DNA of 64,000 nucleotides from Gammaproteobacteria bacterium (GTDB taxonomy: Bacteria > Pseudomonadota > Gammaproteobacteria > Xanthomonadales > Rhodanobacteraceae). The notes under the pieces were generated by a model. That model was not told the DNA's origin and made no database searches. It worked only from the letters and a program-made list of their open reading frames with translations. A program made the position numbers and the translations under genes. Below are positions 1-64,000 of the stretch, one piece after another. The first letter of the stretch is position 1; each line of letters begins with the position of its first letter. The stretch is taken from NCBI GenBank assembly GCA_021325195.1, contig JAJPHQ010000035.1, positions 1 to 64,000 of the forward strand. The letters run 5' to 3'.

Positions 1-1
1 C

Positions 2-706
2 AAAGCGCTGTATTCGGCGAATGGGTTCTACGGGGATGTCAGCACGGCGCTTGAATCACACGGAATCTATATTGGACCAGAATGGAGGATTCTCGATTTT
101 GGGTCATGCTGGGGACGCATCTCAAGATTTTTCATGCGGGACGTGCCCAAAAGCAATATCTATGGGATTGATGTCGAAAAGACGTTTGTTAAGATTTGCA
201 ACTCCCTATTTGGATCACGCAATTTTTCAGCATGTAAAGCAATGCCGCCATGCGATTTTGCGGGTTCCAGCTTCAACTTGATTACGGCCTATTCCGTGTT
301 TTCCCACCTGTCCGAGGATGCATTTATTGCATGGCTGCGCGAATTTGATCGGGTCTTAAAGCCGGCAGGCATTGTTGCTCTCACGACCAGGAACGAGGGG
401 TTTTTGGATTACTGTGCAAGTCTTTATTCAAAAATGAATGAACTGTCCGGGTACCAGTTGGCATTGGCGATGTCTCTTGGTCGAGATGCGAGCTTGAAAT
501 CGAAGTATCTTTCGGGAGAGTTTGTTTTTGTCAGTGATCATCGTATCAGCGGGGGTGGCTCGATGAATGAGTCGTTTTATGGAGAGACGTTCATTCCACG
601 AGCCTACGTTCAAGAACATCTCGTTAACGAATTCGAAATACTCGATTACAAGCAAACGGGTCGAGCATATGATCAGGCTCTTTTTGTACTCAAAAAGCGA
701 TCATGA
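2..706 (+). CDS. class I SAM-dependent methyltransferase, 5' end outside the window
   Basis: Frame is open from base 2: KALYSANGFYGDVSTALESHGIYIGPEWRILDFGSCWGRISRFF...; motif I (ILDFGSCWGR) and FSHLSEDAFIAWLREFDRVLKPAGIVALTTR are typical. Confidence 0.8.
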   Translation, partial: KALYSANGFYGDVSTALESHGIYIGPEWRILDFGSCWGRISRFFMRDVPKSNIYGIDVEKTFVKICNSLFGSRNFSACKAMPPCDFAGSSFNLITAYSVFSHLSEDAFIAWLREFDRVLKPAGIVALTTRNEGFLDYCASLYSKMNELSGYQLALAMSLGRDASLKSKYLSGEFVFVSDHRISGGGSMNESFYGETFIPRAYVQEHLVNEFEILDYKQTGRAYDQALFVLKKRS

Positions 707-830
707 AGATGTCGCTAGATGCACAGCATTTATTGATTTGGCAAAGGTACGCTCAAAGCAAAGTCGACAGCCTTCTATGCCATTTCGTCCGCAACTTTCC
801 CACCGATTCGTGAAGAGTATGTCCTGACAA

Positions 831-3119
831 ATGTCTGCATACACGTTCCATGGGGCCCGGAATACGATCAGCACACTCATTTCTAGGTTGGCTGCCTCGG
901 TAATCGTGCTGTTCGTTGCGACAAGCTTGTTGATTGCTGCTTGGTCGCCGCGGGCCGCCAGTCCGCTGATCTCCAAAACCGATTGGATTGTGGAGGGCCA
1001 AGCCTCCCAGAACGTCAAGCCCGACCGGTTCGAGGTGCGCGACAGTATCCGAAACTCCCCAGAAACCGTGTATTGGCGAACATGGAGTCCGCAAACCGGG
1101 GCGACGAATGCCGACATCCAAACACGGCCATTCGTGCCATCGCATTACATGGCGATCCCCTACGGGGGGTTTGCAGGTGAAAGAGGCATCGGGCTGAATC
1201 TGGTTTGTCTGTCTAGCGGGAATCGCCTGGCGGTGGCCACGGCCCGTACGAATACGCAGATGACGGAGAGCCTGCTGGAGTTGCCCAGAGGATGGTGTGA
1301 GGGCAAGGTTGTGTTGGAAGCACGAGCCCGGAACGCTTCGAAGTACATCGAAGTGGGCACGCCGTTCAAGATTTCATGGCTGGATTTTTACAAGGATACC
1401 TTCGTCGGCTTGTTTGGGTTGTTGGTCGTCATCTTCTCGTTTGCCGTGGGGCTATTGATACTTCCTGACGTCATCAGGGGGCTGCGTAATCTAGAACCAC
1501 TTCCCATGGCGGTTGGCTTTGTCTGTTTCGGGCTGGTGGGGTATGCGATGTTCTTCGTGTACTTCTACTCCGAGTGGGCGGGTCGAATACTGTCTGCCCT
1601 GCTGGTCCTGTTCGAAGCGGGTTTGTTGTCGTTGCTCGCCATTTATCGAAGGGAAAAATTCAATCGACTCTATCGACAGTGGAAAACACCGATTATGCTC
1701 TGGGCCATGGTGGTTTTAGTGGCCTTTTGTCTGGTCACTGCGACCAATAATGGTGCCGGTCCCTGGTCCGTGAATGCCATTTTCAATCCGGTGCGTTGGT
1801 CTTCGGACAACCAACTGCCGATGATGATCTCCGAGTATCTGTTCCACGGTTTGGATCCTCGCACATTGAATCTGGGGCCCTGGAAGGTTTCCGATCGCCC
1901 ACCTCTAGCCTATGGCTTGATGTCGACTTTCAGGCTGTTGTCCTGGTTGATTGCCTCGCACAAGGATGGATATCCACTTTATTACCAGTATGAACAGCTT
2001 GCCGGAATCGTCATCAATGGTCTGTGGATCGTTGCCGTGTACAAGCTCTTGTCAGCCATCAAGCTCGACAAGAGAGGGATCTATTTGGTGATGCTTGCGG
2101 TGGCGATGACGTCGTTTGCCGTCTTCAACAGCGTGTACATCTGGCCAAAAATGCTGGGTGCGGCTTTTGCTTTGCTGGCATTCACCCAGTTATTCGAGCC
2201 GGAAAAAAATCTGGCCCAACCGCGCTTCGAGCGATTCGGTCAAGCTTTGCTATGGGCTGCAGCACTCAGCGGCCTGGCGCTCATGTCGCACGGAGGAACC
2301 GCTTTCGGAGTCATCGCGGCCATCCTCATTGCGGTGTGGTACCGCGGGCTGCCATCACCGAGGTTGGCCCTTGGCGCCGTCGTCATAGGACTCGCTGTCC
2401 TCGTTCCTTGGTCCTTGTGGCAGCATTTCGAACAGCCGCCGGGGAATGCGTTGGTGAAGTTCGCGTTTACGGGCGACTTCGGATTCGGGCAAGAAAAGAA
2501 AGGCCTGCTGGAAGCGGTGCGTGAAGCATATTCTTCCCTTTCTTTGTCGGCTTGGGTTGACATGAAGCTTCACGCCCTGCACGTCCTTGTTGTAGGTGAA
2601 GGGTCTGTATGTGGAGTGCAGGAAATCGCTCCCATTTCGTCCTTCGATGGCCTTCTCAGGTCTCAGGATTTCTTTTATTTGGGTCCATCGTTGCGATTTC
2701 TTGCGCTGGGTTTCATTCCCTTGTTGTTTCTTCGCAAGTTCAGTTTGAAGAATGAAACGGCCACTACGGTACTGCGTTTTGCCCGTATTCTTGTAGGCAC
2801 GGGCTTATTCAGTATCGGTTTGTACGCATTGGCAGGCTTCCATTGCTACATCAACCACATGCAAAGCTATCAGGCGATGCTTGAAATCATTGCCGGACTT
2901 GCGCTGGCGCTGTATGTCTCCGAAAGATGGTATTGGAGTTTGGTTCTTGTCCTCTCGATTCTTTATGGTTTGGTCGTTTGGGTCATTGACCCAATCACTT
3001 CGGCAACCAACCTGTACGTTCTGCCGATCCTGACCTTGATAATTGTCGCGGCCATGATTTATCGCTGGTTTGCGAATTACGATCCATCGAAGGGTTCTCG
3101 AGGGCATTCGATAGGATGA
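831..3119 (+). CDS. large polytopic membrane protein, possible GT-C-type glycosyltransferase
   Basis: 762-aa ORF with many hydrophobic segments, located in a glycan cluster; no specific family recognised. Confidence 0.7.
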   Translation: MSAYTFHGARNTISTLISRLAASVIVLFVATSLLIAAWSPRAASPLISKTDWIVEGQASQNVKPDRFEVRDSIRNSPETVYWRTWSPQTGATNADIQTRPFVPSHYMAIPYGGFAGERGIGLNLVCLSSGNRLAVATARTNTQMTESLLELPRGWCEGKVVLEARARNASKYIEVGTPFKISWLDFYKDTFVGLFGLLVVIFSFAVGLLILPDVIRGLRNLEPLPMAVGFVCFGLVGYAMFFVYFYSEWAGRILSALLVLFEAGLLSLLAIYRREKFNRLYRQWKTPIMLWAMVVLVAFCLVTATNNGAGPWSVNAIFNPVRWSSDNQLPMMISEYLFHGLDPRTLNLGPWKVSDRPPLAYGLMSTFRLLSWLIASHKDGYPLYYQYEQLAGIVINGLWIVAVYKLLSAIKLDKRGIYLVMLAVAMTSFAVFNSVYIWPKMLGAAFALLAFTQLFEPEKNLAQPRFERFGQALLWAAALSGLALMSHGGTAFGVIAAILIAVWYRGLPSPRLALGAVVIGLAVLVPWSLWQHFEQPPGNALVKFAFTGDFGFGQEKKGLLEAVREAYSSLSLSAWVDMKLHALHVLVVGEGSVCGVQEIAPISSFDGLLRSQDFFYLGPSLRFLALGFIPLLFLRKFSLKNETATTVLRFARILVGTGLFSIGLYALAGFHCYINHMQSYQAMLEIIAGLALALYVSERWYWSLVLVLSILYGLVVWVIDPITSATNLYVLPILTLIIVAAMIYRWFANYDPSKGSRGHSIG

Positions 3120-3278
3120 ATGTGGAGCGGAGCTTTGAATTCGCGGCTCATTTGACTTTTTTTCACGCCTTCCCTCGATGATGTCGATGGCTTTTATTCG
3201 ATCAGAGAGGACAGGGATGACGGATCGTACCTGTAAACTTGTGTGGAAATTCCACTGCAGATTATTCGACGTGATCCC

Positions 3279-4715
3279 ATGACGGAACGGCATGTTGACG
3301 ATGACGTCTTGCCCCTCTGCGTCGACCTCGACGGCACCCTGATCCGCTCCGATCTGCTGCTCGAATCCGCGCTGGAGTTGCTGCGGCGCAATCCACTCTT
3401 GCTGTTCGCATTCGTGCCATGGGCCCTGGGTGGCAGGGCGAAGCTAAAGCGGGAGATCGCACGGCGTGCCTGCGTCGATCCGGTCGCTCTGCCTTACGAC
3501 CCACGCGTGGTGGAGTTGGTACATGGAAACGCGGATGCCCGAGCGGTCGTGTTGTGCACGGCCGCTGACAAGCAGCTCGCGGACAAGGTGGCGGCACACG
3601 TTGGCGGATTCAGCGGGGTGATGGCTAGCGACGGAGCGCGCAACCTTTCCGGGCGCAACAAGGCAACGGCGCTGGTGGAACGTTACGGCGAGCGCGGCTT
3701 CGATTACGTGGGCAACGAGCGCAGGGACCTGCACATCTGGCGGCACGCGCACGGCGCCATCGTGGTCAATGCCACGGCAACGCTGCCCGGGCGAGTGAGC
3801 AAGGATTGTGAGGTGTTGCAGGTGCTTTCGCGCGAGCCAGCAGATTGGCGAGTCTGGATCAAGGCGCTGCGCGTGCACCAGTGGCTGAAGAACCTTTTGG
3901 TGTTGTTGCCTCTGCTGGCCGCGCATCTGGTGTTCAACGGTCGTGCCGTCGGCAGTGCCGTCGCCGCATTCCTGATCTTCAGTGTGTGTGCCTCGGGTGT
4001 GTATGTCCTGAACGACCTGCTCGACCTGTCCGCGGACCGAAGGCATCCGCGCAAACGCGAACGTCCGTTTGCGTCGGGACGGCTGCCGTTGTCCGCCGGC
4101 TGCGTCGCAGCGCCAGTGTTGACCCTCGGTGCCTTCGCCGCCGCGATCGCGCTGTCGCCGCGGTTTGCGCTCGTGCTGCTCGGTTATTACGTACTGACGC
4201 TCGCTTATTCGATGTGGCTGAAACGCATCGTCATGCTCGATGTCGTGCTGCTGGCTGCACTCTACACGGTTCGCATCATTGCGGGCGCCGCGGTGATCGA
4301 TACCGGGTTGTCGTTCTGGCTGCTGGCGTTTTCGATGTTCCTGTTCCTGAGTCTTGCGATGCTGAAGCGATACGCCGAATTGCGCGTCATGCGCAACGAC
4401 GGTGCGGGCAGGGTGCGCGGACGGGGCTACGGCGTCGATGATCTCGTGCTGGTGCAATCGCTGGGAGGAGCCAGCGGTTACCTGAGCGTGCTGGTGTTGG
4501 CGCTGTACATCAACAGTACCGCGAGCGAAGCGCTGTACCGGCATCCCCAAGTGCTCTGGCTCCTGTGCCCGCTGCTGCTGTACTGGATCAGCCGTGTCTG
4601 GGTGGTCGCCCATCGCGATACGATGAACGACGATCCGGTGATCTTCGCGCTGGTCGATCCCGTCAGTCGTGTTCTGCTGGTGTTGGCGGCAGCCATCGTG
4701 TTCGGGGCTGTCTGA
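3279..4715 (+). CDS. HAD phosphatase-UbiA prenyltransferase fusion (polyprenyl-phosphate phosphoribosyltransferase-like)
   Basis: N-terminal HAD motif VDLDGTLIRSD and YVGNERRDLHIW; C-terminal UbiA motif NDLLDLSADRRHPRKRERPFASGRLPL plus TM helices. Confidence 0.85.
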   Translation: MTERHVDDDVLPLCVDLDGTLIRSDLLLESALELLRRNPLLLFAFVPWALGGRAKLKREIARRACVDPVALPYDPRVVELVHGNADARAVVLCTAADKQLADKVAAHVGGFSGVMASDGARNLSGRNKATALVERYGERGFDYVGNERRDLHIWRHAHGAIVVNATATLPGRVSKDCEVLQVLSREPADWRVWIKALRVHQWLKNLLVLLPLLAAHLVFNGRAVGSAVAAFLIFSVCASGVYVLNDLLDLSADRRHPRKRERPFASGRLPLSAGCVAAPVLTLGAFAAAIALSPRFALVLLGYYVLTLAYSMWLKRIVMLDVVLLAALYTVRIIAGAAVIDTGLSFWLLAFSMFLFLSLAMLKRYAELRVMRNDGAGRVRGRGYGVDDLVLVQSLGGASGYLSVLVLALYINSTASEALYRHPQVLWLLCPLLLYWISRVWVVAHRDTMNDDPVIFALVDPVSRVLLVLAAAIVFGAV

Positions 4716-6016
4716 TGGACGATGGCCTGCAGTCGTGGGGCCGTTATCCGACGGCGCAGCAGTCTCTGTTGCGATTGCGTGATCGTTTCGCACCGCTACC
4801 TGCGTTCGACGGCCACGCCTTGCCGCGCGGCAACGGCCGCAGCTACGGCGACGTTTGCCTCGACGACGGCGGCACGCTGCTGGATGTGCGCGGACTGGAT
4901 CGTTTCATCGACTTTGATCCCGCGACGGGCGTGCTGCGTTGCGAGGCCGGCATGCTGCTGGGGACGATCCTCGAACTGTTAGTGCCTCGCGGCTGGTTTC
5001 TGCCCGTGGTGCCGGGCACCTGCTTCGTCACGGTCGGCGGCGCCATCGCGAACGACGTACATGGCAAGAACCATCACGCCGTCGGCAGCTTCTCCTGTCA
5101 CGTTCAGTGTTTCGAGTTGCTGCGCAGCGACGGCACGCGCCGAGTCTGCTCGTTGAACGAGAACGCCGACTGGTTCGCCGCGACCGTAGGAGGGCTGGGC
5201 CTGACAGGCCTGATTACCTGGGTGGAATTGCAGCTGCGACCCGTGGCCGGCGCGTGGTTCGACACCGAAACGCGGCGCTTCGATCGACTCGATGATTTTT
5301 TCGAGCTTTCCGAGACGTCCGCGCGCTCGTTCGAATACACCGTCGCATGGGTGGATTGCACCACACGAGGCAGCGCGTTGGGTCGCGGCGTGTTTTCGCG
5401 CGCCAATCACTGCGCGGCACCGCCGACAGCGAAGCTGCCTCGCGAAGGGCGCCTGCGGATGCCGGTAGTATCGCCATTCTCGCTTGTCAATGGTCCAACC
5501 CTGCGCGTCTTCAACTGGCAACACTTTCATCGCGCGCCCAAGACCCTGCAGCAGTCGCCACAGCACTACCGGCCCTGGCTGTTTCCACTCGACGGCATCC
5601 GCGACTGGAATCGCATGTATGGCCCACGCGGCTTCCTGCAGTACCAATGCGTATTGCCGCCCGCGGTGGCGCGCGATGGCATGCGCGAATTGCTGGAACG
5701 CATCGCAGCCAGCGGCCAGGGGTCGTTCCTTGCCGTGCTCAAGCAGTTCGGTGCGATCGTCTCGCCCGGCCTGCTATCCTTTCCGCGCCCGGGTACCACG
5801 CTGGCGCTGGATTTCGCGAATCGCGGTCGGGTCACGTTCGAATTGCTGGACCGGCTGGACGACATCGTGGTCGCCGCGGGCGGCGCGGTGTATCCGGCCA
5901 AGGACGCACGCATGTCTGGAGAACGGTTCCGCACCTATTTTCCGGCGTGGCGGCAATTCGAGGCGTTCATCGACCCGGCATTCTCGTCGGGCTTCTGGCG
6001 GCGGGTGATGCAATGA
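4715..6016 (+). CDS. FAD-binding oxidoreductase, decaprenylphosphoryl-beta-D-ribose oxidase (DprE1)-like
   Basis: LPRGNGRSYGDVCLDDGG and VVPGTCFVTVGGAIANDVHGKNHH are characteristic of DprE1-type FAD/ALO proteins; start overlaps the upstream stop by one base. Confidence 0.85.
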   Translation: MDDGLQSWGRYPTAQQSLLRLRDRFAPLPAFDGHALPRGNGRSYGDVCLDDGGTLLDVRGLDRFIDFDPATGVLRCEAGMLLGTILELLVPRGWFLPVVPGTCFVTVGGAIANDVHGKNHHAVGSFSCHVQCFELLRSDGTRRVCSLNENADWFAATVGGLGLTGLITWVELQLRPVAGAWFDTETRRFDRLDDFFELSETSARSFEYTVAWVDCTTRGSALGRGVFSRANHCAAPPTAKLPREGRLRMPVVSPFSLVNGPTLRVFNWQHFHRAPKTLQQSPQHYRPWLFPLDGIRDWNRMYGPRGFLQYQCVLPPAVARDGMRELLERIAASGQGSFLAVLKQFGAIVSPGLLSFPRPGTTLALDFANRGRVTFELLDRLDDIVVAAGGAVYPAKDARMSGERFRTYFPAWRQFEAFIDPAFSSGFWRRVMQ

Positions 6017-6756
6017 ACGGAAGAAGAATCCTGATCGTCGGCGCGACGTCCGCGATCGCGGAAGCGACGGCGCGTTTGTACGCTGTGCGCGGCGATGCGC
6101 TGTTTCTCGTCGCGCGCGATGCACGTCGCGTGCAGGCGGTCGCCGAGGACTTGCGCGTGCGTGGAGCAGCATCGGTGCAAACCGGCACGCTAGATGTCGC
6201 CGACTTTGCCGCGCACGCGGATACGATCGAAAGCGCTTGCGCCGCACTCGGCGGTCTGGATATCGTCCTGATCGCGCACGGCACCTTGCCGGATCAGTCG
6301 CGTTGCGAATCCGACACCGACTTGGCACTGCGCGAATTTGCCATCAACGGCACCGCAACGATTGCCCTTGCCTCACGCATTGCGCGGAAACTCGAAGCTC
6401 AGGGTTCCGGTACGCTGGCGGTGATTTCCTCCGTTGCCGGCGACCGCGGCCGCGCCAGCAATTACCTGTACGGCTCGGCCAAGGCTGCGGTCAGCGCGTA
6501 CCTTTCCGGCTTGCGTCAGCGCCTGAGCGCACCCGACATCAACGTGCTCACCATCAAGCCCGGCTTCGTTGATACGCCTATGACCGCGGCGTTCAGAAAG
6601 GGCGCGTTGTGGGCGAAACCGGAGCAAATCGCGCGGGGGATCGTTCGCGCCATCGACAGGCGCCGCGGTGTCGTTTATCTGCCGTGGTTCTGGCGACCGA
6701 TCATGTTCACGATCCGCGCTATCCCGGAAAGTCTGTTCCGGCGCATCAGGCTCTGA
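6013..6756 (+). CDS. SDR family oxidoreductase, DprE2-like
   Basis: MNGRRILIVGATSAIAEATARLYA (Rossmann) and YLYGSAKAAVSAYLSGLRQRL (YxxxK); 4-bp ATGA overlap with the DprE1-like gene. Confidence 0.85.
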   Translation: MNGRRILIVGATSAIAEATARLYAVRGDALFLVARDARRVQAVAEDLRVRGAASVQTGTLDVADFAAHADTIESACAALGGLDIVLIAHGTLPDQSRCESDTDLALREFAINGTATIALASRIARKLEAQGSGTLAVISSVAGDRGRASNYLYGSAKAAVSAYLSGLRQRLSAPDINVLTIKPGFVDTPMTAAFRKGALWAKPEQIARGIVRAIDRRRGVVYLPWFWRPIMFTIRAIPESLFRRIRL

Positions 6757-6761
6757 ATGCC

Positions 6762-7706
6762 ATGATCGACAAGAACGCCAGGATCGTGCTCACCGGCGCC
6801 GCCGGCCTTGTCGGCCAGAATCTGATCGTCGAACTGAAGGCGCAGGGCTACTCCAATCTTGTCGCCATTGACAAGCACGAGTACAACCTCGGCATCCTGC
6901 ACAAGCTGCATCCCGACGTGCGTACGGTGCTGGCCGATCTGGCCGAGCTTGGTAGCTGGGAAAATGAATTCGCGGGCGCGGCGTGCGTGATCCAGCTGCA
7001 CGCGCAGATCACTGGCAAGCACCCGGACCTCTTCGTGCGCAACAACATCGACGCCACGCGTCGCGTCCTCGAGGCGATGCGCACGAACGAGGTACCGTAC
7101 CTGGTGCACATCAGTTCGTCGGTCGTCGTATCCGTGGCCGACGACGATTACACCCGAACCAAGAAGGCACAGGAGGAGCTCGTCTCGGAAAGCGGTATCC
7201 GTCATTGCATCCTGCGTCCGACCCTGATGTTCGGCTGGTTCGATCCCAAGCATCTCGGCTGGCTGTCCCGGTTCATGACGTGGACACCGCTGTTTCCGAT
7301 TCCCGGCGACGGCCGCTACATGCGCCAGCCGCTGTACGAGCGGGACTTCTGCCGTTGCATCGTCGTGTGCCTCGAACGCGAGCCGAACGGTGCCGTCTAT
7401 GACATCGTCGGCGACACGCGCATCGACTATGTCGATATCATCCGCACCATCAAGCGTGTCAAGGGGCTGCGCACGCCGATCGTGCACGTTCCCTATGGCC
7501 TGTTCCGGTTTCTTCTTCGGCTCTACGCTGTGTTCAGTCGCAAGCCGCCATTCACAGCCGACCAGTTGAAGGCGCTGACGGCAGGAGACGATTTCCGCGG
7601 CGTGGACACGTTCGCGGTATTCGGCGTCAGGCAAACGCCGTTCGAGGACGCGGTGCGCGAAAGTTATTGCGATCCGCACTACAGCGGGATCGTGCTCAGG
7701 CGATGA
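6762..7706 (+). CDS. NAD-dependent epimerase/dehydratase
   Basis: RIVLTGAAGLVGQNLIVEL N-terminal Rossmann motif; HISSSVVV. Confidence 0.8.
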   Translation: MIDKNARIVLTGAAGLVGQNLIVELKAQGYSNLVAIDKHEYNLGILHKLHPDVRTVLADLAELGSWENEFAGAACVIQLHAQITGKHPDLFVRNNIDATRRVLEAMRTNEVPYLVHISSSVVVSVADDDYTRTKKAQEELVSESGIRHCILRPTLMFGWFDPKHLGWLSRFMTWTPLFPIPGDGRYMRQPLYERDFCRCIVVCLEREPNGAVYDIVGDTRIDYVDIIRTIKRVKGLRTPIVHVPYGLFRFLLRLYAVFSRKPPFTADQLKALTAGDDFRGVDTFAVFGVRQTPFEDAVRESYCDPHYSGIVLRR

Positions 7707-9505
7707 CGATCCTGCCTGTCCCGACACGTTCCGCGATCGGCGCTCCCACGATCTTTCAGGAGTGGTTCCGTCGCCACCGCCTGAAGATCGCATTGCTGCT
7801 CGGCGCGGGCTCCGCGGTGCTGGTCGCCCAAACGATTTACGTCTCACTTTATGCGGCCAGCCTGCCATATTGGGACCAGTGGCAGGCCGACATTCTGCGG
7901 CTGTTCAAGCCGTTGCTGACGCATCCTCCCACCATGGAGATGTTGTTCGCGAGTCATAACGGCCACCGTATCCTTTTCACACGACAGGTCTCGATCATGC
8001 TGTGGCACATCAACGGTGGCGTATTTGACAACCGGGTCGAGTGCTACACGAACATCCTGTTGCTCCTCGCAATCTTCGCCACGTTCACCCTTGCGCTCCA
8101 GAGCCGCACCCGTAGTCCTGTTGCGAGGATCGTCGCGCCTTGCTTGCTTGCTGCGATCTGCTGCATGCCGATCGAATGGGAGAATGCATTAGTCGGCTTC
8201 CAGAACTCCTTTTACTGGCTGGTTCTGGGGATGCTCGGGGCTTTCGTCCTTCTGACGCGCAGGCGTTTCACCTGGCGCGAATGGTTGCCGGCTTCAATGT
8301 TCGCCTTCGCTTCACTGTTTACGATGGCTGCCGGCGTATTCACCGCATTGATCGCCACGGCGCTGGCCTGTTGGCGCAGCCTGAGGGGTTCGCCACGATC
8401 CGTGCCCTGGCAGGCTTTGCCGTTTGCCCTGGTGACGCTATTCGGCATCGTCATCCAACCACATCTCGCAGGCGGCGCAACTATGCCGGCGATAGGAGCG
8501 CAGGGGAATGCGCAAGTTCTCATGCGCGCGCTGGGCTGGCCGGCGACTCGCCCGAACGGCCCGCTGTTCATCGTGGCATGGCTGCCCTTGCTGCTTTCGA
8601 TCCCCGGCCTGCATCGCCGCTTGCACGACGACCATGGAACGTGTTTCGTGCTTGCCATGGCGGTCTGGTCATTGCTGATTGCCATGGCGATCGCCGCCAC
8701 GCGCACCTACGTGGCACCACGTTACGCGATCGTTTTGGCACCGGCCGTCCTCGCCAACGCCGTCCTGGCCTGCGAGCTTCCGGCGTCGCGCTCGAAGATC
8801 GCCGTCGCTGTCTTGTTCGCGTGTTACGTGGGCATCTCGTTTGCAGGCAGGACAGGCCGCGACGTTCGCGAAATGTGGGACCGTTACGCCTATTCCCAGA
8901 TCGAAACGCAACGACTGGTATTGTTCCTGCGCCGCCATGATTCGGCTGTCCTGCACGGACCGACACCATTGCAGATTCCCTTTTACGAGGCCGCGATCCT
9001 GGAGAGCATGTTGCTCGATCCACAAGTTGCAGGCATGCTGGCACCGCCGTTGAACCCGCGCAACGCCGAAGCACCGCTGACGCATCTCGTCCGACAAATA
9101 CGCAACGCGGTGCTCCATTCGGTCGGAGCACGCGAGGGACAATGGACTCCTTCCGTCTTGCGCCCGGACGCATTGCCGGTCCCCGAAAGACCGGCGGAGT
9201 CCTGTTCTGTGGATTTCATCAATGACGGTAGAGCCGGCGTCGTCAACCTGCTCGGATACGGGAAACCGCTTGCACTGACGGGCCGGATGCGCAAACGCGC
9301 GGGAAGGCAGCCACATCTCGTCAGCGTGCAACTGCGTGGCAACGGCGACTACGAACTGACCGCCGTCAGCGGTCTGGCCAAGGCCGGCTATGTGACCATC
9401 GCGGACCAGCCGCCGCCACCGGGACGGTACGCACTGTTCGTCGTGGCGCAATCGCGCGACGGCAACTTCGGTTGCAACACCAACCAATGGCTCGTCGTGC
9501 AGTAG
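7703..9505 (+). CDS. polytopic membrane protein with C-terminal extracytoplasmic region
   Basis: Multiple hydrophobic segments; 4-bp overlap with the upstream gene; family not recognised. Confidence 0.65.
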   Translation: MTILPVPTRSAIGAPTIFQEWFRRHRLKIALLLGAGSAVLVAQTIYVSLYAASLPYWDQWQADILRLFKPLLTHPPTMEMLFASHNGHRILFTRQVSIMLWHINGGVFDNRVECYTNILLLLAIFATFTLALQSRTRSPVARIVAPCLLAAICCMPIEWENALVGFQNSFYWLVLGMLGAFVLLTRRRFTWREWLPASMFAFASLFTMAAGVFTALIATALACWRSLRGSPRSVPWQALPFALVTLFGIVIQPHLAGGATMPAIGAQGNAQVLMRALGWPATRPNGPLFIVAWLPLLLSIPGLHRRLHDDHGTCFVLAMAVWSLLIAMAIAATRTYVAPRYAIVLAPAVLANAVLACELPASRSKIAVAVLFACYVGISFAGRTGRDVREMWDRYAYSQIETQRLVLFLRRHDSAVLHGPTPLQIPFYEAAILESMLLDPQVAGMLAPPLNPRNAEAPLTHLVRQIRNAVLHSVGAREGQWTPSVLRPDALPVPERPAESCSVDFINDGRAGVVNLLGYGKPLALTGRMRKRAGRQPHLVSVQLRGNGDYELTAVSGLAKAGYVTIADQPPPPGRYALFVVAQSRDGNFGCNTNQWLVVQ

Positions 9506-9521
9506 CGAGCGAAAGATTGCC

Positions 9522-10823
9522 ATGACCCATTCCGCGAAACACTTTGTCGTGCTCGGCGCCGGCCCGATGGGCCTGATGGCGGCGATGGAATTGCTGAAGG
9601 CCGGCCACGAGGTGGACCTGTACGAACGCGACGACCGCATCGGTGGCATGTCGGCCACGTTCGATTTCGACGGGCTCGAAATCGAGCGTTACTATCATTT
9701 CATCTGCAAGCCCGATCAGCCGTTGTTCGACCTGCTCGCCGAACTCGGCCTGTCGGACAAGCTGCGCTGGGTCGACACGAAAATGGGGTTCTTCTACAAC
9801 GGCCGGCTCTACAAGTGGGGCACGCCGACGGCACTGCTGGCGTTCGATGGGCTCGGCCTTATCGACAAGTTCCGTTACGGGCTGCACGCGATGCGCGCGA
9901 AGGGTATCAAGGACTGGCGACCTTACGACAGGCTGCGCGCGACGGAATGGATCCGCAAGTGGATCGGCAAGCGCGCCTACGCTGTGTTATGGAAGAGCCT
10001 GTTCGACCTGAAGCTGTTCGAATACAGCGACGAGGTTTCCGCCGCGTGGATCGGTACCCGCATCCGGCGTGTCGCGTTGTCACGCCGCAGCTTGATGCAG
10101 GAGAGCCTGGGCTATCTCGAAGGCGGCTCGGCGACCTTGCTGCGCGCGATGGAACGCTTCATTACAGGCCGGGGCGGACGCATCCATCTGAAATCCGGCA
10201 TCGAGCGTGTCATCGTCCGCGATGGGTGTGTCACCGGCATCGTGGTCGACCGCGAGGAACTGCGGTGCGATGCGGTGATCTCGACTGCGCCGATCCAGTA
10301 CGTGCCGCGGCTCGTGCCCGATCTGCCGGCCGACTTCGCCGCACGCATCGATGCGATCCGCAACATACCGGTGGCGTGCGTGATCCTGAAGCTTGCGCAT
10401 CCGCTGAGCGAAAACTTCTGGATGAACATCAACGATCCGTCGATGGCGATCCCGGGCGTGATCGAGTATTCGAACCTCAATCCGGAAAGTGGCCAGCATA
10501 TCCTCTACGCGCCGTTCTACATGCCGAAGACGCACCCGAAGTGGAAGCTGCCGAACGACGCGTTGATCGACGAGGTGATCGGCTATTTGCCCAGGATCAA
10601 TCCGGCCTTCCGGCCGGAATGGGTGTTGGCACGGCACTGCCACCGCTACGATTTCGCCCAGACCATCTGTCCACCGGGTTTCTACGACATGCTGCCACCG
10701 ATGCGTACACCGATACGCGGGCTTTTCATGGCCGACACGGCGTACTACTACCCCGAGGACCGCTCGATTTCGGAGAGCGTGCAGGTTGCGAAGAGCCTCG
10801 TTGGAACAGCGTTGGCCACGTGA
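9522..10823 (+). CDS. NAD(P)/FAD-dependent oxidoreductase (amine oxidase/protoporphyrinogen oxidase-like fold)
   Basis: FVVLGAGPMGLMAAMELLKAGHEVDLYERDDRIGGMSATF dinucleotide-binding motif. Confidence 0.8.
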   Translation: MTHSAKHFVVLGAGPMGLMAAMELLKAGHEVDLYERDDRIGGMSATFDFDGLEIERYYHFICKPDQPLFDLLAELGLSDKLRWVDTKMGFFYNGRLYKWGTPTALLAFDGLGLIDKFRYGLHAMRAKGIKDWRPYDRLRATEWIRKWIGKRAYAVLWKSLFDLKLFEYSDEVSAAWIGTRIRRVALSRRSLMQESLGYLEGGSATLLRAMERFITGRGGRIHLKSGIERVIVRDGCVTGIVVDREELRCDAVISTAPIQYVPRLVPDLPADFAARIDAIRNIPVACVILKLAHPLSENFWMNINDPSMAIPGVIEYSNLNPESGQHILYAPFYMPKTHPKWKLPNDALIDEVIGYLPRINPAFRPEWVLARHCHRYDFAQTICPPGFYDMLPPMRTPIRGLFMADTAYYYPEDRSISESVQVAKSLVGTALAT

Positions 10824-11221
10824 AGTTCCCGTCCTACCAGTTGACAGCCTTTGCAGTCGCGGGCGGATTGGCCGCGGCGGCTAATGTTGGTTCACGCATC
10901 GTGTTCAATCGCTGGATGCCCTACGCCACTGCGATTGTGCTGGCATACGTCGTGGGCATGATTGTCGCATTTGCCCTCAACCGTTTGTTCGTGTTCCGGG
11001 AAACGGTGAATCCGCTGCATCATCAGGCTTTCTGGTTCATCATTGTCAATCTGGCGGCGGTGCTGCAGACCCTAGTCGTTAGCCTGTTGCTCGCTGACCT
11101 CGTATTCCCCCATACGGGGTTCAGATGGCATTCCGAAACAGTCGCTCATGCCTTTGGCGTGGCGGTACCCGTCATCACGAGCTTCATAGGCCACAAAAAG
11201 CTGTCGTTTCGGGAAGGTTGA
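10820..11221 (+). CDS. GtrA family membrane protein
   Basis: GTG start overlapping the previous stop; FAVAGGLAAAANVGSRIVFNRW...AFALNRLFVFRE...KKLSFRE is GtrA-like with four TM segments. Confidence 0.8.
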   Translation: MKFPSYQLTAFAVAGGLAAAANVGSRIVFNRWMPYATAIVLAYVVGMIVAFALNRLFVFRETVNPLHHQAFWFIIVNLAAVLQTLVVSLLLADLVFPHTGFRWHSETVAHAFGVAVPVITSFIGHKKLSFREG

Positions 11222-11310
11222 ACTGGATTTGTTGGTATGGTCACGCGCGGGGAAGCCGCGACGCGTGACTTGCTGTCAGACAGATTGCTTCGTACAAACG
11301 GGTATTCAAC

Positions 11311-11352
11311 AGTGACTCTTGAGTGATGTTGCATCGTCGAACAAGAGTCACT
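11311..11352. repeat. perfect 11-bp inverted repeat (agtgactcttg / caagagtcact) 5' of a methyltransferase gene
   Basis: Arms 11311-11321 and 11342-11352; the loop contains a smaller gatg/catc hairpin; 17 bp before the ATG. Confidence 0.8.
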
Positions 11353-11369
11353 CCTAATAGGAATCATTC

Positions 11370-12287
11370 ATGGGTGCAATGTTTGACTGGTTCATCGAGG
11401 AGAAGCGATTCAACAGCTTTGCTGCAGCGATCGAGCCTTTGCGTGTTGCTGCCGAGAGCTACATCTCGGATCTGGAATATTTCTACGGGTATTGCTGGGT
11501 CTGCGACGGGATGCGGCGCATGTTGGTGCGGAGCGGTGCGATGCTCGGCAACAACCCCAGTTTGCGCGAAGGGCTCTTGTGCGAGGGTTGTGGCTTGTCA
11601 AACCGCAAGAGGCTGATGCACAGCGCCATTCTCGAAGAATATGCCCGCACGAAAACATTGCAGGGAAGCGTGCTCCTGCTGGAAGGGCTTTCTCCCTTGT
11701 ATCGTGCACTGGCTGCTCGCATACCGGATCTGATCGGAAGCGAATATCTTGGCGATGATTGCGTCGTCGGGAAAGAATATGAAGTGCCCACACGTGGGCG
11801 TGTACGGCACGAGTCCCTCACCACGCTGAGCTTCGGCAACGGCAGCCTCAATTTGTTGGCTCATCTCGACATCCTCGAACACGTTCCGGATTATCGAGCG
11901 GCTTTGCGAGAGTGTTTCCGTGTGCTGAAGCCCGGAGGCAGTATGGTGTTCACTTGCCCCTTCTTCGCGCAGCGTCACGAACCCCTGATCCGCGCACGTG
12001 TCAAGCCGGATGGCGCCATCGAACATCTCGAACCACCCGAGTGGCACGGTGATCCGCTCAACAAAGAAGGAATCCTCGCCTACTATCACCACGGGTGGGG
12101 CTTGCTCGATGATTTGCGTGCCGCAGGTTTTGCCGACGTTCGCCTTGGCGTTGTTTATGATGTCTTCTCAGGCTTCGTATCCAATAATTATCCCGGTGGT
12201 GGCTATGGTCTGATGCTCCCGATCGTCATCCGGGCACGCACAACGAGCGCAAAAGCCATGGCGTCTGGGACGAAGCATGCTATCTGA
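11370..12287 (+). CDS. class I SAM-dependent methyltransferase
   Basis: LDILEHVPDYRAALRECFRVLKPGGSMVFTCPF; N-terminal Cys-containing segment (CWVCDGM...CEGCGLSNR). Confidence 0.75.
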   Translation: MGAMFDWFIEEKRFNSFAAAIEPLRVAAESYISDLEYFYGYCWVCDGMRRMLVRSGAMLGNNPSLREGLLCEGCGLSNRKRLMHSAILEEYARTKTLQGSVLLLEGLSPLYRALAARIPDLIGSEYLGDDCVVGKEYEVPTRGRVRHESLTTLSFGNGSLNLLAHLDILEHVPDYRAALRECFRVLKPGGSMVFTCPFFAQRHEPLIRARVKPDGAIEHLEPPEWHGDPLNKEGILAYYHHGWGLLDDLRAAGFADVRLGVVYDVFSGFVSNNYPGGGYGLMLPIVIRARTTSAKAMASGTKHAI

Positions 12288-12326
12288 GCGTCCATTGTTG
12301 AGCCCTTCTGGGCGACAATACTCATC

Positions 12327-14732
12327 ATGCATCAGCCAAGTAGCAATGGCCCAGTGTCCGATCAGTTGAATCGTCTCGAAGGCGACTCGGCTCAGACCGG
12401 CGGCTGTCACGCACTGACAGAACGGCTGCATCGTCTCGAAGCCGAACTCGCCGACCGTGATGTCTTCATTGGCTCATTGCGCAAACGACAGGCGAAGCTG
12501 GCTGCGCGTGCGGATCTGCTTGCCGGTGAACTCTCGCGTCTGCAGCAACTGCACACGCTGGTGGTCAATTCGCGCTCGTGGAAGCTGACGAAACCATTGC
12601 GTTTCGTCGCGCGTTTGCTGCGCGGCGAGGGGGGGACCGTGCGAGCAGCGCTTGCCGGTGGTTTGCGGCGCAAGCCGGTATTCGAGCCGGTGGGTGGAAT
12701 GCAATATCTGCAGAGCCTGGTCGACGAAATCCACGCACTGATGCCGCCCCCACAAGTGGAGGATCTGGCGTTTCCGTCTTATCACGAGCCGCGGGTGACG
12801 ATCCTGATCCCCGCCTACGGAAACCTGCCGGCAACCGCGGCGTGCCTGCGCTCGATCGCCGAAAATCCGCCTCAGATACCGTTCGAGGTATTGGTGGTCG
12901 AGGACGCTTCCGGCGACGAGGCCATGCAGGCGCTGGCCGACGTGCCGGGGCTGCGCTATGAAGTGAATTCGGAGAATCTCGGGTTCCTGCGTTCCTGCAA
13001 CCACGCCGCCGATTTCGCGCGCGGCGAGTTTTTGTATCTCCTGAACAATGACACCGAAGTCACCGACGGCTGGCTGGACGCGATGCTGGAGGTGTTCGAG
13101 CGATGCCCCGATTGCGGCATGGTGGGCTCCAAATTGATCTATCCGGACGGCCGGCTGCAGGAGGCCGGGGGCATCGTGTGGAAGGACGGCAGCGCGTGGA
13201 ATTACGGGCGTCTGGACGATCCGGAACGCAGCATCTACAACTACGTGCGCGAAGTCGATTACTGCTCTGGCGCGTCGCTGCTGATTCGCAAGAATCTGTT
13301 CGACAAGCTGGGGCGGTTCGACGAACGCTACCTCCCCGCGTATTGCGAGGATTCCGACCTGGCGTTCAAGGTACGCGAAGCCGGCCTGAAGGTGTACTAC
13401 CAACCGCGATCGGTGGTGGTGCACCACGAAGGCGTGTCCCATGGAACCGATGAATCGAGTGGTATCAAGGCATACCAGGCGATCAACCAGAAGAAGTTTC
13501 GCGAGCGCTGGCGCGAAGTGCTGGAGCGCGGCCACTACGCCAACGGAGAGAACGTGTTCCGTGCGCGCGAACGCACCCGTGGCAGGCCGACAATCCTGGT
13601 GATCGACCACTACCTGCCGCAGCCGGACCGCGACGCTGGATCTCGCACGATATGGCAGTTCATGCAGTTGTTCCGGCGTCATGGTTATTCCGTCAAGTTC
13701 TGGCCCGAGAACCTCCACGGCGATCCGGCGTATGCGCCATTGTTGCAGCAACAGGGCATCGAAGCGATGTACGGCGCGGAATACGAGGGCCGTTTCGCGG
13801 ACTGGATGCGGCAGTACGGCGGCGAGATCGACTGCGTGCTGCTGAGCCGGCCGCATGTCGCGGTCCAGTTCATCGATGCGGTGCGCAAATTCAGCAAGGC
13901 GCGGTTGTTGTTTTATGGCCACGACGTGCATTATCTGCGGTTGGACGAGCAATTGCGGCTGCAGCCCGGAGATCTGGCGCTGCGCGCGGAGCGCAACGAG
14001 GTGATGCGGCAGGAGCATCACGTATGGCAGCATGTCGACGCGGTGTACTACCCTTCCGAAGACGAAACGCGCCATGTGCGCGCGTGGCTGGACAAGAATG
14101 CGCCGCGGGTGCGCGCCCGTACGGTTCCGGCCTACGGGTGGCCCGTGCCCGAACCCGCGGATGCCAACCTGCCACAGCGTGCGGGGCTGATGTTCGTCGC
14201 AGGGTTCGCCCACCCGCCGAACGTGGATGCCGCCGTATGGCTGGTGCGTGAAGTCCTGCCGCTTGTCCGTGCAAGGCATCCTACTGTTCGGCTCGATCTG
14301 GTCGGATCCAACCCGACGGACCAGGTCATGGCGTTGAAGGGCGAAGGTGTTGTGGTGACCGGCTTCGTCACCGACGAGGAACTGGCCGAGCGCTACCGCA
14401 ACGCGCGCGTCATCGTTGCGCCGCTGCGTTTCGGCGGCGGCGTCAAGGGCAAGGTGGTCGAGGCCATGTGGCACGGCGTGCCTTGCGTGACCAGCACGGC
14501 CGGTGTGCAGGGCCTGGCACAGGCGCGCGACTGCCTCGGCGTGTCGGATGATCCCGCAGGATTCGCTGAGCTGGTGCTCCACTATCTGGAAGACGACGAT
14601 GCGTGGCGTGCAACGTCCGCCGCCGGGCAGAGCTTTGTCGCCGCGCATTACACGGCGGAGGCGCAGTGGCGCGCGTTCGCACTGGAATTGGGTGTGCCGG
14701 AAAACATCGACAGTGCGGGGCGTCCGTCATGA
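12327..14732 (+). CDS. two-domain glycosyltransferase (GT2 followed by GT4-type domain)
   Basis: [21 protein letters not shown]...[16 protein letters not shown] (GT2); [48 protein letters not shown] (GT4). Confidence 0.85.
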
Positions 14733-15757
14733 TCGCACGCGCGCGCGCTCCCTTGCGGCTCGGTCTGGCCGGCGGGGGTACCGATGTGTCGCCGTACTGC
14801 GATCTCTACGGCGGCCACGTGATGAACGCAACGATCGATCGCTACGCCTATGCGATCATCGGTCCGGGTGACGCGGGCAAATCGTGCTTCCATGCGCTCG
14901 ATGTGAATCACGAGGAGACGCATTCATGTGATGACGACATCGATGGCGAAGGTCCGCTGCAATTGCTCAAGGGCGTCTATGCCCGCATCTCGCGGGATTT
15001 TCTGCACGGCGAGCGGCCGCCGCTGACGGTGAAGACGTTTTCCGACGCGCCGCCGGGATCGGGGCTGGGCTCGTCCTCGACCATGGTGGTGACGCTGGTG
15101 CAGGCGTTCGCCGAATACTTTTCACTGCCGCTCGGTGAATACGAGGTCGCGCAGCTCGCCTACGAGATCGAGCGCAAGGATCTGAAGCTCGCCGGCGGCA
15201 AGCAGGACCAGTACGCGGCCGCGTTCGGCGGCTTCAATTTCATGGAGTTCTACGCCGACGACCGCGTGATAGTCAATCCCTTGCGCATCAAGGACTGGGT
15301 CCGTGCGGAGCTGGAAGCATCGATGGTGCTTTACTTCACCGGCGTATCCCGTGCCTCGGCCGATATCATCGACCGGCAGACCCGTAACATCGATGACGGA
15401 GACCAACGGTCGACCGAGGCGACCCACCAGTTGAAGCTGGAAGCCATCCGGATGAAGGAATGCGTGCTGAAGGGCGACTTGCGCGGCCTCGAGGCCACGA
15501 TGCAGGCGGGATGGGAAGCCAAGAAGCAGATGGCCCATGGCATCACCAATCCGCTGATCGACCACGTGGAACAAGTCGCGTTCGCCCATGGCGCGCGTGC
15601 CGCCAAGGTTTCCGGCGCCGGCGGCGGCGGCTTCATGATGTTCCTGTGCGAACCCGAGCGGCGCATCGGCCTCGTGCGCGCGCTGCTGGCGCAGGGCGGC
15701 AGCACGCTCGATTTTCATTTCACGCAGCAGGGAGCGACCTCATGGCGCGTAGCCTGA
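14729..15757 (+). CDS. hddA: D-glycero-D-manno-heptose 7-phosphate kinase (GHMP family)
   Basis: [54 protein letters not shown]. Confidence 0.85.
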
Positions 15758-16347
15758 GTGATTACATGCGCGGCGAGTTCGACAAGTCGCGCAGCTTGAT
15801 CGAAGCCATCGCCGGCGATGCCGCGTTGCACGCGCAGGTGCTGGATGTCGTCAGGAAATCGGTCGCGACGCTGCGGCGGGGCAACAAGTTGCTGTTTGCG
15901 GGCAACGGCGGCAGCGCGGCCGATGCCCAGCACTGGGCGGCGGAACTGGTCAGCCGGTTCCACTACGATCGTCCGGGGTTGTCCGGGATCGCGCTGACCA
16001 CCGATACCAGCGCGCTCACGGCGATCGGCAACGATTACGGCTATGAGCGCGTGTTCGCGCGCCAGATCGAGGCGCTGGGGCGCGCGGGCGACCTGCTGTT
16101 CGCGATCTCCACCTCCGGCAATTCGAAAAACATCCTGCTGGGGATCGAGACCGCCCGCGCGGCCGGCATCGGAGTAATCGGTTTCACCGGACGGCGGGGT
16201 GGGGCAATGGCGACGCAATGCGACATTTGCCTGTGCATGCCGTCCGACGAAACCCCCAAGATCCAGGAGGGACACGAACTGTTGGGCCATCTGATCTGCG
16301 GCATGATCGAACGCGAGATGTTCGAGCCACCGGCGAGGCAACCGTGA
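15742..16347 (+). CDS. gmhA: phosphoheptose isomerase (SIS domain)
   Basis: LLFAGNGGSAADAQHWAAELVSRF, AISTSGNSKNIL. Confidence 0.88.
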   Translation: MARSLSDYMRGEFDKSRSLIEAIAGDAALHAQVLDVVRKSVATLRRGNKLLFAGNGGSAADAQHWAAELVSRFHYDRPGLSGIALTTDTSALTAIGNDYGYERVFARQIEALGRAGDLLFAISTSGNSKNILLGIETARAAGIGVIGFTGRRGGAMATQCDICLCMPSDETPKIQEGHELLGHLICGMIEREMFEPPARQP

Positions 16348-17408
16348 ACGATCATTCACCGACGCAAGATCGGGATCCCGTGATCGATACCTCGTGTTCG
16401 GTCTGTGAAACGGGAACGTCAAGCTTCCACGCCCGGATCGATGGTTATGATTATTTCAGGTGTGCTGCTTGTGGTTCGCTTCACATTGACCACGCAACGC
16501 TGGACAGGATCGACACTGGCGAGAGCACTCGTGTCTATGACGAAACCTATTGGAACGAAGAACTGCGCTCCGCACGCGAGCGTGCCGATGGCGTGTCGCT
16601 GGTGCGTGCAGGCGAGGCAATCCTGTACGCCCGGCGCCCTGTCGAACGCTTTCTGGATGTCGGGACGGGACCGGGCTATTTGCTGGATGCCTTGGCTGGC
16701 CATTTCCCCGCGCATCCAAACATGTTCCATGGAGTCGAGTTATTTCCACCCCGGGAACACAGCACGAATCCCCACTACCTGATTGGTGATGTTGGCGACC
16801 TGACGGGTCAGTTCGACGCCGGCACGTGCATTGAAGTGGCCGAGCATCTGACGCCCAAAATGCTGCAAAGGCTGGCGCGAGGGCTGGCAGCGATCAGCAA
16901 CCCGGGAACATTGTGGCTGTTCAATACCGGCATGCCGGAATATGTACTGGAGCAGGATCCGGGTTATCTGGATCCTTTGCGGCGCGGGCACATCGTTTCG
17001 TACGGGCTGCGCGGGATCGCGCATCTGTTCGAACCATACGGATTCCGGATCACTCCCATTCCCGGCAAGAGCTACGCGTGGTTTGCCGAGTTCGAGCCCA
17101 TAGAAACCCCGGGTTTCGACGAGCGTGTTTACCGCCCCCTGCCCGAAAACCGGAAATTGCTCGAGGAATTCGGACTGCTCTTTCAAGCTGCGTTCGAATC
17201 AGCTCGCGCATCGTTGTACATGCAAACGGCATGGGCACAGTCGCAGCGTGGTGCAGAATCGGGTGACACGACGACCTGCGCGACAGCCGATGTCTGGGAC
17301 GAGTATCAGCGGATGTTGCACTCGCGGTCGTGGAGGCTGACCAAGCCCCTGCGTACCGCAGCGCGCTGGGCGCGTACCGTTCGGAAACGGGCCAGACGTG
17401 ACTCCTGA
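16344..17408 (+). CDS. SAM-dependent methyltransferase with N-terminal Cys motif and C-terminal SRSWRLTKPLR tail
   Basis: CSVCETGTSSFHARIDGYDYFRCAACGSLH; FLDVGTGPGYLLDAL; GTG start overlapping the gmhA stop. Confidence 0.75.
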   Translation: MNDHSPTQDRDPVIDTSCSVCETGTSSFHARIDGYDYFRCAACGSLHIDHATLDRIDTGESTRVYDETYWNEELRSARERADGVSLVRAGEAILYARRPVERFLDVGTGPGYLLDALAGHFPAHPNMFHGVELFPPREHSTNPHYLIGDVGDLTGQFDAGTCIEVAEHLTPKMLQRLARGLAAISNPGTLWLFNTGMPEYVLEQDPGYLDPLRRGHIVSYGLRGIAHLFEPYGFRITPIPGKSYAWFAEFEPIETPGFDERVYRPLPENRKLLEEFGLLFQAAFESARASLYMQTAWAQSQRGAESGDTTTCATADVWDEYQRMLHSRSWRLTKPLRTAARWARTVRKRARRDS

Positions 17409-17420
17409 CGGGTCGTGCGG

Positions 17421-18131
17421 ATGATCGATGAGGCCATCATTCTCGCGGGCGGTTTCGGTACACGCCTGCGCGGCGTGGTCGATGACATGCCGAAACCACT
17501 GGCGCCCGTCGCCGGGCGTCCGTTCCTGGCGTGGGTGCTGGATGTGCTGGCGGCGCAAGGCCTGCGGCGCGCCGTGCTGGCCACCGGCTACCTGGGTGAA
17601 AAAGTGGAAGCCGCGCTGGGCAAAACCTGCGGCGGCATGAGCTTGCTGTACTCCCGCGAAACCGAACCGCTCGGAACCGGCGGCGCGATCGTGCTGGCAG
17701 CGCAGCGCATCGAGGGCGATGCGTTTTTCGTGGTCAACGGCGACACCTGGTTGACACTCGATTATGCGGCCTTCGATGCGGCGACGCGACGCGTGAACGC
17801 GCGGCTCGGCATCGCGCTCGCTGCGGTCCCCGACGTGTCGCGTTATGGCGCGGTGCGCGTGGACGAGGGACGCGTGACGGGCTTCGCCGAAAAAGGCCGG
17901 GCGGGGCCCGGCTATATCAACGCGGGCGTGTACTGGTTGCGACGAACTCTGCTGGACAATTTTTCGAAGCTGGAACACTTTTCGTTCGAAGCGAAGGTTT
18001 TGGCCCCCACGGTCTCACGCGAGCTTGTGTCTGCCTACACGTGCACGGCGGGCTTCATCGACATCGGCGTGCCGGAAGATTACCGCCGTGTGCAAACGCT
18101 GTTCGCATCGCTGACTGGCGGCGCGGCATGA
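17421..18131 (+). CDS. hddC: nucleotidyltransferase, probable D-glycero-D-manno-heptose 1-phosphate guanylyltransferase
   Basis: AIILAGGFGTRLRGVVDDMPKPLAPVAGRPFLAWVLD; assignment supported by hddA/gmhA/gmhB neighbours. Confidence 0.8.
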   Translation: MIDEAIILAGGFGTRLRGVVDDMPKPLAPVAGRPFLAWVLDVLAAQGLRRAVLATGYLGEKVEAALGKTCGGMSLLYSRETEPLGTGGAIVLAAQRIEGDAFFVVNGDTWLTLDYAAFDAATRRVNARLGIALAAVPDVSRYGAVRVDEGRVTGFAEKGRAGPGYINAGVYWLRRTLLDNFSKLEHFSFEAKVLAPTVSRELVSAYTCTAGFIDIGVPEDYRRVQTLFASLTGGAA

Positions 18132-18691
18132 CGAGCCGACGCGCGTTGTTTCTGGACAAGGACGGCGTGATCAACGTCGACCACGGCTATGTGTGCACGC
18201 CGGAGCGCACTGATTTCATCGACGGCATCTTCGAATTATGCCGCGCCGCGACGGAGCACGGTTACCTCAATGTGGTGGTCACCAATCAGGCCGGCATCGC
18301 GCGTGGTTATTACACGGAACGGGAATTCCTGGTGTACATGGATTGGGTACGGGACGAGTTCCGAAAATATGGAACGCAGCTGGATGCGGTGTACTACTGT
18401 CCACATCATCCCGTACACGGGTTTGGTGAATACCGGCGCGATTGCGAGTGCCGCAAGCCAAAACCTGGCATGCTGCGCGCGGCCGCGCGTGACCTCGATA
18501 TCGATCTCACTCGATCGGTCCTTCTCGGAGACAATATGTCCGATGTCGTGGCCGGTGAAGGCGCAGGGATCGGCCGTATGTTTCTTGTGTGGTCCGAAGC
18601 GCCGTCACTCGGGAAGGCGCAGCAGCGCGAGCCTGCCAGGCTGCATGTGATAACAAGCGTGGCGGCGGTCGAACGGATGTTATTTTCATGA
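18128..18691 (+). CDS. gmhB: D-glycero-D-manno-heptose 1,7-bisphosphate 7-phosphatase (HAD-IIIA)
   Basis: RALFLDKDGVINVDHGYV, CPHHP...CECRKPKPGML Cys/His cluster, LLGDNMSDV. Confidence 0.88.
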   Translation: MTSRRALFLDKDGVINVDHGYVCTPERTDFIDGIFELCRAATEHGYLNVVVTNQAGIARGYYTEREFLVYMDWVRDEFRKYGTQLDAVYYCPHHPVHGFGEYRRDCECRKPKPGMLRAAARDLDIDLTRSVLLGDNMSDVVAGEGAGIGRMFLVWSEAPSLGKAQQREPARLHVITSVAAVERMLFS

Positions 18692-18710
18692 AATCGGAGG
18701 CGGGGCTCGC

Positions 18711-19451
18711 TTGAAAGACGTCATGGACATTGAAGCGCTCGTTGCTTGGTTCAGGCAGAACCAGGTACGCGCAATTGCCGCGGCAGAAGGTGATCGAGGA
18801 TTTCTACACGTGTCTTCCCCGCACCGCATTTTTGAATACGTTGAAGGCGAATACAGGGTATTGGATGCCGCTGCGGTGAAGGAACGCTGGAGTTGTTTCG
18901 TAATTAGCTGGAACCACGTCGCTAGGATTTGGAGATGTACACCTACTCATTCGAGAAAGGTAAACGCTTCGATGCCTACACGGGCTACGAACTGGGCAAC
19001 TGGGAGGATGGCCCACCCGAGTCCACTGGCAAGGGGTTCGATGCGGTCGTTGCCGCCATTTCATCGAGCACGTCAGCGACCCTGCAATGTTTCTCGACTG
19101 GGCTGCTGGCAGGCTGGCCACGGGTGGGCGCATCTGTGAGGAGTGGCCGAGCGCCGATTCTCTGTGGCTGCCGCCGCGTATGGACCTGCTGGCTCACGGC
19201 GGGAATGTCATCATCTCCAACTTCCACGACGATGCCACCCATAGGCAGCTGCCGGATCGTACGGCGCTGCTGGCGAAACTGGAAGATGCCGGCTGGCTGA
19301 TCGACCAGCAGGGCGTGGTCAAGCTGCCGATTTAAAGGAGGAGTTGCTCGCACGCTGGAAGGAGCCGCCAGTGGATCCCATCGCGAAGCTTTCTGCGTTC
19401 TGGTCGAAGAAGCGCAGGGTCCAATACTTCATCGCGAGCAAGCCAGATTAG
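18711..19451 (+). pseudogene. decayed gene remnants including a frameshifted SAM-methyltransferase C-terminal half
   Basis: Fragments in three frames. GKGFDAVVAA (frame ending at 19057) continues as (H)FIEHVSDPAMFLDWAAGRLATGGRI in another frame if one C is added before 19058. After the TAA at 19333-19335 a third-frame tail EELLARWKEPPVDPIAKLSAFWSKKRRVQYFIASKPD* continues to 19451. Confidence 0.75.
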
Positions 19452-19609
19452 GCGAACACCTGTGCGCCGCACGCATGAAACCGGATTCCGGGAGAGGCAG
19501 TCTTGTTTCTAATTACAGGCGGTGCGTTCGGATGACATCGCAGCGCATGTTCTGGCACCTATCGTGGTCCGAATCCCGCACTGACAGCAGCAATCAAAGG
19601 GTTTCTTTC

Positions 19610-21154
19610 ATGACATTGAATCACTGGGTCAGACTATTCGAGCCGTTCACCAGCAGGACCGGCTCAGAAATCGCTGTGACCGTGGTGTGTCGCCTGCTGG
19701 CGAGCGCGCTTATCCTTGCCGTGACAGTGTTTGTCCTGCGCGCGGCCACGCCTTTCGTGATCTCCGATGCCTGGTTTTTCGTGAGCACTCTGATTCGTCC
19801 TTGGCAAGAAGGGCATCTTGCGTTGGCGGATTTCTTCGTCAAACGCGGGTCTTCCGATCACATGAATCCGTTATACCGATTGATCCTGCTCATGCACACC
19901 GCCTGGTTTCAAATGGATTTCACCGTAGAGGGATTGATCGGAGTGTGCTTCGCGATCGCAAGTGTCTATTTGTGGTACCGCTTGTCGCGTCAAGCCTTGG
20001 CGGAACGGTTCCAGACCGTCGTATTGGCCGAGCTAATAGGACTGGGCCTGACCTCCATCGTGTTTTCATTGAGCGCAAGCGGGGTTTATGACTGGCCCTT
20101 GGTAACGCTGGCATTCATGGGCATTTTTGCTGTCAGTGTCATGTTCGCGGCAATTCCGGGTCTGTTGAGGGCGCATCGTCTCGGGGCATTGGCGCTGGTG
20201 GTCCTTGCCGTGTTTCTTGTCGATGACACTTATGGGGTGCTGGCAGTTGCGTCGGCCGTCATGCTGCTTTCGTTGCTGCGGATACGGGGTCTGCTGGAGC
20301 CTGCAGACTGGTGGCGGGGCGTCCTGGCTTTGCTCGTAACTGCTGTTGCTTACACGGTGACGTGCCACGCCTTGGTTCCCTACTACGGTGCAGGACAGAC
20401 GAGCGAGCCTTTGTGGCGTCCCATTGTTTCGCTATTTGCCGCACATTGGCGCGAAAGCTGGAAATTGATTGCAGTTCCGGCCTGGAGTGTCATTGTTACG
20501 CCAGGACAAGGGATTCGCATATTCAAGATGGCCCACTGGCTCGCGGTGCTGGTTTCCGTTATCGCGGCTTGCGTGGTATGCGCGGGGCATGTGTGGTTCT
20601 GGCGCAACTGGTTGCGCCGCGAGACGAATACCTTGTCGTTCGTTGCGGCAGGGTTGATGCTGTTCTTTTATTTCACCATGGGTGCATTCGCGATGGCGAG
20701 ACTGCCGAGGTTTGGATTCGATTATCTGTCGCAACCTCGTTACACACAGATCTACGAATTGCAACTGGTAGCCATGATGATGATGTCGGCGCGAGTGCTG
20801 GCGGACGAGTCTTCAGGGCGTTTGCACGAACGGTTGCAGGTGATCGTCACGGTTGTACTGGTGGGGCTGGCTGCTTGCTACACCACAGTGGCTTTCCACC
20901 AGATCCGATTCATCCAGGCCTTTCAGGTCAAGTTGGCCACCCAGATCGAGCAATTGGCAAGCGCCCCAGAGACGCCTCCCAAGGATTGTCTGGCAGATTA
21001 TGTAACTCCATGCTCCCATTGGAGCCTTGCTGGACGCGTTGCCGTTCTCGATACGCTAGAACGTGGTCCGTACAACGTGTTTTCACCGGTCTTCAGGAAG
21101 CGCCACAGGCATCAAGTCCCGGCGTCGTGGCGCGTCCCCCCTTTGCCTCGATAG
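19610..21154 (+). CDS. polytopic membrane protein, unknown function
   Basis: ~515 aa from the MTLNHWVRLFEPF start; many hydrophobic helices; glycan-locus context. Confidence 0.65.
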   Translation: MTLNHWVRLFEPFTSRTGSEIAVTVVCRLLASALILAVTVFVLRAATPFVISDAWFFVSTLIRPWQEGHLALADFFVKRGSSDHMNPLYRLILLMHTAWFQMDFTVEGLIGVCFAIASVYLWYRLSRQALAERFQTVVLAELIGLGLTSIVFSLSASGVYDWPLVTLAFMGIFAVSVMFAAIPGLLRAHRLGALALVVLAVFLVDDTYGVLAVASAVMLLSLLRIRGLLEPADWWRGVLALLVTAVAYTVTCHALVPYYGAGQTSEPLWRPIVSLFAAHWRESWKLIAVPAWSVIVTPGQGIRIFKMAHWLAVLVSVIAACVVCAGHVWFWRNWLRRETNTLSFVAAGLMLFFYFTMGAFAMARLPRFGFDYLSQPRYTQIYELQLVAMMMMSARVLADESSGRLHERLQVIVTVVLVGLAACYTTVAFHQIRFIQAFQVKLATQIEQLASAPETPPKDCLADYVTPCSHWSLAGRVAVLDTLERGPYNVFSPVFRKRHRHQVPASWRVPPLPR

Positions 21155-21316
21155 AGCAGCTTGCGCTGCATCTGCAGCCTTGGTGGCACCGGCCGCTGCA
21201 TGCGGCGGCATCTCAGAGTCGGCCCATATGCCAAGGTGCATATCGGCGCATATGCTTGCGACCTTGTTTGGCCAATGCCACTATTGACCACCTTTCGGGG
21301 CCACGCCGGAAAGGCA

Positions 21317-22288
21317 ATGAAACTCATCATCCAGATTCCGTGCCTGAACGAGGCCGAGACGCTGGCGGTCGCGCTGGCGGAGTTGCCACGCAGCGTCTCC
21401 GGATTCGACCGGGTGGAATGGCTGGTGGTGGACGATGGTTCCACTGATGCCACCGCCGAGGTCGCGCACACGCACGGGGTCGATCATGTGATTCGGCATC
21501 CCGTCAACCGCGGACTGGCAGCGGCGTTCATGACGGGTCTGGAGGCATGTCTGAGACTGGGCGCGGACGTGATCGTCAATACCGATGCCGACAACCAGTA
21601 CTGCAGTGCGGATATCCCGAAGTTGACACAGCCGTTGCTCGATCACGCCGCCGACATCGTGATCGGGGCGCGTCCGATCGATGGCACCGCACATTTCCCG
21701 TGGGTCAAGAAGAAGCTGCAGAAGCTGGGCAGCTGGGCTGTGCGGATGGCAAGCAAAACCGACATCGCCGACGCGCCCAGCGGGTTTCGCGCCATGTCGC
21801 GCGAGGCGGCGATGCGCCTCAACGTGTTTAATCAATACACCTACACGCTGGAAACCATCATCCAGGCGGGGCAAAGCAATCTTCGGGTGATTTCGGTGCC
21901 CATCCGCACCAACCCGGATCTGCGTCCGTCGCGGTTGGTCAGGAGCATTTCGAGTTACGTCAGGCGCTCGCTGATGACGATCCTGCGGGTGTTCGTGACC
22001 TACCGTCCGCTGGCACTGTTCGTAATCATCGGATCCCTGTTCCTGCTGGTCGGCTTTGCCATCAGCATTCGTTTCCTGGTTGCTTATGCTTCGGGTCACG
22101 GCGGCGGACACGTGCAGTCGCTGATCCTGTCTTCACTTTGCGTGACCGTTGGTACCTTGCTGTACATGATGGGACTGATTGGTGATCTAGTCGCCACCAA
22201 TCGCAAGCTGCTGGAGCGGGTCGACGTCAGGTTGCAGACTATCGCGTTCGACAGTTCGAACAAGGGCGAGCGCGATGGAAATGGTTGA
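21317..22288 (+). CDS. glycosyltransferase family 2, dolichyl-phosphate-mannose synthase-like with C-terminal TM helices
   Basis: IIQIPCLNEAETLAVAL...WLVVDDGSTDATAEVA...VNTDADNQY; two C-terminal hydrophobic segments. Confidence 0.85.
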   Translation: MKLIIQIPCLNEAETLAVALAELPRSVSGFDRVEWLVVDDGSTDATAEVAHTHGVDHVIRHPVNRGLAAAFMTGLEACLRLGADVIVNTDADNQYCSADIPKLTQPLLDHAADIVIGARPIDGTAHFPWVKKKLQKLGSWAVRMASKTDIADAPSGFRAMSREAAMRLNVFNQYTYTLETIIQAGQSNLRVISVPIRTNPDLRPSRLVRSISSYVRRSLMTILRVFVTYRPLALFVIIGSLFLLVGFAISIRFLVAYASGHGGGHVQSLILSSLCVTVGTLLYMMGLIGDLVATNRKLLERVDVRLQTIAFDSSNKGERDGNG

Positions 22289-24377
22289 AAGCCTGTCGCG
22301 TGGCCTGTTGTCGCAGCGGGCATCGCGGTGGTTGTCGCTGGCACTGTCCGTGCTTCTGGGCATGTTGCTGGTGGTACTGTTTGCCCGCTCCGCCCGGATT
22401 GCAACAGGCAATCCGCCGAGTTTCGATGGGGCGATGAACCTTCAGGTAGCGGCGTCGTTAGCCAAGGGGGACGGTTATCGCCGTGACTATGCCGAACACC
22501 CGATTTTTCCCCATGAAATCCAGACCGGACCACCGTACATCCTGCCTGCCGCAGCGGTGTTCAAATTGTGGGGGGTTGGCATCCCGCAGGCAGAAGTCGT
22601 CAATCTCGTTTATCTGGCCTTGTTGTTGGCAATCACCTGCTGGCTGATCGCACCGATGGGTGGATGGCCTCTTGCCCTGTTCGGCGCGTGCACAGTCGTC
22701 ACGGTTCCGGGCGTTCACCTGTTCGGCTTTTATGGCTTTGGGGAAATACCGGCCCTCGCTTGGGGACTGGCGGCAACCCTGGTGTATTTCCACGGAGGAG
22801 GCGAAGCTTGGCGGGGATTTGTCGCAGGCGTCATGCTCGCACTCGCGGTCTACACAAAAACTGTCATGTTGATTGGCGCCGCTGCGTTGGGCCTGTGCGC
22901 AATTCTGGAAATACTTGTCGCGCGGCGGATACACGATCACGGCATACGACACCGTTTCGCGGCATTCGTCGCGGGCGGTGCGGCTACTGTCGTCAGCATG
23001 GAGACATGGAGGGCGTTGGCCCTGGGGGGGGTCCATGCATGGAGGCATTGGTGGAGGGTTGAGGCAGGAAACATTTTTATGCAAGCCGGAGTGAAGCCGG
23101 GCTTGGAAACAATGACGCATTCGCTTTTCGACAAACTGCAAGTGCATTTTGCACTGCTTGCCGACGACTACCGAATGTCGTTGATATTTACAGGTGTATG
23201 GTTGATACTGCTGTTGGTGGTGTTCGCCATGCTTTTGATCCGTGCGGTAGGCGAACAACGCATTCACTGGACGGCAATCACCGTTCTGTTGACAGCACTG
23301 ATATATCTTGCGTGGTGGCTGCTGGTGACGCCTACCGCCAAGGCGTGGCACAGACGCATCCTTGATGGAATGATCTGCGCCGACATCGGGTTAATCGTGG
23401 CCGCTGCGACATGGTGGCGGCGTGAAAGAAATGTCGGATTGGGAACATTGCACAAGTTGTCTGTTTTTGTTGCTCTTGTTGCGTTGTTGCTGCCTGCCGC
23501 GTGGTTGGTCGAAGGTGCTCGCATTTTGCTGGTTGACGCCGTGAGCGAAAAGGCTTGTGAATGGCAAATGGCTGATGCGCCCAGTTGCGCGCAACTGAAT
23601 CCCGACGACAGTGTGTTCAACCTGCAACGCGTAGTGCGTGAGGTACGGGCATTGCCCGCCAACGCTTATGTATTCGCGTTCGGCTGGTATTCGGCGCCGC
23701 GGATCGGATTGCTGGCACAGCGATACATCCTGGATTTCCATGATGTACCGGTCGCGACGATGGATCCGAGGCGGCCGGTCTATTTCGTGCAAGAACCGGA
23801 CACGCCGCCGGAAAGCCTCCGACGGATCAGAACGCTCTACGACGTTACGCGAACACCGGACTACGCCTATGCGTTGATCCAGGCACACTCATTAACGCCT
23901 GCGCCGCTGGTGGCTGGCAAGGCGCCAGTGCGCCGGTATGTCAATGCCGCAGAGCACTACGTTTATCTGCGCGGTTTCAATGACTCGGAAGGTGCCAACG
24001 GACGCTGGCTGACCGATGACAATGAGGCACTGCTGGTACCGCAGCCTGGCGACGTCTTCGAGTTGACTGCTTATGCGGTGCCAGCCGATCGTTACGAAGT
24101 CCACAGGTCACCGAACATCATCGTAAATTTCGATGGCTGCAAGGCTCAGGAGCAAACGGCACGGCCGGGCGAAGTAACCCGTCTCGTGTTCGTTATCCCG
24201 GCGCATTGCGGCATCATTGCTGGAAAGCCCGTGAACGTTCGAATCGAGGTGGATAACCTGGTGGAGTCTGCCATTACCAATGATCCGCGGGCACTCGGCG
24301 TTGTTGCGAAGTCCTTAGGGTTCGTGCCGGCGGGTTCGGGGGAGGCAGGTTCCCGCGAGAATCACGCATCGCGTTGA
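22275..24377 (+). CDS. polytopic membrane protein, possible GT-C/GT39-like glycosyltransferase
   Basis: 700-aa ORF with N-terminal TM helices and soluble C-terminus, adjacent to the DPM-synthase-like GT2. Confidence 0.65.
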   Translation: MEMVESLSRGLLSQRASRWLSLALSVLLGMLLVVLFARSARIATGNPPSFDGAMNLQVAASLAKGDGYRRDYAEHPIFPHEIQTGPPYILPAAAVFKLWGVGIPQAEVVNLVYLALLLAITCWLIAPMGGWPLALFGACTVVTVPGVHLFGFYGFGEIPALAWGLAATLVYFHGGGEAWRGFVAGVMLALAVYTKTVMLIGAAALGLCAILEILVARRIHDHGIRHRFAAFVAGGAATVVSMETWRALALGGVHAWRHWWRVEAGNIFMQAGVKPGLETMTHSLFDKLQVHFALLADDYRMSLIFTGVWLILLLVVFAMLLIRAVGEQRIHWTAITVLLTALIYLAWWLLVTPTAKAWHRRILDGMICADIGLIVAAATWWRRERNVGLGTLHKLSVFVALVALLLPAAWLVEGARILLVDAVSEKACEWQMADAPSCAQLNPDDSVFNLQRVVREVRALPANAYVFAFGWYSAPRIGLLAQRYILDFHDVPVATMDPRRPVYFVQEPDTPPESLRRIRTLYDVTRTPDYAYALIQAHSLTPAPLVAGKAPVRRYVNAAEHYVYLRGFNDSEGANGRWLTDDNEALLVPQPGDVFELTAYAVPADRYEVHRSPNIIVNFDGCKAQEQTARPGEVTRLVFVIPAHCGIIAGKPVNVRIEVDNLVESAITNDPRALGVVAKSLGFVPAGSGEAGSRENHASR

Positions 24378-25859
24378 ATGCCGATGAACATTTCGAAACA
24401 GGATGAATCCATGCAACTGCAGCCCGTGATCCTGTGTGGCGGTTCCGGCACCCGTTTGTGGCCTGCGTCCCGCGAGAATTACCCCAAGCAACTGCTGCCG
24501 TTGCTGGGCGAGGAATCGATGCTGCAGGCCACCTTGCACCGGCTCGACGGATTCGGGAAGGCACAGGTGGCGCCGCCGCTGGTGGTCGGCAACGAGGAAT
24601 ACCGCTTCCTGATCGCCGAACAGTTGCGGTCGGCCGGCGTCGAACACAAGCGCCTGCTGCTGGAACCCGTCGGCCGCAACACCGCGCCGGCGGTGACATT
24701 GGCGGCGTCGATCGCGCTTGCAAACGGCACCGATCCGGTGCTGCTGGTGATGCCTGCCGATCACGTGATCGGCGATCCGGAAGCGTTCCGTGCCGCGGTG
24801 GCAGCCGGCCTCGGCCCGGCGCAGGACGGGGTTTTCGTCACCTTCGGGGTCAAGCCTTCACGGGCGGAGACCGGTTACGGCTACCTCCGGCGTGGCGCGG
24901 CGGACACCGCACATCCGGGCACGTTCATGCTGGAGGCGTTCGTCGAGAAGCCCGACGCGGCCACGGCGCAAGCCTACCTCGCGAGCGGCGATTATCTGTG
25001 GAACAGCGGCATTTTCCTGTTTCGTGCATCCGTGTGGCTCGCGGCGATCACCCGTTTGCAGCCGGCGATGCAAAGTGCGTGCGAGCAGGCGCTCGCTACG
25101 CTCAAGCAAGACGGCGATTTCCTCCGCGTCGGGCGCGAGGCATTCGCGTCCTGTCCCGCCGACTCGATCGATTATGCGGTAATGGAAAAATTGCGCGTCC
25201 ATCCGGAACTGGGCGCCGCGACGGTGGTTCCGCTCGACGCGCAATGGTCCGATGTAGGCTCGTGGGACTCGGTGCGCGACTTTGCCGATCATGACGCTTC
25301 CGGCAACGTCACGCGCGGCGACGTTCTGCTGGAAGCTTGCCGGGATTCCCTGGTACTGGCGCAATCCCGGCTGGTCGCGTTGCTCGGTTGTCGTGGCGTC
25401 GTGGTCGTGGAAACCCCCGATGCGGTGCTGGTGGCCGATCAGCGGTGCAGCCAGGATGTGAAGAAACTGGTCGAACGGCTCAAATCCGGTGGTCGCGAGG
25501 AAGCTACCATGCCGCGCAAGGTGTTCCGGCCGTGGGGCTGGTACGATTCTCTCGAGCGCGGACCCGGTTTCCAGGTCAAGCGGATTGGCGTAAATCCCGG
25601 GGCAAGCCTTTCACTGCAGATGCATCATCATCGGGCCGAGCACTGGGTCGTGGTGCGCGGCATCGGACATGTCACGAACGGCGATCGAGTGTTCGATCTG
25701 CACGCCAACGAGTCAACCTTTATCCCGATCGGTACCCGGCATCGCCTGGAGAACCTCACCAGCGAGCCGCTGGAAATCATCGAGGTGCAAACCGGCGACT
25801 ATCTGGGCGAGGACGACATCGTGCGCTTCGAAGACCGCTACGCACGCATCGAGTCGTGA
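24378..25859 (+). CDS. manC: mannose-1-phosphate guanylyltransferase / mannose-6-phosphate isomerase
   Basis: PVILCGGSGTRLWPASRENYPKQLLPLLGE; C-terminal cupin FRPWGWYDSLERGPGFQVKRI...LSLQMHHHRAEHWVVV. Confidence 0.92.
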   Translation: MPMNISKQDESMQLQPVILCGGSGTRLWPASRENYPKQLLPLLGEESMLQATLHRLDGFGKAQVAPPLVVGNEEYRFLIAEQLRSAGVEHKRLLLEPVGRNTAPAVTLAASIALANGTDPVLLVMPADHVIGDPEAFRAAVAAGLGPAQDGVFVTFGVKPSRAETGYGYLRRGAADTAHPGTFMLEAFVEKPDAATAQAYLASGDYLWNSGIFLFRASVWLAAITRLQPAMQSACEQALATLKQDGDFLRVGREAFASCPADSIDYAVMEKLRVHPELGAATVVPLDAQWSDVGSWDSVRDFADHDASGNVTRGDVLLEACRDSLVLAQSRLVALLGCRGVVVVETPDAVLVADQRCSQDVKKLVERLKSGGREEATMPRKVFRPWGWYDSLERGPGFQVKRIGVNPGASLSLQMHHHRAEHWVVVRGIGHVTNGDRVFDLHANESTFIPIGTRHRLENLTSEPLEIIEVQTGDYLGEDDIVRFEDRYARIES

Positions 25860-25879
25860 CCCTCCGAGGGCAGAGTTGG

Positions 25880-27841
<1,962 letters not shown>

Positions 27842-28219
27842 GGGGCGAGCGGGTCAGGGCGTTCGAAAACCGGCGGAATTGTAACGGATCGCCCGCGCCG
27901 CATTCATTTTCGGTTCACGGTCCTGAAAAAGTGCAATGCGCGCTTGCCGTTTGGCTTGGGCAAGGCCTTGCGGAAGTGCTGTCCCGGGATCGAGTCCGGT
28001 GCGGACTCCACACGTGATTCGCGCCATCTCTAGCGCTCGCTCCGTGGGCCAGCGTTCACGGCCCGTCCTCAGCGGGGTGATTTTCGACGGAGGGACTGGC
28101 CGTCCGGATCGTGAAACCGGCCAGTCGCCGGGAGCCGAATTGTGCCGGCCAACACGGTCAGGACCGCCGCGGCCGATGGTATAAATGGCGCCGTTTCCCT
28201 GCCGTTCCGGACCCAACTC

Positions 28220-30520
28220 ATGCACCGCCGTTTGTTGCGCGTCATCCCGGCCCTGTTTGCCTTCGCGCTGCTGGCCGCTTTCTCCGCTTCCGCCCTTGCC
28301 GTTGTTCCCCAGTCCGCCGCACCCACCCTGTTCTCCATCCGGGCCGGCACGCCGCGGATCCTGGCTGAGGGCGCCCAGAAATCCTGGCCGGTGACGATCA
28401 GCGAAAACACCGCGATGGACGCGGTGTTCAAGGGCGGCATGTGGCTGCCCAGTCCGGACGGCGGCCGCGTCTATGCCACGTACGAGAAGCACATCATCCA
28501 CGCGAATGGCACCTGGTCGTGGATCGGCAAGGTGCAGACCGCGGCGGGCCCGCAATCGGTGGTGCTGACCTTCGGGCAGGGCGCGGTGTTCGGTGTGGTG
28601 CCCCAGCCCACCGGTTATCCGCTGCGCATCGTCACCGAACACGGCCAGACCCGCGTGGTGCAGACTTCGGCCGAGGCGATGGCGCGCTCGCCGACCGCGC
28701 TGCGCCTGCGTTCGCAGCCCGATTACCTGATCCCGCCCGCGGCCATCCGCCGCGGGTCGAACACGCCGTCCCTGACAGCGCCTGCCAGCGCGGCGGTGCA
28801 GGACGCCAGCGCGACCAGGGCCGCCGCCAGGACAACGGCCCAGGCCGACGGGTCGTCGTCGGCGACTACCGTGGACGTGATGGTGGTTTACACGCCCGGC
28901 TTCGTCAGCGAGACCGGCAGCGTGAACGCGGCCCTGACCAGAATCCAGTATCTGGTCGATTACACCAACCAGGCCTACGTCAACAGCAGCGTCAACGCCC
29001 AGATCCGGCTGGTCCACACGATGCAGGTGGATTACCCCGACAACACTTCCAACGACAGCGCGCTGGATGACATCACCGGCCTCGACGGCAATGGCAACAC
29101 CGTGCCGATTCCGCCATCGCTGCAAGGCGTCGCACCCGCGCGCGTCCAGTACGGCGCGGACCTGGTGGCCATGGTCCGCAGCTTCGACAACACGGACCAG
29201 GGCAACTGCGGCACCGGCTGGCTGATCGGCGGCGGTGAACAGCCCATCACGACCGCCGACAACGTTTACGGTTATTCCGTGGTGAGCGATGGCACCAGCG
29301 GCGGGTATTTCTGCCTCGATTCCACCTTCGCGCACGAACTGGGTCACAACATGGGCAACGCCCACGACCGTGCACACGCGGACGGACCGGGTGCCTATCC
29401 GTATTCGTACGGCTACACCTACACGACCAGTGACGGCAGCAACGGCTTCGCCACCATCATGGCGTACGGCACCGACATCCAGACGCCGATCCAGATGTTC
29501 TCCAATCCCGATGTCACGAACTCGCTGTGCCTGAACACGCCGTGCGGCGTGCCAGACAGTTCATCGCAATCCGCCGACAACGCGCACAGCATGAACAACA
29601 CCGTGGCAATCATCGCGCAGTTCGAGCCGACGATGGTCAGCACGGCGCCGAGGCTGATTCCGTACGTACACGACGACGTCAATGGCGATGGCAAGTCAGA
29701 CCTGCTTTGGCGCTCGCTGGATAATTCCAAATTCGCGTATTGGATTATGAACGGTACTCAGTTGGAGAGCAGCCTCGCGATTGCTGTACCCACGAACTAC
29801 AAAATGCTTGCCACGGGTGACTTCAATGGCGACGGCTATATGGACATCGTTTGGACTGACGGAACCAGCATGTGGATGTGGGTTGGCAGCGGCAGTACCT
29901 TCACGAACACTTACATGAGGGCCTACCCGACCACAGGCTGGACTGTCGTCGGTGCAGCCGATTTCGATGGTGACGGAGATACCGATTTGCTGTGGGCCAA
30001 GAACGGCCAACTAGCGGAATGGTTGATGAGCGGAGCCAGCCTCAAAACCAGTTACGTTCAGGTTCTGCCCGGCGGTTGGCGTTATCTAACAACCGGCGAT
30101 TTCGACGGTGATGGGAGGGCGGACCTGCTGTTGACAAACGGCTCCGCGATGCAGATGTGGATGCAGTTCAACAAAGGTACGTTCATGCCCGTTGCCACAC
30201 ATACGTATCCGCCAGGCTGGACACTTTTGGGTTCGGGCGATGTTAACGGGGATGGAATGGATGATCTGCTGTGGCGCGACAATGCACATACTCGTTTTGC
30301 ATACTGGATCATGAATGGTCCGCAATTGGCTGCTTCCTTGGCGATCTATGTCTCGCCCCAGTGGCAATTTGGTGCCACTGGTGATTATGACGGCAGCGGG
30401 CTGCTTGGTTTTGTCTGGTACAACAAAAGCGAGATTGTAATGTGGCCGGGGTCGAGCACCGGAAATTACAAGGGTGTGGTGGTGCATTCGTATCCGAGTG
30501 CATGGACGATGCTTCCGTAG
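28220..30520 (+). CDS. secreted zinc metalloprotease (metzincin) with C-terminal FG-GAP/VCBS-like repeats
   Basis: Signal peptide MHRRLLRVIPALFAFALLAAFSASALA; HELGHNMGNAHD zinc motif; DVNGDGKSDLLWR/DFNGDGYMDIVW/DFDGDGDTDLLW Ca-binding repeats. Confidence 0.88.
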   Translation: MHRRLLRVIPALFAFALLAAFSASALAVVPQSAAPTLFSIRAGTPRILAEGAQKSWPVTISENTAMDAVFKGGMWLPSPDGGRVYATYEKHIIHANGTWSWIGKVQTAAGPQSVVLTFGQGAVFGVVPQPTGYPLRIVTEHGQTRVVQTSAEAMARSPTALRLRSQPDYLIPPAAIRRGSNTPSLTAPASAAVQDASATRAAARTTAQADGSSSATTVDVMVVYTPGFVSETGSVNAALTRIQYLVDYTNQAYVNSSVNAQIRLVHTMQVDYPDNTSNDSALDDITGLDGNGNTVPIPPSLQGVAPARVQYGADLVAMVRSFDNTDQGNCGTGWLIGGGEQPITTADNVYGYSVVSDGTSGGYFCLDSTFAHELGHNMGNAHDRAHADGPGAYPYSYGYTYTTSDGSNGFATIMAYGTDIQTPIQMFSNPDVTNSLCLNTPCGVPDSSSQSADNAHSMNNTVAIIAQFEPTMVSTAPRLIPYVHDDVNGDGKSDLLWRSLDNSKFAYWIMNGTQLESSLAIAVPTNYKMLATGDFNGDGYMDIVWTDGTSMWMWVGSGSTFTNTYMRAYPTTGWTVVGAADFDGDGDTDLLWAKNGQLAEWLMSGASLKTSYVQVLPGGWRYLTTGDFDGDGRADLLLTNGSAMQMWMQFNKGTFMPVATHTYPPGWTLLGSGDVNGDGMDDLLWRDNAHTRFAYWIMNGPQLAASLAIYVSPQWQFGATGDYDGSGLLGFVWYNKSEIVMWPGSSTGNYKGVVVHSYPSAWTMLP

Positions 30521-30667
30521 CTACGTTTGCCACGCAACTAATGGTGGTCAGGGTTTCAAGAAAGACACTGTATGTTCGCGCGCATCGCGCGGGGATGCCA
30601 CGTCATCGAGCGCACGAGTTCGCCCAGAAACGGACCACTTGTCTTAAGAGAAAAAGTGGCCCAGCCC

Positions 30668-30702
30668 GTTTGAACAGTCGAGCCCGTCTCGAGTGTTCAA
30701 AC
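30668..30702. repeat. inverted repeat gtttgaaca-gt-cgag-cccgt-ctcg-ag-tgttcaaac between convergent genes
   Basis: 9-bp outer stem and 4-bp inner stem around a 5-nt loop. Confidence 0.75.
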
Positions 30703-30748
30703 GATTCGCCTGTTTCTTGACGTGTGGGAGGGCTGTAGCTTCTTCTCG

Positions 30749-31546
30749 TCATGCGGCCCTTGCACGCACCACGTAACCGTTGCCGAGCTCGGTGTGAAGA
30801 AATGGCCGCTGGGCCCAATCTGCGGTGAGCATGACCAGTTTTCCGAGCGGACTTTTGATCAGCGGATACCACTTCATGACATGGCGGCGGTCGATGCCGC
30901 TGCGTGCTGAATTGTCATGCATTCCCTTCGCGGTCTTGTCGGTGGCCTCATTCACTTCAGGTGCGTAGTTGGCGGCTCGAATCTTCTCGACCACGTTGGC
31001 CAGAGGGAAGCCGTAGCATAGTATCCGTTCAACTCGGAATCCTGCCGACTGCATCAGCTTTGCCAGCTGTGAACGCTCGTAGCGACGGAAATGCCCCGCC
31101 CAGACATCGGAGGCGTTCCACTTTTTCATGTGAGATGGCACGGATAGCAGCAACACTCCATCATGACGCAGCCATGATCGCCATTCGCACAGGGCTTCCA
31201 GATCATGCTCGATGTGTTCGAGGACCTCGAACGCCAGCAACAGTCCGAAACGTTCTTGCCATCCGGTCGGCGGGGCTCCGAAGTAAAGGATGTTTTTCCC
31301 CGCTTCGCGTGCCAAGGCATTGGCAACGGCACGCGCGGCTTCCGACATTTCCAGTGCGAAGCAATGAAAACCGAGGTCATCCAGTTCATGTAGAAGGATT
31401 CCGGGGCCAGGCCCTATCTCGAGGGTGTCGCAAGGAGCTATGCCGCGTACCTCGCGAAGGACCAACGCGCGCCGCAACAGATACCTGGGTGCAGGAACCC
31501 ACCCGTATTCAGGAGCAGCGGGGCCTAGCGTAGCGTCAGTGATCAT
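30749..31546 (-). CDS. class I SAM-dependent methyltransferase
   Basis: DTLEIGPGPGILLHELDDLGF, LLLAFEVLEHIEHDLEAL. Confidence 0.8.
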   Translation of the reverse strand: MITDATLGPAAPEYGWVPAPRYLLRRALVLREVRGIAPCDTLEIGPGPGILLHELDDLGFHCFALEMSEAARAVANALAREAGKNILYFGAPPTGWQERFGLLLAFEVLEHIEHDLEALCEWRSWLRHDGVLLLSVPSHMKKWNASDVWAGHFRRYERSQLAKLMQSAGFRVERILCYGFPLANVVEKIRAANYAPEVNEATDKTAKGMHDNSARSGIDRRHVMKWYPLIKSPLGKLVMLTADWAQRPFLHTELGNGYVVRARAA

Positions 31547-31548
31547 GA

Positions 31549-32688
31549 TCAGCCTGTGATGAGATGCAAACGGGCCTTGACGAGCGCATCGAATTGACGC
31601 CCAATCGCGGTCGAATCGATTTGGTCCGCGATGTGGGCATGGCATCGCAGCCTCCGTTGAGCCCGAGTCCCCTCAGACAAATGTCGGCGGACCGCTTCGG
31701 CTAGGGCAAGTGCATTGCCTGCTTCGACAAGTGTTGTACACGGGCGTGCCTCGTCAAGCAATTCACGGATCGCAGCGGAATCACGGGTTATCAACGGGCG
31801 TCCTGCGGCTACGATCTGGAACACCTTGTTGGGGATTACGCTGGAGGCTTTTCCAGAAGTCCCGAAGATGCCGAGACAAATGTCGGCGCGTGCGATTTTG
31901 TCGGGAAGTTGTTCGTATGCCACCCAATCCAGCCACTCGAGGTTGGGAAGAGGGTCGCGCTCGAGCGTGTCGCGAATACGTGGCGCCTCCTGACCGCGTC
32001 CAACTAAGATCCAGCGGATCGGTTCGTCGCGCGTAAGTCGGGCTGCTTCGATGATCGTGTCGATGCCATGCAGTGGGATGAACTGACCGTAGAACAGAAC
32101 GCTGAGACGATTGCCTTGACGAAGCCGTTGAATGTAGCCGGATTGGAAGAATCGAGCTTCTGCGCCCACCCATACGTGTCCGAGCGATCCGGGTGTCATC
32201 CCGAATAGATCCTCCATGCGACGCGCATGGGTTGCTGTATCCATGAAAGAGAAATTTGCAGCGCGGACAGCCAGCCATTCGCTGACCCACAGCATCCAAG
32301 CGAGCGGATTGCGGCGGTCCAATATTCGCCGGTCATTTACGACAGTGTCGTAAATGGAGATGAACCAGTCGAACGCGACAGGCTTGCGACGTACCCATGC
32401 GAAGAGGCGAATGATCAGCACGTCGAGCTGACCTGGATAGGAGACCAGCACGAGATCATGAGCCGGGGCGCGCAGATAGCGCCATATCAGGCGAGGGTAG
32501 ACAACAATCAGCCGCAACACACGAGACGCCCACTCACCCATGCCGCCGAGACTGCTCTTGTCTTCCACGCCTTCCCACACCGGCGCATGAACCTCGATGA
32601 TTTCCGCGCCATGCGCACGCAAACCGTCACGCAGAATGCGGATACGTGGTTTGTTCGTATCGCAGGTTCCCCAAAGTACGATGTTCAT
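31549..32688 (-). CDS. glycosyltransferase family 4-like
   Basis: LSVLFYGQFIPLHGIDTIIEAARL...LEWLDWVAYEQLPDKIARADICLGIFGTSGKASSVIPNKVFQIVAAGRPLIT. Confidence 0.82.
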   Translation of the reverse strand: MNIVLWGTCDTNKPRIRILRDGLRAHGAEIIEVHAPVWEGVEDKSSLGGMGEWASRVLRLIVVYPRLIWRYLRAPAHDLVLVSYPGQLDVLIIRLFAWVRRKPVAFDWFISIYDTVVNDRRILDRRNPLAWMLWVSEWLAVRAANFSFMDTATHARRMEDLFGMTPGSLGHVWVGAEARFFQSGYIQRLRQGNRLSVLFYGQFIPLHGIDTIIEAARLTRDEPIRWILVGRGQEAPRIRDTLERDPLPNLEWLDWVAYEQLPDKIARADICLGIFGTSGKASSVIPNKVFQIVAAGRPLITRDSAAIRELLDEARPCTTLVEAGNALALAEAVRRHLSEGTRAQRRLRCHAHIADQIDSTAIGRQFDALVKARLHLITG

Positions 32689-32728
32689 GCGCCTGTAGGG
32701 GGTGTGATTCCGTGAAGACCGCAATGTT

Positions 32729-33694
32729 TTAAGCGCTCGGCGAGGTGGTGTGCCCCGTTGCTGACTGTTCTCGTGGCCGGATCAACCATCCAACGATCAA
32801 GGTTAGTACATCGCCCATCGTCGTCGCGATGCGCAGCGCGATCACGAGGATGCCGGCGGAGGCAGTGGAATACACCGGCGCGAGCATGAGCAGCAGCAGG
32901 CCTTCGCGCACACCGAGTCCGGCCGGCGCACCGGGGGTTACGAAGCCGACCACCCAGGCCAGCGAGAACGCCGCGATCAATAGCCAGCCGTCCTGTGCGG
33001 CCTCCGGCAACAGGAGGTGCGCGAGCACTATCAATCCAAGACCCAGCGTGCCATACATCAGGCAGTACAGCACGAATGCGCGCACGAGACTGGATTGTGA
33101 TGGCAGCAGTGCACCGTCCAGCGCGGGTGCGTACCTCGGCGTGAATTTCCGCAACAGCGCCGGCGCCACCTTCCGGAATAAGAACAGGCCCGCGATGGCG
33201 AATACCACCAGCACCGCGATCAGAGCGAGCTGCGCGCCATGATTGTGCACCGCCTGCAAGCCGACTTCCGACAATGCGCCGGTGCCGACTCCCACCACGA
33301 TGGCGGCGGCAACCACCAGAAGGGTTTCGAGGATCAGCGTCACGGCCAGTGCGCGCGCGGGGATTCCGCGTGCCAGCGACATGCCCACGCGCCCGAGGTA
33401 CTGCGCCACGTTGCCGGGCACGTACTTGGCGAATTGCGTGATGCCGATGATGCCGGTCAACTCGCGCCGCGACTTGCGGACACCGAGTGCCGACAGCATG
33501 CCCCGCCAGGCCAGCGCCAACAGCGGCGCTCCGGCCGACCAGCACAACGCTGCGAGTGCGATGCCGATGATTGCGCGAGGCGTCGAATACACACCGAGGT
33601 CGTGACCGCGCAGGGAGCGCACCACGTACCACGCGAACAACGCGGCCACGATCAGGCCAGCGATCAAACCGATCGTGCGATGCAACCGTTTCAC
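32729..33694 (-). CDS. lysylphosphatidylglycerol synthase/flippase-like integral membrane protein
   Basis: GTG start; [20 protein letters not shown]...[19 protein letters not shown] is typical of the LPG_synthase_TM family. Confidence 0.8.
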
Positions 33695-33731
33695 GCCGGC
33701 GACCCTTTTGCGGCTCGTGGCCGCGACGGTA

Positions 33732-34676
33732 TCACACCGCCGCTTCCAGTTCCGGCACGAGCTTGAACAGGTCGCCGACCAGGCCAATGTCGGCGACCTC
33801 GAAGATCGGCGCTTCGGCGTCCTTGTTGATCGCGACGATGGTGCCGGCGTCCTTGATGCCGGTGAGGTGCTGGATGGCGCCGGAGATGCCGATCGCGATG
33901 TAGAGATCGGGGGCGATGATCTTGCCGGTCTGGCCGACCTGCATGTCGTTGGGGCAGTAGCCGGCATCGACCGCGGCGCGCGAGGCGCCGGCGGCGGCGT
34001 GCAGCTTGTCGGCCAGCCGGTAGATGATCTCGAAGTTTTCCTTCGAACCCAGTCCGCGTCCGCCGGAGACCACCCGCCGCGCGCTCTGCAGGTCGGGACG
34101 TTCGCTGGACGCCTGTTGCAGTTCGACGAAGCGCGTGTGCGACGGCAGCGGTACGTCGAGCGACAGCGCCTCCACCGGCGCGGCGTTGGCTGCTTCCCCG
34201 ACCGCCGGCCACGACGCGGTGCGCACGGTGCCGACCACGATGGCATCGGCGGGCGTCTCCACAGTGACGACGACGTTGCCGGCGTAGATCGGGCGGGTAA
34301 ACGTGTGCGGGCCTGCCACCGACATGATGTCGCTGACCTGGCCCGTGCCCAGCAGCGCGGCGACGCGCGGCGCGACGTCCTTGCCGAAGGTGGTCGAGGG
34401 CAGCAACACGTGCGAATAGCCGTTCTTCGCGACCATGGCGATCTGCGGCGCCAGCATCGCGGCCAGCGGGTGTGCGTTCTCGGGGCGCGCGATGGTCAGC
34501 ACCTTCGAAACGCCGTCCAGTTTCGCCGCTTGCGCGGCGACGGCGCCGGGCGCATCGGAAAGCACCAGCACGTCGATCGCGTCGGGCTTCAGTTCGCGCG
34601 CGCAGGTGACGCAGCGCGCCGTCGAGGCGTTGATCTGGCCGTTCAGGTGTTCGGCGACGATCAGGATTTTGGACAT
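33732..34676 (-). CDS. etfA: electron transfer flavoprotein alpha subunit
   Basis: [74 protein letters not shown]. Confidence 0.95.
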
Positions 34677-34698
34677 GAATCGAATCTCTCACTGTCGA

Positions 34699-34833
34699 AC
34701 CCCTCTCCCGTCGGGAGAGGCGCGCTTCGCGCGAGCGCGTAGCGCTGGGGTGAGGGTACGAGACTTGCGAGATTTCGCAAAGAACCGAACCCTCATCCGG
34801 CGCTTCGCGCCACCTTCTCCCAGAGGGAGAAGG
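34699..34833. repeat. composite palindromic intergenic element between etfB and etfA
   Basis: Terminal hairpins cctctccc-gtc-gggagagg (34702-34720) and ccttctccc-aga-gggagaagg (34813-34833), with inner ggggtgagggt / accctcatcc inverted segment. Confidence 0.8.
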
Positions 34834-34837
34834 AAGC

Positions 34838-35584
34838 TCACACCAACCCTTTCTGCTTCAGTAAGCCGACCAACTCGGCGACATCCTTCACCATCACCCC
34901 GCGCGAACGTTTGGGCGGCGGCGCGTAGCGCGTGGTCCTGATTTCGCCGCCGTGCTCGATGTTCAAGGATGGCAACTCGATCGTCTCGATCGGCTTGCTC
35001 TTGGCCTTCATGATGTCGGGCAGCTTGATGAAGCGCGGTTCGTTGAGGCGCAGATCCGTCGTCACGACCGCCGGCAGATCGACTTCGATGGTTTCGAGGC
35101 CGGCATCGACTTCGCGGGTCACCTTGGCCTTGTTGCCGGACACTTCCAGCTTCGACGCGAAGGTCGCCTGCGGACGCTCCCACAACGCGGCCAGCATCTG
35201 GCCGGTCTGGTTGCAGTCGTCGTCGATGGCCTGCTTGCCGAGGATCACCAGACCCGGCTGCTCCTTCTCGACCAGCTTGAGGAACACCCGCGCGGCCGCC
35301 AGCGGCTGCACCGGGTCGGGCGTGACCACGTGGATCGCGCGGTTGGCGCCCATCGCGAGGCCGTTGCGCAGGTGCGGTTGCGCGTCGGCGGGCGCGATGG
35401 TGGCGATCACCACTTCCTCGGCGATGCCTTTCTCGCGCAGCCGCAGCGCCTCTTCCAGCGCGATGTCGTCGAACGGGTTGGGCGAAAGTTTCACGCCGTC
35501 GGTGACCACGCCGCTGCCATCCGGCTTCACCTGGATGCGCACGTTGTAATCGACCACGCGCTTGTATCCGACCAGGATCTTCAT
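34838..35584 (-). CDS. etfB: electron transfer flavoprotein beta subunit
   Basis: MKILVGYKRVVDYNVRIQVKPDGSGV...LSPNPFDDIALEEALRLREKG. Confidence 0.95.
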   Translation of the reverse strand: MKILVGYKRVVDYNVRIQVKPDGSGVVTDGVKLSPNPFDDIALEEALRLREKGIAEEVVIATIAPADAQPHLRNGLAMGANRAIHVVTPDPVQPLAAARVFLKLVEKEQPGLVILGKQAIDDDCNQTGQMLAALWERPQATFASKLEVSGNKAKVTREVDAGLETIEVDLPAVVTTDLRLNEPRFIKLPDIMKAKSKPIETIELPSLNIEHGGEIRTTRYAPPPKRSRGVMVKDVAELVGLLKQKGLV

Positions 35585-35660
35585 CGGGGTTCCCTTGGCT
35601 GATGCCCGTGCTGCGCGGGCCTGACGGAAACGGACATTCTAGCGGTTGCCGCGCCCCGCT

Positions 35661-36554
35661 TCAGGCACGGCGCAGGATGGCCGCCGCAAAGCGCGCTGCG
35701 GCGCCGGCGGCTTGATCCAGGAACACCGAGGGCTCGACCAGTTCCAGTTCCAGCAGGAGCGGCGTGCCTTCGTCGTCGCGGATCAGGTCCACGCGCGTGT
35801 ACAGCAGCGGCTTCACGAACGGAATCGCCGCCACCGCGCGCCGGGCGACATCGAGTTCATCGGCCGAAGGCGTGCGCGGGCCGACCTCTTCTTTCGCGAA
35901 CAATCCCGGGGTCGGGCCTTCGCCGCGCCTGAGCAGCGGGCCCTTGCGGATCGCGTGCGAGTACTCGCCGCCGAAGAACAGCAGCGCGGTCTCGCCGTGT
36001 TCGTCCACGTGGTCGAGATACGGCTGCAACAACACACTGCGGTTGGCGTGGAGCAGGCGCTGCACGTGCGCGACCATCGCATCGCGGTCCGCGCGCGCAT
36101 GCCGTTGCGCATCGCGCGAGCCCGCGCCGACCGCGGGCTTGACCACGAAGTCACGCGCGTCCTGGCAGGTGTCGAGAAACGTCTCGATCGCCGCCTGCCC
36201 GTCGTCATCGGGTTCGACGAACGCGCCCGGCACCACCGGCACGCCGGCGCGTGCGAGATCGGCGAGGTAATGCTTGTCGGTGTTCCAGCGGATCACCGGC
36301 AGCGGATTGAGCAGTCTGGTCTGCGCCGCAACACGTTCCGCCCAGGCCAGGAATGCGGGCAGCCGCTCGCAGTAATCCCAGGTCGAACGCAGCAGCGCGA
36401 GATCGAAGCGCGACCAGTCGATGGCATCGTCGTCCCAATCGAGCTCCTGCGCATCCGTACCGGCGTCATGCAACGCACTCAACAACGGCGGCATGTCGCC
36501 ATCGCTGCCGCGCGCCGCACGCGCGGTGACGAGGGCGATTCGCGGCGATGCCAT
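35661..36554 (-). CDS. ATP-grasp domain protein (RimK/DcsG-like ligase)
   Basis: DWSRFDLALLRSTWDYCERLPAFLAWAERVAAQTRLLNPLPVIRWNTDKHYLADLARAGVPVVP. Confidence 0.75.
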   Translation of the reverse strand: MASPRIALVTARAARGSDGDMPPLLSALHDAGTDAQELDWDDDAIDWSRFDLALLRSTWDYCERLPAFLAWAERVAAQTRLLNPLPVIRWNTDKHYLADLARAGVPVVPGAFVEPDDDGQAAIETFLDTCQDARDFVVKPAVGAGSRDAQRHARADRDAMVAHVQRLLHANRSVLLQPYLDHVDEHGETALLFFGGEYSHAIRKGPLLRRGEGPTPGLFAKEEVGPRTPSADELDVARRAVAAIPFVKPLLYTRVDLIRDDEGTPLLLELELVEPSVFLDQAAGAAARFAAAILRRA

Positions 36555-36581
36555 GGCCGGATGGCTTCCCTGCCGCGCGGG

Positions 36582-38774
36582 TCAGCGCTTCGCGTCGGGC
36601 CGCCAGCCGGGCACGCCCGCCCGCCATTTCATGAACGCGATCCAGTCGGCGGTCAGGAGGTCGTTCTGGGTACGGGTGGAGCCGATGCCGTGGCCGGCCT
36701 GCGCGTCGATCCGCAGCAGCACCGGATTGGGCGTGCCCGAAGCCTGCAGCGCGGCGGCGAACTTGGCCGGTTCCCACGGCGACACCCGCGGATCATTCAA
36801 GCCGGTCGTGATCATCACCGCGGGATACGTGACGCCATGCTTGACGTGCTGGATGGAATCCATCGCGTACAGGTTTTCGAATCCCTGTTTGGTTTTCACG
36901 CTGCCGAACTCGGGGATGTTGGGCGGCCCGTTGGGCGAGAATTCGGCGCGCAGCGTATTCGCGGCGGGCACCAGATCGATCACGCCCGCGAACAGGTCCG
37001 GGCGTTCGGTCATCGCGCGGCCCATGGTGATGCCGCCTGCCGAGCCGCCGATGATGAACAGCTTGTCCTTGCCGGTGACGCCGCGCGCGATCAGGTCTTC
37101 GCCGCAGGCGATCAGGTCCTCCCAGGTGTGGTGCTTGTTGGCATCCTTGCCGCCGAGCCGCCACGCCTCGCCCTTCTCGCCACCCCCGCGCACGTGGCAG
37201 ATGCCGTAGCTGATGCCTTCACGCATCGCCGCGGCGCGCCGCGTACTGAAGTCGGCGAGATTGGAAATGCCGTAGGAGCCGTAGGCCTCGACCAGCGTGA
37301 TCTGCGGGCCTTTCGCGTCCCTGGGCTGGATCAGCGTGAGCGGCACTTCCACGCCGTCCTGCGCCCTGGCTTGCAGGTCGCCGACCTTGAACGCCGTGGC
37401 GTCCATGTCGCCGCGATGGCCGATCTCGAGATCGGCGAACTTTCGCGCCGTCGGGTCATAGCGGAAATACGTCGGCTGCACGACCCAGCTCGACAGGTCG
37501 AGCGTGATGCCCGGCCGGCGCGGGTCGGCGAACGCACTGCCGATGTGGCCCTCGAACGGCAGCGCGATCTGTTCGATCTTCGAGCTCCCTGCCGGGATGC
37601 GCAGCAGTTGCGAGTACGCGCCCTGGCGCGCCAGCACGTACAGGGCATCCGACGCCGCGGCGATTTGCTCGATCACGCGACCGGGTTGCGCCGGCACCAG
37701 CGTCTTCGCCGAGGACAACGGTTCGCCGGCCCGGACTTCCAGCACCTTGAAGGTCGGCGCGTCCTTGTGCGACAGCAGGAAGATCTGGTCGCCACGCATG
37801 TCGATGCCGGTGACGTCGTCGCTGCGGTCGACGAACGGTTTCCAGGCGGTCTTCGGGTCGTTCACCCCGGCAACGGGCGCCAGCCACAGCTTCAACTCGT
37901 TCTGGACACCGTTGAGGGAGAACGCGGTGGCGAACGACGCGCCGGGCACGATGCCCAGTATCGGAAACGCCTCGGGCGTGAACGCCGGGCCATGGCCGGC
38001 GGTGGTGCCGAGCACCGTGTAGGGCTTGGCCGAGAGATTCCAACCGTCGAGCGTGGAGTTCTTGTATTTGTCCGTCTCGGGTTCGCCGGGCTTCAATTGC
38101 GCCAGGCGGTTGAAATACACCGTCTTCGAATCGGGGCTCCACGCCGTGGCACCGAACCGCACGCGATCGAGCGGGCCCGCGATCGCCTTGCCGGTGGCGG
38201 CGTCGTACACCGTCATCGAGGCGTTTTCCGAACCGCCCTCGGACACGCCCACCGCGACCTTGCTGCCATCCGGCGAGGCGAGGAACCAGTTGATCGCATA
38301 CGGCGTGCCGTCGTGCTGCCTGCGCAGCGCCGCGATGTCCACCAGTTTGCGTGTGCCGTTCGCGTCGCGCACCATCAGGTCGAAATCGTCCGCGCCGGGC
38401 GCGCGTTCCTCGTAGAAGTCACGCCCGCCGTACGACATGAAGCCCTGCACGAAACCGAAGCTGCCGGTGAACGCGGACACGCGCTTCTGCAGCGCGGCCA
38501 GCGGCGCGATCGCGTCCAGCACCTTGCGTGTGTACGCGCCCTCGGCCTTCATCCACGCGATGGTCGCGGGGTCGAGTTTTTCCATGTAGCGGTAGTTGTC
38601 GGTGACCTTGACGCCCCACAGCGTTTCGGTGACCGGCCTGACCGGCGCGGTGGGCGGCGGCGCGCCCACGCCGATCGGCGCCAGGGGGTCGTCCGCGGCC
38701 AGCGCGGACGAGCCGGTGGCGAACGGGAAAACCAGGACGGAAACCAGCAGACTGGCGCGGGCGGAAAAGCGCAT
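36582..38774 (-). CDS. prolyl oligopeptidase family serine peptidase, secreted
   Basis: Signal peptide MRFSARASLLVSVLVFPFATGSSALA; LFIIGGSAGGITMGRAMTERPDLFAG (GxSxGG). Confidence 0.9.
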   Translation of the reverse strand: MRFSARASLLVSVLVFPFATGSSALAADDPLAPIGVGAPPPTAPVRPVTETLWGVKVTDNYRYMEKLDPATIAWMKAEGAYTRKVLDAIAPLAALQKRVSAFTGSFGFVQGFMSYGGRDFYEERAPGADDFDLMVRDANGTRKLVDIAALRRQHDGTPYAINWFLASPDGSKVAVGVSEGGSENASMTVYDAATGKAIAGPLDRVRFGATAWSPDSKTVYFNRLAQLKPGEPETDKYKNSTLDGWNLSAKPYTVLGTTAGHGPAFTPEAFPILGIVPGASFATAFSLNGVQNELKLWLAPVAGVNDPKTAWKPFVDRSDDVTGIDMRGDQIFLLSHKDAPTFKVLEVRAGEPLSSAKTLVPAQPGRVIEQIAAASDALYVLARQGAYSQLLRIPAGSSKIEQIALPFEGHIGSAFADPRRPGITLDLSSWVVQPTYFRYDPTARKFADLEIGHRGDMDATAFKVGDLQARAQDGVEVPLTLIQPRDAKGPQITLVEAYGSYGISNLADFSTRRAAAMREGISYGICHVRGGGEKGEAWRLGGKDANKHHTWEDLIACGEDLIARGVTGKDKLFIIGGSAGGITMGRAMTERPDLFAGVIDLVPAANTLRAEFSPNGPPNIPEFGSVKTKQGFENLYAMDSIQHVKHGVTYPAVMITTGLNDPRVSPWEPAKFAAALQASGTPNPVLLRIDAQAGHGIGSTRTQNDLLTADWIAFMKWRAGVPGWRPDAKR

Positions 38775-38844
38775 GGCCGACCCTCCTCGACGATGGTCGG
38801 GCAAGTCTAGCGACCGGAGGGCCTGAAGCCGCAAATGCCGGAAG

Positions 38845-40497
38845 TTACAGGTTCCGGTAGTTGGGCCCGGAACCGCCCTCGGGCGTCACCCAGGTGATGA
38901 TTTCGTAGGGATCCTTGATGTCGCAGGTCTTGCAGTGCACGCAGTTGGCGGCGTTGATCTGCAGGCGCAGCGATTTGCCGTCACCGGCGTGCGCGTCCTC
39001 GACGATTTCATACACGTTGGCGGGACAGAAGCGCGTGCAGGGATTGGCGTATTCGGTGACGCAGCGATCCACGCAGATCGAGGTGTCGGCGACGTGCAGG
39101 TGCACCGGCTGGTCCTCGTCGTGTTCGGTGGCGGCGAAGTACACGCCCGCAAGCCGGTCGCGCGGCGGCAGGGTGCGTTCGATCCAGCCGGGTTCGCGCG
39201 GCGAAGTCGCGTTCGGACCGGGACGATGGGTTTTCGTTGCGGGCGGGTCGAGCTTGTCCAGCGCTGACCAGTCGGCGTGGTTCTTCAGCGTCCACGGCGA
39301 CAGGCCCGCGGTCGCGGTTTCCCACGCGGCGTTGAACAGGCCGCGCCACAGTCCGCCGTGGAAACCGGGGCGGATGTTGCGCACCTTCTTCAGTTCCTTC
39401 GCGACGGGCGAGGCGCGCAGGCGCGCATCGAAGCCATCCGACGATCGCCTTTCCGCGAAGTGTTCGGCCGCCAGCATCCCGGAGCGGATCGCCTGATGCG
39501 TGCCCTTGATCTTGGGCACGTTCATCAGCCCCGCCGCATCGCCGATCAGGATCGCGCCAGGCATTTCCACTTTCGGCAGCGACTGCCAGCCGCCCTCGAT
39601 CAATGCACGTGCGCCGGCCGACACGATCTGTCCGGCTTCCAGCAGCGGCTTGATGCGCGCATGGTTCTTCAACTGCTGGAATGCTTCCCATGGCCGGAAC
39701 AGCGGGTCGGAATAATCCAGCCCCGCGACGAAGCCGATCGCGACGCGGTCCTGGTCGAGCTGGTAGATGAAACTGCCGCCGTAGGTCTTGCGGTCCAGCG
39801 GCCAGCCGACGGTGTGGGTGATGCGGCCCGGCTGCACGCGGCCCGGCGGCAGTTGCCACAGTTCCTTCAAGCCGATGCCATAGGTCTGCGGATCGCAATG
39901 CTTGTCGAGCCCGTATTTCGCGATCAACGTCTTGCTGACGCTGCCCCGGCAGCCTTCGGCCAGCACCGTCAACTTGGCGCGGATGTCGATGCCTTGCGTG
40001 TAGCCCGGCTTGTGCGAGCCGTCCTTCGCGACACCCATGTCGCCGATCCGCACGCCGGCGACCGCGCCTTTCTCGTCGAACACCGCGTCGGCCGCGGCAA
40101 AGCCGGGGAACACGTCCACGCCCAGCGCTTCGGCCTGCGGCGCCAGCCACGCGCACAGCGCGCCCAGCGACACGATGAAATTGCCGGCGTTGTGCATCTG
40201 CGGCGGGGTCGGCAGTTTCAGCGCGCGTTTCGCATCGCGCAGCAGCAGGAATTCGTCGTGCGCGGCGGGCACGCAGATCGGCGGCGGGTTGTCACGCCAG
40301 CCCGGCAGCAGCGCGTCCAGCGGCCCGGGTTCGATCACCGCGCCGGACAGGATCTGCGCGCCGACCGTGGAAGCCTTCTCGATCACGCACACGCGCGTGT
40401 CCGGTTCGAGCTGTTTCAGGCGGATCGCGAAGGCGAGGCCGGACGGCCCCGCGCCCACCACGACCACGTCGTAGTCCATCGTTTCGCGTTCGCTCAT
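38845..40497 (-). CDS. electron transfer flavoprotein-ubiquinone oxidoreductase
   Basis: DVVVVGAGPSGLAFAIRLKQL; C-terminal 4Fe-4S Cys motif NAANCVHCKTCDIKDPYEIITWVTPEGGSGPNY. Confidence 0.93.
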   Translation of the reverse strand: MSERETMDYDVVVVGAGPSGLAFAIRLKQLEPDTRVCVIEKASTVGAQILSGAVIEPGPLDALLPGWRDNPPPICVPAAHDEFLLLRDAKRALKLPTPPQMHNAGNFIVSLGALCAWLAPQAEALGVDVFPGFAAADAVFDEKGAVAGVRIGDMGVAKDGSHKPGYTQGIDIRAKLTVLAEGCRGSVSKTLIAKYGLDKHCDPQTYGIGLKELWQLPPGRVQPGRITHTVGWPLDRKTYGGSFIYQLDQDRVAIGFVAGLDYSDPLFRPWEAFQQLKNHARIKPLLEAGQIVSAGARALIEGGWQSLPKVEMPGAILIGDAAGLMNVPKIKGTHQAIRSGMLAAEHFAERRSSDGFDARLRASPVAKELKKVRNIRPGFHGGLWRGLFNAAWETATAGLSPWTLKNHADWSALDKLDPPATKTHRPGPNATSPREPGWIERTLPPRDRLAGVYFAATEHDEDQPVHLHVADTSICVDRCVTEYANPCTRFCPANVYEIVEDAHAGDGKSLRLQINAANCVHCKTCDIKDPYEIITWVTPEGGSGPNYRNL

Positions 40498-40588
40498 GGC
40501 GCGATTGTCGATGCTCGTGATGGTTCAGGCAAACGCGGGATGCACGGCCAGCCGCGCATCCCCCATAATCGGGCAACCGGGAGGGCCG

Positions 40589-42001
40589 ATGAGCGCGATC
40601 GAACCGGAGACGCTGGCTGCAGCCGAATTGCGCCGCGCGGGCGTGTGCCAGTCGCTGCACTGGCTGGCCGCGGGGCGGCTCACGCCCACGGCGCTGGCCG
40701 AGGCCTGTCTCGACGCGATCGCGAGGCTCGACCCGCAACTCAACGCCTTCGTGGACGTGCGTCCCGACCTGGTGCGCGATCAGGCCGGCAGCGCGCAGCG
40801 CCGCCGCCGCGAAGGCCCGATCGGGCGGCTGGAGGGCATTCCGGTCGCGGTCAAGGACAACCTCGATGTGGCCGGTTACCCGACCGCCGCGGGGCTGGCT
40901 TCGCGGCGAACACGCGTTGCGCGGGACGATGCGCACGCGGTCGCGCGCCTGCGTGCCGCCGGTGCGATCGTGCTGGGCAAGACCAATCTCGACGAGGGTG
41001 CGCTGGGCGCGTCCACCAACAACCCGCATTTCGGCGCGACGCACAATCCGCATCGGCTCGGCTACACCGCCGGCGGTTCGTCGGGTGGGTCGGCCGCCGC
41101 GGTGGCGGCCGGCTTGGCGACCGTCGCGCTGGGCTCCGACACCCTGGGTTCGGTGCGCATCCCCGCAAGCTACTGCGGCGTGTTCGCGCTGAAGCCCACG
41201 CACGGCGAGATCTCCGCGCGCGGACTGGTGCCGGCCGCGCGCAGGCTCGATGCGGTCGGCATCCTCGCGCGCGGCGTGGGCGATCTGGTCGTGCTGCTGC
41301 AGGTGCTGGCCGGCTACGACGCGGACGATCCACGTTCGCGCCGCCGTCGCGTCGCGCTGCAGCCGCCGGACTGGAATCCCGAACAACTGCGCTGCGGCGT
41401 GTTGCCCGACCTCGCCGTGATCGGGGTGGAAGCGCCGGTGGTCGAGGTGTTCGAAACGGCGCTGGCAAGACTCGAACGCGAACTGGGCCAGCGCCAGACG
41501 CTGGATTTCTCCGACTGGCCTTGCGCGAAGATGCGCCGCGCGGGACTGCTGCTGATGGAAGCGGAGATGCGCAACACCTTCGCCGACGATCTTGCCGACA
41601 CCGCGCATCCGGTGTCGGACGGCTTCCGGCGCATGCTGGATTACGCGGCGAGAAAATCCGCGGCCGATTACGTCGCCGCGGATCGCATGCTCGACTTCAC
41701 GGTGCTGAAGGCGCGGCGGGTGTTCGCGCGGGTGGACGTGCTGGTGACGCCGACCACGCCGCAGGGCGCGTTCCCGCTCGATGCGCCGGTGCCCGATTCG
41801 CAGGCGGACCTCACCGCGTTTGCGAGTCTTTCGGGCTGTCCCGCGGTCAGCATCCCGATGGGCACGCTGCCGGACGGTCTGCCGATCGGCATGCAATTCG
41901 TCGGCGCGCCGGGTTCCGACCTGCGCCTGCTGGAACTGGCGGAAATGTGCGCCTCGGCGCTGGATGCCGCGCCGGCCTATCCCGTCGAACCGATGCGCTG
42001 A
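40589..42001 (+). CDS. amidase signature family protein (AtzF/GatA-like amidase)
   Basis: VAVKDNLDVAGYPTAAGL, YTAGGSSGGSAAAVAAGLATVALGSDTLGSVRIPASYCGV. Confidence 0.88.
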   Translation: MSAIEPETLAAAELRRAGVCQSLHWLAAGRLTPTALAEACLDAIARLDPQLNAFVDVRPDLVRDQAGSAQRRRREGPIGRLEGIPVAVKDNLDVAGYPTAAGLASRRTRVARDDAHAVARLRAAGAIVLGKTNLDEGALGASTNNPHFGATHNPHRLGYTAGGSSGGSAAAVAAGLATVALGSDTLGSVRIPASYCGVFALKPTHGEISARGLVPAARRLDAVGILARGVGDLVVLLQVLAGYDADDPRSRRRRVALQPPDWNPEQLRCGVLPDLAVIGVEAPVVEVFETALARLERELGQRQTLDFSDWPCAKMRRAGLLLMEAEMRNTFADDLADTAHPVSDGFRRMLDYAARKSAADYVAADRMLDFTVLKARRVFARVDVLVTPTTPQGAFPLDAPVPDSQADLTAFASLSGCPAVSIPMGTLPDGLPIGMQFVGAPGSDLRLLELAEMCASALDAAPAYPVEPMR

Positions 42002-42118
42002 GCGCGCGCAGCACGGGGGTGCGCATGCGCGTCGCATCTCATCCCACATTGTCATTCCGAGGGCATCTCAGGCTTCGTCTGCGATGCAGCCCGGAATCCA
42101 GTGTCTTTGCTGTCGTAG

Positions 42119-42792
42119 TTTCGACGTCCATGTCTTTTTTCGCCCGCCTGACTCGCGCCATGCCTGGCGCTCGCCCTTCGGGCCGCCTGCGGCGTTCAAA
42201 TCGGCAATCCTGCCGATTTAGTCCGGGCGGGCGAGCCACCTTTCTTTGCGTGGCCAAAGAAAGGTGGCCCAAAGAAAGGCCACCCCGGTGCTGCGTTTTT
42301 CGCCCGTCCATGGACGAAAAATCCGTCCGGGCCGTCCGGACTCGCCGACGCGCCGTCCCTGGCGCGGCGTCAAGTGGGCGCAATCCATTGCGCCCACCCT
42401 GCGGGCCTGATCGTCCGGCCCTCACCGCAGCACAGGGGCCCCGGAAAGGCTCTGTTTCGATGACGCCTTCCTTGGCTTCGTTCAAAGCGGGAACGAGCAG
42501 TTTGCTTCGCGCCATCCTGCGCGCAGGAAGCGCGCCAGACGGGGCCCCTCGAACACGGCGAGCGAACGACGGAAAGTCCGAAGGATGGCGCACAGGAAGT
42601 GCGCCAGTTCGCCGCAGGCGCAGGGATGCGCCTTCGGCGAACCCCGGCGGCCGCTCGCGGACCCGCAGCCCATGGATGGGCTGTGGGCGTGTTCGCGGGG
42701 TGGCCTTCTCTTTGGTGACTTTCTCTTGGCCACGCAAGAGAAAGTCACACGCCTGCCCGGGAGGCGGGCGGAAAAAGACAGGGACGTCGAAA
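42119..42792. repeat. large inverted composite repeat region with many hairpins
   Basis: Left arm tttcgacgtccatgtcttttttcgcccgcct matches the reverse complement of the right end (tttcgacgtccctgtctttttccgcccgcct). Hairpins ccacctttcttt-gcgtggcc-aaagaaaggtgg (42236-42267) and gtgactttctctt-ggccacgc-aagagaaagtcac (42715-42748) have mutually complementary loops. Confidence 0.85.
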
Positions 42793-42813
42793 GACGGTTT
42801 GGAGGTGCGTCGC

Positions 42814-43527
42814 CTACTCACGCGTCGCGGTAGACGGGCCCGGGTGTGGGCGACGTCGCGACGGTTTGTCGGCAGCGTCCGCGGGCGGCGCGGCCCGATC
42901 GCGATTGGCCACGTCGAGTGCCCACGCGACGACCTGTTGCGCGAGGGCGTCGTCGGCCGCACCGAACGCGGCGACGATCTGCGGCACCTGCGTGCCGGAC
43001 GGGTTCTGCGTGACCACGAAGCTGCGGGTCGCCAGCAGATTGCGGGCGCCGCCGCGCCGCAGTTGCGCATCGAAGCGGACCACCACCACCGGCGAACCAT
43101 TCCGGTATTCGGACTGGAAGGCGCGCAGATCGCCGCTCAGCGCGTAATCGGAGGCGAAGCGATCGTCGTCGGTGGTGACCGCAGGCAGTCCGGCGGCCAT
43201 GAACGCATCGACCAGCCGGTGACGCACCAGCAGCGCGGGCGATTCGCTCCAGCGCGCGCCCCTGTACACGCTGACCCGGCCCGGCTCCGGCATCACCACG
43301 ATGCCGGTGTTGTCGAGCATGCCGCTGGTGTTGGGCGTGTCCACGCGCAGGCTGAAGGCCGGTGCCGGAATGCCGCTCGCCGCGGTTGCGGCGCCCTCCG
43401 GCGGTTGCCAGGTCTGGACGACTTCGCGCGGCGGCAGCACCGAACACGCGGACAGGATCAACGCGCCTGCCAGCGCGACGATCGTGACGCGTGCGCGGAC
43501 GCAACGCAGGCGGGGACGGATGCTCAT
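42814..43527 (-). CDS. ABC-type transport auxiliary lipoprotein (PqiC-like) of the Mla/MCE system
   Basis: Lipobox LILSACS; position directly downstream of the MCE gene. Confidence 0.75.
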   Translation of the reverse strand: MSIRPRLRCVRARVTIVALAGALILSACSVLPPREVVQTWQPPEGAATAASGIPAPAFSLRVDTPNTSGMLDNTGIVVMPEPGRVSVYRGARWSESPALLVRHRLVDAFMAAGLPAVTTDDDRFASDYALSGDLRAFQSEYRNGSPVVVVRFDAQLRRGGARNLLATRSFVVTQNPSGTQVPQIVAAFGAADDALAQQVVAWALDVANRDRAAPPADAADKPSRRRPHPGPSTATRE

Positions 43528-43538
43528 GCCGGGATTCC

Positions 43539-44465
43539 TCATGGTTTCGGCTCGAATTCCTGCGGCTGCTCGCGGCCCAGCAGGTAGCCGGCCGGGTTGC
43601 CCTGCAGCTTGCTGGTCAGCGAGTGCAGGTCGCGCAGCGTCGAGCGCAGCTCACGCAGGGTCGGGCCGATCTGGCCCACGCCCTGCAGTCCCGACTGCAG
43701 GTTGCCGCGGTTTTCCTGCAGCAACTGGTCGAGCGTTTGCGAGGTGTGTTGCAGCGAAGCCAGCGTCGTCTGCGTGCGCTCCAGGGTTTGCCTGCCCGGG
43801 CCGCTGACCAGTGAATCGACGCTGGCCAGGGTGGCGTTGAGCTGCCGGGAGGCCATGCTGGTCTGCTTGATCAGGTCCCGGATGTCCTGGCGTTCCGCGG
43901 CGATCGCGGCGGTGGTCTGGTCGAGGTTCTGCAGCGTTTCGCTGATGCGGTCGGCATTTTCCTGCGACAGGATCCGGCTGAGCCGGTCCAGGATGCCGTT
44001 CAGCGTGGTCACCACGTCGCTGCCGGAGGAAAGCAGTTTGGTCAGCGCCGAGCTTTCGGCGGGGATCTGGGGTTCCGGATTGTCGGGCGTCGGCAGCAGC
44101 AGCGGACTGCTGGGCGCGCCGCCGCTCAGTTGCACGAAGGCGACGCCGGTCAGGCCCAGCAGCCCCAGCTTGGCGCGGGTGTCGGTCTTGACCGGAGTGT
44201 CGGCGGCCACCTGGATTTGCGCGATCACCTTGCGCGGATCGCGCGGGTCGAGCTTCAACTGGCTGACCTCGCCGACCTGGATGCCGTTGTATTGCACGGC
44301 GCTGCCCTTGGACAGTCCGGTCACCGCCTCGCTGAACACGATGTCGTAGTAATGGTACTGACGGCTGATGCTGGTTTTGGCCAGCCACAGCGCGAACAGC
44401 ACCACGGCGGCCACCACCACGAGGGTGAAGGCGCCGATCAGGACATGGTGGGCCTTGGTTTCCAT
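43539..44465 (-). CDS. MlaD family MCE-domain protein
   Basis: YDIVFSEAVTGLSKGSAVQYNGIQVGEVSQLKLDPRDPRKVIAQIQVAADTPVKTDTRAKLGLLGLTGVAFVQLSGG. Confidence 0.9.
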   Translation of the reverse strand: METKAHHVLIGAFTLVVVAAVVLFALWLAKTSISRQYHYYDIVFSEAVTGLSKGSAVQYNGIQVGEVSQLKLDPRDPRKVIAQIQVAADTPVKTDTRAKLGLLGLTGVAFVQLSGGAPSSPLLLPTPDNPEPQIPAESSALTKLLSSGSDVVTTLNGILDRLSRILSQENADRISETLQNLDQTTAAIAAERQDIRDLIKQTSMASRQLNATLASVDSLVSGPGRQTLERTQTTLASLQHTSQTLDQLLQENRGNLQSGLQGVGQIGPTLRELRSTLRDLHSLTSKLQGNPAGYLLGREQPQEFEPKP

Positions 44466-44474
44466 CGCGCTACC

Positions 44475-45275
44475 TCACGTCATTGCATGGATCGCTTCCG
44501 CCGCGCGACCGCGTGGTCCGCCGAAGTATTCGCGGATCCAAGGGTCGTCGAAGCGTTCCACCTTGTCCAGCGTGTCGGCCACGATCACGCGCTTGTGGGC
44601 CAGTACCGCCACGCGGTCGCAGATCGCGTGCAGCGAATCGAGATCGTGGGTGATCATGAATACGGTCAGCCCCAGCGCGTCGCGCAGGGCGCGGATCAGG
44701 GCGTCGAACGAGGCCGCGGCGATCGGGTCGAGGCCCGAGGTCGGTTCGTCCAGGAACACGATTTCGGGATCCAGCGCCAGCGCGCGCGCCAGCGCGGCGC
44801 GCTTGCGCATGCCGCCCGACAGTTCCGACGGGTACTTGTGGCGCGTCTCCGGCGGCAGGTCGGCCAGCGCGATCTTCAGCGCCGCCACCCGCAGTGCGTC
44901 GTGCAGGCTCAGGCTGGTGTGCTCCATCAGCGGCACGCGCACGTTCTCGCTCACCGTCAGCGAGGAAAACAGCGCGCCATCCTGGAACAGCACGCCGAAG
45001 CGGCGTTCGACGGCGATCCGGGCGGCCGGCGGCAACGCGTGCAAATCCTGCCCGAACAGGCGCACGCTGCCGGCATCGGGCCGGCGCAGGCCCAGGATCG
45101 TGCGCAGCAGCACCGACTTGCCGCTGCCCGAGCCGCCGACCACGCCCAGGATTTCGCCGCGATAGACGTCGAGGTCGAGGTTCTCGTGCACCACCTGGCT
45201 GCCGAACTGGCTGCGCAAGCCGCGCACCTGCACGATCGCCTCGGGCTGCCCGTTCCGGCTGGCGACCGCGTTCAC
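44475..45275 (-). CDS. ABC transporter ATP-binding protein (MlaF-like)
   Basis: GTG start; LGVVGGSGSGKSVLLRTILGL Walker A, LSGGMRKRAALARALALDPEIVFLDEPTSGLDP. Confidence 0.9.
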   Translation of the reverse strand: MNAVASRNGQPEAIVQVRGLRSQFGSQVVHENLDLDVYRGEILGVVGGSGSGKSVLLRTILGLRRPDAGSVRLFGQDLHALPPAARIAVERRFGVLFQDGALFSSLTVSENVRVPLMEHTSLSLHDALRVAALKIALADLPPETRHKYPSELSGGMRKRAALARALALDPEIVFLDEPTSGLDPIAAASFDALIRALRDALGLTVFMITHDLDSLHAICDRVAVLAHKRVIVADTLDKVERFDDPWIREYFGGPRGRAAEAIHAMT

Positions 45276-46426
45276 CAGCCCATCTCCATGAAGAACAGCG
45301 CGGCCAGTGCGTCCACCAGAATCACCACGAAGATCGACTGCACCACGCTGGAGGTGGTGCGCTGGCCCACCGATTCGGCGCTGCCCTGCACCTTGAAGCC
45401 TTCCAGGCAGCCGATCACCGCGATCAGGAACGCGAAGATCGGCGCCTTGGCGAGGCCCAGCCAGAGGTAGCGGATCGGCGTGTCGGTCTGGAACACCGAC
45501 ACGAACATCGACGGCGAGATGTTCAGCGCGAACCAGCACACCAGCGCGCCGCCGGTCACGCCGGCCATCATCGACAGGAAGGTCAGCAGCGGCATCACCG
45601 CCACCAGCGCCAGCACGCGCGGCAGCACCAGCAACTCGACGGGATCGAGGCCCATCGTGCGCATCGCATCGACCTCCTCGTTCACCTTCATCGAGCCGAT
45701 CTGCGCGGTGAACGCGCTGGCGGTGCGACCGGCCAGCAGGATCGCGGTCAGCAGCACCGCCAGTTCGCGCAGGAAGGCGTATGACACCAGATCGACGGTG
45801 AACACGGTGGCGCCGTAGCGTTGCAGCGCGGTCGCGCCCAGGAACGCGATCACCGCGCCGATCAGGAACGACAGCAGCACCACGATCGGCACCGCGTCCA
45901 GGCCGGTCTGCTCCATGTGGTAGATCAGCGAGGTGACGCGCCAGCGCCTGGGCAGCCAGATCGTGCGGGCCAGCGTCTCCAGTGTCATGCCGATGAAGCC
46001 CAGCAGCTTGAGCGTCAGCCTCCAGATGTGGACGACGTTCTCGCCCACGCGCGCGAGCAGGTCGATGAAACCGAAATCGCGCGGCGGCGGCGGGCGGTGC
46101 GCGTAGATTTCCGTGACCGCCTCGCTGACGGTGCCCAGCAGCGCGCGCAGCTCGCGCGGCACGTCGCGGTCGTGCTCGGCCAGCCACTGCAGGCACTTGG
46201 GACCCAGCGCGACCGCGATCAGGCCGGCGCCGGCGGTGTCGATCCGGCTGATGCCGTTGAAATCCACGTCGGGCCGCTCGGGCAGGTGCGGCTTCACCGC
46301 ATCGAGGCGCGATTCCAGTTCGGTGAAATGCGGCAGCGTCCAGTCGCCGGTAAGGCGCAGCACGCCGCTGCCGTCCGCCGAGGGCACCCACTCGGCGTTG
46401 CCGGGCGTGGTCGGGGAGCGATCCAT
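45272..46426 (-). CDS. MlaE family ABC permease with N-terminal STAS domain
   Basis: N-terminal DWTLPHFTELESRLDAV...DVDFNGISRIDTAGAGLIAV (STAS); LTAILLAGRTASAFTAQIGSMKVNEEVDAMRTMGLDPVELLVLPRVLAL (MlaE). Confidence 0.9.
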   Translation of the reverse strand: MDRSPTTPGNAEWVPSADGSGVLRLTGDWTLPHFTELESRLDAVKPHLPERPDVDFNGISRIDTAGAGLIAVALGPKCLQWLAEHDRDVPRELRALLGTVSEAVTEIYAHRPPPPRDFGFIDLLARVGENVVHIWRLTLKLLGFIGMTLETLARTIWLPRRWRVTSLIYHMEQTGLDAVPIVVLLSFLIGAVIAFLGATALQRYGATVFTVDLVSYAFLRELAVLLTAILLAGRTASAFTAQIGSMKVNEEVDAMRTMGLDPVELLVLPRVLALVAVMPLLTFLSMMAGVTGGALVCWFALNISPSMFVSVFQTDTPIRYLWLGLAKAPIFAFLIAVIGCLEGFKVQGSAESVGQRTTSSVVQSIFVVILVDALAALFFMEMGW

Positions 46427-46590
46427 CCACGCAATTTAGCATGCTTGTGCGATCGTCCCCGATCGCCGCTCCGGTGATTCACAAGGCGAGGAACAGCGCT
46501 CCGGGATTGTCGAGACCACCACGGCCTTCCCTGGCCTGACTTTTCACAACAGCCGCGGCGATAATGCCCGTTCCAAAGCAAGGCCGCGCC

Positions 46591-47817
46591 ATGACCAAGC
46601 ACACCATCCTCAACGCCACGCACCGCGCCGCCGGCGCGAAGATGGTCGACTTCGGCGGCTGGGACATGCCGCTGCACTACGGCTCGCAGATCGAGGAACA
46701 CCACGCGGTCCGCCGCGACGCCGGCATGTTCGACGTCTCGCACATGACCGTGGTGGATCTGCACGGCGCGCGCTGCCGCGATTTCCTGCGGCACCTGCTG
46801 GCGAACAGCGTGGACAGGCTGAAGAAACCCGGCAAGGCGCTGTATTCGTGCATGCTGAACGAGCGCGGCGGGGTGATCGACGACCTGATCGTGTATTTTC
46901 TTGCCGAGGGTGCGAGCCAAGGACGGCTCGCACGCGAAGCCGGAGCGTCGGCGACGGCTGAGGCGGAGGCGAGTCCGGACATGCGCCGGACTCGCCGTGC
47001 CGAATCCGCGCAGGGAAGCGTGGATTCGGAAAGGGAATGGTTTCGCGTTGTCGTGAATGCCGCCACCCGCGACAAGGACCTGGCCTGGATCGAAAGGCAG
47101 GCCGCGCCGTTCGGCGTCACGGTCAGCGAGCGTGCGGATCTGGCGATGATCGCGGTGCAGGGCCCGCACGCGCGCGCCAGGGTGCTGGGCCTGCTCGACC
47201 CGGCCGACCGCGAGCGCGTGGAGAAGCTGGGCAAGTTCGCCGCCACCGAGGCACGCGGTCCGGGCGGCATGCCGCTGTTCGTGGCGCGCACCGGCTACAC
47301 CGGCGAGGATGGCTTCGAGATCATCGTGCCGGAGGCCCACGCGGTGACGCTGTGGAACGCGCTGGCCGCGGCGGGCGTGCGCCCCGCCGGTCTGGGCGCG
47401 CGCGACACCCTGCGGCTCGAAGCGGGGATGAACCTGTACGGCCAGGACATGGACGAGAACGTGACGCCCTGGGAGGCCGGGCTCGCGTGGACCGTGTCGC
47501 TGGACGAAGGCCGCGATTTCGTCGGCCGCGCCGCGCTGGAGAGGCAGAAGGCCGCGGGCGTGCCGCGCGAACTGATTGGCGTGGTGCTGGACGACAAGGG
47601 CGTGCTGCGCCACGGCCAGCGCGTGATCAGCGACAGGGGCGACGGCGAAATCCTGTCGGGGATCTTTTCGCCCACGCTGGGCAAGGCCATCGGCTTCGCG
47701 CGCGTGCCCGCGGGTGCGCACGCCGGACTGCGCGTGGACATTCGCGGGCGCGAGCTGCCGCTGCGCGCGGTGAAGCCTCCGTTCGTGCGCGACGGCAAAC
47801 CGTGCGAGGGGATTTGA
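46591..47817 (+). CDS. gcvT: glycine cleavage system aminomethyltransferase (T protein) containing a ~42-aa insertion
   Basis: [38 protein letters not shown]...[45 protein letters not shown]. Confidence 0.95.
46908..47033. repeat. palindromic element inserted in frame within gcvT
   Basis: Three perfect stems: gtgcgagcc-aaggac-ggctcgcac (46910-46933); ggcgagtccgg-acatgcg-ccggactcgcc (46968-46996); ccgaatcc...ggattcgg (47000-47029). Confidence 0.85.
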
Positions 47818-47950
47818 GCGAGGGAGCGCGCGGCAGGCCGGATGCAGCGGCTGCCGTCCACGACGGGGAGTTCCGGGCTCCTGCATTCGACCGGACGTTG
47901 TAGTTAGAATCACGGGTTCATCGCCCGCATCAGACAGCCAGGACCCAACC

Positions 47951-48346
47951 ATGAGCGAGATTCCCGGGGATCTGAAATTCCAGAAGTCGCACGAATGGGC
48001 GCGCATCGAGGACGGCGGCCAGGTACGCGTGGGCATATCCGACCATGCCCAGGAGCTGCTGGGTGATCTGGTTTATGTCGAACTGCCCAAGGTGGGCGAC
48101 AAGGTCGAGGCCGGCGCCACCTGCGCGGTGGTGGAATCGGTCAAGGCTGCATCGGACGTCTACTCGCCGGTCAGCGGCGAGGTGGTCGCGGTCAACGAAA
48201 CGCTCAACGACAAGCCGGAAACCATCAACGAGGATGCCTACGGCGACGGCTGGATCTTCGTGGTCAAGGCCGACAACCTCGACGAAATGGACAGCCTGCT
48301 CGATCCCGACGATTACGCCGAACTGATCGAGGACAGCGAGGACTGA
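47951..48346 (+). CDS. gcvH: glycine cleavage system H protein
   Basis: [71 protein letters not shown] (lipoyl-Lys site). Confidence 0.96.
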
Positions 48347-48744
48347 CCCGCATGATGCCGGCGCCGCGCGCACGCCCGCGTGGCGTCGCCCGCGGCATCG
48401 GAAGGCTCCGGAATGGGGGAAATCCGCGCTGGCGCGGGCGGTTCCGGCGCATGCCGATTTTCCGATCGTTCAGGCTGCCGGAACGCGTGTCGCGCGGCTC
48501 GCGCGGGCGCATCTCCCGAATTGCACATGACTGCTTCGCCACCGCGGCGGAGGCGCGACCGCGATGTGCGAAAGCAAGGCGCGGCGCGGGTTGCAGCGCA
48601 ACGTCTCGATCGTGATGCAGGAATCGTTTGGACGTCCATCCGTCCGTACCGGAGCGCACGATCTGCACGGCACACGCCTCGTGCGGCACCTGCTGCGGCA
48701 CCCGTGCTGCGCTCGCAAGAGCTTCATCCGGCGCAAAAAATTGA

Positions 48745-48773
48745 TTGACACCGCGATTTCATGGGGCTAGCTT
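48745..48773 (+). promoter_or_regulatory. candidate sigma70 promoter for the metJ-like gene
   Basis: Perfect -35 TTGACA (48745-48750), 17-bp spacer, weak -10 TAGCTT (48768-48773). Confidence 0.4.
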
Positions 48774-48804
48774 CTGCGCCCGACGACATGTGAAACAGGG
48801 AAAC

Positions 48805-49299
48805 ATGCCGACTGCCAGGTACATCAAGCCGTACGTCGAGCACGGTCGAAAGTCCGGAAGAGTGAGGAAGATCACCGTCTCGATTCCGCTGCATGTACTC
48901 CGGCTGCTTTCCGACGAACGCACACGTCGTCAGGTGTCGAACTTGCGGCACGCCACGAACAGCGATCTTCTGTGCGAGGCGTTCCTGCATGCGTTTACTG
49001 GGCAACCACTGCCAACTGATGAGGAGCTGAGACGAACCATGGCCATGAAGAAAGCCGCAAAGAAATCCGCCAAAAAGGCGGCCCGTAAATCCACCAAGAA
49101 GGCCAAGGCCCGCAAGTCGGCCAAGGCCAAGACCGCTACGGCGCGCAAGACCGCCAAGCGCAGGACGGCCCGCAAGGCGTCGACCAGAAAGCCGGCGCGC
49201 AAGCGTGCCACGAAGAAGCGTGCGCGTCGTCGCACTGCCAAGAAGGCCGTGATGGCCAAGACCTCGCGTGCCAGCAAGAGCAAGCGCGCGAAGAAGTAA
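48805..49299 (+). CDS. metJ: MetJ-type ribbon-helix-helix repressor fused to a histone H1-like Lys/Ala/Arg-rich tail
   Basis: [65 protein letters not shown] matches the E. coli MetJ core as recalled; C-terminus [30 protein letters not shown]... is H1-like. Confidence 0.85.
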
Positions 49300-49400
49300 G
49301 TTGCACGGGTTGCAATGCTGAACCGGAAACCATAACGACAAGCCTGCTCTCCCTGCGACGCCCAGCGCGGGGAGATCGCGGGCAAGCGTTTCAGGCATTG

Positions 49401-49429
49401 GCCCCGGCTCCGCCGGGGCTTTGCCTTTT
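49401..49429 (+). terminator. Rho-independent terminator downstream of the metJ-H1 ORF
   Basis: gccccgg-ctccg-ccggggc stem followed by tttgcctttt. Confidence 0.75.
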
Positions 49430-49580
49430 CAGGGTCCGGAGGAAAGACCTTGCGCCAGGGATGTGAACCGCGTCACGCTTGTCGCGGCGACGCATTCCGG
49501 TGTGGCGCCGGACGGATGGAACGCTTCATGCATGGCGGAGGGGGTTACATGGCTCCGCACATCTTTGGGGTGAGCACATC

Positions 49581-50630
49581 ATGATGACCTCCGTATCGAT
49601 CCGTGCTGCTCGGATACGTTCCCTCCTGCGCGTTCCGCTGTGCGGGGCGCTGATCGCCGCGGCTGCAGCGATCGTGCTTGCCGGCTGCGGCCAGAACCAG
49701 AACGCGCCGCCGAAACAGGCGCCTGCCTCCGCACCCGCCGCGAAACCGCCGGTTGCCTCGGCACCGGCGGCCAGCGCACCGCCCGCCTCGGCAGCGCCGG
49801 CGCCGGCCTCGACCGCCGCGCAGGCCCAGGCAGCGCAGGCCAGACTGCAGTCTATGAGCGTGGACCAGTTGCTGGCCGCGGCCCGCGACGCGGTGAACCA
49901 GCAGCGGCTGGTCGCGCCCGCCTCGGACAACGCCTTCGAATACTACGAGGCTGCCCTGCAGAAGGATCCCAACAACCAGGTGGCCAGGGACGCGCTGCGC
50001 GAAACCTTCCCGTTCGGCGCCACCCAGGTCGAACGCACCATCTCGCAGAACAATTTCGACGAGGCCGACCGCGAGATCGGCCTGCTGGCCAAGGCCGATC
50101 CCACCAATTACACGTTGACCATCCTGCGCTCCAAGCTGGACGCGCAGCGCAAGCTGCAGCAGCGTCAGCAACAGCAGCAGGCGCAGAAGGAGGCCGAGCT
50201 TGCCGCCAAACAGGCTGCCGCCGCCAAGGCGGCGGCAGAGCAGGCTGCGGCGGCCAGGGCCGAAGCCGAACGTGCCGCTGCCGCGAAGGCCGCGCCGCCT
50301 CCCCCGCCGGTCGTGCGGACGCCCAAGCCCGCGCCGCCTCCGCCGTCCGCCGGTGAAACACGCGTGGCCGAGGTGATCCAGGCCGCCGCACCCAGTTATC
50401 CGATCGAGGCAGCGCGCAACCAGACCTCGGGCTACGCCGTGGTCGAGTTCACCGTCGAGCCGGATGGCTCGGTGAGCGATGCACACATCGTGGACTCCTC
50501 GCCGCGCCGGGTGTTCGACAACGCCGCGATCCAGGCGGTCAAGCGCTCGAGGTTCAAGCCGGCGCTGAAGGACGGCAAGCCCGTCTCCAGCGTCCTGCGC
50601 CGCCGGATCGATTTCAGGTTCGGGGGGTGA
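49581..50630 (+). CDS. lipoprotein with C-terminal TonB domain (TonB-like energy transducer)
   Basis: Lipobox IVLAGCGQ; KQQQQ/A-rich linker, PPPPP; C-terminal GYAVVEFTVEPDGSVSDAHIVDSSPRRVFDNAAIQAVKRSRFKPAL. Confidence 0.85.
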   Translation: MMTSVSIRAARIRSLLRVPLCGALIAAAAAIVLAGCGQNQNAPPKQAPASAPAAKPPVASAPAASAPPASAAPAPASTAAQAQAAQARLQSMSVDQLLAAARDAVNQQRLVAPASDNAFEYYEAALQKDPNNQVARDALRETFPFGATQVERTISQNNFDEADREIGLLAKADPTNYTLTILRSKLDAQRKLQQRQQQQQAQKEAELAAKQAAAAKAAAEQAAAARAEAERAAAAKAAPPPPPVVRTPKPAPPPPSAGETRVAEVIQAAAPSYPIEAARNQTSGYAVVEFTVEPDGSVSDAHIVDSSPRRVFDNAAIQAVKRSRFKPALKDGKPVSSVLRRRIDFRFGG

Positions 50631-50633
50631 GTC

Positions 50634-50808
50634 GCAGCGTTTACGCGATGCGTTGAATCGCATCGCGTGCTGCGACGAACGCCCGAAGCAGGATGCTGAG
50701 GGCCGGAGTTGCTTGGCGAGATCAGGATGATCGAGCCTGGCAACAGGGTCCATTTTTCGAAGGATGGGATGGCCGCCCGGGCGCCAAGCTCCAGGGATGG
50801 CTGCTTGC
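50634..50808. repeat. copy A of a duplicated hairpin-containing intergenic element
   Basis: cgcgatgcg-ttgaat-cgcatcgcg perfect stem (50644-50667) flanked by gtcgcagc/gctgcgac; about 120 bp downstream nearly identical to copy B. Confidence 0.88.
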
Positions 50809-50821
50809 TTGAACTTTTTCA

Positions 50822-51066
50822 GCAGCGTTTACGCGATGCGTTGACTGCGCGCGCCGGGAACGCGCGCGAACGGCGGAGCCGGCCTGCAAGGCGAGCGCCA
50901 AGGAAGGCGCGAGTCATCGCATCGCGTGCTGCGACGAACGCCCGAAGCAGGATGCGGAGGGCCGGAGTTGCTTGGCGAGATCAGGATGATCGAGCCTGGC
51001 AACCGGGTCCATTTTTCGAAGAATGGGATGGCCGCCCGGGCGCCAAGTACCGGTGATGGTTGCTTG
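50822..51066. repeat. copy B of the duplicated element, carrying a 71-bp insertion in the hairpin loop
   Basis: Same flanks as copy A; insertion 50845-50915 between ttga and atcgcatcgcg. Confidence 0.88.
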
Positions 51067-51272
51067 CGCCTGGATGCTTCACCGCGCCGGCTGCCTGCAG
51101 GGTAGCTACAGTCCTTAGGCCAACCACGCCGTGGTCGCACGGCGAATCACGACCGGGCCGGCGTCACGCGCCACGAAAGGCTTGCGGCAAGCATCGACAC
51201 GGCGCTGCACGGTTCGCGGCATGCGAAACAGCACGCGCCGCACCGGCTCGGGCGCCGGAAGCAAGCCAGACC

Positions 51273-52562
51273 TCAACGCGAGCGCCGGTGATGCCGCGTG
51301 CGCGCCTTCCGCACGGGGTGCGCGGGTGCATCCAGTTGCGCCCAGTCCTCGTGGGGCAGACCCAGCAGCTTGTCGAACAGCATCGGCATCAGGCCGCCCG
51401 GCGCGACGCACTCGCAGTTCCACATCACCACGGCGCCGGCGTGGTATTCCGGGAAGAAGCCGATCATCGCCCGATAACCCTGCACCGCGCCGGCATGGAA
51501 GATCAGGGTATGGCCGGCGTAGTCGTATACGCGCCAGCCCAGCGCGTACTGCGCCTTCAGCACGCGGGCCCGCCGCCAGTTCGAGAACATCCGTTCGCTG
51601 GGCGTGTCCACCACCGGCGAGTGCAGGACCTCCAGCAGCGAGGGCGGCAGCACCATCGGACGGCCGCCCATCTGCGCGATCAGCCAGGTCTCCATGTCGC
51701 GCAGGCTGGCGTTGACGCCGGCCGCGGGAGGCACATAGAAGTTGTCGTTGGGTTCGAACGGGATCCAGCGGCTGCCCCGGTGGTAGTGGGGCCGCGCCCA
51801 GCTGCGGCTGGATTCCAGCGCATCGCGGCCATAGGTCGCGGTGGTCATGTCCAGCGGCAGGAACAGGTACTTGTCCACCAGGTGCTCGAAGAAGTCGCCG
51901 GTCTTGGCGTGGATCACGTCGCCGATCAGCGAGAACGCGACGTTCTGGTAGCCGTAGCAGTTGCCGGGATCGCAGGTGAGCCTGACCGTGTCCAGGCGGC
52001 GCACCAGTTCCTGGTAGGGCACGCCGTCCGAAAGCATGTTGTCGTAGGCGTTGGGCGGCAGGCCGACGCTCTGGCTCAGGATGTCACGCACGGTGGCCTG
52101 CTGCGAGGCATGCGCATCCTGCAGCTTGAAGAACGGCAGCACGTCGATCAGGCGGGTGTCCCAGGTCAGGTAGCCCTGTCGCACCAGCAGGCCGGTCAGC
52201 GCCGTCGCGAACGCCTTGGACAGCGAGGCCAGCCGGAACACGGTGTACGGCTGGACCTTCTCGCCGGTGGCAGCGTCGGCGTAACCGATGGTGCGTTCGT
52301 AACGCACCCTGTCGTTCACCACCACCGCGGTGGCGAGGCCGGCGACCTTGTCGGAGGCCGCGAGCTTGTCCAGCCAGTGGTCGTAATCGGTGATGGCGGC
52401 ATCCACGCGCCCGGCCGGCAACGCGGCGCGGTCGATGCCGGTGTGCACCACCCTGGGTTCGGGGGGAGGCGGATTGCCGTGCGTCTGCGCGCGCGGTGCG
52501 GCAGCTGCAAAACAGGAAATCAGCGCACAGGCGAATGCTGTGCAAACGGCCAATCGGTGCAT
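51273..52562 (-). CDS. serine hydrolase, class C beta-lactamase/penicillin-binding-like, secreted
   Basis: Signal peptide MHRLAVCTAFACALISCFAAAAPRA; VFRLASLSKAFATALTGLL (SxxK); HTLIFHAGAVQGYRAMIGFFP (HxG). Confidence 0.88.
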   Translation of the reverse strand: MHRLAVCTAFACALISCFAAAAPRAQTHGNPPPPEPRVVHTGIDRAALPAGRVDAAITDYDHWLDKLAASDKVAGLATAVVVNDRVRYERTIGYADAATGEKVQPYTVFRLASLSKAFATALTGLLVRQGYLTWDTRLIDVLPFFKLQDAHASQQATVRDILSQSVGLPPNAYDNMLSDGVPYQELVRRLDTVRLTCDPGNCYGYQNVAFSLIGDVIHAKTGDFFEHLVDKYLFLPLDMTTATYGRDALESSRSWARPHYHRGSRWIPFEPNDNFYVPPAAGVNASLRDMETWLIAQMGGRPMVLPPSLLEVLHSPVVDTPSERMFSNWRRARVLKAQYALGWRVYDYAGHTLIFHAGAVQGYRAMIGFFPEYHAGAVVMWNCECVAPGGLMPMLFDKLLGLPHEDWAQLDAPAHPVRKARTRHHRRSR

Positions 52563-52619
52563 GCTATGCTCAAATGAGCGGGCGCGCGCGGTCCCGCGGT
52601 CTGCGTCTGGGAGAGGGCT

Positions 52620-53207
52620 ATGGGCGTGATCATACTTCTGATCGTCATCGCGATCATTGTGATTTACCTGGTCGCGATCTACAACGGACTGGTCACCTCG
52701 CGCAATGCGTACAAGAACGCCTTCGCGCAGATCGATGTCCAGCTCACCCGCCGTCACGACCTGATCCCGAACCTGGTCGAGACCGCGAAGGGTTATCTCG
52801 CCCACGAGCGCGAAACCCTGGAAGCCGTCACGCAGGCGCGCGCCGCCGCGGTCAACGGCCTTGCCGCCGCCAAGGCGCGGCCCGGCGATCCCGAGGCGAT
52901 GAAACAGCTGGCCGGCAGCGAGAATGCCCTGACCCAGGCACTGGGCCGGCTGTTCGCGGTCAGCGAGGCCTATCCCGACCTCAAGGCCAGCCAGAACATG
53001 ATGCAGTTGTCCGAGGAGCTGACCTCGACCGAAAACCGCGTCGCCTTCGCGCGGCAGGCCTACAACGACGCGGTGATGAACTACAACAACAAGTGCCAGG
53101 TGTTCCCGTCCTCGCTGATCGCCGGGCCGTTCGGCTTCACCGCCGCGGAGCCGCTGGCGATCGACGATCCCGCCAAGCGCGAGGCGCCGAAGGTTTCCTT
53201 CACCTGA
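52620..53207 (+). CDS. LemA family protein
   Basis: NGLVTSRNAYKNAFAQIDVQLTRRHDLIPNLVETAKGYLAHERETLEAVTQAR. Confidence 0.93.
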   Translation: MGVIILLIVIAIIVIYLVAIYNGLVTSRNAYKNAFAQIDVQLTRRHDLIPNLVETAKGYLAHERETLEAVTQARAAAVNGLAAAKARPGDPEAMKQLAGSENALTQALGRLFAVSEAYPDLKASQNMMQLSEELTSTENRVAFARQAYNDAVMNYNNKCQVFPSSLIAGPFGFTAAEPLAIDDPAKREAPKVSFT

Positions 53208-53225
53208 TCCCGCTGGTACGCGCCG

Positions 53226-55214
53226 ATGGATTTCTTCGCCCAGCAGGCGCGGGTCCGGCGTTCGAGCCGCACCCTGGTGCTGCTGTTCGCGCTGGCGGTG
53301 CTGGCGATCGTGGTCGCGGTCGATCTGGTCTGCGCGTTCGTGCTGGGCGTGGGCCTGCGCGCGGCACCGTTGCTGGCGATCGCGCTCGCGGTGGTCATCG
53401 TGATCGCGCTGTGTTCGGCCTACCGCATCGCCAGCCTCGCCGGGGGCGGCGCCGCGGTGGCGCGCAGCATGAACGCGAGCGAGGTGCCGGCCGATACCGC
53501 CAACCCGCAATGGAAGCGCCTGCGCAACGTGATCGAGGAAGTCGCGATCGCGTCGGGCGTGCCGGTGCCGGAAATCTACGTGATGCAGGACGAGCCCGGC
53601 ATCAACGCGTTCGCGGCCGGCTACACGCCCACCGACGCCGCGGTGTGCGTGACCCAAGGCTGCCTGGACAAGCTCAACCGCGACGAATTGCAGGGCGTGA
53701 TCGCCCACGAGTTCAGCCACGTGCTGAATGGCGACATGCGGCTGAACATCCGGCTGATCGGGCTGTTGTTCGGGATCATGGCGATCGGCGTGATCGGGCG
53801 GTTCCTGCTCTACAGCGGCAGCGGCCGCAGCAGCCGGCGCGACGGCGGCAACGTCGCGCTGGCCGGCCTCGCGCTGTTCATCGTCGGATCGATCGGCCTG
53901 TTTTTCGGCAAGCTGATCCAGGCCGCGGTGGCGCGCTCGCGCGAATCGCTGGCCGACGCGTCGGCGGTGCAGTTCACCCGCCAGACCTCAGGCATCGCCG
54001 GCGCGCTCAAGAAGATCGCCGCGTTCGCCGAAGGCTCGGCGTTGCAGGCATCCGGACGTGACGAGGTGCGGCACATGCTGTTCGGCGACGCCGAGCGCGG
54101 CTCGCTGTTCGCGACCCATCCGCCGATCCTGGAGCGCATCAGGGCGCTGGAACCCGGGTTCGACCCCAGCGAGCTGGACGCGATCGTGAAGCAGTGGCTT
54201 GCCTCGGGCGGCAGGCCCGAGTCGATCGAGCTGCACGCCGAACCGCACGACTGGGAAAAGGCCGTGCACGATTTCGCGGTGGCCGACGGCGATGTCGGCG
54301 AGCCGCTGCCGGGCTTTCCGCCGTCGTCGCAGGCCGCGCAGGCAGCGCCGGCAGCGTCCGGCGCCGTTCCTCCTCGGGCAGCAGCGCTGGCAATCACCGC
54401 CGCCGGGGTCGCGGCGCAGGTGGCCTCGCCCGGCACCGACGACTACCGTGCCGCCGCGCAACTGCGCGCGCGCGTTCCCGATGCGCTGGCCGCGGCCGCG
54501 CGCGATCCACGTGGCGCGCTGGCGGTGATTTTCGCGCTGGCGGTTTCCGAACATCCGGATCTGCAGACGCAGCAGCTGGAAACGGTCGCGCAGGCGTTCG
54601 ATGCTTCGATGGCCGATGCCGTGCGCAACCTGCTCGCGGACGTGGCGGCGCTGCATCCGATGCTGCGGCTGCCGCTGGCGCAACTGGCGTTTCCGGCATT
54701 GAAGCGCCGTCCACGCCCCGAACTCGACCGTTTCACGGCTGCGCTGGACAAGCTGATCCACGCCGACGGACGCGTCGATCTGGACGAATACTGCCTGGCC
54801 AAGCTGGTGCAGGTGCAGGTGATCGCGGCGCTGGATCCGTCCGCGCATTTCAAGCCGGGCAATCTGCGCCTGACCGAGGCACAGGCTTCCCTGCGCGACC
54901 TGTGCGCGCTGATGGCGCATTTCGGCAACGACGACGCCGACACCGCGCGCCGCGCGTTCCAGGCGGCGATGCAGGAGGCGCTGCCGGGCGCGGGCGTGAT
55001 GTACGCGATCCCCGAAGACTGGCAGGGCGCATTGGACGCGGCGCTGGCGGAACTTGCGCGGCTCTCGCCCGAGGGCAAGCAGCTCACCGTGCGCGCGCTG
55101 ACCCGCGCGATCGCCGCCGACGGGGTCGTGAACGTGGCCGAATCGGAGTTGCTGCGCGTGGTGTGTGCGGTGCTGGGTTGTCCCCTGCCGCCCATCCTTG
55201 GCGATCATCCATGA
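53226..55214 (+). CDS. M48 family metallopeptidase (HtpX-like) with a C-terminal TerB-like extension
   Basis: GVIAHEFSHVLNGDMRLN zinc motif; follows LemA; C-terminal LDKLIHADGRVDLDEYCLAKL. Confidence 0.9.
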   Translation: MDFFAQQARVRRSSRTLVLLFALAVLAIVVAVDLVCAFVLGVGLRAAPLLAIALAVVIVIALCSAYRIASLAGGGAAVARSMNASEVPADTANPQWKRLRNVIEEVAIASGVPVPEIYVMQDEPGINAFAAGYTPTDAAVCVTQGCLDKLNRDELQGVIAHEFSHVLNGDMRLNIRLIGLLFGIMAIGVIGRFLLYSGSGRSSRRDGGNVALAGLALFIVGSIGLFFGKLIQAAVARSRESLADASAVQFTRQTSGIAGALKKIAAFAEGSALQASGRDEVRHMLFGDAERGSLFATHPPILERIRALEPGFDPSELDAIVKQWLASGGRPESIELHAEPHDWEKAVHDFAVADGDVGEPLPGFPPSSQAAQAAPAASGAVPPRAAALAITAAGVAAQVASPGTDDYRAAAQLRARVPDALAAAARDPRGALAVIFALAVSEHPDLQTQQLETVAQAFDASMADAVRNLLADVAALHPMLRLPLAQLAFPALKRRPRPELDRFTAALDKLIHADGRVDLDEYCLAKLVQVQVIAALDPSAHFKPGNLRLTEAQASLRDLCALMAHFGNDDADTARRAFQAAMQEALPGAGVMYAIPEDWQGALDAALAELARLSPEGKQLTVRALTRAIAADGVVNVAESELLRVVCAVLGCPLPPILGDHP

Positions 55215-55230
55215 TCGCTGGCTTGTCACT

Positions 55231-55551
55231 GCGATCGTCCATGAACGCTGCCCGCAGCCAGGATTTCGTGACGCCGTGCGATTTGCCTTGCTCTTGCCGA
55301 GCGAAGTGGACATCCCTGTCCGCATTTGTCGAAAGATGCGATCGTCCATGATCGCTGCCAGCAGCCACGATTTCGTGACCTTGTGCGTTTTACGTTGCTC
55401 TTGCCAAGCGAAGCGGACATCCCTGTCCGCATTTGTCGAAAAGATGCGATCGTCCATGATCGCTGCCAGCAGCCAGGATTTCGTGACGCCGTACGATTTG
55501 CCTTGCTCTTGCCGAGCGAAGCGGACATCCCTGTCCGCATTTTTCGAAGAG
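55231..55551. repeat. three tandem copies of a ~108-bp repeat
   Basis: Copies begin gcgatcgtccatga at 55231, 55338 and 55446; each contains a gcgatc...gatcgc hairpin and copies 2-3 a gcggaca-tccc-tgtccgc hairpin (copy 1 has one mismatch). A partial copy precedes at ~55201. Confidence 0.92.
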
Positions 55552-55582
55552 CTCTCACCCATTCTTCATCGAGCGTGACGGG

Positions 55583-56899
55583 ATGACGCCGCGGATTGCC
55601 GTGCGCTACGGCGAGGGACGCACGCTGTTGCCCGCCGCGCTGGCGTTTTTCTGCCTGCTGGCGGCGTATTACGTGATCCGGCCGGTGCGTGATCAACTGG
55701 CCGGTGCCACGGGTTCGGTGGCGTTGCCGCTGTTCTATGGCGGCACCTTCATCGCCACGCTGGCGATCACGCCGGTGTTCGGCTGGCTCACCGCGCGGCT
55801 GCCGAGGCGCGCGTTGCTGGGCTGGAGCTACGGGTTCTTCATCGTGTGCCTGATCGCGTTCGTGCCGCTGTTCGCGCAGCAGACGCGGATCGGCGCGCGC
55901 ACGCTGGGGATCGGGTTCTACGTCTGGGTCAGCGTCTTCAACCTGTTCGTGGTGTCGCTGTTCTGGAGCCTGATGGCGGACCTGTTCGACAACCTGCAGG
56001 CAAGGCGGCTGTTCCCGCTGATCGCGCTGGGCGGGGCGCTGGGCGCGCTGGCCGGGCCGGCGCTCACGTCGTTGCTGGCGGTGCGGATCGGCGTGCCGCC
56101 GTTGCTGGGGGTGTCGGCGCTGCTGCTGCTGGTCGCGCTGGGCCTGATGCTGCACCTGTCGGCATCGCGATCGAGGGAGCGGCCCGGCGACGAGGCGGCG
56201 GTCGGCGGCTCGCTGCTGGCCGGCCTGCGCGCTGCGTTCGCCGAGCCGTTCGTGCGCCGGATGGCGCTGCTGATGCTGTTCTCGGACGGCGTGGGCACGC
56301 TGGCCTACGCGCTGGTGGCCGATTACGCCAGGGCGCACTACAGCGATGCCGCGCTGCGCACCGCGTTCTACGGCCACATGGATTTCGTGATCAACCTGCT
56401 GCAGATGCTGCTGCAGGTCGGCGTGACGCGCTGGCTGCTGGTGCGGTTCGGGATCGTTTCCGGCCTGGTGTTGCCGGCCGCGGTGAACGTCCTGATGCTG
56501 CTGGCGGTGGCGCTGTTCGGCGCCGCCCATTTCGGCGTGGGCGGCTTCACCGTCGCGCTGATCCCGCTGATGCTGATCGTCACGCGCAGCTTCGCCTACG
56601 GCGTGATCAAGCCGGCGTCCGACGCGCTGTACACCCGCACCGCGCGCGAGATCCGCTACAAGGGCAAGAACTTCGTCGAGACCGCGGTGTGGCGGTTCGG
56701 CGATCTCGCCGTCACCAGCGCGCTGAACGGTTTGCGCGAACTGGGCGCCACGCTCGGCGTGATCGGATTCGCGTCAGCCGCTGCGGCCGCGCTGGCGGGC
56801 TGGTTCGGCTGGCGCGCGGTGGTCGCGAGCCGCGAAACGGCCCGGCGATCGACCGGCCCGTCCGCGGATGAACGCGGATCCACGGCGCGGCCCGGATGA
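55583..56899 (+). CDS. MFS/NTP-NDP-exchange-like transporter
   Basis: ~12 TM protein; AAYYVIRPVRDQLAGATGSVALPLFYGGTFIATLAITPVFG...VSLFWSLMADLF. Confidence 0.8.
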   Translation: MTPRIAVRYGEGRTLLPAALAFFCLLAAYYVIRPVRDQLAGATGSVALPLFYGGTFIATLAITPVFGWLTARLPRRALLGWSYGFFIVCLIAFVPLFAQQTRIGARTLGIGFYVWVSVFNLFVVSLFWSLMADLFDNLQARRLFPLIALGGALGALAGPALTSLLAVRIGVPPLLGVSALLLLVALGLMLHLSASRSRERPGDEAAVGGSLLAGLRAAFAEPFVRRMALLMLFSDGVGTLAYALVADYARAHYSDAALRTAFYGHMDFVINLLQMLLQVGVTRWLLVRFGIVSGLVLPAAVNVLMLLAVALFGAAHFGVGGFTVALIPLMLIVTRSFAYGVIKPASDALYTRTAREIRYKGKNFVETAVWRFGDLAVTSALNGLRELGATLGVIGFASAAAAALAGWFGWRAVVASRETARRSTGPSADERGSTARPG

Positions 56900-56984
56900 A
56901 ACGCAGCGGCATCCGGGAGGATCCGCCGGGATTCCGGTGCGGCGCGCCCGCATCCGGGTCCCGTTGCTTCGCTGCTGCAGCGGT

Positions 56985-57413
56985 TCAACCGGCGATGTAG
57001 CGCTGCAGGTGATCGATCTCCTGCGCCTGATCGTCGATCACCGCCTTGACCAGATCGCCGATCGAGACCACGCCGACCACCCGCCCGTTCTCGACCACCG
57101 GCAGGTGCCGCACCCGCGCGTCGGTGCACAGGCGCATGCACTCATCGACGGTCGAGGACAGTTGCACGCTCATCGGCGCGGGCGTCATGATTTCCGAAAC
57201 CGGCGTCTCGCGCGACGAGCGGCCCTTCAGGATCACCTTGCGGGCGTAATCGCGCTCGGTGACGATGCCCGCCAGGGTGTCGCCGCGCATCACCAGCAGC
57301 GCGCCGATGCCGTGCTCGGCCATGCGGCGGATCGCCTCCAGCACCGGCGCCTCCGGCGCGATCGTGAACACCTGGTTGCCTTTGGCCTCCAGCAGATGTC
57401 GGACTTGCCTCAT
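56985..57413 (-). CDS. CBS domain-containing protein
   Basis: Two CBS modules: VFTIAPEAPVLEAIRRMAEHGIGALLVM and STVDECMRLCTDARVRHLPVVENGRVVGVVSIGDLVK. Confidence 0.92.
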   Translation of the reverse strand: MRQVRHLLEAKGNQVFTIAPEAPVLEAIRRMAEHGIGALLVMRGDTLAGIVTERDYARKVILKGRSSRETPVSEIMTPAPMSVQLSSTVDECMRLCTDARVRHLPVVENGRVVGVVSIGDLVKAVIDDQAQEIDHLQRYIAG

Positions 57414-57470
57414 GGTTGTTTCCCCTCGCGAGTGGGGCAGGTTTCGAGATTCTAATCCTCCACGCCGCGG

Positions 57471-58259
57471 TCAGCGCCGCCGGCGGCGCTCTTCCACGCG
57501 CGGGCGCGGCGGATGCGGGTCGAGCACGTAGGCAACGCCGCCCAATTGCCGCATCTGCTGCTCGATCCACGCCGCACGCCGCAGCACGTAAGGCGACGGC
57601 CGGTCGGCGTGCCAGCCGCGCGGATCGGGCAGCACCGCGGCCAGCAGCGCGGCCTGGTGCGCGCTCAGGCGCGAGGCCGGTTCTTGGAAATACGCCTGCG
57701 AAGCCGCCTCCACGCCGTAGATGCCGTCGCCCAGTTCGGCGATGTTGGCGTACACCTCGAGCACGCGGCGCTTGGGCCAGGTCAGGTCGATCAGCACAGT
57801 GAAATACGCTTCAAGGCCCTTGCGCACGAAGCTGCGGCCGCCCCACAGGAAAAGATTCCGCGCCACCTGCTGGGTGATGGTGCTGGCGCCGCGCAGGTGT
57901 CCGCCTGCTTCCGCCGCGTCGATCGCGGAACGGATCGAGGCAACGTCGAAACCGTGATTGAAGGGGAAGGTCTGGTCCTCGCCGGCCACCATGGCCAGCG
58001 GTGCGACCGGTGCTATCCGGCTCCACGGCACCCATCGATAGCGCAAGCGGAAATCCCGCTCGCCGTGCAGCAGCGCCCCGATCCGGCGCTCGATCATGTA
58101 GGCACTGGTCAGCGGCGGCACGAAACGCAGCGCCAGCACCGCGAACCAGGTGATCGCGAGGAACGCGAGCAGCAGGCGCAGCGCGGCGCGGGCAATCCGG
58201 CGGCCCGGTGACCGCCGTGGCTGCCGTCCGCCCGCTGCCGCCGGACCCGCCGCCGTCAT
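57471..58259 (-). CDS. mtgA: monofunctional biosynthetic peptidoglycan transglycosylase
   Basis: MVAGEDQTFPFNHGFDVASIRSAIDAAEAGGHLRGASTITQQVARNLFLWGGRSFVRKGLEAYFTVLIDLTWPKRRVLEVYANIAELGDGIYGVEAA. Confidence 0.93.
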   Translation of the reverse strand: MTAAGPAAAGGRQPRRSPGRRIARAALRLLLAFLAITWFAVLALRFVPPLTSAYMIERRIGALLHGERDFRLRYRWVPWSRIAPVAPLAMVAGEDQTFPFNHGFDVASIRSAIDAAEAGGHLRGASTITQQVARNLFLWGGRSFVRKGLEAYFTVLIDLTWPKRRVLEVYANIAELGDGIYGVEAASQAYFQEPASRLSAHQAALLAAVLPDPRGWHADRPSPYVLRRAAWIEQQMRQLGGVAYVLDPHPPRPRVEERRRRR

Positions 58260-61141
58260 TCGCCGGAATGGAGGGGGTCGGCGCCCGGCCACGCCCGCGC
58301 GGGCTTGGCGTGGGCAAACAGGAAGCCCTGTCCGAATTCGCAGCCAAGCCGCAGCAGGGCGTCGCGCTGCGCCTCCGTCTCGATGCCTTCGGCGATCGCC
58401 TGCATCGACAGCGTGTCGGCCATCGCCAGGATCGCGCGCACCACGGCCTCGCTGCCGCCCTCGTCGCTGTCGGTGAGGTTGGCGACGAACGACTGGTCGA
58501 TCTTCAGCGATTGCAGCGGGTACTGGTGCAGGTAACTCAGCGAGGAATACCCGGTGCCGAAATCGTCCAGCGCGATGCCGATGCCGGCATCGCGGAAGGT
58601 GCGCAGGATGCGCTTGACGTCCAGCGGGTTCTCGAGCAGCGCGCGTTCGGTGACCTCGATCCGCAGGCGACTGGCGGCGACGCCGTTCTGCGCCAGCAGC
58701 GACAGGATCCGGCGGTCGAGATCGGGATTGCGGAAGTGCCGTCCGGACAGGTTGATGCTGACGAAGCTGCCCTCGCGCGTCAGCACGCCGGCGTCCCGGC
58801 ACACCCGTTCGAACACCTGCCAGTCGATCGCCTCGGCGGTACCGCTTTCCTCGGCCACGGTCAGGAACTCGTTGGGCATCAGCAGGCCGCGCTTGGGGTG
58901 ACGCCAGCGCATCAGCGCCTCGTAACCCACGACCTGGCCTTCGCGCAGCCGCACGATCGGCTGGTAATGCGGCTCGAACTCGCCGCGGGTCAGGCCGCGG
59001 CGCAGATCGTTCTCCACTTCCAGCAGGGCGACCGCCTGCTGGCGCAGGCCCTCGTCGAACAGTGCGTAACGGTGGCGGCCGTCGGCCTTGGCCCGATACA
59101 TCGCCGAATCGGCGTCGCGCAGCAATTCCTCGGGATGCAGGTAATGCGGCGCCGCCAGCGCGATGCCGATGGAAGTCGAGGTGAACAGTTCCTTGGCGGC
59201 CAGCCGGAACGGCGCGTTCAGTTCGTTGATGATGCGCTGGGCCACCGCGCAGGCGGTCTCGGCGTCGCCCACGTCTTCCAGCAGCACGCCGAATTCGTCG
59301 CCGCCCAGCCGCGCCACCACGTCCTGTGATTTCAGGCAGGCGCGCACCCGGCCGCCGGCCTGGAACAGCAGGTCGTCGCCGATCAGATGGCCCACCGAGT
59401 CGTTGATGACCTTGAAGCGGTCGAGATCCAGGAACAGCACCGCGAACAGCCGCGACGGATCGGCGTGGTAATGCTCCAGCGCGCGCTCCAGGCGCTGCAT
59501 CAGCAGGGTGCGGTTGGGCAGGCCGGTCAGCGAATCGTGCAGGGTCTCGTATTTCAGTCGCGCCTCGATGCGCTCGCGCTCGGCGATCTGCTCGCGCAGG
59601 TCGCGGTTGGCCAGCGCCAGCGCGCGGGTGCGTTCGCCGACCCGGCGCTCCAGCCCGGCGTAGGCCTGTTTCAGCGATTCGGTCGCGCGCACGCGCTCCA
59701 GTGCATTGGCGATGTGGTACGACACGAAGGTCAGGATTTCCTGGTCACGCAGGGTGTAGCGGTGCTCGGGCGAATAGCTCTGCACCGCCAGCGCGCCGAC
59801 GGTGCGTTCGGCACACACCAGCGGCACGCCCAGCCAGCAAACCGAATCGGTGCCGAACTGCCCGACTTCGCCACTGGCGCGCAGCCGTTCGATCTCCGGC
59901 GCGTTGGCCAGCAGTGCGGTGCCGTGGCGGAGGACGTATTCGGTCAGGCCGTTGGCCAGCTTGCGCGGCCGGCGTTCCGTATCACGCTCGTCCACCGAGT
60001 AGGGGAAGGTCAGTTCGCTGCCGTTGTCGGCCAGCAGCGCGATGTAGAAGTTGCGCGCGTACAGCAGGCCGCCTACCACCCGGTGCACCGCGGCGTAGAA
60101 CGCGTCGATGCTGTCGGTGGTGTTGGCCAGCTCTGCGATCCGGAACAGCGCCGCCTGCAGGCGTTCGCCACGCTGGCGTTCCAGCACCTGCTGCTGCAGC
60201 ACCCGGTTGGCCTCGCGCAGCGCCTCGGTGCGTTCGGCCACGCGCTGTTCCAGCTCGGCGTGCGCGAAACGCCGTTCCAGCGCGGTCTGGATGTGCTGGG
60301 CCACGTACATCAGCAGCGACTTGTCGTGCTCGCCGTAATGATGGGCCTCGTCGTAGCTCTGCACCACCACGCAACCGGCAACCTCTTCGCCGTGCAGCAG
60401 CGGCACGCCCAGCCAGTCCACGCAATCCGGACCGGTGCTGTGGAAGGGGCCGTCCACCTGCCGGCCGATGGCTTCCAGCGAGCCCATCAGCGGCTTGCCG
60501 TTGCGCAGCAGGTACCAGGTCGGGCCGTGGCGGATCTCCTCCATCGGCATCGGCGTGCGCGGGTCCGGCGCATCTGCGTCGGCCACGTCGGCGTAGTACG
60601 AGAAGCGCACGCTGTCGTGCTGCGCGTCGTACAGCGCAATGAAGAAGTTTTCTGCGTACATCAGCGTGCCGACGATGCCGTGCAGGGCACGGAACATCTC
60701 GGTGATGTCCTGATCGGAACTGGCCAGGTCGGCGATCGCATACAGCGCGCGCTGCAGGCGCTCGGCGCTCTCCAGCCGTTCGACCGACGCCGCCAGCGTG
60801 GCATGCCGGGTCAGCGCCGCCGCCCGTGCCGCGATCATGTCCGTGACGGCTTTGAACAGTTGGCGGTCCTGGCCGCCATCGGGCGGCGGGGTGATCGCCA
60901 GCACCGTGCCGGGCTGGATCGGGATGCGCACCGCATCTCCGGGTGGGCTGCTCGCCGCGTCCCCGGTTTCCAGTCCGCTGCGGGCGTCCGGCAGCAGGGT
61001 CGAGACCAGCGATCGGGCCGCGGCCGTCACCGCCTCGGGGTCATCGGTTGTCCACAGCCTGCAGCACGCCTGCAACAGGGCGGTCTCTGTCAGCGGCTGC
61101 AGGCTGACGGCGGTGGCCAGATGGTGAACATCGCCGGCCAT
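58256..61141 (-). CDS. GGDEF-EAL protein with N-terminal GAF-like sensor regions
   Basis: VARLGGDEFGVLLEDV; GYEALMRWRHPKRGLLMP; DDFGTGYSSLSYLHQYPLQSLKIDQSF; two similar GAF-like segments (SVCWLGVPLVCAERTVGALAVQSY / CVDWLGVPLLHGEEVAGCVVVQSY). Confidence 0.92.
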   Translation of the reverse strand: MAGDVHHLATAVSLQPLTETALLQACCRLWTTDDPEAVTAAARSLVSTLLPDARSGLETGDAASSPPGDAVRIPIQPGTVLAITPPPDGGQDRQLFKAVTDMIAARAAALTRHATLAASVERLESAERLQRALYAIADLASSDQDITEMFRALHGIVGTLMYAENFFIALYDAQHDSVRFSYYADVADADAPDPRTPMPMEEIRHGPTWYLLRNGKPLMGSLEAIGRQVDGPFHSTGPDCVDWLGVPLLHGEEVAGCVVVQSYDEAHHYGEHDKSLLMYVAQHIQTALERRFAHAELEQRVAERTEALREANRVLQQQVLERQRGERLQAALFRIAELANTTDSIDAFYAAVHRVVGGLLYARNFYIALLADNGSELTFPYSVDERDTERRPRKLANGLTEYVLRHGTALLANAPEIERLRASGEVGQFGTDSVCWLGVPLVCAERTVGALAVQSYSPEHRYTLRDQEILTFVSYHIANALERVRATESLKQAYAGLERRVGERTRALALANRDLREQIAERERIEARLKYETLHDSLTGLPNRTLLMQRLERALEHYHADPSRLFAVLFLDLDRFKVINDSVGHLIGDDLLFQAGGRVRACLKSQDVVARLGGDEFGVLLEDVGDAETACAVAQRIINELNAPFRLAAKELFTSTSIGIALAAPHYLHPEELLRDADSAMYRAKADGRHRYALFDEGLRQQAVALLEVENDLRRGLTRGEFEPHYQPIVRLREGQVVGYEALMRWRHPKRGLLMPNEFLTVAEESGTAEAIDWQVFERVCRDAGVLTREGSFVSINLSGRHFRNPDLDRRILSLLAQNGVAASRLRIEVTERALLENPLDVKRILRTFRDAGIGIALDDFGTGYSSLSYLHQYPLQSLKIDQSFVANLTDSDEGGSEAVVRAILAMADTLSMQAIAEGIETEAQRDALLRLGCEFGQGFLFAHAKPARAWPGADPLHSGE

Positions 61142-61241
61142 GTACGGTCCAATCCCCTGTAACGGAGGCCAAGTGTAACCCCTTCAGCCCCGTGCAGTTT
61201 GTGTGCCGGCCTGCGTTCGGGGGAGGGACGGCCGGCAGATT

Positions 61242-61272
61242 GTTAGCAAAATGTAATTTCCTGTCGTATAAT
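61242..61272 (+). promoter_or_regulatory. candidate promoter of the 61345 gene
   Basis: Perfect -10 TATAAT (61267-61272) with TTAGCA 19 bp upstream, in an AT-rich pocket. Confidence 0.45.
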
Positions 61273-61344
61273 CGGACCCAAAGACGGCGGGGCTGCCCCG
61301 TCCTGCCGTTGCGGGAGCGGCCAACAGGAGCGACAGACAGCGCG

Positions 61345-62331
61345 ATGCGTCGAATGCTTGCCACAGCAGTGATTGCCGGCATGGGTCTGGCCCTGCCGCT
61401 GCTGGCTTTCGGCCAGGCGCCGGTCGTGCCGCCCGGGTCGAAACCCAAGGCGGCCGAAACCACGCCGGTGTGGCAGGGTCCCGATCACACCTCGCTTTCG
61501 CTGATCACGGCAGGCAATGCCCCCGCTCCGACCGTGCCGGCTGGCGCCGCGACGTTTCCGTCCATGGATGCCCGTGCGCAATCGACGCGTGCGGGGTTGC
61601 GTCTGGATACCGCGCCCGGCATCTACGCGCACGCCGGTGTCGGAGCAATCCGCTGGACACCGGAAACCCCGGATTGCACTCCCGCGATGCGCGAGGCCGC
61701 GGCCTGCGCCAATGTGTTGCCGCAGGCCGGCGTGCAGAGGAGTGAAATCGGCGCCGGTTACGCGGGGCACGGCGTCAAGCTCGATCTCTCGGTGGGCCAG
61801 TCGCAAACCCAGTCCAGCGTTTCGCCCTTGGCCTCGCGTCTGGCCGGGGCGGCGGTGCTGCCCCGTGTGTTGCCCGGCGAAGCGGGTGCGGACATCGCCG
61901 CGCCCCTGTGGTTCGGCAACAGCACCTCCACCAGCATCAGCGCGCACGGCGAGGTGAGGGTCGCGCCGGGCACCAAACTGGATCTCGGCGCCAGCCGCGG
62001 CCGCGTGCACTTCCTGCCCGGTTCGGGTGTGGCGGACGGCGACGATCTGGACCAGACCACCCTGAGTCTGGGCATCGCGCACGGGCCCGTCAGCGGCGCC
62101 ATCGTCGGGCACGTGCTGGAGCCGGCCCTGCCCGGCAGCCTGCCTTACGCGAACCAGCGCTGGAGCGGGATCGACCTCGGCATCAGCGTGCGTCTGCCGT
62201 GGCGCGGCGAACTGAACTTCGGTGCGCAGAACGTGTGGACCTCCGGCAAATCGCCGCTGCTGCTCGGCCCCGCCGACGCCCCGCAGGACCAGGGCCGCGT
62301 GCCGTACGTGCAGTACCACCAGGATCTGTAA
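61345..62331 (+). CDS. secreted/outer-membrane-associated protein of unknown function
   Basis: Signal peptide MRRMLATAVIAGMGLALPLLAFGQA; alternating LDLGASRGRVHF/LSLGIAHGPVSGAIVGHVLE pattern suggests beta-strands. Confidence 0.65.
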   Translation: MRRMLATAVIAGMGLALPLLAFGQAPVVPPGSKPKAAETTPVWQGPDHTSLSLITAGNAPAPTVPAGAATFPSMDARAQSTRAGLRLDTAPGIYAHAGVGAIRWTPETPDCTPAMREAAACANVLPQAGVQRSEIGAGYAGHGVKLDLSVGQSQTQSSVSPLASRLAGAAVLPRVLPGEAGADIAAPLWFGNSTSTSISAHGEVRVAPGTKLDLGASRGRVHFLPGSGVADGDDLDQTTLSLGIAHGPVSGAIVGHVLEPALPGSLPYANQRWSGIDLGISVRLPWRGELNFGAQNVWTSGKSPLLLGPADAPQDQGRVPYVQYHQDL

Positions 62332-62410
62332 TCCCTCGCCGCGTCTGCCGTGCATGCCGGCGGCTACGCGTCCGCTTGCGTGCAAGCGAGCCCGCGTGCA
62401 GGCTTGAAGG

Positions 62411-64000
62411 GTGAACAGCCATTCCGCCGTCAACGTTTTCGACACGCTGCGCCACGCTTCCGCGTTGCTTAAGGCCGGCAGACACGCCCCCGCGCGTGAA
62501 CTGCTGGGTGCCGTGCTGCGTGGGCAGCCGAATCTGGCCGAGGCGCACTGGCTGCTCGCCGGGTCGTTTTTCCAGACCGACGATCTCGTCAACGCACAGC
62601 GGGAACTGCAGGTCTGCATCCGGCTGCAACCCCGCAATCCCGAGCCGCACGTCCTCGCGGGTCGCATCTTCGTCGCAAGCGGACAACCCGAAGCGGCGGC
62701 GCGCGCATTCCGGCAGGCGCTGCAAATCGACGGCGATCACGCCTCCGCTGCTGCGGCGCTGGCGCGCGTGCTGCTGATGCAGGGCCGTGCCGAAGAAGCG
62801 CGCGCAGTCATCGAGCCGCTCATCGCGAAGCCCGTTGCGACATCCGAACTCAGGATGCTTTACGGCCACGCGCTGATGGTGCTCGGCAGGCCGGCGGAAG
62901 CCGAGGCTGCGTTCCGCAACCTGCTCGAAAGGGAGCCGGACAACGGCGAGGCGAGATGCAGGCTGGCGGCGATACTGGCCGACGACAACCGCTCCGTCGA
63001 GGCCGAAACCGAAGTGCGCACGGCGATTGCCCGCGCGGGCGTGAAGTCGCCCGATGCAGCCTTCGTGCTGGCCCGCGCTTTGATGGGGCAAGGCAGGTTC
63101 GAGGAGGCCGAAGCGGAATTCCGGCAGGTGGTGCGCGCGCGTCCCGATCACGTGACCGCACAGAGCAACCTGTCCGAACTGGTGTGGATGCGCACCGGCA
63201 ACGTGGATGAGGCGAGTGCGGAAATCGATGCCGTGCTGCGCGCGCAGCCGCGATTTTCCGCGTTGCGAATCGCCAAGGCGCGGCTGCTGCTGAGCGCACG
63301 CCGTTCCGAGGATGCGCTGGCGGTGGTCGAAGCGGGGCTTTCCCTGGCTGCGCAGGATGCCGATCTGTTGAACGCCGCGGTCACGATCGCGCTGGATTTC
63401 GACGGCAAGCGTGCCCTGGAGTACGCGCAAAGGTCGGTGCGGCTTGCACCGGATGATCGCGTGGCCCAGGTGGGGTTCGGCAACGCTTCGCTGGCGGTGG
63501 GCCAGGCGCGACAGGCTCTCGATATTGCGGAAAGACTGCATCGTCTCGATCCGGCCGATGGTCAGGCCCTGGCGATGCAGGCCGATGCGCTGCGGATGCT
63601 GGGCGATCCCCGCTATCGCGAGTTGCTCGATTACCGGCACTTCGTCCGGGCCGAGCTGCTGGATGTTCCGGCGGGGTGGCCGGATCTGGATTCCTATCTG
63701 ACCGATCTGGTGCGCGAGCTCGAGCGCCGGCACGTTTTGCAGGCTCACCCCATCGGGAATTCGCTGCGTCAGGGCAGCCAAGTGGAATTGGACCCGGATC
63801 GCTCGCCGGACGCGGCGATACGGGCCTTCCCCCGTGCGATCGACGGCCCGATTCGCCGCTACATGAGAGCCTTGGGTCCCGGAAGCGACCCCATGCGCCG
63901 GCGCAACACGGGACGTTACCGGATCAGCGGCATGTGGTCGGTGCGGCTCCGTCCACACGGGTTCCACGTCAACCACTACCATCCGCGGGGTTGGCTGTCG
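62411..64000 (+). CDS. TPR-repeat protein with C-terminal 2OG-Fe(II) oxygenase-like domain, truncated by window end
   Basis: Open frame from GTG to end; repeated TPR units (GRPAEAEAAFRNLLEREPDNGEARCRLA); end SGMWSVRLRPHGFHVNHYHPRGWLS resembles the putative 2OG-FeII oxygenase family. Confidence 0.75.
   Translation, partial: MNSHSAVNVFDTLRHASALLKAGRHAPARELLGAVLRGQPNLAEAHWLLAGSFFQTDDLVNAQRELQVCIRLQPRNPEPHVLAGRIFVASGQPEAAARAFRQALQIDGDHASAAAALARVLLMQGRAEEARAVIEPLIAKPVATSELRMLYGHALMVLGRPAEAEAAFRNLLEREPDNGEARCRLAAILADDNRSVEAETEVRTAIARAGVKSPDAAFVLARALMGQGRFEEAEAEFRQVVRARPDHVTAQSNLSELVWMRTGNVDEASAEIDAVLRAQPRFSALRIAKARLLLSARRSEDALAVVEAGLSLAAQDADLLNAAVTIALDFDGKRALEYAQRSVRLAPDDRVAQVGFGNASLAVGQARQALDIAERLHRLDPADGQALAMQADALRMLGDPRYRELLDYRHFVRAELLDVPAGWPDLDSYLTDLVRELERRHVLQAHPIGNSLRQGSQVELDPDRSPDAAIRAFPRAIDGPIRRYMRALGPGSDPMRRRNTGRYRISGMWSVRLRPHGFHVNHYHPRGWLS

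Follow-up and report, generated by a model that had tools for sequence, protein, structure and literature searches.

A repeated four-hairpin unit in the loop of a duplicated intergenic hairpin suggests a mini-element with a preference for loops

In the window, i.e. the whole analysed stretch of 64,000 nucleotides, a segment of 71 bp that folds into four hairpins opens the loop of one of two tandem copies of an intergenic hairpin element. We found that this unit is repeated, that its structure covaries between copies and that empty sites match filled sites, with a recurring insertion point and a constant orientation. As relatives of the unit are dispersed across the genome and the order and are repeatedly found in loops, its behaviour is that of a very small mobile element, and we consider it very likely that it is mobile. 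The 71-bp segment is probably a non-autonomous mini-element of the REPIN/MITE type (termed C-unit here) that inserts at (G/C)A^A, where the caret marks the insertion point, and that is favoured in loops.

The two copies of the host element (A-element A, 50632-50812, and A-element B, 50822-51067) lie in tandem between a gene with a TonB_C domain, which ends at 50630, and a convergent gene of the beta-lactamase family. The features of this locus and the second unit of the window are as follows.

50632..50676, + strand: hairpin of copy A with the empty loop TTGAAT, directly after the stop codon of the TonB_C gene (50628-50630) (fold)
50677..50812, + strand: remainder of A-element copy A with further weak hairpins (conserved in the dispersed copies L003-L010)
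50822..50844, + strand: left arm of the copy B host hairpin, ending in TTGA (A/B alignment)
50845..50915, + strand: inserted 71-bp four-hairpin unit; with the flanking GA, its closing stem is GACT (50843-50846) / AGTC (50912-50915)
50847..50867, + strand: hairpin H1 of the unit, highly variable in sequence between copies, with covariation in 8 of 9 pairs (alignment, fold)
50871..50881, + strand: hairpin H2 (alignment, fold)
50882..50892, + strand: hairpin H3 (alignment, fold)
50895..50910, + strand: hairpin H4 (alignment, fold)
50916..50935, + strand: right arm of the copy B host hairpin, starting with AT (A/B alignment)
50936..51067, + strand: remainder of A-element copy B (A/B alignment)
42149..42223, - strand: second four-hairpin unit of the window, capping a GCCCGCC/GGCGGGC hairpin

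Realignment returned the coordinates that the earlier note had given for the duplicated hairpin and its insertion. The segment 50822-50844 is a second copy of 50634-50656 (100% identity) and 50916-51067 is a second copy of 50657-50808 (95% identity over 152 bp), in agreement with the near-identity over more than 120 bp described before. The sole large difference is 71 bp present in copy B, and the alignment places this insertion uniquely, TTGA^[CT...GAGTC]^AT at 50845-50915, against the empty form TTGA^AT in copy A, which confirms that exactly 71 bp open the loop. The hairpin of copy A, TCGCAGC-GTTT-ACGCGATGCG-TTGAAT-CGCATCGCGT-GCTGCGA, is predicted to fold as DNA with -21 kcal/mol (z -5.5), and the filled hairpin of copy B is predicted to form a single stem capped by a five-way junction (-45 kcal/mol, z -4.9). 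The A/B repeat is not due to chance, because the 20-mer GAACGCCCGAAGCAGGATGC is present at two places in the window compared to none in shuffled sequences and because both parts are multi-copy in the genome. Judged by the 95% identity between the copies, copy B may be recent, as had been proposed. A role of the copy A hairpin as an intrinsic terminator was rejected, as no T-run follows the hairpin and the one weak terminator-like match, at 50994, is at shuffle level. Further downstream, a minus-strand ORF (window 53988-55562) contains a repeated peptide stretch (NADRDVRFA.QEQ...VTKSWLLAAIMDDRIF), which suggests another tandem repeat.

Copies of the unit are about 70-100 bp long and consist of four hairpins and a GACT/AGTC closing stem, with no evident coding capacity. 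In the aligned copies, 94.3% of the cells are paired compared to 25-40% in slid controls, and double changes are found in 13 of 27 base pairs, eight of them in H1. The head at both unit ends is GACT and not GTAG or CGTC. The inserted ends had been described as imperfect inverted repeats, gactgcgcgc/gcgcgagtc. This applies to GACT/AGTC (TGACT/AGTCA with the flanks), whereas the GC-rich parts form the separate hairpins H1 and H4, between which two further hairpins lie. Covariance models from Rfam gave no hit at gathering score in the window and none above threshold over the unit in 20 loci.

BLAST detected 28 matches to the 71-bp unit in this genome, and a covariance model of the unit detected 74 (E<=1e-3; flanks inspected for 73 of the 74), so that the inverted hairpin doublet GACT-H1 ... 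H4-GAGTC is dispersed and repeated and the unit is not unique. It is present in all 16 genomes of the genus and, in the order-wide search, in 59 of 151 genomes and 36 of 65 genera. The A-element has 17 matches in this genome; the dispersed A hairpins mostly have an empty loop, commonly TTGAAT, on varying stems. The nearest relatives of the copy B unit are found in other contexts or species (92% identity in G012, 89% on contig C85 of this genome), and its closest relatives occur in G012, G015 and G003. Although this genome is a draft of 118 contigs, the pattern repeats in independent genomes, some of them single-contig. Plasmid and phage collections contained no match to the unit. One match was found on a viral contig (L250, 40 kb), next to a terminator hairpin and tandem units and not far from a phage-type integrase gene; as this is probably host DNA flanking a prophage and the phage and plasmid collections gave no match, carriage by phages or plasmids was rejected.

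Empty and filled forms of the same site recur. At least five filled A-type hairpins in this genome carry the unit at one loop position (copy B, C52:31046, C99:4560, C30:29328 and C34:12101). A second tandem pair of an empty and a filled hairpin (L155, C30:29028-29699, positions 180-212 and 287-386) has a stem different from that in the window, GCGCGATGCA TTGA^AG TGCATCGCGC. In the congener G015, a tandem array of four A-type elements, of which two are empty and two are filled, lies downstream of the orthologous TonB_C gene (L191, GCGACATGCC), and in G023, which belongs to a different genus, a filled A-type hairpin has yet another stem. For other hosts, empty sites were recovered by a script that joined both unit flanks and searched them in the loci at hand. 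Besides A hairpins, it returned GGCGCGA^AGCGCC (GGTGGCGCGA^AGCGCCGGATGAGGG), where the flanks on C110 are 96% identical to a window copy near 34834, GCCCGCCCGGA^AGGCGGGC in another host repeat, GCCGA^ATTCGG in a further host, a tRNA-Ser T-loop, and GCGGGA^ATCC in a repeat similar to dRS3 and CGTC-REPs; CGTCATTCCCGCGAAAGCGGGAATCCA-type repeats of this kind are present in this genome among the hosts of the unit. All mapped empty sites are (G/C)A^A, the orientation of the unit relative to the site is constant, and no target-site duplication was found in the empty/filled pairs. As the unit occurs in several unrelated hosts with matching empty sites, we conclude that insertion rather than deletion explains the difference. 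A unique 71-bp unit and an origin of copy A by simple deletion, the outcome that the earlier note had set against its own reading, is ruled out by the dispersed copies and the recurring pairs.

In other genera, the unit is often found in a tRNA 3' copy adjoining the intact gene, where it opens the T-loop, GGTTCGA[unit]ATCC. In nine tRNA or tmRNA cases, the locus also contains the gene in intact form or a further empty copy, and usually it is the intact gene nearby that represents the empty site of the duplicated copy. For instance, the 3' end of a tmRNA gene (L246, 958-1704) is repeated in tandem downstream of the gene, and these copies carry the unit in their T-loop (TTCA^AT). In this genome, three tandem tRNA-Ser(gga) units are found next to the SRP RNA (L164, C15:11302-12173), of which the first two are interrupted in the T-loop by a four-hairpin unit and the third is intact. 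Similar cases with less clean junctions involve a D-loop-like site (L237), the D/anticodon region (L245) and a half-tRNA-Arg that ends at the anticodon loop (L230:1117).

Hairpin loops are enriched among the sites. Stems of at least 7 bp right around the unit were found for 10 of 103 copies compared to 0.9% in a null of mismatched flanks, and stems of at least 6 bp for 15 of 103 compared to 3.1%, where the null ignores the kinship of the host repeats. Most copies, however, are not at a hairpin apex; non-loop sites include REP arms, GGGACTC heptamer arrays and a hairpin-base junction (GCTGCGCCGA^ACGCCC in G004). As loops are enriched but most copies lie elsewhere and (G/C)A^A is common to all, structure is a preference at most and (G/C)A^A is the common factor of the sites. 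Loops are also common among the available targets, because the host families are themselves hairpin-rich. Of the structure-targeting behaviour that had been suggested, insertion instead of deletion, the reuse of the same loop position in different stems and the use of several unrelated hairpin loops including tRNA and tmRNA T-loops stand, whereas structure alone is not the target, as many copies lie outside loops, and no known structure-targeting transposase was found in the genome.

This last result comes from domain searches of a 99.85%-complete draft, from which low-copy, divergent or unassembled enzymes could escape. They gave no match in this genome to Y1_Tnp/RAYT (PF01797), to the IS110-type Transposase_20 or to the reverse transcriptase domain RVT_1, which are present in 7, 5 and 3 of the 16 genus genomes, respectively. 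Y1_Tnp is also absent from 8 of the 15 other congeners, including G012, G015 and G003. With these genes absent by domain search, RAYT/IS200, IS110 and retroelement mobilisers encoded in this genome were rejected. Nor did the sequences analysed show an autonomous parent, a transposition intermediate or a polymorphism within one species, which speaks against the reading as a mobile mini-element.

For the window, the A-element would have been duplicated in tandem before the C-unit entered copy B. Insertion would be precise, in one orientation and without target duplication at (G/C)A^A, GA^AT being the commonest form, and would occur above chance at hairpin apices, namely the TTGAAT loop of the A hairpin, tRNA and tmRNA T-loops and the loops of two other repeat families. 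The unit might be moved in trans by an enzyme whose substrate is DNA in single-stranded or extruded form, following an HUH-type logic as in REPINs and IS200/IS605. By analogy to REPINs (PMC3116915), such a single-strand mechanism with mobilisation in trans is conceivable, though we hold it with some doubt. Still more tentatively, folded mini-elements across the order may enter single-stranded loops at (G/C)A^A through a loop-directed strand-transfer activity that has so far escaped recognition, with duplicated hairpins, tRNAs and tmRNAs as landing pads and with modules nesting in unit loops.

Nesting itself is observed. A second short and unrelated module around CCCGGACTTGATCCGGG has 18 matches, about 8 of which are in the H1 loop or in that of a CGCCGC/GCGGCG hairpin; it is nested in loops at C91, C102, C97 and C43 (L204, L205, L217, L218; also L203 and L207). 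A third module, CCGCGCAGCGG, is found in the H3 loop of two unit copies.

Could the motif explain the sites without any role of structure? Insertion into double-stranded DNA that is purely specific for the sequence (G/C)A^A(T), hitting loops since the host repeats and T-loops carry GAA(T) there, would be consistent with the motif at every mapped empty site and with the many sites outside loops. We regard it as unlikely: the copies cluster in repeats, loops and copies of RNA genes, although GAA(T) abounds in every genome; the unrelated loops (A, GGCGC and GCCCGCC hairpins, T-loops) share little beyond the motif and complementary flanks; and stems around the units exceed the null. Site-specific recombination by an Xer-type tyrosine recombinase with a housekeeping role, for which the stem arms would be core-binding arms and the loop of 6-7 nt the crossover region, seems improbable to us. 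Host families differ entirely in the sequence of these arms, the two junctions do not both contain the overlap, and REP-arm and heptamer sites have no such arms. The loop size, the symmetrical arms and the use of tRNA and tmRNA T-loops would fit this account. In tRNA genes, T-loops and anticodon loops are frequent sites of integrases. Xer proteins are, to our knowledge, near-universal, and the absence of a dedicated transposase would therefore be explained, in line with the lack of any Y1/RAYT, IS110 or RT mobiliser in the searches.

Alternatively, host hairpin and unit could have spread as a composite, with the A/B difference arising by gene conversion with a filled copy or by precise loss from A. 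Composites do duplicate, as is seen from tandem filled copies (G015 #3 and #4, tRNA-Ser in L164, several copies in L244). There is little probability in this account for the window, given that both stem and unit differ between filled hairpins, that the copy B unit is nearest to units elsewhere (G012, C85) and that dispersed A hairpins commonly have an empty TTGAA loop. It is also improbable that the insertions are host-driven accidents, in which a hairpin nuclease cleaves loops in replication and the strand of a nearby hairpin is captured or copied by template switching without a transposase. The insertion point and both ends of the unit vary by hardly a base, which would not be expected from random capture, although the occurrence of the unrelated CCCGGACTTGATCCGGG module in loops at about 8 of 18 places would fit. 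We keep these four accounts as rivals to the favoured reading of a non-autonomous mini-element that inserts at (G/C)A^A with a preference for loops.

Base-exact empty/filled pairs from several species are hereby available for a loop-preferring mini-element, with tRNA and tmRNA T-loops as repeated targets. For palindromic repeats that lack a dedicated transposase (CGTC-REPs, mosaic repeats), the mode of spread becomes directly testable, and the nesting of hairpins in hairpins shows how mosaic intergenic repeats can arise.

Among known systems, IS200/IS605-derived mini-elements of the PATE type have no target duplication, a short one-sided target and subterminal hairpins. The unit shares these three properties but occurs in a genome without Y1_Tnp, and the use of loops is not described for those elements in the literature searched. 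It differs from a classical MITE by the lack of target-site duplications in the empty/filled pairs. REPs and REPINs are small non-coding, palindromic and mostly intergenic elements associated with RAYT transposases (PMC3116915; PMC3733652). Like these, the unit has at either end a hairpin preceded by a short head tetranucleotide, the two ends being inverted relative to each other, and forms tandem clusters including the flanks. It differs in the head (GACT compared to GTAG or CGTC), in its four hairpins with a hugely variable yet covarying H1, in the target (G/C)A^A, in the T-loops of tRNA and tmRNA copies and in a host genome without Y1_Tnp. CGTC REPs, too, have no dedicated transposase (PMC3733652). 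Repeat mosaics are found both here and in the intergenic regions with CGTC-REPs or Neisseria dRS3 (PMC3733652); however, the CGTC-type REP is here the interrupted target and not the unit, which lacks the CGTC-ATTCCC...GGGAAT stem and is unrelated in sequence to dRS3. Arrays of the heptamers GGGACTC/GGGAATC, which regularly flank a subgroup of the units (C54, C38, C10, C25 and C33), resemble the G-rich repeats of PMC4692102. Mitochondrial repetitive or double-hairpin elements (PMC2800124) are similar as hairpin elements between genes and within RNA genes, but they are organellar and usually have one to three hairpins, and no shared fixed target is known for them from that paper. In the open-licence literature, no direct description of bacterial repeats inserted in loops or T-loops was found beyond PMC3733652, where some REP dimers are described inside palindromes; for instance, GTAG-23 of T. 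roseum lies within CCGSSCC(n3,4)GGSSCGG, a palindrome that also occurs empty in hundreds of places. Palindromic repeats inside palindromes are thus already known, and it is the head motif, the four-hairpin build, the target and the use of tRNA and tmRNA loops that set the unit apart.
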